Positions 1-33,430 of a stretch of DNA of 33,430 nt are shown here, in pieces. Positions within the stretch are counted from its first letter, which is position 1. Every line of letters begins with the position of its first letter. The notes beneath the pieces are model-generated. The model ran no database searches and was not told where the DNA came from. It saw only the letters and a program-made list of their open reading frames with translations. This DNA is from Phycisphaerales bacterium (lineage in GTDB: Bacteria > Planctomycetota > Phycisphaerae > UBA1845 > Fen-1342): contig JAGQOO010000008.1 in assembly GCA_020427345.1 (NCBI GenBank), forward strand, positions 1 through 33,430. Reading direction: 5' to 3'. The position numbers were made by a program, and so were the translations under genes.

Positions 1-1517
1 ATGCCGTATTCGACGTAATAGAACGGCACTTCGAAGATGTGCAGCTTGCGGTGCCACGAGTCGCGGTCGTAGTTCTCAAGCCCCGACCAGTCGATATGCG
101 GGCTGAAGCGCTTCGTGAGTGATTGCCAATGCGCCTGTCGCTGCGCGGTCGTCGCGTTGACGTTCGTATACACCCAATGCTGAAACGCGTCGACGCGGGC
201 CATGAACGGGAAGAACGTCACGATGCCTTCAAGAAACCGCTTGCGGGCGCGATCCGTCTCCGATCCGTAGAACACGTCGACATGCGGCAGGCACAGCATC
301 TCCATGCCCATCGACGCGACTTCGGCGAACTCGATCGGGTATGTGCGATACGCGTCGAGCGGGTCGTTGCGGCATGACCACGTGTGAAACGCGTGGCCGC
401 CTTCGTGCAGCAGCGTCCGCACATCGCTTTCCGTTCCGACGGCGTTCATGAAAATGAACGGCAGGCGCTTCTCGTTGTACGTCGCCTGATACCCGCCCGG
501 CGCCTTCCCCTTGCGGCTGCCGAGATCAAGCAGGCCACGCTGCGAAAGGTTGTCGAAGATGTCGCCAAGTTCGCCATCAACCTTGTGGAAGATCTTCGAG
601 CAGCCCGCGACGAGTTCGTCGTCGTTCTTGAACGGGCGCAACGGCGGGCGCTGATCGATGTCGACATCCAGGTCCCACGGTCGCAGCGACTTCAGGCCAA
701 GTTTCTCGCGACGCTGCTCGAACAACCGCCCGACCGCCGGCACGCAGACCTTTTCGATCGCGTCATGAAACGCGAGGCAATCGTCCGGCGTGTAATCAAA
801 CCGCTGCATCGCCTTGAACATGTATTCGCGGAAATCCGCGCAGTCGGCGTTCTTCGCGACCTGGTGGCGCACGCGGACCATGTCGTCGTACAGCTTGTTC
901 AACTCGTCGGCGTTCTGGAGATAGCGATCCGAGATCGCTCGCCAGGCTTCTTCGCGCAGCGCCCGATCCGTTTCCTCGAGATTGCGGGCGGCCTGCTGAA
1001 TTGTCAGCTCTTCGCCGCGCAGCGTGACGGTCATCGCGCCGGTGATCTTCTGATACTGCTGCGACATTTCGGCGAGTTGGACTTGCAGCGGGATGTTCTC
1101 TTCGCGGAAAATCTCGATCGCGCTCCGCACGCTCCGCTCCAGCACCTCATACCGCTTCTGCGGCAGCGGGAACCGCGTCGCGAGTTCGGCGAACTTCAGC
1201 CGAAGCTGCTGCGCCCACGGCTCGCGGTGCGGCTGCACATTCTGGAGATAGTGCAGAAACGCCTGCTCGCGCTCGGCGTCGTCGGTCGCGCAGGTCATGG
1301 CGATGTGACGGGCCGTGCCTTCCTCGTCAAAGGCCGCGTCAACCTCGCTGAAATCGCGGAGCCACTGCTCGAAGTCCGCCAGTGTCTTGATCTCGCGGTC
1401 GACGAGCTGCTTGTAATACGGCTCGGCGGTGGCCCAGTCATCAAACCGGGCGCCGGGCGCCACAAACGTCCGCGGGAACTCTTCGCTGCCAATCTGTCGC
1501 TGTTGCGTCGCGGTCAT
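1..1517 (-). CDS. M3-family oligoendopeptidase (PepF-like), C-terminus cut by window edge
   Basis: Reading the minus strand from the ATG at 1517 gives an open frame of about 505 codons that runs off the left edge. The translation begins MTATQQRQIGSEEFPRTF. Around residue 371 it carries the zinc motif HEGGHAFH, followed about 25 residues later by EFAEVASMGMEML, which supplies the third (Glu) ligand. This HExxH plus downstream Glu layout, with a long helical N-terminal half, is typical of M3 metallopeptidases that cleave short peptides in the cytoplasm. Family members are about 560-600 residues, so most of the protein is present and only the C-terminal end is missing. A GGAG lies about 11 bases upstream of the start. 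The gene is monocistronic as far as seen and divergent from gmk. The long opposite-strand frame at 384-1535 is its shadow. Confidence 0.9.
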   Translation of the reverse strand, partial: MTATQQRQIGSEEFPRTFVAPGARFDDWATAEPYYKQLVDREIKTLADFEQWLRDFSEVDAAFDEEGTARHIAMTCATDDAEREQAFLHYLQNVQPHREPWAQQLRLKFAELATRFPLPQKRYEVLERSVRSAIEIFREENIPLQVQLAEMSQQYQKITGAMTVTLRGEELTIQQAARNLEETDRALREEAWRAISDRYLQNADELNKLYDDMVRVRHQVAKNADCADFREYMFKAMQRFDYTPDDCLAFHDAIEKVCVPAVGRLFEQRREKLGLKSLRPWDLDVDIDQRPPLRPFKNDDELVAGCSKIFHKVDGELGDIFDNLSQRGLLDLGSRKGKAPGGYQATYNEKRLPFIFMNAVGTESDVRTLLHEGGHAFHTWSCRNDPLDAYRTYPIEFAEVASMGMEMLCLPHVDVFYGSETDRARKRFLEGIVTFFPFMARVDAFQHWVYTNVNATTAQRQAHWQSLTKRFSPHIDWSGLENYDRDSWHRKLHIFEVPFYYVEYG

Positions 1518-1644
1518 GCTGATTCGGCTCCGTGAATGTCAGTGAAACCCGGAGGATAGGGGACATGGGCGGGTTGGGCCACCTGCTCGATCGCGTGCCA
1601 CGGTGTCTCGGCCATACGTTCGATCGCGCGACGCTGTCGGCGAA

Positions 1645-1665
1645 CCACTGCCGAGACGGCAGTGG
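1645..1665. repeat. REP-like perfect palindrome with AGA/TCT loop
   Basis: CCACTGCCG, AGA, CGGCAGTGG forms a perfect 9-bp stem with a 3-base loop, in the roughly 250-bp gap between the divergent peptidase and gmk genes. No T-run follows on either strand, so it is a poor rho-independent terminator. Read on the other strand its core is CGTCTCG, the same core as the repeat units at 18245-18341. This suggests a dispersed palindromic repeat family rather than a gene-specific operator. The rest of 1518-1767 shows no convincing gene. Confidence 0.55.
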
Positions 1666-1767
1666 CACAAGGAGCGTCGAAAGCGCGGCCGGCGAGAAAC
1701 GGCACTGGCCGCCCAGTGATCCCCCCCCTTACTGGCCGAATCCCCATTCTCACCGCATAATCCACCC

Positions 1768-2340
1768 ATGATCGGCAAACTCGTCGTCATCAGCGGACCC
1801 TCCGGGACGGGCAAGACCTCCATCTGCAACGAACTGCTCCGGCGGCTGCCGAACGGCTATTGGTCCGTCTCGGCGACCACCCGCGAGCGGCGCGGGGACG
1901 AGGTGGACGGGCGCGAATACCGCTACGTGACGCCTGAGGCCTTCGCCGAGATGGTCCGGCGGGACGAGTTGCTTGAGCATGCGGAATATTGCGGCCGGCA
2001 GTACGGCACGCCGCGAAAGCCCGTGGAGGACGCCATCGCCGCCGGCAAGGTCGTCGTGATGGAGATCGACGTGCAGGGCGGGGCGCAGATCGCCCGGCGG
2101 ATGCCCGAATCGATCCGTATTTTCGTGCTGCCGCCGACGCGGGAGACGCTGGAGGCCCGCCTGAAAGGCCGCCGGACCGAGAGCGACGCGATCCAGAAAC
2201 GCCGGCTGGAGCAGGCGGACGGCGAAATCGGTTTCGCTCGCCAGAGCGGCTACTACCAGTTTTTCATCACCAATGATATACTGGAGGATTCGGTTGATCG
2301 GGTGATGGAGATCATCCAGCAGGAGACGCAAGCCGTATGA
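1768..2340 (+). CDS. gmk: Guanylate kinase
   Basis: The 190-residue protein phosphorylates GMP (or dGMP) to GDP using ATP, in nucleotide biosynthesis in the cytoplasm. The N-terminus has the P-loop GPSGTGKTS at residues 10-18. The GMP-binding region SVSATTRERRGDEVDGREYRYV follows in two parts (around residues 34-55), then the VVMEIDVQGG strand that is typical of the family, and the RRTES/RLEQA lid region near residues 135-150. Length is normal (about 185-210). The ATG at 1768 directly precedes MIGKLVVISGPSG, where Gmk proteins normally begin, and no Shine-Dalgarno is visible in front of it. The stop overlaps the rpoZ start by 4 bp (ATGA), the common gmk-rpoZ-coaBC order. Confidence 0.97.
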   Translation: MIGKLVVISGPSGTGKTSICNELLRRLPNGYWSVSATTRERRGDEVDGREYRYVTPEAFAEMVRRDELLEHAEYCGRQYGTPRKPVEDAIAAGKVVVMEIDVQGGAQIARRMPESIRIFVLPPTRETLEARLKGRRTESDAIQKRRLEQADGEIGFARQSGYYQFFITNDILEDSVDRVMEIIQQETQAV

Positions 2341-2561
2341 TCGAAACGCTGAACAACGACGACATCATCAACAAGGTCGGTGGTCGCTTCCGCCTGACGG
2401 CGCTGATTCAAAAGCGCTGGCTTGAGTTGCTGCAGGGTTCGCGGCCGATGATCGAGGCCGGCGGGCGCAGCGAGCTCGAAATCGTCGTTGAAGAAATCCG
2501 CCAGGGCAAGATCGGCATCGACTACGAGGCCTCCGGAATTCCGGCCCCGGAATCGGCCTGA
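2337..2561 (+). CDS. rpoZ: RNA polymerase omega subunit
   Basis: The 74-residue protein has the omega-family pattern: an N-terminal stretch NNDDIINKVGGRFRLTALIQ, then KRWLELLQGSRPMIE, then a charged C-terminal helix (ELEIVVEEIRQGKIGIDYE). Omega helps assemble and stabilise the beta-prime subunit of RNA polymerase. The start ATG overlaps the gmk stop by 4 bp, indicating translational coupling. Its position between gmk and a coaC gene is the conserved order in many bacteria, which strengthens a call that would be weaker on such a short sequence alone. The gene ends 13 bp before the coaC start. Confidence 0.92.
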   Translation: MIETLNNDDIINKVGGRFRLTALIQKRWLELLQGSRPMIEAGGRSELEIVVEEIRQGKIGIDYEASGIPAPESA

Positions 2562-2574
2562 CCCCAAGCCACTG

Positions 2575-3171
2575 ATGAAGCCGCCTGACGACAGCCTTCC
2601 GCTGAGCGGCTACGAAACGCTGGTGTGCGTGTGCGGCGGCATCGCGGCCTACAAGGTCGCTTCCGTCGTGTCTGCGCTCGCGCAGCGCGGCTGCGGCGTG
2701 ACCGTCGCCATGACGCGTAACGCGCGGCGGTTCGTCGGCGAAATCACATTCGAGGCGCTCTCCGGCCGCCCCGTCGCCACGAGCAACTGGCGCGCCGCCG
2801 AGCATGTCGGCGTACAACATCTGAAGCTGTCCGAACGGGCGGACTTGCTGCTGCTGGCCCCGGCGACGGCGAACACACTCGCGAAGTACGCGCTCGGCCT
2901 CGCGGATGATCTGGTGAGCAACCTGCTGCTCGGCGCCGCGTGCCCGGTCGTCATCGCCCCGGCGATGAACGAGCGCATGTGGGCCAACCCGGCGACGCAA
3001 CGCAACGTCGCGCTGCTGAAAGAAGCGGGCGTTGAATTCATCGGCCCCGAAAGCGGCTGGCAGGCGTGCCGGGCGGTAGGCCCGGGAAGAATGTCGGAGC
3101 CGGAGGCGATTGTTGAAAACGTGACCGCGCGGCTTCGCGAGAAGGGGCCGCGTAGTCAGGTCCTCGAATAG
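2575..3171 (+). CDS. coaC: Phosphopantothenoylcysteine decarboxylase, stand-alone flavoprotein domain (CoaC)
   Basis: The 198-residue flavoprotein decarboxylates 4'-phosphopantothenoylcysteine to 4'-phosphopantetheine in coenzyme A synthesis. Visible family signatures are the N-terminal CGGIAAYK FMN-binding loop (residues about 21-28), the catalytic His in GVQHLKLSERADLLLLAPAT, the PAMNERMW substrate motif, and the GWQACRAVGPGRM clamp with its Cys. In most bacteria this domain is fused to the CoaB ligase. Here the protein stops right after the decarboxylase domain and no CoaB follows, so coaB must be elsewhere or was lost from this spot. I placed the start at the ATG at 2575, 13 bp after rpoZ. 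An upstream in-frame ATG at 2488 lies deep inside rpoZ and would add a non-conserved Arg-rich leader. Confidence 0.93.
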   Translation: MKPPDDSLPLSGYETLVCVCGGIAAYKVASVVSALAQRGCGVTVAMTRNARRFVGEITFEALSGRPVATSNWRAAEHVGVQHLKLSERADLLLLAPATANTLAKYALGLADDLVSNLLLGAACPVVIAPAMNERMWANPATQRNVALLKEAGVEFIGPESGWQACRAVGPGRMSEPEAIVENVTARLREKGPRSQVLE

Positions 3172-3211
3172 GCGATCCGGTTCACGGATAGCGTATTCGT
3201 GATGACGCAAC

Positions 3212-3295
3212 CCGTCATTCCCGCGCACAACCGTCATTCCCGCGCACGCGGGAATCCAGTTCGCGGCATGGACCCCCGCTTTCGCGGGGATGACG
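3212..3295 (+). repeat. REP/MITE-like imperfect palindrome, copy 1
   Basis: The element reads CGTCATTCCCGCGCACGCGGGAATCCAG in two blocks from 3232, a short spacer, then ATGGACCCCCGCTTTCGCGGGGATGACG ending at 3295. The ends form an outer inverted repeat with one mismatch, and each half contains its own small hairpin (CCCGCG/CGCGGG and CCCCGC/GCGGGG). Its first roughly 18 bases are also duplicated just upstream (3212-3229), a partial tandem copy. A second copy in the same orientation is at 4187-4250. This is the layout of dispersed extragenic palindromes. The ATG inside its right end opens an ORF, so that start is suspect. Confidence 0.8.
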
Positions 3296-3349
3296 AAGCG
3301 CCTACACAGCTCATCTGGCGCGAGACGACTCAGCGAGGAAGCTGAAGCA

Positions 3350-4144
3350 GTGCTTTATAGCGACATCATCACTACGCTCGCGGGCCCGGCGCTCGGCGCC
3401 TGCGCGCGCGGCGATGTTCCATTTCTTATGAATGCGACCAGCTCTACACCGATTGATCAAGTGGAGCGATCCCTGTTTCCGCCGGTGCTGATTCCTATCT
3501 GGGACGATTGGCCGCGGGTCCATGGTCTGTGGCGGTATCCGGACTCGCTATGTCGCTCGATTTCATTCGTCCAGTTCGATGCGGATAGTGGGTCCACGGT
3601 TGAGATTGGGCGAAACGCGATCCAATTCCTGGAGTGGTTCGCGCTCTATCAATGGTACAACCTTCCGGGCGATGAGGAGTTTGAGGAGCTGGAGACGTTC
3701 TGCGCACAGACGGGTGTCGACTTCCAGACGGTGGATAGAATTGGGCGAACGAACAAGTACTGGAAAGACGCCGTTCCTAAGCTTCCGTCGTTCAGTACGA
3801 GCCTGCCTCTAAGCGCCGCCCACCCAGGTGAGTATGACGGGGACTTTCCGGTCGATACATCTGCGGCCGCCATCGCCCGGTGCAGTTTTTGGGAGTTTCC
3901 CGAGTCCCAGATACAACAGTTGCAGAACGCCGACAATTGTCCGCCATGGCTTCGTCTGGATGTAGACGCGTCAGAGGCGTTTGAGAAGTTTCTAAACGGC
4001 GGCGATACCTTGGCGGCATGGCTCTGTCTCAACCGGTTCGGCTGGAGGGGCCCGGCGATGGGCCGTGCGTTTGAGCGGTTTGCCGGCCATGTCGATCCGA
4101 TCACGAAAGCGGTAGCCGCGCGATACCGATTGGTGGTTACGTAG
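3350..4144 (+). CDS. Unrecognised protein between two REP-like repeats
   Basis: I do not recognise this protein. From the GTG at 3350 it has 264 residues, soluble, with no signal peptide or TM segment. It is rich in Trp, Phe and acidic residues (for example PVLIPIWDDWPRVHG, FLEWFALYQWYNLPGDEEFE), a composition sometimes seen in small immunity or SUKH-like proteins, but I see no diagnostic motif. The frame is open from an ATG at 3290, but that ATG lies in the right arm of the REP-like repeat. GTG 3350 has AGGAAG about 8 bases upstream and ATG 3428 is a further option. Its DNA looks less GC-rich at third positions than its neighbours. With a repeat on each side and an IS110 remnant nearby, it is probably acquired or accessory. 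Confidence 0.6.
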   Translation: MLYSDIITTLAGPALGACARGDVPFLMNATSSTPIDQVERSLFPPVLIPIWDDWPRVHGLWRYPDSLCRSISFVQFDADSGSTVEIGRNAIQFLEWFALYQWYNLPGDEEFEELETFCAQTGVDFQTVDRIGRTNKYWKDAVPKLPSFSTSLPLSAAHPGEYDGDFPVDTSAAAIARCSFWEFPESQIQQLQNADNCPPWLRLDVDASEAFEKFLNGGDTLAAWLCLNRFGWRGPAMGRAFERFAGHVDPITKAVAARYRLVVT

Positions 4145-4186
4145 GCGTGCAATAGGTCGCGCGCGCCATCCGCCGGAAAGTGCAAC

Positions 4187-4250
4187 CGTCATTCCCGCGC
4201 ACGCGGGAATCCAGTGTTTGCGATGGATCCCCGCTTGCGCGGGGATGACG
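4187..4250 (+). repeat. REP/MITE-like imperfect palindrome, copy 2
   Basis: This copy is nearly identical to and in the same orientation as the one at 3232-3295. CGTCATTCCCGCGCACGCGG and GGAATCCAG are followed by a variable spacer (TGTTTGCG instead of TTCGCGGC), then ATGGATCCCCGCTTGCGCGG and GGATGACG. The outer arms pair with one mismatch. It sits 42 bp past the stop of the unrecognised gene and about 130 bp before the IS110-like fragment. Confidence 0.8.
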
Positions 4251-4279
4251 AGACAGCGCATCCTTCGTCTCTAAAACAT

Positions 4280-4382
4280 GCTTACGCCTGCGGCGAAGGC
4301 ATGAAGCTATGAAGCGAGTCTCCGGTTTGGATACGCGCGGGGTCGGCTTTACAGTCGCCCCAGACCCAAACAGGAGACCCGC
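4280..4382 (+). mobile_element. Possible IS110-family left-end noncoding remnant
   Basis: About 100 bases between the REP-like repeat and the transposase fragment carry no gene. In intact IS110-group elements the stretch upstream of the transposase is the left-end noncoding region, which in characterised members encodes the bridge RNA. The segment ends in CAGGAGACCCGC just before ATG 4383, giving the fragment a good ribosome binding site. I cannot define the element's outer boundary, and the assignment rests only on position. Confidence 0.3.
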
Positions 4383-4493
4383 ATGTACTCGATCGGTATT
4401 GACTGGCGCCAACGGTACTGCAACGTGTGTATTCTGGACAATCGGGGCGATCGGATCAAGGAGACGCGGCTGAAGACCGGCGAGCTGCAGGAT
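4383..4493 (+). pseudogene. IS110-family transposase, N-terminal fragment
   Basis: The translation from ATG 4383 begins MYSIGIDWRQRYCNVCILDN and continues RGDRIKETRLKTGELQD. This is the typical start of IS110-family DEDD (RuvC-like) transposases: a GID strand with the first catalytic Asp, then an alternating hydrophobic strand ending in D-x-x-G. After about residue 37 the frame continues to 4655 as sequence with no resemblance to the family, overlapping the purM start. A full transposase has about 300-400 residues, so roughly 90 percent is gone. This is a decayed insertion. It lies close to a REP-like palindrome, a known preferred target type for some IS110 members. Confidence 0.7.
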
Positions 4494-4593
4494 GGGCACG
4501 TCCTCCGGCGCCTCTCGTTCAGGCTGATGTCGTCCGCCGCCGCTGCTGGTGATTCCCCGTCCTTTCGGGTAATAAACCCCCTGCGAAAGCCGC

Positions 4594-5697
4594 GTGTCGC
4601 TTTCGCGTGTCGGCGGCTACGGAATCCCGCAATTGGCCAGGCGCATCACCTATAAAGACGCCGGCGTTGATATTGACGCCGCGGATGAAATGGTCGATCA
4701 GATCGGCCCGCTTCTCCGCCGCACGTGGGGGCCGCGCGTCGTGACCGAGCACGGCGGGTTCGCCGGGGCGTTTCGGCTGGACTACGGCGAGCGCCTCTTC
4801 GCGCGAGCCTATCGCGATCCCGTGCTCGTCGCGTGCACCGACGGCGTGGGCAGCAAGCTGCTCGTCGCCATTCAGGCCAAGCGCTATGACACCGTCGGCG
4901 TCGACTGCGTCGCGATGAATGTCAACGACATGATCACGCTCGGCGCGGAGCCGCTGCTGTTTCTCGACTACATCGCCGTCAACAAACTCGCCCCCAACGT
5001 CGCGACCGAGATCGTGCGCGGCGTGGTCACCGGCTGTGAAGAAGCCGGATGCGCCCTGCTCGGCGGCGAGACGGCGGAACTACCGGATTTGTATCGCCGC
5101 GGGCATTTCGACCTGGCGGGTTTTGCGGTTGGCGTGGCGGAGCGCGGGCGATTGTTGCGCCCGCGCGACAACGTCAAACCCGGCGACGACATCATCGGGC
5201 TCACCTCCAGCGGCTTGCATTCCAATGGGTATGCCCTGGCACGTAAGGCGCTGCTGACCGAAGCCGGCATGGACCTGCATCAGAAACCGCGCCCGCTGAA
5301 CGAGCCGCTGGTGGATGTGCTGCTGCGGCCGACGCGCATATATGTGCGGGCGATCCGCGAGACGCTTCGCCGATATAAGCAACGGAACCCGATTGTCGGC
5401 ATGGCGCACATCACGGGCGGCGGATTGCCCGGAAACGTGCCGCGCATTCTGCCGGACGACTGCGACGCGGTGATCCGGCGCGGCGCGTGGACGCCGCCGC
5501 CGATCTTCGGGCTGCTGGAGCGGAGCGGCGTGGCGGAAGAGGAGCTTTTCAACGTGTTCAACATGGGCATCGGGTATACGTTGATCACGCGCCCGCGCTC
5601 GACGGCGGCGGTGATCAAGTCGCTGGAGAAAGCCGGTGAGACCGCGATCGTGATCGGAACGATCCGGCGCGGCGCGGGCAAGCTGGAGCTGCGGTGA
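4594..5697 (+). CDS. purM: Phosphoribosylformylglycinamidine cyclo-ligase
   Basis: AIR synthetase, the fifth step of purine biosynthesis, closes the imidazole ring of FGAM using ATP. Family marks are the near-N-terminal ITYKDAGVDIDAADEMVDQI, the ATP-loop VACTDGVGSKLLVA, the VDCVAMNVNDMITLGAEPLL segment, LLGGETAELPD, and GLTSSGLHSNGYAL in the AIRS C-terminal half. The frame opens with GTG 4594 (367 residues). Because the conserved region starts only at residue about 19, TTG 4633 is a possible alternative, and neither has a convincing ribosome binding site. The region just upstream is IS110 debris, so the original leader may have been disturbed. The stop overlaps the next gene's start (TGATG). 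Confidence 0.94.
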   Translation: MSLSRVGGYGIPQLARRITYKDAGVDIDAADEMVDQIGPLLRRTWGPRVVTEHGGFAGAFRLDYGERLFARAYRDPVLVACTDGVGSKLLVAIQAKRYDTVGVDCVAMNVNDMITLGAEPLLFLDYIAVNKLAPNVATEIVRGVVTGCEEAGCALLGGETAELPDLYRRGHFDLAGFAVGVAERGRLLRPRDNVKPGDDIIGLTSSGLHSNGYALARKALLTEAGMDLHQKPRPLNEPLVDVLLRPTRIYVRAIRETLRRYKQRNPIVGMAHITGGGLPGNVPRILPDDCDAVIRRGAWTPPPIFGLLERSGVAEEELFNVFNMGIGYTLITRPRSTAAVIKSLEKAGETAIVIGTIRRGAGKLELR

Positions 5698-6722
5698 TGG
5701 GCGATCGCGTTGCGATCAAAGCGAGGATAGCAGTCGGAATCGCGCTGAGTATCGCGGTTGGCGCCGGCTGCGCCCATCAGAACGAAAACCGCTTCGTCGC
5801 GCTGGACAACGTCGCTTCGACACAAGATGAGTGGCGGTTCGAGCGCACGCGCGGCTTCAAGCTGACCACTGAACACTACGACATATACACGACGATCGAA
5901 GAACCGCGCCTGCTGACGTCATTGCCGCAGGCGATGGAAACGTGCTACGCCTATTACCAGCGCCTATTGCCAAACGTGACGCCGGGCGGCGAGCGGATGA
6001 CGGTGTACATCTTCGCAAAACGCCGCGAGTGGGAGCGTTTTACGCAGCGCCGCTTCCCGGAGCGGGCGCCCCTGCTGCTGCAAATCCGCAATGGCGGCTA
6101 TTCGCTGGATCGCATCGCCGTCGCGCAATACGTGACGCACGCGATCACGTTCCCGATCATCGCGCACGAGGGGCTGCACCAGTTTCTCGAGCTAAACGTA
6201 TCGAACCGCGTGCCGGCGTGGCTGAACGAAGGCCTCGCGGTGGAGTGTGAGGGCCAGAAGTGGACGATGGACGGCCTGCGCGAGTTCGACCCATGGCACA
6301 ATCCCGCGCGCCGCAATCAACTCGCCGAAGTGTTGCAGCGGAATGAGCAAACGCCGTTGCGCGAACTGCTGCGCATCAGCGCCGGCCATGTCGTCGGCGG
6401 CACGAGTCGCGGTATCGCTGCGTACTACGGGCAAGTGTGGATGCTGCAGCGATTCCTGTCAGCGGGGCAGGACGGCAAATACGCGGCCGAATACCAGCGC
6501 ATGATCGACGCGATCGGCTCGCAGGACCTTGACGCGCTGGCGCAGGCCGGGGCAATATCCGGAGGCGGCTCCATTTCGCCCGGCGAAGGGTTGTTTCGCG
6601 CCTTCTTTGCCGAGGATCTCGATACGATCGAAACGGAGTACGTGGACTTCATGAAGAACTACGCCTTGGGCGGCAAGCGCCCGGGCGATGACAAGCCGTG
6701 GTGGGAGAAGCTCGGTGAGTGA
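5697..6722 (+). CDS. Putative lipoprotein zinc metallopeptidase (HExxH gluzincin-like)
   Basis: The 341-residue protein has a basic N-terminus and a hydrophobic stretch ending in AVGAGC (Cys25), a likely lipoprotein signal although the lipobox is not ideal. The putative active site is HEGLHQFLELN (His157, Glu158, His161), followed by WLNEGLA with Glu178, the usual spacing of a gluzincin with the third ligand in a NEG-type motif. The overall form (a peptide-binding strand YIFAKRREW, then HExxH) resembles peptidase-MA-like/DUF1570-type proteins common in planctomycetes. The substrate is unknown. It starts at ATG 5697, overlapping the purM stop by 1 bp (GTG 5694 is also in frame), and overlaps the next gene by 8 bp. 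Confidence 0.75.
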   Translation: MGDRVAIKARIAVGIALSIAVGAGCAHQNENRFVALDNVASTQDEWRFERTRGFKLTTEHYDIYTTIEEPRLLTSLPQAMETCYAYYQRLLPNVTPGGERMTVYIFAKRREWERFTQRRFPERAPLLLQIRNGGYSLDRIAVAQYVTHAITFPIIAHEGLHQFLELNVSNRVPAWLNEGLAVECEGQKWTMDGLREFDPWHNPARRNQLAEVLQRNEQTPLRELLRISAGHVVGGTSRGIAAYYGQVWMLQRFLSAGQDGKYAAEYQRMIDAIGSQDLDALAQAGAISGGGSISPGEGLFRAFFAEDLDTIETEYVDFMKNYALGGKRPGDDKPWWEKLGE

Positions 6723-7059
6723 GACGCCGAATCGCATTACGTTCGATGATTTTGCCAAGCTGGACTTGCGCGTCGCGACGATTCGCGAGGCAGCCCCGCA
6801 TCCGGACGCGGATCGCCTGCTGGTACTGACGCTTGACGACGGCGGCGAAGGACGCACGATCGTGGCGGGTATTCGCGCGCATTATGCGCCTGAAACGCTT
6901 GTCGGCCGGCAGATCATCATCGTCGCCAACCTGGAGCCGCGCAAAATGCGCGGCATCGAAAGCCAGGGCATGCTGCTGGCCGCCAGCAACGCGGAACACA
7001 CCGAAGTGATTTTACTTTCACCCGAAAAGCCGATCGCGCCCGGCTCCTCGGTGGGCTAG
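6715..7059 (+). CDS. tRNA-binding-domain protein (EMAPII/CsaA-like OB fold)
   Basis: This 114-residue protein consists of one OB-fold tRNA-binding domain like the one at the C-terminus of many methionyl-tRNA synthetases or in CsaA. Signatures are FAKLDLRVATIREAAPHPDA, DRLLVLTLDDG, TIVAGIRAHY, IIVANLEPRKMRGIESQGML and the PGSSVG end. Stand-alone versions bind tRNA or act as synthetase partners, and which applies here cannot be told. I chose GTG 6715, which has GGGAGA about 7 bases upstream and overlaps the preceding gene by 8 bp. An ATG at 6688 would add nine non-conserved residues. About 190 bp without a gene follow before cheA, and I see no clear terminator there. Confidence 0.85.
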   Translation: MSETPNRITFDDFAKLDLRVATIREAAPHPDADRLLVLTLDDGGEGRTIVAGIRAHYAPETLVGRQIIIVANLEPRKMRGIESQGMLLAASNAEHTEVILLSPEKPIAPGSSVG

Positions 7060-7251
7060 CGCTCAAACGCGTCAAACTTGCGCGGCTCCGGACAAGATAT
7101 CCGGCCCAATCGCGGGCCGAGGCGTTCCCGTAACTGCACTTCCTGAATTCATCAAACGATAACACGATGTCGCCTCGGCGTTCTGACGAGTCGGGGAGGC
7201 GCCCCGTCATGGACTTGGCGGGATCAACCTCGGAAGAAGGCGCGCTGCACG

Positions 7252-9579
7252 ATGCCCAAGCTGAACGAAGCCGCGGCCACAAATCTCGACGCCCTGCTAC
7301 AGGCGGTCAACTCGCCGCTCGACCCCACCGATCTCGGACGCCTTGCGCAACTGCACACCATGTTGCAGGATGTCGTTGGCGAGTTCGCGGCCGATTCGCC
7401 TCCGGCCAAACTCGGCGCGGGGGCTGTGCGCTTGTTGGAAGCGCTGATCCTGGATGAGGCGGCGGATGCGGCCTCCGGCATGCAGGCGATCCCCGAGGCG
7501 ATCATCGCCCTGCATAAGGCCGGGAACGACGATATCAGCGCCTGCGATGCAGCGCTGGCGAAAGTCACTGGGGCGATGACGGGCGAAGTGCCGACTGCCG
7601 CCAATGCTCCCGCTCCACAACCTCAACCAGTGACGCCGCCTGCCGCGACCGCCGCAAAGTCAACGGCGTTTACGCCAGAACCAGTCCCTGAACCCAGACT
7701 CGAAGCGCCAACGCCGCCTGCGCCCGCCAAGGCGCCCGCGCCGGCAGATGAAGCCTACGTCGCCGAGCCGCTGATCGTCGATCTCAATGAGCAGGAGCAC
7801 TTGCAGGGCTTCATCGACGAGAGCGCCGAGCACATGGACGCGATTGAAGTGGCCCTGCTCGGCGTGGAGCAGAACCCGGCGGATGCCGACCAGATCAACG
7901 AGTTGTTCCGGCCGTTCCACACCATCAAGGGCATCGCCGGTTTCCTTAATCTGCGCGACATCAATCGCCTGACGCACGAAGTCGAGACGATCCTTGATAT
8001 GGCCCGGAAGCATGAGTTGAAGCTGACCGCCGGCCATATTGACCTGATTTTCGCGGCGATCGACGTGTTGAAGGACCAGATCGGCCGACTGGCGCACTTC
8101 CTGACCGCTCCGACCGACAGTCCGGTGCCGCAACCGGTGATCGTGGACATCATGGCTCGACTGCGTAAGGCGCAGCGCGGCGAAGTGAATGGTGGAGGTC
8201 GCTCCACGGCCGCTGCTGATGCGCCGACGGCAGCCGGCCCAGCCCCCAATCCGCCCTCAGCGCAGACGGCGGGCAAGGCGGACTCGGGCGCGGCCAAGGA
8301 AGAAGGTGGTGACAACGCGGCCCGCGGCGTCGACAACTCCATTCGCGTGGATACGCGCAAGCTGGACGCGCTGGTCGACGCAGTCGGCGAGCTCGTCATC
8401 GCGCAGACGATGGTGAATCTGTCTGAGCGCGTGCGAGTTGATGAGAAGCTCAGCCGCGATGTATCGCAGGTCACGAAGATCGTCCGCGACATTCAGGAAA
8501 CGGCGCTGGCGATGCGCATGGTGCCGATCGGATCGACTTTCCAGAAAATGCGCCGTCTCGTCCGCGATGTCGCCAAGAAGGCGGGCAAGGAAGTTGACCT
8601 GCAGATTAACGGCGAAGAGACCGAACTCGACAAGACGGTGGTTCAGCAGATTTCGGACCCGCTGGTGCACATGGTGCGCAACGCCATCGATCACGGCCTT
8701 GAACCGCCGAACGAGCGTGAGTCGGGCGGAAAGGCACGCGCGGGAAAGGTGCGTCTGAACGCCTTCCATCAAGGTGACAGCATTACGATTCAGATCGCCG
8801 ATGACGGTCGCGGTCTTGATCGCGACAAGCTGATCAAGAAGGCGATCGAGCGGGGCATGATCAGCCCGGAAGACGAACTCACCGACCAGCAGGCGTACAT
8901 GCTGATTATGGGGGCCGGATTCTCCACCGCTGAACAAATCACCGACATTTCGGGACGCGGCGTCGGTATGGACGTTGTCCGCCGGAACATCGAGGCCCTG
9001 CGCGGCAAGATCGAGATTCAAAGCAACAAGGGCTCCGGCACGACGTTCAACATTCGCCTGCCGCTGACACTCGCGATCATCGACGGCATGCTCGTGCGGC
9101 TCGGCGACCAGCGGCTGATCATCCCCACGATTTCGATCGAGCAGTCGTTGCGGCCGTCGCAGATTTCAAGCGTGCAGCGGCGCGGCGAGATGATCAAGGT
9201 GCGCGGCGAACTCGTGCCGCTGATTCAACTCGGGCAGATTTTCGGCTTCGCCGAACGCATCGATCCGTGCGACGCGCTGGTCGTCATTGTTCAGGCTGAA
9301 AGCGGCCGCATCGGCGTGGTTGTCGAGGAACTGATCGGGCAGCAGCAAGTCGTGATCAAGACGCTGGGCGATCGTTTCAAGAGCGTCCAGGGCATCTCGG
9401 GCGCCGCCATCCTGGGCGATGGTCGCATCGGACTGATTGTCGAGCCGTCGGGGTTGCTCAAGCTGCACACGCAGAGCAACGCGCCGCTGTTGAGTGACGC
9501 GAACACGCCTCACGAAAAACCGCAACCGGAAGACCCGCAGGAATCCATCGTAGACATGACACTGGAGACCATAGTATGA
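7252..9579 (+). CDS. cheA: Chemotaxis-type histidine kinase CheA with extra N-terminal helical domain
   Basis: The 775-residue kinase autophosphorylates on a His in its Hpt domain and feeds response regulators. Domain order: residues 1-110 are a helical region without a phospho-His motif; 115-170 a Pro/Ala linker; 180-305 the Hpt domain with FHTIKGIAGFLNL (His223); 305-362 a second linker; 364-430 the dimerisation helices (LDALVDAVGELVIAQ); 470-610 the ATPase with N-box HMVRNAIDHGLE and G-boxes DDGRGLD and GRGVGMD; and about 615-750 the CheW-like domain. No P2 (CheY/CheB-binding) domain stands out between Hpt and the dimerisation helices. The gene overlaps cheW by 4 bp. No receptor, cheY, cheR or cheB is in the window, so its input and output are unknown. 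Confidence 0.93.
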   Translation: MPKLNEAAATNLDALLQAVNSPLDPTDLGRLAQLHTMLQDVVGEFAADSPPAKLGAGAVRLLEALILDEAADAASGMQAIPEAIIALHKAGNDDISACDAALAKVTGAMTGEVPTAANAPAPQPQPVTPPAATAAKSTAFTPEPVPEPRLEAPTPPAPAKAPAPADEAYVAEPLIVDLNEQEHLQGFIDESAEHMDAIEVALLGVEQNPADADQINELFRPFHTIKGIAGFLNLRDINRLTHEVETILDMARKHELKLTAGHIDLIFAAIDVLKDQIGRLAHFLTAPTDSPVPQPVIVDIMARLRKAQRGEVNGGGRSTAAADAPTAAGPAPNPPSAQTAGKADSGAAKEEGGDNAARGVDNSIRVDTRKLDALVDAVGELVIAQTMVNLSERVRVDEKLSRDVSQVTKIVRDIQETALAMRMVPIGSTFQKMRRLVRDVAKKAGKEVDLQINGEETELDKTVVQQISDPLVHMVRNAIDHGLEPPNERESGGKARAGKVRLNAFHQGDSITIQIADDGRGLDRDKLIKKAIERGMISPEDELTDQQAYMLIMGAGFSTAEQITDISGRGVGMDVVRRNIEALRGKIEIQSNKGSGTTFNIRLPLTLAIIDGMLVRLGDQRLIIPTISIEQSLRPSQISSVQRRGEMIKVRGELVPLIQLGQIFGFAERIDPCDALVVIVQAESGRIGVVVEELIGQQQVVIKTLGDRFKSVQGISGAAILGDGRIGLIVEPSGLLKLHTQSNAPLLSDANTPHEKPQPEDPQESIVDMTLETIV

Positions 9580-10070
9580 CCGCCGTCGCCACCGCCCCCA
9601 CCATCAGCAGTTCCGCCGAACTGGGCGGCAAGTATCTGACGTTCAACTTGGATCAGGAAGAGTACGGCGTTGAAATCCTGAAAGTGCGCGAGATCATCGG
9701 CATGATGGACATCACCAGCGTGCCGCAGATGCCGGCGTTCATCAAAGGCGTCATTAATTTGCGCGGCAAGGTCATCCCGGTCGTCGACCTGCGCCTGAAA
9801 TTCGGTCTCGACCAGGCGGAATACAACGACCAGACCTGCACGATCGTCGTCGATGTCGGCGCCCAGATCGGCGTGATCGTCGACACGGTGCAGGAAGTGC
9901 TCGACATCGCCGACGAGCAGATCGAGCCGCCACCGCCGATGTCGGGGGCCGTGGATACGCGCTTCATCCTCGGCATGGGTAAGGTAAAGGACGACGTCAA
10001 GATCCTGCTCGATATCGACAAGGTGCTGGCGGTTGAGGAACTCGGCCAGATCGGCGACAGCCCGGCCTGA
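9576..10070 (+). CDS. cheW: Chemotaxis coupling protein CheW
   Basis: The 164-residue adaptor couples chemoreceptors to CheA. The CheW fold is visible throughout: KYLTFNLDQEEYGVEILKV, REIIGMMDITSVPQMPAFIK, GVINLRGKVIPVVDLRLKFG, then IGVIVDTVQEVLDI and the last strand RFILGMGKVKDDVKILLDID. A short Ala/Ser-rich N-terminal tail precedes the fold. It overlaps cheA by 4 bp (ATGA), so the pair is translationally coupled and its product is the obvious partner of this CheA. Confidence 0.95.
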   Translation: MTAVATAPTISSSAELGGKYLTFNLDQEEYGVEILKVREIIGMMDITSVPQMPAFIKGVINLRGKVIPVVDLRLKFGLDQAEYNDQTCTIVVDVGAQIGVIVDTVQEVLDIADEQIEPPPPMSGAVDTRFILGMGKVKDDVKILLDIDKVLAVEELGQIGDSPA

Positions 10071-10111
10071 TCGGACTTGCCCGCCACGCGGGTCGGCGTG
10101 AGAATCGCCGT

Positions 10112-10474
10112 ATGCGCGTGCGACTGTCGAAGACATTCACATTCGAGGCGGCGCACTTCCTGCCCACCTTCCCGGAAGGGCATAAGTGTCGCCGCCTTCA
10201 CGGTCATAGTTTTCGCGTCGATGTGGTCGTCGCCGGCGAGATCGATCCAGCCGTCGGCTATCTGGTCGACTATGGCGCAATCAAGGCAGCCTGCGAGCCG
10301 ATCCGCGTTCAACTCGACCACCACTGCCTGAACGAAGTCCCCGGCCTTGAGAACCCCACCGCCGAGATGATCGCCGCGTGGATATGGGCCCGGCTCAAAC
10401 CCGGCCTGCCGTTGCTGGCCGAAGTGATCGTTCACGAAACATGCACCAGCCGGTGCGAGTATCGCGGCGAATGA
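10112..10474 (+). CDS. queD: 6-carboxy-5,6,7,8-tetrahydropterin synthase (QueD/PTPS family)
   Basis: The 120-residue enzyme converts dihydroneopterin triphosphate to 6-carboxytetrahydropterin in the queuosine/7-deazaguanine pathway. Zinc-binding His15 (FEAAHFL) and His30/His32 (CRRLHGHS), the catalytic Cys26 just before them, the Asp/His pair in LDHHCLNE, and the terminal HETCTSRCEYRG all match the family. The normal length is about 120. It starts 41 bp after cheW, has no functional link to it, and is followed by a strong terminator. Confidence 0.93.
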   Translation: MRVRLSKTFTFEAAHFLPTFPEGHKCRRLHGHSFRVDVVVAGEIDPAVGYLVDYGAIKAACEPIRVQLDHHCLNEVPGLENPTAEMIAAWIWARLKPGLPLLAEVIVHETCTSRCEYRGE

Positions 10475-10510
10475 AGCCGCGGCCCGAACAATTTCGCGCA
10501 CCGTCCGAAT

Positions 10511-10564
10511 ACAGCCACTGGAACCGCGGCGCCCGCGCGGCCACTCCGCGAATGGCTGTTTTTT
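10511..10564 (+). terminator. Rho-independent terminator after queD
   Basis: ACAGCCA (10511-10517) pairs perfectly with TGGCTGT (10553-10559), enclosing a GC-rich inner hairpin (CCGCG...CGCGG), and the stem runs into six T residues at 10559-10564. It lies 37 bp past the queD stop and 38 bp before the next start, so it separates queD from the eight-gene cluster that begins at 10603. Confidence 0.75.
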
Positions 10565-10602
10565 GTAATTCCGGGCCCGATAGCGACAGGTAGACTGAAC
10601 GA

Positions 10603-11010
10603 ATGGAAGCCTCCGGCGGCATGTTGAGCCGAATCAGCGAAAAGGTCATCGCGTGGATCGCGTTCGGGCTGCTCGTGTTGCTCGGCGTGACGATCTACCA
10701 GATGCCGGCGGAAACGAAATCCGCGATCTGGAGCGGACTCTGGCGCACGATCGCGTTTATCGGGATCAGCGCGGCGTGGCCGTGGCAGGCGAGACTGTAC
10801 ATCCGCCGCGTGCTGGAAGTCGGCGAAAACTGGGCCGGGGCGGCGTTGATCGCGGCGTTGACGCTCGGGAACGTGATCATCGGCGTCGTGCTGATGACGG
10901 TTTGGCCGGGCAGCGGCTGGGCCTGGATGGCGGCAATCGGGGCGATCGCGCTAACCGGCACATACAATTATCTGGTGACATCGTACCTGGCGGATATGAG
11001 CGGACATTGA
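10603..11010 (+). CDS. Four-TM membrane protein heading the ESCRT-like cluster
   Basis: I do not recognise a family. The 135-residue protein has four predicted membrane segments: residues about 14-34, 42-61, 78-99 and 103-126, the last containing TGTYNYLVTSYLADM. Short loops contain a few charged residues and there is no enzymatic motif. The start is ATG 10603, with ATG 10621 (MLSRISEK) as an alternative. Neither has a strong ribosome binding site. It follows the queD terminator and precedes the kinase gene by 20 bp, so it is likely the first gene of the cluster and could supply a membrane anchor or sensor for the kinase. Its role is inferred from position only. Confidence 0.7.
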   Translation: MEASGGMLSRISEKVIAWIAFGLLVLLGVTIYQMPAETKSAIWSGLWRTIAFIGISAAWPWQARLYIRRVLEVGENWAGAALIAALTLGNVIIGVVLMTVWPGSGWAWMAAIGAIALTGTYNYLVTSYLADMSGH

Positions 11011-11030
11011 ACGACGCGGCGAAGACCAAC

Positions 11031-12083
11031 ATGAGCGGAACCTACCAACCCGGAACCCGCGTAAGCGAGTTCGTGCTCGAGGCGCCGATCGGCCTCGGGT
11101 CGTTCGGCGAGGTTTGGTCTGCGCGACATCACATGTGGGAGAACGAGCGCGTCGCGATTAAGCTTCCGACGACGCCGGAGTATGTGCGTTACCTCCAGCG
11201 CGAAGGCGGCTTCGCGCACGGGCTGCGGCATCCGAACATCGTGCGCGTCATCGGAGTCGACCCATACGCCGAGATTCCGTACCTCGTGATGGAGCTCGTG
11301 AACGGGCCGTCGCTGCGGCGGGCGATCACCGACGCGCCGACCGGCTTGCCGATTCCGGTGTGCATCACGATCGCCCGCGGCGTCTTGTCCGCAATGGAAG
11401 CCGCCCACACCGCGAACATTCTGCATCGCGATCTGAAGCCGAGCAACGTGCTGCTGAACCTGAACGGTACGCCGCTCGCGGAGCTTGAGGAGGATCAGGT
11501 CAAAGTCGTGGACTTCGGCCTGGGCCTCGGACAGCCGGACATGATGCGGTCGATTGCGCAGTCGATGTCGCTCGAGCGCGACAACAAGCTCGTCGGGACG
11601 CTGGCTTATCTGGCTCCCGAGCTGCGTGACGGCGCCGTCGCTTGGGACGCGCGCGGCGATCTGTACGCCATCGGCGTGATGCTGTTCGAAATGCTGACCG
11701 GCGAACGGCCCGTCGGTGCCGAACTGCCGAGCACCGTTCGCGCGGAAACGCCGGCCGCGCTCGATGAGGTGTTCCGCCGGCTTTACGCCCGGCAGGACCG
11801 GCGATACGAATCCGCGAAAGCCGCGCTGGACGACCTGACGCAGCGGACAACGCGACGCGCGATCCCGCCGCCCCCGCCGCTGCCGCCGGAGTTCACGAGC
11901 CAGGGCGGGAAGCGCTGTCCGAGTTGCAGCGCGATCGCGAATCGGGACGACCAGTTCTGTATCAAGTGCGGTTACCAGTTGACGCCGCAGGTGAGGCGCT
12001 GCCCGTCGTGCCAGGCGTTTCCGAGCCCGCGTGACCGATTCTGCATCTTTTGTGGCGCCCAGCTGAGCGGGGTCCTGACATGA
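11031..12083 (+). CDS. Hanks-type Ser/Thr protein kinase with two C-terminal zinc ribbons
   Basis: The protein has 350 residues. The kinase domain occupies 1-275, with the glycine loop GLGSFG (21-26), VAIK with Lys44, the catalytic loop HRDLKPSN (132-139), DFG (161-163) and APE (195-197), so it should be active. A Pro-rich linker (280-286) leads to two zinc ribbons with CPSC/CIKCG (Cys296, 299, 310, 313) and CPSC/CIFCG (Cys324, 327, 338, 341). There is no TM segment. The paired ribbons probably bind partners. ATG 11031 is chosen because it directly precedes the kinase fold (an open frame extends upstream through the previous gene). The stop overlaps the next start by 4 bp, and that product also carries a zinc ribbon of the same type. 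Confidence 0.9.
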   Translation: MSGTYQPGTRVSEFVLEAPIGLGSFGEVWSARHHMWENERVAIKLPTTPEYVRYLQREGGFAHGLRHPNIVRVIGVDPYAEIPYLVMELVNGPSLRRAITDAPTGLPIPVCITIARGVLSAMEAAHTANILHRDLKPSNVLLNLNGTPLAELEEDQVKVVDFGLGLGQPDMMRSIAQSMSLERDNKLVGTLAYLAPELRDGAVAWDARGDLYAIGVMLFEMLTGERPVGAELPSTVRAETPAALDEVFRRLYARQDRRYESAKAALDDLTQRTTRRAIPPPPPLPPEFTSQGGKRCPSCSAIANRDDQFCIKCGYQLTPQVRRCPSCQAFPSPRDRFCIFCGAQLSGVLT

Positions 12084-12358
12084 TGATGGCTGAATTGGGC
12101 ATAGCCGCGGTCGCTTTTGTCGCCCTGATCGGGTTCTTCGGCTTCTTCCTCGTCATCATGACGCTGATGGTGAAGCTGGTATGGCGCGCCATGCGCGGTA
12201 TGTTTTCGCTCGTGGATCCGCATTCCACCCGCGATGAGCGGGCAATCGGATGCCCCCATGTCGGGTGCGGGCATCGCAATGTAAAGGGCGCGCGATTCTG
12301 CGCCCGATGCGGTCGAGCAATCCGCGCCACCTCGGGAAACACGGATGTCTATGGCTGA
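12080..12358 (+). CDS. Small TM protein with a C-terminal zinc ribbon
   Basis: The 92-residue protein has one long hydrophobic helix (residues about 4-33), a short basic/charged linker, and a zinc ribbon with Cys58, Cys63, Cys74 and Cys77 (CPHVGCGHRN ... CARCG). The ATG at 12080 overlaps the kinase stop (ATGA), and its end overlaps the next gene by 14 bp, so it is translationally coupled on both sides. The ribbon resembles those of the kinase. It may dock kinase or another cluster member at the membrane, but this is inference. The frame is open a little further upstream, inside the kinase gene, without a better start. Confidence 0.75.
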   Translation: MMMAELGIAAVAFVALIGFFGFFLVIMTLMVKLVWRAMRGMFSLVDPHSTRDERAIGCPHVGCGHRNVKGARFCARCGRAIRATSGNTDVYG

Positions 12359-13808
12359 CGCCGATCGGCTGCGCGACTTTGAGGAGCTTTTCCTCGGCCA
12401 GATTGAGGCCAAGGCCCGCGGCCTGACCGGCAGGTCGGGCGTGGCGGATCGCGTCTACTTCGAGCCGACGCGCGAAGGCCCGGACGCCGTTCGCGCCGAA
12501 CTCGGCCGCCTGCGCGTGTATGACCGTGACGCCATGGATCGCGTCGCCGGAACGCGCAGCATAGAGATGCGGTTTCAGCGAAAGCTGCTCGGGCTGATCC
12601 CGCGCACGGTTTCGCTTGTACGCGTGCGAACGCTGATGCCGATCGAAGCGATGATCCGCGGCGAGGAGCCGAAACCGGCCACTCGAGCCGATGTGCTCGT
12701 CGCTTTAGCGCACTACGAGCTGATCCCCACCCGCCTGCGCCCGACCGGCGTGATCCTCGCCAGCCCGACCGGGTTTACTGAGGAAGCGCAGAATCTCGTT
12801 GAGTCCACGAATCACCTCAGCCTGGTGCTGATCGGCGGGCGAGCGGATGGCGGTTGGGACATCAACAAGCCGAAACGCCTGAAGGGCACGAAGTGGGAAA
12901 AGCTCTTTGAACTGGAAACTCAGCCGGAGCGATTGAAGCGATTGCTGTATCATCTGGATCAGGCCGGGGTTGAAGTCGACTCCCGGGGGTTGTCCGTGTC
13001 GGAATTGTCGCAGCGCTTGGGGCTGGAGCGGGCCGAGACGGAACGCCTCGTGCGGCAGGCGTGCAACGTGCGACCGCGGCTGATGACCGTTTCCCACAAC
13101 GGCGAGACGCATCTGGCGCGCTCGCCGCTGGCGGAAGAAGGCGATTCAATGAGCTGGTGGAGCCGAATTCGAAAACTGCTGGGCTTCAAGCCGACCGTCG
13201 CCGAGCGGGTGCGCGATTTGAGCGCGCAGCGCGTGCGGATCGAACAGCAGCGCGTGGAGTACGATTCAAAAATCGACCGCCTTGAGGCGGATGAGCGCGG
13301 CGCGCTCGAGCAGGGCGCGGCGGCGAAGTCCACCGCCGAGAAGAAGCAGGTCGCCGGTCGGCTGATGCGCTTGCGGCGTGAATTGCAGCGACATCGCGCT
13401 CAAGCGCAGTTGCTCACGCGCCAGATCGACGTGATCGGCACGCATATCCACCACCTGACGCTAAAGGAACAGGGCCGCCGCCTCGAGTTGCCGACCTCAG
13501 AAGAGTTGACACGCGAAGCGGCTGAGGCCGAACAGATCATGACCGAAATCTCCGCCAACGCTGAGTTGGCGGGCTCGATCGAAGTGACCGGCGAAACGCT
13601 GGGCATGGCGGACGAGGAAGCCGCGATCTTCGCGGAATTTGACGAAATCGCCGAAGGCGCGCCCGCCGCGAAGAAACAAGCCGAAGCTCGAGACGCGGCG
13701 CCGCCGGAACAGATCATCGAGCGCGCGGGAGAGGCGATCTCGGGCCGGTCGGCGGAAAACCCGCCGCGAACGGATGATCGTTCTCGGGCGCGGCCGGAGG
13801 CGAGCTAA
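12345..13808 (+). CDS. Winged-helix plus Snf7/ESCRT-III-like coiled-coil protein (CHMP7-like order)
   Basis: The protein has 487 residues in three parts. Residues 1-185 are an unrecognised alpha/beta region. Residues about 190-262 look like a winged helix (LSVSELSQRLGLERAETE, then a wing LMTVSHNGETHLA). Residues 268-440 look like an ESCRT-III core: a basic amphipathic start WWSRIRKLLGFKP, a long charged helical hairpin (about 285-375), a gap, then an acidic helix EELTREAAEAEQIMTEIS and a terminal acidic block EEAAIFAEFDEIAE. This spacing mirrors Snf7/CHMP4, and the winged-helix-then-Snf7 order mirrors CHMP7. The tail (441-487) is disordered and Pro/Arg-rich. The start is ATG 12345 (ATG 12351 is possible). 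The call is from pattern reading, not alignment. Confidence 0.6.
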   Translation: MSMADADRLRDFEELFLGQIEAKARGLTGRSGVADRVYFEPTREGPDAVRAELGRLRVYDRDAMDRVAGTRSIEMRFQRKLLGLIPRTVSLVRVRTLMPIEAMIRGEEPKPATRADVLVALAHYELIPTRLRPTGVILASPTGFTEEAQNLVESTNHLSLVLIGGRADGGWDINKPKRLKGTKWEKLFELETQPERLKRLLYHLDQAGVEVDSRGLSVSELSQRLGLERAETERLVRQACNVRPRLMTVSHNGETHLARSPLAEEGDSMSWWSRIRKLLGFKPTVAERVRDLSAQRVRIEQQRVEYDSKIDRLEADERGALEQGAAAKSTAEKKQVAGRLMRLRRELQRHRAQAQLLTRQIDVIGTHIHHLTLKEQGRRLELPTSEELTREAAEAEQIMTEISANAELAGSIEVTGETLGMADEEAAIFAEFDEIAEGAPAAKKQAEARDAAPPEQIIERAGEAISGRSAENPPRTDDRSRARPEAS

Positions 13809-13814
13809 GTCGGC

Positions 13815-14420
13815 ATGAACTTCTTCGACTGGCTGACAACCAAGCGCAAGACGCTCTCCACGATGAGCGTCGCTGAATTGCGCGCGCAGGAAATGCTGCT
13901 GGAGAATGATCGCAATCGTATGCTGCGTCGCGTCGAAAAACTTGCGACGGACAAGCAAGGCGTGGTTGAGCGCGGCGCCAAGGAAAAGACGCCAGAAATG
14001 CGGCGCACTTTCGCGCAGCAATTCGACCTGCTGCACACCGAGCAAATGATGCTCAGCCGCCATCTGAACATACGCAGCAAGGAACTGTTGACCGTCTCGC
14101 GGTTGCGGATGCTGCGCGAGATGTCGCGGCAGTCGGTCGCCGGGCCGGGACTCGTCGCGATCGGCGAATCCGACCTCGCCGCGATTGAGCGTTTGATTGA
14201 GAACAACGAGATCACGGCCGAGTTGTATTCTGAACGCCTCGATGAAATCCTGAAGATCGGTCACGCGGCGGATACTGAGGCGTCGGCGGGCGTGTCTCCG
14301 GCGGCCCAGGAGTTGATGCGCATCTGGAGCGACATGGACGCGGGTTTGATCAAGGACACGGCGACCGCGGTCGACGAAGCCGAGCGCCGCGTCCGAGAGC
14401 GCGAGCGCGAAGGCGCCTAG
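13815..14420 (+). CDS. Helical ESCRT-III-like protein, second of three
   Basis: This 201-residue, almost wholly helical, highly charged protein starts with a short hydrophobic/basic segment (MNFFDWLTTKRKTLS) like the membrane-inserting N-termini of Snf7-family proteins. Two long helices follow (about 18-55 and 60-106), separated by a short turn near residue 57. After a Gly/Pro break come an acidic helix (ESDLAAIERLIENNEITAEL, then YSERLDEILKI) and a final helix AAQELMRIWSDMDAG, which could be a MIT-interacting segment. It begins 6 bp after the winged-helix gene. The ESCRT-III assignment is weaker than for its two neighbours, and a plain coiled-coil adaptor is the alternative. Confidence 0.55.
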   Translation: MNFFDWLTTKRKTLSTMSVAELRAQEMLLENDRNRMLRRVEKLATDKQGVVERGAKEKTPEMRRTFAQQFDLLHTEQMMLSRHLNIRSKELLTVSRLRMLREMSRQSVAGPGLVAIGESDLAAIERLIENNEITAELYSERLDEILKIGHAADTEASAGVSPAAQELMRIWSDMDAGLIKDTATAVDEAERRVREREREGA

Positions 14421-14472
14421 CGAGCGACGAAATGCGCCGGTGAGACGCCGGTCACACTAGAGGACGGGGCCG

Positions 14473-15081
14473 ATGGGACTGTTCAAATCCAAGGAAGAAC
14501 GCCGCATCGAGCGCGACATGAAAATCCGCCAGGGGATTCGGCGGATTGAAAAGGCGATCGCCGAACAGAACAAGTTTCAGGACGAGTTTGTTAAGAACGC
14601 GCGCCAGGCCAAGGCGATCGGTGATCAGTCGTCGTACCAGTTCATTCGCAACTCGCTGAAAAAAACGGCGACAATCAAGAAGCTGCTCGAACGCCAGCAC
14701 CTCGCCGTAAAGAACGCGCTGCTGATCAAGCGTCAGGCCGAGGCCGCCGCCGACTTCGGTGAGGCGATGAAACTGATGGCGTCCGAAGTCAGCCGGCTGT
14801 ACGGCGATGCCGATCTGACGAAAACGCAGATGGATTGGGAGAAGGCCATCGCCCAGTCTCAGTCCATGGAGGAGCGGATGGAGATGTTCCTCGAGTCGAT
14901 CGAGAGCTCGGCCGCGCAGGACCTGAGCCTGTCGTCGAAGGAGGCGATTACCGACGATGAGATCGACCGCCTGATTGCCGCCGAGGAACAAGTGGAGCAG
15001 GCGCGCGACAGCGCGCAGATGTCCGCGCTGCGGGCTGAACTGGCGGACTTGAAAGGTGAAGCCCAGAAAGAGGGCAAATAG
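14473..15081 (+). CDS. Snf7/ESCRT-III-like protein with MIM1-like C-terminus
   Basis: The 202-residue protein begins MGLFKSKEERRIERDMKIRQ, close in form to CHMP proteins that open with a short LFG/LFK-type motif and a basic helix 1. A basic helical hairpin follows (about 10-110, with the turn near AKAIGDQSSYQ), then a less basic helix (DWEKAIAQSQSMEERMEMFL), then an acidic tail (about 160-180), giving the basic-core/acidic-tail polarity of ESCRT-III. At the end, LRAELADLK (Leu186, Leu190, Leu193, Lys194) fits the MIM1 pattern LxxRLxxLK except that Arg is Glu. MIM1 binds MIT domains, and the next gene encodes a MIT-like AAA ATPase. GAGGACGGGG precedes the start. PspA/Vipp1 also belong to this superfamily, but their longer helical hairpin and amphipathic start are not evident. 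Confidence 0.65.
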   Translation: MGLFKSKEERRIERDMKIRQGIRRIEKAIAEQNKFQDEFVKNARQAKAIGDQSSYQFIRNSLKKTATIKKLLERQHLAVKNALLIKRQAEAAADFGEAMKLMASEVSRLYGDADLTKTQMDWEKAIAQSQSMEERMEMFLESIESSAAQDLSLSSKEAITDDEIDRLIAAEEQVEQARDSAQMSALRAELADLKGEAQKEGK

Positions 15082-15099
15082 GCCGCTTCTTCGATCACG

Positions 15100-16215
15100 A
15101 TGCCGACATTCGCCACGTTCCAACGCCTGAAGGACAAGGGTATCGCCGCCTATCGCAACGGCGACCCGATTTCCGCGCGCCCCTATCTGATCCAGGCGGC
15201 GGAGTGCATGCTCGACATCGCCGCCTCCAACAACAACCCCGCCGAGCGCGAGCAGCAGGAACACTACGCCGCCGAGCTGATCGACCTCGCGAAACGATGT
15301 GAGCGCGCGGGCAAGCAAAGCGGCGGCGTCAAGACGCGCGACCGTGTCGGCAGTGACGACGACAATGGGCCCGATGCGTCCGACTGGATCGTGCGCGAAA
15401 AGCCGACCATCCATTTCGACGACATTGCCGGACTGGACGACGTGAAGGAAGAGATCTTCCTGAAGATGATCTATCCCTTCAATCATCCCGAACTCGCCGG
15501 GCGCTACGGCATCGATGTCGGCGGCGGTCTGCTGATGTACGGCCCCCCGGGCACAGGCAAGACGATGATCGCCAAAGCCGTCGCCTGCGAGCTGGACGCG
15601 ACAATGTTCGTCATCAGCCCGGCCCAGATCATGAGCAAATGGGTCGGCGAGGCCGAGCAGAACATCAAGAAACTGTTCGACGCCGCGAAGCAGGAGGCCA
15701 AGGCCGTTATATTCATGGATGAGGTGGAGGCGCTGGTCCCCGCTCGCCGCGACAGCCAGTCCAACGTTATGCAGCGCGTCGTGCCGCAGATATTGCAGGA
15801 AATCGAGGGGTTCGATCGCAAGGCCGATCGCGCTTTGCTGTTTCTCGGCGCGACCAACGAGCCGTGGGCGCTTGATCCGGCGATGACGCGCCCGGGTCGA
15901 CTCGACGAAAAAACGCATGTGCCACTGCCCGACCCCGAAGCCCGCTTCAAGCTCTTCGAAATCTACCTCGGCAAGCGGCCGATGGACCCCGATGTCGACT
16001 TCGCCCGCCTCGTCGAGGAAACCGCGGGCTATAGCGGCGCCGATATCAAAGCCGTCGCGCACCGTGCGGCAACTCGCCCGTTTTTGGAATCGGTTTCCGG
16101 CGGCGCCCCGCGTAACATCTCACTGGCGGACGTCTTGACGGCGATCGTCGAAACGCCGCCGTCCGTCAGCCCGTCGCAGGCGGAGCGCTACACGGCGTGG
16201 GCCCGCGGCGGATAG
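15100..16215 (+). CDS. Vps4-like AAA ATPase with N-terminal MIT-like domain
   Basis: The protein has 371 residues. Residues 5-70 form three predicted helices (QRLKDKGIAAYRNGD, ARPYLIQAAECMLDIA, HYAAELIDLAKRCERA), matching MIT-domain spacing. A linker leads to one AAA module: EKPTIHFDDIAGLDDVKEEI, Walker A GPPGTGKT (about 148-155), a pore-loop region SKWVGEAE, Walker B VIFMDEVEAL (about 203-212), sensor-1 GATNEPWALD, and arginine fingers in TRPGRLDE. The GATNxPWxLD and SKWxGE signatures are those of the Vps4/katanin/spastin (meiotic) clade rather than FtsH. There is no TM helix and no peptidase domain. Vps4 disassembles ESCRT-III polymers by pulling MIM-bearing tails, and the two upstream genes encode candidate substrates. 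A FtsH-less bacterial AAA of unknown function is the fallback. Confidence 0.85.
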   Translation: MPTFATFQRLKDKGIAAYRNGDPISARPYLIQAAECMLDIAASNNNPAEREQQEHYAAELIDLAKRCERAGKQSGGVKTRDRVGSDDDNGPDASDWIVREKPTIHFDDIAGLDDVKEEIFLKMIYPFNHPELAGRYGIDVGGGLLMYGPPGTGKTMIAKAVACELDATMFVISPAQIMSKWVGEAEQNIKKLFDAAKQEAKAVIFMDEVEALVPARRDSQSNVMQRVVPQILQEIEGFDRKADRALLFLGATNEPWALDPAMTRPGRLDEKTHVPLPDPEARFKLFEIYLGKRPMDPDVDFARLVEETAGYSGADIKAVAHRAATRPFLESVSGGAPRNISLADVLTAIVETPPSVSPSQAERYTAWARGG

Positions 16216-16232
16216 CGACGCCGGGAGGTCCG

Positions 16233-17984
16233 ATGCCGCGCGACATCCTGCAACAACTGCAAGACGCCGATCTATTGGCGATTCGGATTTCGGGCGGCGA
16301 GTGGCCGCGCGGATTGCTGAGTTCCACGCTGATTCCCGACGCGTGGATGGGGCTGGTCGAAACGCGCGACGGTCGTCGCAAGTTCGTGCCCGCCGGCGAA
16401 GACCCACAACCCGATCGCGACGCGACGCTACTGCTTGCCCGCAGCCGTCGGCTGACGCTGCCGCTCTCCGCGAGCGACTTGCTGTCGGCTGATAATGATG
16501 AATTCACGATCGACGGCGAGTTGCTTGTCAACTGGGAGGCGGACGCCGTCCAACTCGCGGCGCTGCTGCGACGTATGCCGGCTTCGGGTGAGCTGACCCA
16601 ACAGGCGCTGTATGACGCGATGATGACCAACGGAGCCGCCGAGACGCTGCGTCGATTCTGTCAGGAAGCAAGCAGCGCGGCTTTGTCGCAAGATGACATT
16701 CGCGTTTCGCTCGAAGCGGCATTGCGCGGCGGACTCGCGTCGTTCCTATTTGAGTACGGACTGTCGTTTGATCGACTCGCGCGGGTCACGCTGGTCAGCC
16801 GGAGCTTCAGCCGGCGTCAGATCGAAAGACGCGCAGGCGAGCGCGAGTTGGAGCGCATCGCGGCGCGCGAAATGCTGCAGCAAGCGGCGCTGTCAGCTGC
16901 GCAGAAACGCCTCGATCTCGTCGGCGGGTTGCTCGAACGGCTGCGCGGCGCGGCGGGATCCGACGCGCAGGGCTGGCGCGGGCTGCTGCCGACACTGACG
17001 CCGACCGAGCGCGGGCAGTTGCTCGAAAACCTGTGGCGCGTAACGCCGAATCGCCGCGTTGCGCAGGCCATTTTGATCGTCGCGGGGGGTGAGCTGCACT
17101 GGATCGATCCGAACCAACCGACGCGGATCACGCGCACATTCGCGGCGCCGGAAGACCTTGGGCCGCTGCGAAGCGTGCGGTATTGCGCGGAACGCGCGTG
17201 GATTCTGCTCGGAGCGGCGTGCCGTGTGTGGATCATCGGAGCGGAATCGGGCGCCGTTGTACATCGGTTTGAGGCGGCGTGCGAGGAGACGCCGCGCACC
17301 GGCTTCAACGATGCGCTGATCGCCGGCGATTGGATCTATGCGACGCACTCGCAGCTCGGCTGCGTGCGATGGTCGCTGACGCGCGATGCGCACGAGGCGC
17401 TATTGACGCCCGCGCATGGGGCGCCGCGCTCGGTCCGCGCACTCGCGCTCTCGGAAGACGGTCGCGTGCTGTTTGCCGCGGATGATTGCGTAATGACCGT
17501 CGAGCCGGACGCGAGCGAGGCGCAGACGCTGACCTGCGCGGACAGCGTGGTCTTTTGCCTCGCGATTGACGGACAAACGCTCTACGCGGGAACCGCGGAC
17601 GGAGCGCTGCGCAAGGCCGAACTCGCATACCCGGAAACGTGGACCTCGATCGCCCGCATCCACGGCGCCATGGAGGCGATCGCGCTTCGGCGCTGGAGCG
17701 ACCTCATCGAACTGATTACACCCGCCAACGTGTCCGGCGCGCAGGCGGTCTATCCGCAGGAAAACGTCGTCACACGCCTGTTTGACACGCCGACGACCGT
17801 GCGGCGCGTCTGGGCGAGCGATGACTGCGTCGTCGCGCTCAGCGAACGGCGTGACCGGCTGTACGTGGCGACCGCGGGCGGAGCGCCGGACCTTGCGTGC
17901 GAGGCGCCGCTCTCGCGACTACTGGGGCGATCGATTCAGGACGTGTGCCTGGTGACCGCGACGCGCGAAGTGGAAACGGGTTAA
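16233..17984 (+). CDS. SPFH/band-7-like domain fused to a beta-propeller
   Basis: The protein has 583 residues. The first part (about 25-200) reads like a band-7 domain: GLLSSTLIPDAWMGLVETRD, FTIDGELLVNWE, then a helical run ending IRVSLEAALRGGLASFLFEY and GLSFDRLARVTLVS, equivalent to the SPFH strand that follows an ala-rich helix. A charged coiled coil (about 190-240) follows, as in flotillin-like proteins. Residues about 275-583 are repeated beta strands such as SVRALALSEDGRVLFAADD and FCLAIDGQTLYAGTADGALR, a WD40/PQQ-type propeller. No N-terminal TM segment is evident. ATG 16233 has a strong GGGAGG (16223-16228). It lies 17 bp after the ATPase gene. The SPFH call is by eye and moderate; the propeller call is firmer. 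Confidence 0.6.
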   Translation: MPRDILQQLQDADLLAIRISGGEWPRGLLSSTLIPDAWMGLVETRDGRRKFVPAGEDPQPDRDATLLLARSRRLTLPLSASDLLSADNDEFTIDGELLVNWEADAVQLAALLRRMPASGELTQQALYDAMMTNGAAETLRRFCQEASSAALSQDDIRVSLEAALRGGLASFLFEYGLSFDRLARVTLVSRSFSRRQIERRAGERELERIAAREMLQQAALSAAQKRLDLVGGLLERLRGAAGSDAQGWRGLLPTLTPTERGQLLENLWRVTPNRRVAQAILIVAGGELHWIDPNQPTRITRTFAAPEDLGPLRSVRYCAERAWILLGAACRVWIIGAESGAVVHRFEAACEETPRTGFNDALIAGDWIYATHSQLGCVRWSLTRDAHEALLTPAHGAPRSVRALALSEDGRVLFAADDCVMTVEPDASEAQTLTCADSVVFCLAIDGQTLYAGTADGALRKAELAYPETWTSIARIHGAMEAIALRRWSDLIELITPANVSGAQAVYPQENVVTRLFDTPTTVRRVWASDDCVVALSERRDRLYVATAGGAPDLACEAPLSRLLGRSIQDVCLVTATREVETG

Positions 17985-19282
17985 CCGCGATTCGACGCGT
18001 ACTCTTCGACACCGCGCGCTTCGGCGGCGTTGACCCACCAATCGCCGGATGGGAAGACGCGTTGCGCCGGACGACCGAGACGAATCGAGCCGCGCGGCGT
18101 TTGAGGCAATCGAGCGCGCCGGGCGCGCTCCTCACGCACCGCCTTCAACGCGGTCGATAATCGTCGCTCCAGCAATTCAAGTTCCTCAGGACTCGCGCCA
18201 GGGCTGACATGCGACTGGGTCGCGAGACGTGGGGTGGCAATATGTTGGGTGGTACGGACGTCTCGCCCACCTGTTGCGCCTTGGGTGGTACGGGCGTCTC
18301 GCCCGTCTGTGCCTTGGGTGGTACGGGCGTCTCGCCCGTCCTGGATGTTACGCCCCCCGCGCGACCGACCACCGCCCCGCCGCTCGGTTCGCGTCGGCAC
18401 AATCTGTCCAAACTCCGCCTTTTCGCGCGCGACGAGGATCGGCCTTGGCGGATCGATCCAACCCTTCTTGGCGCCCGACGAATCGTCGAACTGAATCGCG
18501 GTTTCCCATCGCTTCGGAGCCTCGATGGCCGGGATCGCAAATCCGGATGCCGCCGCCCCGGCCTTCACATCGCGGGCGAGCACGACCGACCGCCGCTCCG
18601 CCATCGCCTCCAAAAGGGCATTGTCGCACACATGATCCAACGCACGGGGAACACCGCCGCTGATTGTGTGCGCGAACTCTGCCGCTTCGTCATTGAATCG
18701 AACCCCGCGCGCCCCGGCGGCGCCGAGACGAAACGAGATGTAACCGGCGGCTTCTGCCGGGCAAAACGGCTCGAGCCGCGTTCGTCGACGAATCCGCGAC
18801 ACCAGCCGCGGTTCGATGGCTTCCGATCCTGACAGCAGCACAAGCGTCGTGTGGGCCGCGGGCCGCGCCAGAAGAGCGAGCACCGAATCCCAGAAGGCCT
18901 TCGGGACGAGATGCGCGTCGTCTACGATCAATAGCGAGCGGGAGCCGATCGGCTGCGCGTCGCGCCATTCCGCAAAGGCGATCCGCCGCCAATCTGCGCC
19001 ATCCGGACGCGCCGCGCAAACATCGACACGTGCGTTTGAGCAGTCTGCGCCACACAAGATCGCCGTATGCGCGCTTCGCGCCGCCTCAACCGCCAGCAAC
19101 TCCGCCAGAAAGGTCTTGCCGAGCCCGGCGCCACCGACGACCAGAACACCCGGCCAGCCGGCATGGAACGCCAGGCGCACCGTCGCGAGCGCTTCCGCGT
19201 GAGATTCGGCCTCAAAAAACGCGTCGGGTCGACCGGGGCCAAACGGGGCCATGTGGCAGCCGAGGGTCGCGTACGGGTTCAT
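17981..19282 (-). CDS. ExeA/GspA-like AAA ATPase (exosortase-EPS-associated type)
   Basis: The 433-residue ATPase has Walker A GGAGLGKT (50-57), Walker B LLIVDDAH (117-124) and the sensor-like LVLLSGSE, on the ExeA/AAA_22 fold. ExeA-like ATPases of this kind are regularly encoded with polysaccharide export and exosortase (PEP-CTERM) loci, and here the divergent neighbour is an EPS export lipoprotein. The C-terminal part (about 300-433) is a low-complexity tail that includes a REP-like tandem repeat at 18245-18341. I start it at ATG 19282, which has AAGGAG 7 bases upstream and begins MNPYATLGCHMAPFG. The longer open frame to 19684 is not coding. Its stop shares TTAA with the convergent SPFH gene. 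Confidence 0.83.
   Translation of the reverse strand: MNPYATLGCHMAPFGPGRPDAFFEAESHAEALATVRLAFHAGWPGVLVVGGAGLGKTFLAELLAVEAARSAHTAILCGADCSNARVDVCAARPDGADWRRIAFAEWRDAQPIGSRSLLIVDDAHLVPKAFWDSVLALLARPAAHTTLVLLSGSEAIEPRLVSRIRRRTRLEPFCPAEAAGYISFRLGAAGARGVRFNDEAAEFAHTISGGVPRALDHVCDNALLEAMAERRSVVLARDVKAGAAASGFAIPAIEAPKRWETAIQFDDSSGAKKGWIDPPRPILVAREKAEFGQIVPTRTERRGGGRSRGGRNIQDGRDARTTQGTDGRDARTTQGATGGRDVRTTQHIATPRLATQSHVSPGASPEELELLERRLSTALKAVREERARRARLPQTPRGSIRLGRPAQRVFPSGDWWVNAAEARGVEEYASNRG
18245..18341. repeat. Three tandem REP-like units inside the ExeA-like gene
   Basis: Three units of about 28-36 bp begin at 18245, 18281 and 18314. Each starts TTGGGTGGTAC and contains a short palindrome with the CGTCTCG core (ACGGGCG, TCT, CGCCCGT in units 2 and 3; unit 1 is degenerate). 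On the minus strand they are translated as GRDARTTQG-type repeats (about residues 314-346) in the low-complexity tail, without breaking the frame. Units of this type are usually extragenic, so this looks like a repeat insertion tolerated by a disordered region. The units are not regular enough to be a CRISPR array. Confidence 0.75.
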
Positions 19283-19457
19283 ACTGCGCTCCTTGCGCGT
19301 GGGCCGCCGATGCCGCGCTGGCGGCTGGGCGGAAACCGTGTTTTCATCGGACCTCGATCGGCTGGCGATAAATAACGGATTCGCGCCCGCCCAAGCCGCT
19401 TGTTTCACACGCCGATCAATCCGGCCGATACGCCCGAAGACATTACGGGACGCGCGA

Positions 19458-20156
19458 ATGACGAACCGCATAGTTACAATCTGCCTCACGAGCCTTTCGG
19501 CCCTGTTGCTCGTCGGTTGCGCCGCGCGCAACCCGACGCCGGCGGCGACCCAATCGCCGGGTCGTTCGGAAATGACGCCTACGCGTTCTGCCGAGCGTGT
19601 GTTTCCCGGCGATGTTGTTCTGATCCACGCGCCGCCGGCGACTGAGATCGACCAGACGCGGCACAGCGTGGCGCCGGACGGCATGCTGCGGCTGCGATTG
19701 ATTGGAGCGATCGAAGCGGCGGGCCTGACGCCGGAACAGATCGCAGCGACGATTCAGTCGCGACTATCTCGCTATTACAAAGAGCCGCGCGTTGTCGTGG
19801 AGGTTGTCGAGCGCGCCGGTCGCAACGTTCTGATTGTGGGCGAAGTGCGCCATCCCGGTCGCCACCGGATCGGCGAGGACGCGACAATTCTGTCCACGAT
19901 TAGCGCCGCCGGACTAATGCCGACGGCGCGACGCGACGCGATACGGTTGGTGCGCCGCGACGAAGATGAGCGCCCGCAAACCTGGCGTTTCGATCTGAAT
20001 GAGATTGTTCGAAGCGGCGGCGCTGGAGACATTGCGCTCCTGCCCGGCGACGTGATCGAGGCGCCTCCGTCGGCCCTGGCCGAGTTCGGACGCGGCTGCG
20101 CAATGCTGTTTGGCGGAGCCGACAACGGCGAATCTGACACGGAGCCGACGCCATGA
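19458..20156 (+). CDS. Polysaccharide export lipoprotein (Wza/poly_export family)
   Basis: The 232-residue protein starts MTNRIVTICLTSLSALLLVG, and its lipobox LVGC is followed by AARNP, so it is an envelope lipoprotein. The conserved poly_export stretch is visible: VFPGDVVLIHAPPATEID, VAPDGMLRLRLIGAIEAAGL, TPEQIAATIQSRLSRYYKEP and RVVVEVVER, followed by an SLBB-like repeat (NVLIVGEVRHPGRHRIGEDA). Proteins of this family form the outer-membrane exit of EPS export. Its start ATG 19458 is diverged from the ExeA-like gene across a 175-bp gap that includes an AT-rich GATAAATAAC patch, a possible promoter region. An earlier frame start at 19251 is inside the noncoding gap. The stop overlaps the next gene by 4 bp. 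Confidence 0.88.
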   Translation: MTNRIVTICLTSLSALLLVGCAARNPTPAATQSPGRSEMTPTRSAERVFPGDVVLIHAPPATEIDQTRHSVAPDGMLRLRLIGAIEAAGLTPEQIAATIQSRLSRYYKEPRVVVEVVERAGRNVLIVGEVRHPGRHRIGEDATILSTISAAGLMPTARRDAIRLVRRDEDERPQTWRFDLNEIVRSGGAGDIALLPGDVIEAPPSALAEFGRGCAMLFGGADNGESDTEPTP

Positions 20157-22036
20157 CGCGAGCCGCCTCGTCAGAGCACGGGCTGATTCGGCGAGTCTGG
20201 GGCGCGCGATGGAAGGCCGCGCTGTTGACCGGCTGCGTGACAGCGTCGGTCGCATTCTGGCAGAGCCAGTATCTGCCGCAACGATATCAGGCGGCGGCCA
20301 CGCTGAAGCCGCGCGACCCCCTGGTCGGCGTAACGGTGGAAGGGGCGGAGGCGCTCGCAACGGCCATCGCCGAACTCCGCGTAGACGCGGCTTCGGCGCT
20401 ATCCGGCGCCGACGCGCGACGTCAAGCGGCGATCGCTGTCGGGTTGCTGCCGCCGGAGGAACCGGACGACGATCAGGCGACATCGGACGCGCTCCTGGCC
20501 GCGGCGTTGCGGGTGTATCACATTGAAACGAACGTTGATCAGGCTAAGTCCGAAATCCGCGTCACATGCGAAGCGGACGAACCGGACGTCGCCAGGCAGT
20601 ACCTGCGAGCGCTGATTGACGATGCCGTGGCGCGCGGGGCGACGCGTCTTCGCGAAGTCGTCACGAACGCGCACGCGACCGCACTTGCGACCGTCGCCCA
20701 ACCCGAAATCGCGACGGAGACGGAACCTGCGCCTGCGCCGCTGCCGAAGCCCGTTGCGCCGGATGCGCCGACCACTGATCCGCTGACGCTGGCGACACGG
20801 CTCGCGGCGGCGGAAACGGAATCCGGGCGACTTACGCGCGAACTGGGGCAATTGCGGGCGGCCGCGGAGATTCGCCGCGAATTCCTGAATCGCATTCCGG
20901 AACAGTCGGCGCCCCTCGCGACCGCCGTTGCCAACGGTGTTCCAAGCGCGACGCTCAACACGCCCATCACGGCGAATGCTCCAATGGCAGTGGAGAGCAC
21001 GCCCATCGCCGGTGTCATCCAGCTTGTTGCGGCCAACGAACCGACGCAGGCGCCGACAGCGACCCCCGAGGAAGTGCGGCCGTCATCTCCATCGATCCTT
21101 GGCGCCTATGACCAACTCGTCGCCGACGCCGAGGCGGAGCTGCTGGACGCCCGGACGACGCGACGCATGACGGACGCGCACCCGGACGTCATCGCGCTGC
21201 AGCAAAAGATCGGCCAGGCGCGCGATTTGCGCAGCCAGGCGCTTGCCCGCATCGGCGAGACGCGCCCCGGCGCCCCGACGCAGTCAGATTCTTCGCCAAT
21301 CTCGGACGGGGCGCTCGCTGCGATACGAGCGGCCATTCGTGAATCCGAGCGCGAACAAATGCGGCTGGAAATCGCGCTGCTTGATCGGGACATCGAAGTT
21401 GTGCAAGCGTCGCTCGACGAAACTTCCGCCCAAGCCGTGACGCTGGCCGCCGCGTACGAGTCAGCCCGTCGGCCGGTTGCTCCGGGCGCAGCGCCATCCA
21501 CTCCGGCGCCGACAAGACCGATACGCGAGCCGGTTTCAGCGGCGCCGCAATACGCGACCGCGCTCGGGCGCTTACTCGACTCGGACGATCCCGACGTGTT
21601 AGCGCTGTTCACCGTTCCCGGTGAAGTCAGTGCGCGATCGATGGGGCCGAGCCCGGCGTTTGTCGTTGGCGCATGTGCGGGAATCGGGTTAGTCGCGGCA
21701 TTTCTGGTGTGCCCACTCATGGCCTTGGCTCGACGCCGATTCTCGTCCGCTGAAGCTGTCGCGAGCGCACTCGGAGTGCCAGTGCTTGCCCGCATCCCGG
21801 TCATCAATACGCCCGGAGAACGCAAGCGACGGCTGCACTCGTTTCTGATGTGGACGCCGACGCTGGCAGCCGCGTGCGTCGCGACGGGATTGCTGGGCAC
21901 GATGGCGTATGCGCGACTTGCGGCGCCTTCGCTCTACGACGCAATCCGCACGCGCGGCCAAGTCGTATGGAACATGTTTGGCGGGCCGCGCTCGGCCAAT
22001 GCGAGCGAAGCCACGACCGACAAGGCGGGCAAGTAA
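20153..22036 (+). CDS. Wzz/GumC-like chain-length determinant protein
   Basis: The 627-residue inner-membrane protein has one TM segment near the N-terminus (about residues 23-39, LLTGCVTASVAFW region), followed by the family's YQAAATLKPRDP (beta strand after TM1), a long charged periplasmic section with coiled coils, and two TM segments near the C-terminus (about 500-525 and 565-585). The middle is enlarged with Ala/Pro/Thr-rich low-complexity stretches (about 190-330). Such proteins regulate EPS chain length and activate the BY-kinase encoded next. It overlaps the upstream and downstream genes (4 bp and a shared base), so the three EPS genes are translationally coupled. Confidence 0.8.
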   Translation: MTRAASSEHGLIRRVWGARWKAALLTGCVTASVAFWQSQYLPQRYQAAATLKPRDPLVGVTVEGAEALATAIAELRVDAASALSGADARRQAAIAVGLLPPEEPDDDQATSDALLAAALRVYHIETNVDQAKSEIRVTCEADEPDVARQYLRALIDDAVARGATRLREVVTNAHATALATVAQPEIATETEPAPAPLPKPVAPDAPTTDPLTLATRLAAAETESGRLTRELGQLRAAAEIRREFLNRIPEQSAPLATAVANGVPSATLNTPITANAPMAVESTPIAGVIQLVAANEPTQAPTATPEEVRPSSPSILGAYDQLVADAEAELLDARTTRRMTDAHPDVIALQQKIGQARDLRSQALARIGETRPGAPTQSDSSPISDGALAAIRAAIRESEREQMRLEIALLDRDIEVVQASLDETSAQAVTLAAAYESARRPVAPGAAPSTPAPTRPIREPVSAAPQYATALGRLLDSDDPDVLALFTVPGEVSARSMGPSPAFVVGACAGIGLVAAFLVCPLMALARRRFSSAEAVASALGVPVLARIPVINTPGERKRRLHSFLMWTPTLAAACVATGLLGTMAYARLAAPSLYDAIRTRGQVVWNMFGGPRSANASEATTDKAGK

Positions 22037-24036
22037 TGGGCACGATCGCCAAGGTGATGAACCAGGCCGAAGCGGACGTCGCACAGTTGGCCGACCCGAG
22101 CCCACTCGCGCCGGATGATCCAATCGCAGCGCACGCCGAAACTGGCGACGACGAAGTCGATCTCGTCGCGCTGATGGACGCGCAATTCGGCGCCGGGGCG
22201 GCTGACGGCGAAGAAGCAGGAGAAGAAGACACGCTAGCGTCCGCGGAAGAGACGGAAACGCCCGCGCCAACGTTTCACGCCGAGGATCATGAGGCGATTG
22301 AGGCCGCCGATTCCGACCCCAAATCTGCTGACGGCGATACTCAGGACCTGTCGACTGAGGCTGAGGCGGCCCTGTCGGCAAGTAGCGAGAACAAATCGGT
22401 CGACCCCACCGACGTCGAAGCTAATGCGAATGATGAAGAGCCGGACGACGCCGACGACCTGAGCGACCGTCTCTCGTCAATCGCGGACGAAGTGCGACAG
22501 ACCCTTGCCGACGATTCTCCGCAAGACGCGGCGCCAGTAGAAGCAGACAGCGACGAATCAAGCGGCGTCGCCGAAATGGAATCACCGTCTGACGCGCTAG
22601 TGGCCACTCCCTCCGATGAATCGGCGGAAGCGGAGGAGCCAAACGGCACAGTGGACCTGGACAATAGTAGCGAAGTAACGGTCGCGGAAGGCGCGCTCGA
22701 CGCGCCCGCGCCAGAGCAACCCGTTGAAGAACCCCATTCCGACGAGCGACCCACGACAGACAACGACAATGCGCAGTACGAAGCGGCCGACGAGGATCAG
22801 GCGGCCGAAGGGCTCGTGGCTGAAGAACCGGATTGTGATGAGTTGGCGAGCGCTATGATGGAGGACTCCGAAGCGGACACACCGGCCGACACGGAAGCGG
22901 CATTCGAGGAGTCGGCCGAAGTCGAGCACTCCGCGCCGGATGCGATCGACGCGACTGCGCAACCGGATCCTGACACGCTCTCCGAAATGGCTGACGACGC
23001 CACCGAACCCGCCTACCACGAGGATGTCGCGTCCGACGCCGACGCGGCGGACACATCGGAGTTGGCGCCGGTCTTCGATGAAGCGGCGAGTCTGTACGAA
23101 TCGCTGGATGAAGAACTCGGCGACGCCGAGGAAGAGGACGATGTGGGCTGCATCGCCGACCAACCGACCGGGCTCGACGACACACCTGAACCGGTTGACG
23201 CGGATGACATGCCGGAGTTCGACGCCGCCGCCATCTTCGACCCCGCCGGCGCGCTGGAGGATGGGGAGGATTCGTCCTCGGCTCGACCCGCGCCCGTCGC
23301 CGAACGATCCAAACCGCGCTTCGCCATGGGGCAGCGATCAGAGACGTCAGCGTCAGAACCGCCGCCGACCCCGGCGACGCCCAAGCGGGCGCCTGCGACG
23401 CCGGCCGGTCGCCGGAACGCCGTGGCCACACACCCGGCGCTGGTAGCAGCGCGCGACCCAGAAGGCCGGACCTCTGAGGAGTTTCGATCGCTCGCCAAGA
23501 GCCTGATTGAAGATCCCGCGCAAGTTCGGTGCGTCCTGATCAGCAGCAGCGGCGATCGCGAAGGGAAGAGTCTGACCTGCGCGAATCTGGCGGTCGCGCT
23601 GGCCCAGGCCGGACGGTCCGTCGTGATTGCCGACATCGACCCCAAGGGTGGCAGCGCGCCTCTTCTCGGCGTCGGCGGCGGCGCCGGTTTCGCGGAGGTC
23701 GTCAAGCGCAAGGCGCAGGTCGATGACGTGCTCAAGTCCACGTCGATCGAAGGGCTCAGCGTTCTGCCCGCCGGACAGGCCGCTCGCGACATGTGGCGTG
23801 ATGAGGCGGCGCTCATGGCGGCAGTTTCAGCGCTGCGCGGCGCATGCGACATTCTGTTGATCGACGCGCCGGCGATCGCTGCCGGGCACACTCCGGCGCT
23901 GACGAAAGTCGTGGACGCGGCGTTGTTGGTATTGGACCCTGATCGCGCGACGCCGGCTCGCGCCAAACGGGCCGCCAAGAAAATTCAGGAAGCGGGAGTC
24001 CGCCTGCTCGGATGCGTGATGTCGCGCGTGGCCTAG
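22036..24036 (+). CDS. BY-kinase-like (CpsD/CapB) ATPase with a very long acidic N-terminus
   Basis: This is a 666-residue protein. Residues 1 to about 475 are an acidic low-complexity region (long runs of Asp, Glu, Ala, Ser, Thr), predicted disordered. The remainder is the BY-kinase/ParA-like P-loop fold: EEFRSLAKSLIEDPAQ, Walker A SSSGDREGKSLT (about 499-510, one residue different from the usual PGEGKS), Walker A' VVIADIDPKGG, and Walker B ILLIDAPAI. The C-terminal Tyr cluster that BY-kinases autophosphorylate is absent, and the usual AD-L-R-P motif reads ADIDPKG. So it may not act as a kinase, but as a partner ATPase of the chain-length protein. The start ATG 22036 shares a base with the previous stop. 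Confidence 0.78.
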   Translation: MGTIAKVMNQAEADVAQLADPSPLAPDDPIAAHAETGDDEVDLVALMDAQFGAGAADGEEAGEEDTLASAEETETPAPTFHAEDHEAIEAADSDPKSADGDTQDLSTEAEAALSASSENKSVDPTDVEANANDEEPDDADDLSDRLSSIADEVRQTLADDSPQDAAPVEADSDESSGVAEMESPSDALVATPSDESAEAEEPNGTVDLDNSSEVTVAEGALDAPAPEQPVEEPHSDERPTTDNDNAQYEAADEDQAAEGLVAEEPDCDELASAMMEDSEADTPADTEAAFEESAEVEHSAPDAIDATAQPDPDTLSEMADDATEPAYHEDVASDADAADTSELAPVFDEAASLYESLDEELGDAEEEDDVGCIADQPTGLDDTPEPVDADDMPEFDAAAIFDPAGALEDGEDSSSARPAPVAERSKPRFAMGQRSETSASEPPPTPATPKRAPATPAGRRNAVATHPALVAARDPEGRTSEEFRSLAKSLIEDPAQVRCVLISSSGDREGKSLTCANLAVALAQAGRSVVIADIDPKGGSAPLLGVGGGAGFAEVVKRKAQVDDVLKSTSIEGLSVLPAGQAARDMWRDEAALMAAVSALRGACDILLIDAPAIAAGHTPALTKVVDAALLVLDPDRATPARAKRAAKKIQEAGVRLLGCVMSRVA

Positions 24037-24037
24037 T

Positions 24038-24853
24038 TCAGACTTTCGCTACCGAGCTCGCCGCAATCCAGCCGGTCTCGCCGGTCGGAAGGCTGACGCG
24101 CATCCAATCGGGCCTTTCGTCGAGGATGCGCAGTTCGACGCCCGGCCCAAGCGCCTGATTGATCACCGGGTCATACGCATCACCGCGGCCGCGCCGGAGC
24201 ACTTGAGATCCGTCGACGATGACAGCTTCCGGGCGTTGCCGGTCACTTCTCAAATCCGCCGCCAATGACGCGACGACAATCAACGCCAAGGCGACAGCAA
24301 CCGCGCCGCTGACGAACAACGGCGTCGAGCGAACGCGCAACCGGACCGCCAAGAGTCCCCAACCGATAACTCCGAGCGCAACAACCAGCATCAACTGCGT
24401 CGCGCGCGGCAGGCGCTTCCAGATCGCCAGATCGTTCAACGCTTCCGCCGTCTGGTCCGGTTCCAGGTAAGGCTCAACGCGATGGCGCACATATTCAAGG
24501 TTCGCGCGAATGTCCGCGTCCGCCGGAGCGAGGCGCGCCGCGCGGCGATAATGCAATACCGCCCGCCCCATGGCGCCGGCGCGGTAGTACGCGTTACCGA
24601 GGTTGTACTCGAGCGCCGGGCTGCGAATACCCGATTCCGCCAGTGTCGTCATCGCCGCGATCGACGACCTGTACAGTTCCGCGGCCGCCGCTGAATCGGT
24701 CAGGCTTGCAGACACGGCTTTGTCGTAATCCCGGACGGCTTGCGCGGCGAGTTCGTTCGCACGCGCGGCGGACGGCGTCTCGGCCAGCGCGGCGCCCGAC
24801 GCCAACGCCAGGCAAACCGCTGCGATTCCAAGCGTGATAACGCCGCGCGTCAT
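24038..24853 (-). CDS. BatE-like TPR protein with SH3-type domain
   Basis: The 271-residue protein has an N-terminal signal peptide (MTRGVITLGIAAVCLALASG, then AALAE), a TPR-like helical pair (ALEYNLGNAYYRAGAMGRAV, then LHYRRAARLAPADADIRANL), two TM helices (about 148-171 and 175-200), and a C-terminal bacterial-SH3-like domain (VELRILDERPDWMRVSLPTG, ETGWIAASSVAKV). This is the layout of BatE-type proteins encoded with BatD in Bat (aerotolerance-related) operons. Function of the family is uncertain. It overlaps the upstream BatD-like gene by 4 bp, and its stop lies one base from that of the convergent BY-kinase-like gene. Confidence 0.72.
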   Translation of the reverse strand: MTRGVITLGIAAVCLALASGAALAETPSAARANELAAQAVRDYDKAVSASLTDSAAAAELYRSSIAAMTTLAESGIRSPALEYNLGNAYYRAGAMGRAVLHYRRAARLAPADADIRANLEYVRHRVEPYLEPDQTAEALNDLAIWKRLPRATQLMLVVALGVIGWGLLAVRLRVRSTPLFVSGAVAVALALIVVASLAADLRSDRQRPEAVIVDGSQVLRRGRGDAYDPVINQALGPGVELRILDERPDWMRVSLPTGETGWIAASSVAKV

Positions 24854-26547
24854 CCCCTTTGCGCCTCCAGATCGCGCAGCGCCGCGCGGGCCGCCTCGAT
24901 CAGTTCCGCGTCTGATTCAGCGCCGCCGAACGCGCTTGCCTCGCACCGGCTCAACAATTGTTCAAATCGTTGCGCCAGCTCCGGCGACCCACTCACTCGT
25001 CGAACGGCTTCGGCTGCCTCCGCGCCGACAAAACGCCCCGCCGGCTGGCTGAGTCGATCAGCGAGGTAATCGGCGACGACACTGACGATTTCGCGCGCGT
25101 GATGATCCCGGCCATTTGCGCCGATCTCCGCCAAGCGGCGCTCGGCGTTGCGCAAAGCGGAGCGTCGTCGCGATTGCGCGTTGCCTTCCCGTCCGCGACC
25201 CAAAAGCGCCAGCCACGCGCATACGAACAAAGCCGGCGGCGCGGCGGCGGCGATCGCGAGCATGGTCGGCGTGACCTCGGTGTGGCTCACGAGCAGCTCA
25301 GACTCTTCAACGCGCGGTCCGCGCAGACCATCCACGGCGCCGAGATCCGTTTCGCTCGGCAGTGTGATCTTCATGTCCGTCACGTCGAATTCGTCCGCCG
25401 GCGCGACCTCGATCCGAATCGGCTCGGAGCGCGCGACGCGATACTCGGCGCTGGACGGGTCGAAGTAGCTGAACTCGATCGGCGGAATTTCCTTCACGTC
25501 CGCGTCGCGCGGCCGGATCGCCTGCGAATACCGCCGTGCCCGGCCATCCGTTTCGCCGGCCAGCGCCTCTGTCGGAACACGAAAGTCGGCGTTCAGCGCG
25601 GCCTGCTTGGACAGGTCCGGCCCCGGCAACAGTTCGATGGGGCCATCGCCAGTGATTTCGAGCCGTAACGTGATCGGCGCGCCGACGCTGACGCGTCGCG
25701 GCGCCGCAGATGTGCGGATCGCGTATCGTCCAACAGCGCCCGTGAAATCGGCCGGCCGGCCCCCAATCGGCAACGATTCGACCGTTGGCGTATCGAGTCT
25801 GGGCACAAGCAGGAAGTCCCGTGATTCCACCGGTTGCAAGGAGCCGAAGATGTCCCGGCGAAACGACGCGGCGAATCTGTATTGCGGAGTAATAGAGACA
25901 ATGGACGGGTATCCGGGCTCCGTCAGGTCGAGGGTGAGGGCCGCCTGGTACTCGTGGAACGTCCGCAGCCCCCCAGTCGTCTCCTCGCGGGTCGTGCGAA
26001 CGAATGACAAGCGGGGAAAATCGCGTGGCGTTTGCAGGAACTGCGCCGCCTCCGACCAGTTCAGCGCGTGGTTGGGTGGACCGGGCGCCGCCAGCTTGAG
26101 CGTAAGTATGAAGTCGGCCCGCTGCCCCACAAACAAGCGATTCTCTCTCGTGGTCAGCGTCGCTGTGGCCAGCTCATTCGGCACGACGGTGAAAGGCTGT
26201 GCCTCCGAACGTACGCTCTGGCCGTCGACCTCGAACTCCAGCGCGGGGAACTCGAACGCCCCCTCCGTCAGCGGGACAACAGAAAACACGTAGCTCTGCG
26301 TCTGCGAGTTGTTGATCCGGGTGTATTGCGAGCGCGGCCCCTGAATCAGGATTCCGGGGGTTTCCGGCGGCTGGGGCTGCGTGACATTGCGACGATATGC
26401 GACCTTGAGGGTGACGTTGAACTCCTCGCCGACCATCACCGTCGAAGGCACGTTTCCGACGCGGACGTTTTGTCCAACCGACTCGGTAGGCGAGAGCGCG
26501 GCAAATGCCGCAATGAGGCCGAATACCGCAGTTCGACGATCCATCAT
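24850..26547 (-). CDS. BatD-like protein
   Basis: The 565-residue protein has a signal peptide (MMDRRTAVFGLIAAFAALS), then several BatD-type beta-rich repeats (VRVGNVPSTVMVGEEFNVTL, TTRENRLFVGQRADFILTLK, PRRVSVGAPITLRLEITGDG), and a TM helix near the C-terminus (about 455-480, LAIAAAAPPALFVCAWLAL) followed by a cytoplasmic helical tail. BatD proteins sit in Bat operons whose AAA (MoxR) and VWA partners are absent here, so the set is incomplete in this window. Start: I used ATG 26547 (ATG 26544 next to it). A GGGGA lies directly upstream, and the frame is open to 26676 without a better start. It is divergent from the DUF6941-like gene. Confidence 0.75.
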   Translation of the reverse strand: MMDRRTAVFGLIAAFAALSPTESVGQNVRVGNVPSTVMVGEEFNVTLKVAYRRNVTQPQPPETPGILIQGPRSQYTRINNSQTQSYVFSVVPLTEGAFEFPALEFEVDGQSVRSEAQPFTVVPNELATATLTTRENRLFVGQRADFILTLKLAAPGPPNHALNWSEAAQFLQTPRDFPRLSFVRTTREETTGGLRTFHEYQAALTLDLTEPGYPSIVSITPQYRFAASFRRDIFGSLQPVESRDFLLVPRLDTPTVESLPIGGRPADFTGAVGRYAIRTSAAPRRVSVGAPITLRLEITGDGPIELLPGPDLSKQAALNADFRVPTEALAGETDGRARRYSQAIRPRDADVKEIPPIEFSYFDPSSAEYRVARSEPIRIEVAPADEFDVTDMKITLPSETDLGAVDGLRGPRVEESELLVSHTEVTPTMLAIAAAAPPALFVCAWLALLGRGREGNAQSRRRSALRNAERRLAEIGANGRDHHAREIVSVVADYLADRLSQPAGRFVGAEAAEAVRRVSGSPELAQRFEQLLSRCEASAFGGAESDAELIEAARAALRDLEAQRG

Positions 26548-26659
26548 TCCCCTGAAGCAGACGACCGAATCCCCGTTTTCCGACACAGACCGCCCGAAAA
26601 CGCGCCGCCAGGCCATGTCGGGCATATGATAGCGGGTGTCGCGAATGAGGGAGGACGCC

Positions 26660-27079
26660 TTGTCCACACCGACCATGGTTTCATTGATCGTCTGTGATCA
26701 GGTCATTGACGATCGGCTGACGAATAAGAAGAGCGCGATCGGACTGTTCAACCGGATCATGACCCGGTCGGAACCCATCACGATCCCTAATATGACCGTT
26801 ATGGCGTCCCTGACCGAAATCACCGGGCAGGCTGACGTTGAACTGCGGCTGGTCCGCGATTCGGACAACGAGTCGATTTTCTCAACCCAGGGGACGATTC
26901 AGTCGCCCTCGCCGCTATCGGTCGTAGACCTCGTTTTCAACATGCAGGGGCTGTCGCTGCCCACGTCCGGGCAATACGGGTTTGAGCTGTGGTCGGAGGC
27001 GGAGCTGCTCGGCCGTCGCCGGTTCCATGTATCCGTCACCTCCGGCGCCTCAGGGTCGGATCGCGGCGACGCGGACTAG
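26660..27079 (+). CDS. Small conserved protein (DUF6941-like)
   Basis: The 139-residue protein reads MVSLIVCDQVIDDRLTNKKS, AIGLFNRIMT, followed by beta strands (TVMASLTEITGQADVELRLV, FSTQGTIQSPSPLSVVDLVF, GQYGFELWSEAELLGRRRFH). The opening I-CD-x-VI-D-R-x-x-x-K-KS-x-IG-x-F pattern matches the DUF6941 group of unknown function, in my recollection. It has no signal peptide or enzymatic motif, and looks like one beta sandwich. TTG 26660 is chosen because AGGGAGGA is placed 5-6 bases before it; ATG 26675 lies 18 bases from that site, and GTG 26636/ATG 26645 lie in front of it. Divergent from the BatD-like gene. Confidence 0.72.
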   Translation: MSTPTMVSLIVCDQVIDDRLTNKKSAIGLFNRIMTRSEPITIPNMTVMASLTEITGQADVELRLVRDSDNESIFSTQGTIQSPSPLSVVDLVFNMQGLSLPTSGQYGFELWSEAELLGRRRFHVSVTSGASGSDRGDAD

Positions 27080-27118
27080 CCCTCCCCCAAAAAACGCCGT
27101 CGTCAGCGCGTGAAAAGA

Positions 27119-27144
27119 CGCCGAACCTGAGATCAGGTTCGGCG
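27119..27144. terminator. Convergent-gene hairpin terminator
   Basis: CGCCGAACCTGA and TCAGGTTCGGCG form a perfect 12-bp stem with a 2-base loop (27119-27144), in the 95-bp gap between two convergent genes. On the minus strand the stem is followed by TCTTTTCA, so it is a credible rho-independent terminator for the PEP-CTERM gene. In the plus direction no T-run follows, so for the DUF6941-like gene it may act only as a weak or bidirectional stop. Confidence 0.75.
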
Positions 27145-27174
27145 CCGTGAAGGCGATAGAGGGTGTCGCGTTGT

Positions 27175-27747
27175 TTAGCGGCGTCGGAACGCGGCGGCCA
27201 CCGAGCCGATCAGCAGCATCGCGATCGAGGCGGGCTCAGGAATGAGCTTCTGCTCGATCAATGAGACGCTTGCGAGATCGAAATCGTCGGTGTCGATCGC
27301 GGCCAGCACGACCGTCTTCTTCACCTTGACCCGCGTAGAGGTCCGTGAGAAGAAAATCGTCTCGGTCACCGGCAGGTCGCCGTTCTCATCGGCCACGACG
27401 TTCGTCGAGGCGATGATGCCCGGATTGACCAGATCCTCCACGACCTCGTTGAAGAAGATGATGCCGGAGCCGGACAGGCCGCCGAGAATACTCAGCAGGT
27501 CCCGATCAAGCCCGGATGGATCTTCCGCGATAAAGGTGATGGTGATCGTTCCGGCCCGTACCGGATCGACGGGGTCTCCTACGGTCGCATTCGGCAACGT
27601 AAAGTCGATGTCCGTCGCATTCGTTACGAATGAAGCGCCGGCGGACAATGACCCGCCGATCGCGACATCTGAGAACGTTACTGCCGCCTGAGCAGCCGCA
27701 GCGGACGCCAACAACGCGCACAAAGCCCATGTGCGTATGCAGCGCAT
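27175..27747 (-). CDS. PEP-CTERM sorted surface protein
   Basis: The 190-residue secreted protein has a signal peptide (MRCIRTWALCALLASAAAAQ, then AAVTF) and a C-terminal PEP-CTERM sorting signal: IPEPASIAMLLIGSVAAAFR followed by RR, that is PEP motif, TM helix, Arg cluster. Such tails are cut by exosortase. The middle is a beta-rich domain with many Asp/Thr residues and no recognised motif. ATG 27747 has CAGGAG 7 bases upstream. It is the only PEP-CTERM protein in the window, but the EPS genes at 17981-24036 are of the type that co-occurs with exosortase systems. No exosortase gene is present. Confidence 0.9.
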   Translation of the reverse strand: MRCIRTWALCALLASAAAAQAAVTFSDVAIGGSLSAGASFVTNATDIDFTLPNATVGDPVDPVRAGTITITFIAEDPSGLDRDLLSILGGLSGSGIIFFNEVVEDLVNPGIIASTNVVADENGDLPVTETIFFSRTSTRVKVKKTVVLAAIDTDDFDLASVSLIEQKLIPEPASIAMLLIGSVAAAFRRR

Positions 27748-27865
27748 CGCTAACTCCTGGTTGGTGGTTCTTCTCCCTCCCCCATGTCCCGGATGGGGAA
27801 CTGAGTCGCTTCTTCACGGCCAATCCTAGGGAGCGCAATTCGCGGATTTCTACGAATCTGGCGGG

Positions 27866-27879
27866 GTTTTCCCGAAAAC
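27866..27879. promoter_or_regulatory. Short palindrome in divergent spacer, possible operator
   Basis: GTTTTC, CC, GAAAAC is a 6-bp stem in the roughly 275-bp spacer between the divergent PEP-CTERM and release-factor-like genes. Nearby is also a GGAATTCC (27894-region) palindrome. It is about 120 bp upstream of the PEP-CTERM start. A dyad of this size can arise by chance, so the regulatory role is only a possibility. The rest of 27748-28022 shows no gene. Confidence 0.2.
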
Positions 27880-28022
27880 ATGCGGAATTCCGTCAGGCGC
27901 CGTCACGACTCGGAATTTCTCGGGCTTTTCGACTAATAATCCCCGGACGTGGCTGGACTTTCGCGGACGAAGGGGCCTAAGAATGTGTGGCGGGGTCTGT
28001 TGTAGGCGTCAAGAATGCGGAT

Positions 28023-28562
28023 ATGACCAAGCCCGATGCGTCGCTGCCCGCAGAGCAATGCCGCCAACGACTCGACTGGTCCGACGATGCGCTGCTCGCA
28101 GAGTGTCGGGTCGATCTTTATCGCGCCTCCGGCCCCGGCGGCCAGCACCGCAACAAGGTCTCGTCCGCGATCCGCCTCACGCATCATCCATCCGGACTCG
28201 TCGCGTTTGCGGTTGAAGCTCGCTCGCAACACGAGAATCGGGCTTCCGCTTTAAGGCGACTCCGCGAACTCATCGCGCTGGAAATCCGATGCGCCCTGCC
28301 CGCGACCATCACGTGGCCGCCCACGGTGAATGTGCGAGATCAGCGAATTCGAGTGAACGAGTCGAATCCGGGCTATCCGCACGCGCTGGCGCTCGCGCTG
28401 GACGCCGTCGCGCAGTTCCAAGGGCGCCTCGCGGAAGCCGGCGCCGCGCTTGGACTGAGCGGGTCCAGCTTGACGAAGTTCCTTGCCGCCAATCATCTGG
28501 CATGGGCGCGTTTGCAGCGGATGCGGGAGCAGTTCGGCCTCAAGCCGCTGAAGGCGCCCTGA
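28023..28562 (+). CDS. GGQ-motif release-factor-like peptidyl-tRNA hydrolase
   Basis: The 179-residue protein contains the RF-1 catalytic motif [16 protein letters not shown] with GGQ at residues 39-41. GGQ inserts into the ribosomal peptidyl-transferase centre and hydrolyses peptidyl-tRNA. There are no codon-recognition domains of RF1/RF2, so it is ArfB/ICT1-like or an RF-H-like ribosome rescue or peptidyl-tRNA hydrolase. After GGQ come [20 protein letters not shown] and an Ala-rich C-terminal helical part rather than the Lys/Arg-rich tail of ArfB, so it is not a clear ArfB. ATG 28023 is chosen; GTG 27987 is in frame. No strong ribosome binding site precedes either. Confidence 0.82.
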
Positions 28563-28633
28563 GCGACGCCAGATTCCTGCCACGCGCCAGCCGCATTTGA
28601 CGCTGTAGGGCGCGCGGGATAGCTTCCGTCCGC

Positions 28634-30481
28634 ATGATCCCACACACGAACTTGCGCCGACTGACACCGGCGTTGGTGGTTGCTACCTTCACGCTGGGCG
28701 CCGTGGCGGCGCTCGCACAGTCCGGGGCGCCGGCCGCAGCCTCGTCAGCGCCCGCGACTGATCCGGGCGACTTCTACGGGCTGTGGACGCTGCTGCCGCC
28801 GGTATTGACCATCGTTCTGGCGATCTGGTGGCGACAGGTAATCCCCGCGCTGGGCATCGGCATTGTCACGGCGGCGTATATGCTCGCCGTCGTCAATGTG
28901 CAGCCGGATATCGTGGGGCCGACCGCGCTGCGCGGCTCGCGGCTGGCGATCGAGTACTACTTCGTCGGGGCCGTCGCGGACACGGACCACATCAAGGTTC
29001 TGATCTTCTCGTTCGCGATCGGCGGATTGATCGGCGTTCTCTCGGTGAATGGCGCCACCGCGGCGGTTGTGCGCTGGGTTGGTCGGTTCGCCTCAACGCC
29101 GCGGCGCGGGCAACTCGCGGCCTGGTTTGCCGGCATGATCGTGTTCTTCGACGACTACGCGAATTCGATGATCGTCGGCCCGTCGATGCGTTCCGTGTTT
29201 GACCGCCTGCGACTGAGCCGGGCGAAGCTGTCTTACATCGTCGACTCAACCGCCGCGCCCGTGGCTTCGATCGCGCTGATCGGCACTTGGGTCGGCGCTG
29301 AGGTCAACGCGATTAACGAAGGCATGAAGTCGCTTCCGACTGACGGCGCGGCGTTCGTCGGCAGCCTCGATGCATATTCCGCATTCCTCTACAGCATTCC
29401 GTACCGCTTCTATCCGATCCTGGCGCTGTTCATGGTGCTGTTGATCGCAATCACCGGGCGCGACTTCGGCCCGATGCGAAAGGCCGAAGCGAACGGATCG
29501 GCGGATCGCCTCGAAGATGACGCTGAGGACGTCGGCGAAATGGCGCATCGCGCAAAGCCGTGGCACGCGATTGTGCCCGTTGGCGTGCTCGTCGGATTGA
29601 CGTTCGGGTTGCTGCTCTGGACCGGCTGGACATCGGTAAACGATGACGTCGCCGCCGCCCAAGCGGCACTTGAGGCGGCTCGGTCGGCCGGCGAAGCGAT
29701 CACGCCGGAGATGACACAGGCCGCCGAGTTCCCGACCGGATTCAAGCTGGTACAGAATGTCGTGAAGAGCGGCGACTCGTACTTCGCGATTCTGTACGGC
29801 GCGTTGAGTTCGTTGCTGGTCGGCGTCGTGCTGTCGCTGATGACGCGAACGGCGTCGCTGGGCCGGGCGATTGACGGCGCCACGAACACCATGGCCCGGA
29901 TGTTCCCCACGTTTCTGGTGCTGATTTTGGCGTGGACCCTGGCCGCGACCATGAAGGACCTGGAGCTGGGCGAGGTTGCGGCGACCTGGCTCAAGAACGC
30001 GCAAATGTCGCCGATTTATCTGCCCACGCTGATATTCATCGCGTCCGCGGTTGTTTCATTCGCGACCGGCACGTCATGGGGGACGATGAACATCCTGTGC
30101 CCGGTCACGGTGATGATCGCCGCCCGGCTGCTGGCGGATACGCCGACAGAGCAGGCGACGCCAATTTTTTTGGCGGCGGTTGGGGCAGTGTTGTCGGGGT
30201 CTGTCTTTGGGGATCACTGCTCGCCGATCAGTGATACGACGGTGTTATCAGCCCTCGCCAGCGGCTGCACCTTGGAGCGGCACGTTTGGACGCAGATGCC
30301 CTACGCGCTGGTCGTTGCGTTTGTGTCAGTAATCTGTGGAGATTTGCTCTGTCGCCAATACAATCAACCTTGGTGGGTCGGGCTTGGCGGCGGAGCGGCG
30401 GCTCTGATGGTCATTGTCCTGCTATTCGGGCGAGCTCAGACCCCTGTCGCAACGGCGGAGAGAGAATCTGATGAGCCGTAA
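28634..30481 (+). CDS. NhaC-type Na+/H+ antiporter family protein
   Basis: The 615-residue protein has an N-terminal signal-like segment (ALVVATFTLGAVAALAQ), then 11 or so TM helices. Recognisable NhaC-family segments are the GLIGVLSVNGATAAVVRWVG, FFDDYANSMIVGPSMRSVFD and TGTSWGTMNILCPVTVMIAA, and SGSVFGDHCSPISDTTVLSA near the C-terminus. The first two hold the conserved Asp residues expected of antiporter cores, although substrate could be other than sodium. A soluble loop of about 50 residues (residues about 335-370) is charged. The stop overlaps the next gene's start by 11 bp. Confidence 0.85.
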   Translation: MIPHTNLRRLTPALVVATFTLGAVAALAQSGAPAAASSAPATDPGDFYGLWTLLPPVLTIVLAIWWRQVIPALGIGIVTAAYMLAVVNVQPDIVGPTALRGSRLAIEYYFVGAVADTDHIKVLIFSFAIGGLIGVLSVNGATAAVVRWVGRFASTPRRGQLAAWFAGMIVFFDDYANSMIVGPSMRSVFDRLRLSRAKLSYIVDSTAAPVASIALIGTWVGAEVNAINEGMKSLPTDGAAFVGSLDAYSAFLYSIPYRFYPILALFMVLLIAITGRDFGPMRKAEANGSADRLEDDAEDVGEMAHRAKPWHAIVPVGVLVGLTFGLLLWTGWTSVNDDVAAAQAALEAARSAGEAITPEMTQAAEFPTGFKLVQNVVKSGDSYFAILYGALSSLLVGVVLSLMTRTASLGRAIDGATNTMARMFPTFLVLILAWTLAATMKDLELGEVAATWLKNAQMSPIYLPTLIFIASAVVSFATGTSWGTMNILCPVTVMIAARLLADTPTEQATPIFLAAVGAVLSGSVFGDHCSPISDTTVLSALASGCTLERHVWTQMPYALVVAFVSVICGDLLCRQYNQPWWVGLGGGAAALMVIVLLFGRAQTPVATAERESDEP

Positions 30482-31601
30482 CACGCTCCGCATCAACATC
30501 TTGGCGTCGTTGTTCGTGGTTGCGAACTCTCTGCCCGCCGAGGCGCAGATCAATCGAGGTCGAATCAGCCGTCCCAGCGAAACGGTCACACGGGGTGTCC
30601 TTACTGGCGGGGCATTTTCCGGCCAACGGTCCAGCGTTCTCGACAATCTGTCCAGCCGGGCCCAAGCCGGCCCGTCGGCGTTCGCGGTCGACCTGGCGGG
30701 CGCGGGTGGAACCACAGCGGCCTCGAACATCGGCGCGTTCCTGGCCCTGCCGGATATCGTGCAATTCGGCGAACTGGGCGTGTATCAGCCAGGCGCCAAC
30801 CGCTACGGGCGAACGATTACCGATGTCGGGATCTCAGGCAATCGACTTTGGAGCGTGTCAGGAATGGACCTGGCAACGAGCCGACTGCTGCCGCTCGGGG
30901 GTGTCCCCCCGCAAACCCCACCCATGACAAACTCGCTGCGTGCTCCCGACTACGGGGGCTCGTTCTTCCGTCAGCACTTTGGTCTGGCCGCTCCCGAACC
31001 CCCCGCCGGCGACGCCGAGGCGTTGCCGATGGCGGATCATCTGGAGCGCGTGAATAAGCAACTCGTCGCCGCGGACGGGGAACTGGCATTGGAGTACTTC
31101 AAGCGCGGCACGACGCTGAAAGAGCCGAAGCGGATGGACTTTCTCGCGGCGGCGGAGCGGAAGTTGCGCGCGGCGCGGGACGGCGATCGAGAAGCTTACG
31201 GAGCGTCACTGCTACTCGCCCATGTCGCGATGGACCGCCGCCAGATCTTCCTCGCGATCCTGCACCTCGATGAGGCGCTGCGCCGGAACCCGGATATGTT
31301 CAGCAGCCTCACACGGGACACGATCGCCGGATACTATGGCGACCGGGAGCTGCTGGATCAGACGGTTCGCGCATATACCCGCATCGGCGAGAACAATCCC
31401 GGCCTGCCGGGCGCGTTCGGGCTTCAGGCCTATGCGCTGTGGTTATCCGGGGACATCACCGCGCTAAACAACGTTTTCAAGTTGTCTCAGCAGGCGGAAC
31501 GGGCCTCCGGCGTAGGCGACGCCAAGACGGATCGCGTGCGCAACGCGCTGTACGCGTGGTACATCAAGGCGACCGCCGCGGCGGGCAGCGAGTCGAAGTG
31601 A
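30471..31601 (+). CDS. Secreted protein with helical (TPR-like) C-terminal half
   Basis: I do not recognise a family. The 376-residue protein has a signal peptide (MSRNTLRINILASLFVVANS, then LPAEAQ). The first half (about 27-190) is Gly/Pro-rich with no motif; the second half (about 200-376) is alpha-helical with a TPR-like periodicity (ASLLLAHVAMDRRQIFLAIL, then HLDEALRRNPDMF, and AYTRIGENNPGLPGAFGLQA). It is probably periplasmic or outer-surface. ATG 30471 is preceded by GGAGAGAG and overlaps the antiporter stop by 11 bp, so the two are probably co-transcribed. An open frame upstream to 30414 lacks a ribosome site. Confidence 0.7.
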   Translation: MSRNTLRINILASLFVVANSLPAEAQINRGRISRPSETVTRGVLTGGAFSGQRSSVLDNLSSRAQAGPSAFAVDLAGAGGTTAASNIGAFLALPDIVQFGELGVYQPGANRYGRTITDVGISGNRLWSVSGMDLATSRLLPLGGVPPQTPPMTNSLRAPDYGGSFFRQHFGLAAPEPPAGDAEALPMADHLERVNKQLVAADGELALEYFKRGTTLKEPKRMDFLAAAERKLRAARDGDREAYGASLLLAHVAMDRRQIFLAILHLDEALRRNPDMFSSLTRDTIAGYYGDRELLDQTVRAYTRIGENNPGLPGAFGLQAYALWLSGDITALNNVFKLSQQAERASGVGDAKTDRVRNALYAWYIKATAAAGSESK

Positions 31602-31632
31602 GCACCTGGGAAAGTAGAGAAGCATCGGCGGC

Positions 31633-33430
31633 ATGAGCGGAGAAGGCTCCAGTACAAACTTCGTCGTAATGTGGGCGCGCGCTCACCGTCTGTGGGTGAA
31701 GGCCGGCCTGCATCTGTTTCTCTATGCCCTGTCGTGGTTCTTCGCGTTCAGCCTGGCGTATAACTTTCATTACGGCAATCAACCGTGGCTGCGCGTGTTC
31801 TTCCTGCCACTTCTGCCGGTCGTGGTTGGTATCAAGTTCGCCGTCTTCCATCTCCGCGGGCTACATCGCGGCTCATGGCGTTACGTCGGTATGCGGGACC
31901 TGTCGGACGTCATCAAGGCCGCGTGGATTTCGTTCGCGCTGATCTTTGCCGCGTATTTCGGCGTGGCTAACCTGCAGGCGCTGATTCCGGGCTTTGTTCC
32001 GTTTGAGGGGCGGGACTTTCCCGATTCGGTGCTGCTGCTCGACTTTGCCGGCACGATCGCGGTCGTCTGCGGCGCGCGAATCGCGGTTCGACTGTACCAC
32101 GAGGAAGTGGCGCCGAACACCGAAGGCGCTTTGCCACGTCTGCTGGTATGCGGCGCGGGCAATTCCGGTGAGAACGTGCTGCGCGAGATCCAGCGTCAGC
32201 CGGTCATGCAATACCAGGTTGTGGGGTTTGTTGACGACGATCCCGCCAAACTCGGAGCGCGTATTCACGGCATCGAAGTGCTCGGCACGATCGACGATAT
32301 GAAGGACATCTGCGAATCGGAGGATGTCGACGAAATCCTCATCGCGATGCCGTCGGCGACGCGCGACCAGATTCGACGCGTTGTCGAGCAGTGTCAGGGC
32401 GCCAATCTGCGCTTCAAGACGCTGCCGGCGATTACGGACCTGATCGCCGGTCGCGCGCAGGTGCAGCAGATTCGCGATGTGGATATCAACGACCTGCTCG
32501 GCCGCGATCCGGTCACGCTGGACCTCGACAAAATCGGCGCCTTTCTTGAAGGGCGCTGCGTGATGGTCACGGGCGCCGGCGGCTCGATCGGCTCCGAGAT
32601 GTGCCGACAGGTGGCCCGCTTCAAGCCGAAACGCCTCGCGCTCGTAGAACAGGCGGAAGAGAACCTGTTCCATATTGAGCGCGAGCTAAGGGCCGCGTTT
32701 CCGGATATCGACATCGCCCCGCACATCGCGGATATCTGCGACGCCGGGCGCGTGAAGCATCTGTTCAAAGACGACCGTCCGAGTGTTGTGTTTCATGCGG
32801 CCGCCCATAAGCACGTTCCGATGATGGAAGCCAACCCGGGTGAGGCGATCAAAAACAACATTCGCGGCACGCGGACAGTCGCCGACATGGCAAATGATCT
32901 CGGCTGTGAGAAGTTCGTGATGATCTCGACGGATAAGGCCGTTAACCCGACAAGCATCATGGGCTGCTCGAAACGCGTCGCTGAGATGTATATCCAGTCG
33001 CTGAACGAACGCAGTGATACGCAGTTTGTCACGGTGCGTTTCGGAAACGTCCTCGGCAGCAGCGGCAGCGTCGTGCCGATCTTCAAAGAGCAGATCGCCC
33101 GCGGTGGACCGGTGACGGTCACGCATCCGGAAATGGTGCGCTTCTTCATGACGATTCCCGAGGCGGCGCAGCTCGTGTTGCAAGCCGGCGCGATGGGCGA
33201 CGGCGGCGAAATCTATGTCCTCGACATGGGCGAGCCGGTGAAGATCGTAGATCTTGCGCGCGATCTGATCACCCTTTCGGGGTTTCGACCGGATGAGGAC
33301 ATCGAGATCACTTTCACCGGCATGCGGCCGGGCGAGAAACTCTACGAAGAGTTGATGATCGAAGGCGAAGATGTTTCGCACACCTCGCACCCGAAGATCG
33401 GCATATGGCGGCGACGCGTCGAGGAGTGGG
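31633..33430 (+). CDS. CapD/WbpM-like nucleotide-sugar 4,6-dehydratase, C-terminus cut by window edge
   Basis: The frame opens at ATG 31633 and stays open to the right edge (599 codons). The N-terminus holds four TM helices (about residues 22-130). A first Rossmann domain follows with VCGAGNSGENVLREI (about 173-187), then a second with MVTGAGGSIGSEMCRQ, HAAAHKHVPMMEANPGEAI, STDKAVNPTSIMGCSKR (Met in place of Tyr in the YxxxK active-site position, as typical for this family), VRFGNVLGSSGSVVPIFKEQ and TGMRPGEKLYEEL. This is the architecture of membrane UDP-GlcNAc 4,6-dehydratases (WbpM/PglF/CapD), an early step in making modified sugars for glycans. Full proteins have about 600-680 residues, so only the end is missing. 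Confidence 0.92.
   Translation, partial: MSGEGSSTNFVVMWARAHRLWVKAGLHLFLYALSWFFAFSLAYNFHYGNQPWLRVFFLPLLPVVVGIKFAVFHLRGLHRGSWRYVGMRDLSDVIKAAWISFALIFAAYFGVANLQALIPGFVPFEGRDFPDSVLLLDFAGTIAVVCGARIAVRLYHEEVAPNTEGALPRLLVCGAGNSGENVLREIQRQPVMQYQVVGFVDDDPAKLGARIHGIEVLGTIDDMKDICESEDVDEILIAMPSATRDQIRRVVEQCQGANLRFKTLPAITDLIAGRAQVQQIRDVDINDLLGRDPVTLDLDKIGAFLEGRCVMVTGAGGSIGSEMCRQVARFKPKRLALVEQAEENLFHIERELRAAFPDIDIAPHIADICDAGRVKHLFKDDRPSVVFHAAAHKHVPMMEANPGEAIKNNIRGTRTVADMANDLGCEKFVMISTDKAVNPTSIMGCSKRVAEMYIQSLNERSDTQFVTVRFGNVLGSSGSVVPIFKEQIARGGPVTVTHPEMVRFFMTIPEAAQLVLQAGAMGDGGEIYVLDMGEPVKIVDLARDLITLSGFRPDEDIEITFTGMRPGEKLYEELMIEGEDVSHTSHPKIGIWRRRVEEW

Follow-up and report, generated by a model that had tools for sequence, protein, structure and literature searches.

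The question raised by this locus is whether a planctomycete bacterium possesses a membrane-remodelling machine of the ESCRT-III/Vps4 type, given that published surveys report systems combining ESCRT-III with Vps4 only from archaea and eukaryotes (PMC10936438). The analysis favours an affirmative answer, with a probability of roughly 0.8. Three outcomes had been set beforehand as refuting it, namely the lack of a hairpin core, the grouping of the AAA ATPase outside the Vps4 clades with no MIT fold and the lack of a conserved gene order, and none of them was met.

Within the window (the whole stretch of 33,430 nucleotides that was analyzed), the operon occupies positions 10603-17984. The original prediction described eight same-strand genes, and indeed all the open reading frames, g1 to g8, were found on the + strand, separated by gaps of 52 bp or less or overlapping. 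Concerning the terminator proposed upstream at 10511-10564, the elements CAGCCA...TGGCTG followed by TTTTTT are present, but they were missed by a consensus scan that admits only loops of 3-8. The exact order g1-g2-g3-g4-g5-g6-g7-g8 was kept across relatives, being identical in 28 of the 44 database loci with enough flanking sequence on both sides, while in the remaining ones mostly a single gene was absent or unlinked. The conservation of the eight-gene cluster is far beyond chance. The operon is conserved in Phycisphaerae, and its core is also present in other classes of Planctomycetota. The lengths of complete-gene homologues are tight for g5 (199-206 aa), g6 (199-205 aa) and g7 (368-384 aa).

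The presence of a hairpin core was assessed on g6 (14473-15081, + strand, 202 aa). Its AlphaFold2 model, of moderate confidence (pLDDT 70), shows helices at residues 7-49, 52-109, 115-152 and 161-200, which is the helix layout of ESCRT-III. When the model was compared to the PDB with Foldseek, the top 13 matches all belonged to the ESCRT-III superfamily, with CHMP2A and CHMP3 leading; the first two reached a probability of 1.00, the best E-values being only 0.005-0.1, and PspA/Vipp1 also appeared, lower than the CHMP and Snf7 structures. At the sequence level, the similarity to known ESCRT-III is weak. Pfam Snf7 was matched, under its cut-off, by six of 34 g6 homologues (best E 0.0011), and it was the Pfam family with most matches among them, tied with one weaker family. 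In a scan of 15 whole genomes with the Snf7 HMM, nothing passed the Pfam cut-off, and the matches covering at least 145 of the 171 positions were all inside the operon (four g6 and one g4). When the g6 and g5 alignments were used for sequence-profile searches of the PDB, no ESCRT protein was matched, and the g6 alignment A1 matched no PDB sequence. The comparison of g6 with a CHMP1/2/3 profile by hhalign yielded a probability of 90 (E 1.5e-6). It must be noted that the eukaryotic ESCRT-III reference sequences used with hhalign were written out rather than drawn from a database; in controls with reversed profiles, E was at least 0.1 and the in-register alignments over about 155 columns vanished. 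Altogether, the predicted hairpin core finds support in the AlphaFold2 model with Foldseek and in the sub-cut-off Snf7 matches, and g6 is by computation an ESCRT-III protein in fold and probably also by homology.

The C-terminal tail of the window g6, ALRAELADLK, read by eye, has a leucine spacing like that of MIM1, with Glu replacing the Arg of the MIM1 motif. The tail consensus in the g6 alignment A1 is LRAELxxLK, except for one family, f10, which ends in LESEIAKEL.

The original prediction also counted g4 and g5 among the Snf7-like helical proteins. The gene g4 (12345-13808, + strand, 487 aa) encodes two parts. The N-terminal one (residues 1-268, 12345-13148, + strand) is a folded alpha/beta region, with AlphaFold2 pLDDT mostly above 90, that includes a winged helix near residues 208-260. 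The C-terminal one (residues 269-487, 13149-13808, + strand) is Snf7/B-type-like, and consists of an amphipathic-type helix, a long helical hairpin and shorter helices (271-279, 285-326, 330-379, 386-415, 417-436 and 442-451 in the AlphaFold2 model), ending in a Pro-rich disordered tail with a conserved terminus. Compared to a CHMP4/Snf7/CHMP6 profile, built from references of the same kind as for g6, this part gave an hhalign probability of 79.5 (E 1.5e-5) with 156 columns in register, and in a relative (G089) g4 matched positions 2-166 of the Snf7 HMM. Full-length Foldseek placed winged-helix proteins on top, with the ESCRT-II chain 3cuq_A at rank 44; since winged-helix matches dominate that list, the ESCRT-III assignment of g4 rests on model topology and profiles. 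A single weak PDB-profile match of g4 to CHMP4b was judged unusable, and a search of a viral library gave nothing useful.

The protein g5 (13815-14420, + strand, 201 aa) is homologous to the C-terminus of g4 (hhalign probability 96, E 2.5e-9, 155 columns). It had no direct ESCRT-III match, so that it can be termed Snf7-like only through this homology, as inferred from profile comparison. Pfam scans of the g4 and g5 families gave only scattered coiled-coil noise. The hhalign comparisons of g6 with g5 or g4 were not significant, and the shared ancestry of the three therefore rests on the ESCRT-III link of each one. By computation, the g4 C-terminus and g5 appear to be homologous to the same family as g6. 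The A-type and B-type labels are only suggestive, because they proved unstable when based on one reference sequence at a time, g5 for instance fitting best with Vps2.

The superfamily also includes PspA and Vipp1, and this leaves room for an envelope-stress system in which divergent PspA relatives would coat or mend the membrane, the AAA protein being a separate, recruited chaperone. Besides the common fold and the presence of PspA/Vipp1 among the lower matches of g6, this explanation can invoke the SPFH partners known for PspA (PMC8581546), one of them in Bacillus. It is nevertheless considered unlikely. PspA_IM30 (PF04012) matched none of g4, g5 and g6 in 15 genomes, on which ground these proteins were not filed as PspA, and the real PspA genes, found in two of the 15, sit elsewhere. 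Moreover, g6 resembles the structures of CHMP and Snf7 more closely than those of PspA/Vipp1, and an ATPase of the Vps4 clade, bearing a MIT-like domain, accompanies it in 38 of the 42 genomes having either. PspA is not known to have a MIT-Vps4 as its usual partner. A task in membrane repair is still compatible with the ESCRT-III/Vps4 reading.

Concerning the ATPase g7 (15100-16215, + strand, 371 aa), its AAA domain with a Vps4_C-like C-terminus (15364-16215, + strand) was recognized with E 1.2e-38, and contains the motifs GPPGTGKT and IFMDE and the pore loop SKWVGEAEQN. In AAA trees, g7 falls in a clade with Vps4, CdvC, spastin and katanin, as anticipated (SH-aLRT 96.9, UFBoot 99; 97/100 with wider outgroups), the trees excluding Cdc48 D1/D2, VAT, PAN, NSF and FtsH from the Vps4/meiotic clade. 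These trees are single-domain, with limited taxon sampling and some references that were written out rather than drawn from a database. Vps4_C (PF09336) was matched by all 15 of the g7 homologues considered (best E 1.1e-5), while the window g7 itself scored 19.0 bits against a cut-off of 21.3. The top NCBIfam model for g7 was CdvC, with 221.5 bits over residues 55-368; because the cut-off of the CdvC equivalog (NF041006) is 650 bits, g7 was not filed as CdvC.

The N-terminus of g7 (residues 1-72, 15100-15315, + strand) is a MIT-like three-helix domain, as had been proposed, according to a PDB profile search in which the top match was the solved MIT domain 2mpk (E 5.2e-4). It aligned also with the N-terminal domain of a related second ATPase, g7' (hhalign probability 93, E 3.9e-7), whose best match was the MIT domain of VPS4B. 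Direct similarity to a Vps4-MIT profile was weak (probability 9, E 0.004), and Pfam MIT did not rise above its cut-off at g7. Outside the operon, the strongest MIT match in the same genome (C145, E 1.4e-5) was discarded, as by eye it is a repeat-rich thioredoxin-like protein.

Weak matches can be drawn by coiled coils, and MIT and TPR helices look alike. The helical proteins could then be generic coiled-coil partners of an AAA protein of Cdc48/TPR type, acting for instance in the turnover of protein complexes, and the likeness to ESCRT would be long-helix convergence. In agreement with this, two-domain Cdc48/p97 proteins lead the full-length PDB scores of g7, and its nearest relatives within the clade are bacterial TPR-AAA ATPases, as a sister group, rather than CdvC. 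Such convergence seems improbable, as one superfamily supplies all the top 13 fold matches of g6, the profile alignments keep their register across about 155 columns but are lost when the profiles are reversed, and Cdc48 D1/D2, PAN and FtsH are excluded by the single-domain phylogeny.

The ESCRT-III/Vps4 reading is supported also by linkage and co-occurrence. The genes g6 and g7 were found together in 38 of 150 genomes of the class, one alone in four and neither in 108, and the co-occurrence holds even where the two are unlinked. Against this reading, it counts that g7 is located away from the cluster in several Phycisphaerae.

A narrower claim, which concerns the task and is compatible with an ESCRT-III/Vps4 mechanism, is that of a machine for FtsZ-independent cell division, with a function comparable to that of archaeal Cdv (CdvB/CdvC). 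FtsZ/tubulin occurs in only two of the 150 class genomes, Phycisphaerae show a division resembling binary fission without FtsZ in which the responsible protein is unknown (PMC6952346), and CdvC is the top model for g7. However, g6 is missing from 110 of the 150 genomes, though nearly all of them also lack FtsZ, so the system is not a general FtsZ replacement. The operon contains no division genes, and there are no localisation data. A division role is thus possible but doubtful; sculpting or repair of membranes would be no worse a fit, and the biological task remains open.

Compared to archaeal ESCRT/Cdv systems, which include the euryarchaeal and Asgard loci described by Makarova et al. 2024 (PMC10936438), the locus is alike in that one or more ESCRT-III-like proteins adjoin an ATPase of the MIT-Vps4 type, and in its partners, which include winged-helix, Zn-ribbon, Ser/Thr kinase and SPFH-like proteins. 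It differs in being bacterial, in the distance of g7 from the CdvC cut-off (221 versus 650 bits), and in the fusions of the winged helix to the Snf7-like domain and of the SPFH-like region to a beta-propeller. With the eukaryotic system (CHMP2A/CHMP3, Snf7/CHMP4, CHMP7, VPS4) it shares the helix layout, tentatively the A-type-like and B-type-like subunits, the fusion between a winged helix and a Snf7-like domain that CHMP7 also shows, and the MIT-like and AAA domains with a Vps4_C-like end as in VPS4. In contrast, its sequences are under the curated recognition cut-offs, no ubiquitin or ESCRT-0/-I parts were seen within the operon, and g7 lacks about 60 residues relative to VPS4A (437 aa), showing no room for the eukaryotic beta-domain insertion. 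Bacterial Vps4-like ATPases are known from Manfredi et al. 2024 (PMC11237479), where an unrelated TPR/6TM protein is reported to have taken the place of snf7. They have similar AAA domains, and planctomycete genomes hold TPR-AAA relatives of g7 (L231-L234), whereas here three ESCRT-III-like genes adjoin the ATPase. Since those known ATPases lack snf7, the combination appears new, as far as the open-licence literature is concerned.

The two-step ESCRT-III polymer is thought to be of Asgard archaeal origin (PMC11804906). A bolder proposal, which we regard as speculative, is that of a complete and long-established planctomycete ESCRT, with B-type-like g4/g5 and A-type-like g6, driven by a MIT-Vps4 and carrying out an essential scission such as FtsZ-independent division. 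If it were true, the two-step polymer would be also bacterial, through ancient inheritance or transfer. A conserved counterpart of the machine in an FtsZ-less bacterial phylum with unusual membranes would revise the story of its origin. The shaping, mending or division of planctomycete membranes is an unsolved question (PMC6952346), for which the locus provides a definite set of genes to test, and it may supply a compact ESCRT system for reconstitution.

It seems reasonable to propose the following mechanism, in which polymerisation, tail-MIT contact, ATP-driven disassembly, Vps4 action and the role of the kinase are all inferred, as no experiment exists. The membrane proteins g1 and g3, with the SPFH-propeller protein g8, would define a site on the cytoplasmic membrane, where g4, together with g5, would seed a B-type-like filament. 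Co-polymerisation of the A-type-like g6 would alter the curvature of the filament. The MIT domain of a g7 hexamer would grip the C-terminal tails of g6, and perhaps of g4 or g5, and ATP-driven threading of subunits would make the filament constrict, swap subunits and recycle them. The kinase g2 would regulate assembly.

Concerning these partners, g2 (11031-12083, + strand, 350 aa) was correctly anticipated to be a kinase with two zinc ribbons: it is an intact Ser/Thr protein kinase (Pkinase E 1.3e-34) with the catalytic motifs VAIK, HRDLKPSN and DFG and a C-terminal double zinc ribbon. The expected transmembrane zinc-ribbon protein, g3 (12080-12358, + strand, 92 aa), has one transmembrane segment and, at its C-terminus, a zinc ribbon (Zn_Ribbon_1 E 1.7e-4, under the Pfam cut-off). 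The SPFH-propeller assignment of g8 (16233-17984, + strand, 583 aa; alternative start 16197) finds some support in relatives, as Band_7 was matched by four of 16 homologues (best E 5.5e-5), more than any other Pfam family; in the window protein itself, a Pfam scan did not detect the SPFH/Band_7 signature of the N-terminal region, and the WD40/beta-propeller C-terminal region gave WD40 E 0.007. Finally, g1 (10603-11010, + strand, 135 aa), predicted as a protein with four transmembrane segments, is a small membrane protein with only two clear ones by hydropathy; its relatives from other classes are longer.

The eight-gene block of the original prediction (g1 to g8), located in a planctomycete draft genome, was confirmed as eight plus-strand genes at 10603-17984, overlapping or spaced by no more than 52 bp. 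The ESCRT-III-like fold proposed for its helical proteins was supported for g6 by an AlphaFold2 model (34 homologues, mean pLDDT 70) with helices at 7-49, 52-109, 115-152 and 161-200. When this model was compared to the PDB with Foldseek, matches 1-13 all belonged to the ESCRT-III superfamily, with CHMP2A and CHMP3 at the top (probability 1.00), the best E-value being only 4.6e-3. Six of these 34 proteins matched Pfam Snf7, with a best E of 0.0011. A search of 15 whole genomes with the Snf7 HMM gave no match above its curated cut-off, and all matches spanning at least 145 of its 171 positions were located in the g1-g8 operon.

In local hhalign comparisons, g6 aligned with a CHMP1/2/3-type profile (E 1.5e-6, 157 columns), the C-terminus of g4 with a CHMP4/Snf7/CHMP6-type profile (E 1.5e-5, 156 columns), and g5 with the g4 C-terminus (E 2.5e-9, 155 columns). 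Reversed-profile controls for the three proteins gave E values of at least 0.1; the ESCRT-III reference sequences used for g6 and g4 were unverified. The A- or B-type preference of the helical proteins is only a lead, as it was unstable against single sequences. The AlphaFold2 model of g4 (76 homologues) was confident (pLDDT 87.7, pTM 0.77). In it, a folded N-terminal region precedes a winged helix, which is followed by a series of helices (271-279, 285-326, 330-379, 386-415, 417-436 and 442-451). Winged-helix proteins led its full-length Foldseek list, which included one ESCRT-II chain at rank 44. In one relative (L133, 10632-12966), the winged-helix part of g4 forms its own gene, followed by three more helical proteins, two of them ESCRT-III-like by eye.

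Concerning g7, its AAA domain has intact Walker motifs and the pore loop SKWVGEAEQN. The predicted Vps4 affinity was upheld by two maximum-likelihood trees with different outgroups, which grouped g7 with Vps4, CdvC, spastin and katanin (support 96.9/99 and 97/100), apart from Cdc48 D1/D2, VAT, PAN, NSF and FtsH. Sampling was small, and the second tree included some unverified reference sequences. Vps4_C was matched by 15 of 15 g7 homologues, and CdvC was the top NCBIfam model, with a score far under its cut-off. Inside this clade, the sister group of g7 consists of bacterial TPR-AAA ATPases, the nearest being planctomycete proteins (L231, L232, L233 and L234) similar to the Vps4-like proteins that have been reported from bacteria in the absence of Snf7. 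As to the MIT domain predicted for g7, the best PDB profile match of the N-terminal 72 residues was indeed a MIT domain (2mpk), but TPR proteins score as well, so that the sequence-based assignment is likely but not settled.

A second MIT-like ATPase, g7', lies near g6 in other planctomycete classes (L114, 7068-8261; L117, 5928-7607; L122, 1970-3217; L125, 6028-7335; L128, 6946-8214; L133, 9228-10481), and is the sole such ATPase at the locus in family f45. Phylogenetically it falls beside CdvC and the eukaryotic proteins of the clade, and it is nearer than g7 to CdvC and eukaryotic Vps4. Its N-terminus, related to that of g7, matched best the VPS4B MIT domain over its full length.

Almost all named relatives found by sequence carry a Phycisphaerae or Planctomycetota label. 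The operon is also present in a record labelled Alphaproteobacteria (L196), a label that is probably wrong. Relatives of g6 occur in 41 of 150 Phycisphaerae genomes (one match weak) and in 56/392 Planctomycetota genomes. Mapping with tblastn and profiles agreed with the predicted gene order, which is kept in several families and is exact from g1 to g8 in 28 of the 44 contigs with enough flank (80 named contigs examined). Other classes show the rearranged order g4 ... g7'-g6-g7-g8-g1-g2, which indicates that parts of the operon travel together despite reshuffling. In one Phycisphaerae family (f10), g1-g6 are often kept together, with g7 located elsewhere. Among the 150 Phycisphaerae genomes, g6 was found in 40, g7 in 40 and both in 38, a figure inflated by shared descent; since unlinked cases exist, the co-occurrence exceeds a mere neighbour effect.

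The kinase assignment of g2 held, with Ser/Thr kinase catalytic motifs and zinc ribbons, and transmembrane segments are present in g1 and g3. The SPFH-propeller description of g8 was supported in part, Band_7 being matched by its relatives and propeller-like repeats being present in the protein. Archaeal ESCRT loci include kinase, winged-helix, Zn-ribbon and SPFH partners (Makarova et al. 2024, PMC10936438), so the likeness reaches past the core pair. Published surveys confine ESCRT systems that combine ESCRT-III and Vps4 to archaea and eukaryotes (PMC10936438). Manfredi et al. (2024, PMC11237479) reported bacterial Vps4-like ATPases for which an unrelated gene takes the place of snf7. No description of the g1-g8 system was found in the literature searched, limited to openly licensed papers and a few preprints.

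The evidence for homology and fold, for the position of g7 in the trees, and for linkage and co-occurrence is computational throughout. That the subunits polymerise, that the MIT-like domain recognises their tails, that ATP drives their removal and that the kinase exerts control are inferences. In the mechanism proposed, g1, g3 and g8 would mark a membrane patch, where g4 and g5 (B-type-like) would seed a filament; g6 would join it and alter its curvature, g7, with its MIT-like domain holding on to the tails of subunits, would extract them with ATP, and g2 would regulate the process. A role in cell division is attractive because FtsZ is missing from 148 of the 150 Phycisphaerae genomes and these bacteria divide without it (PMC6952346), but 110/150 lack a strong g6 match, and membrane repair or shaping is at least as plausible. 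Tubulin/FtsZ-family matches occur in the two other genomes (G110, C199:24732-25064; G116, C14:16530-17057), despite the description of the class as FtsZ-less.

By eye, the genes beyond either operon end have no evident relation to g1-g8. Upstream there are chemotaxis genes, CheA- and CheW-like, along with a 6-pyruvoyl-tetrahydropterin-synthase-like gene (7252-10474). Downstream, a convergent minus-strand ORF resembling an ExeA-type ATPase (17981-19684) contains short GRDARTTQ-like repeated segments, and exopolysaccharide-type genes lie beyond it.
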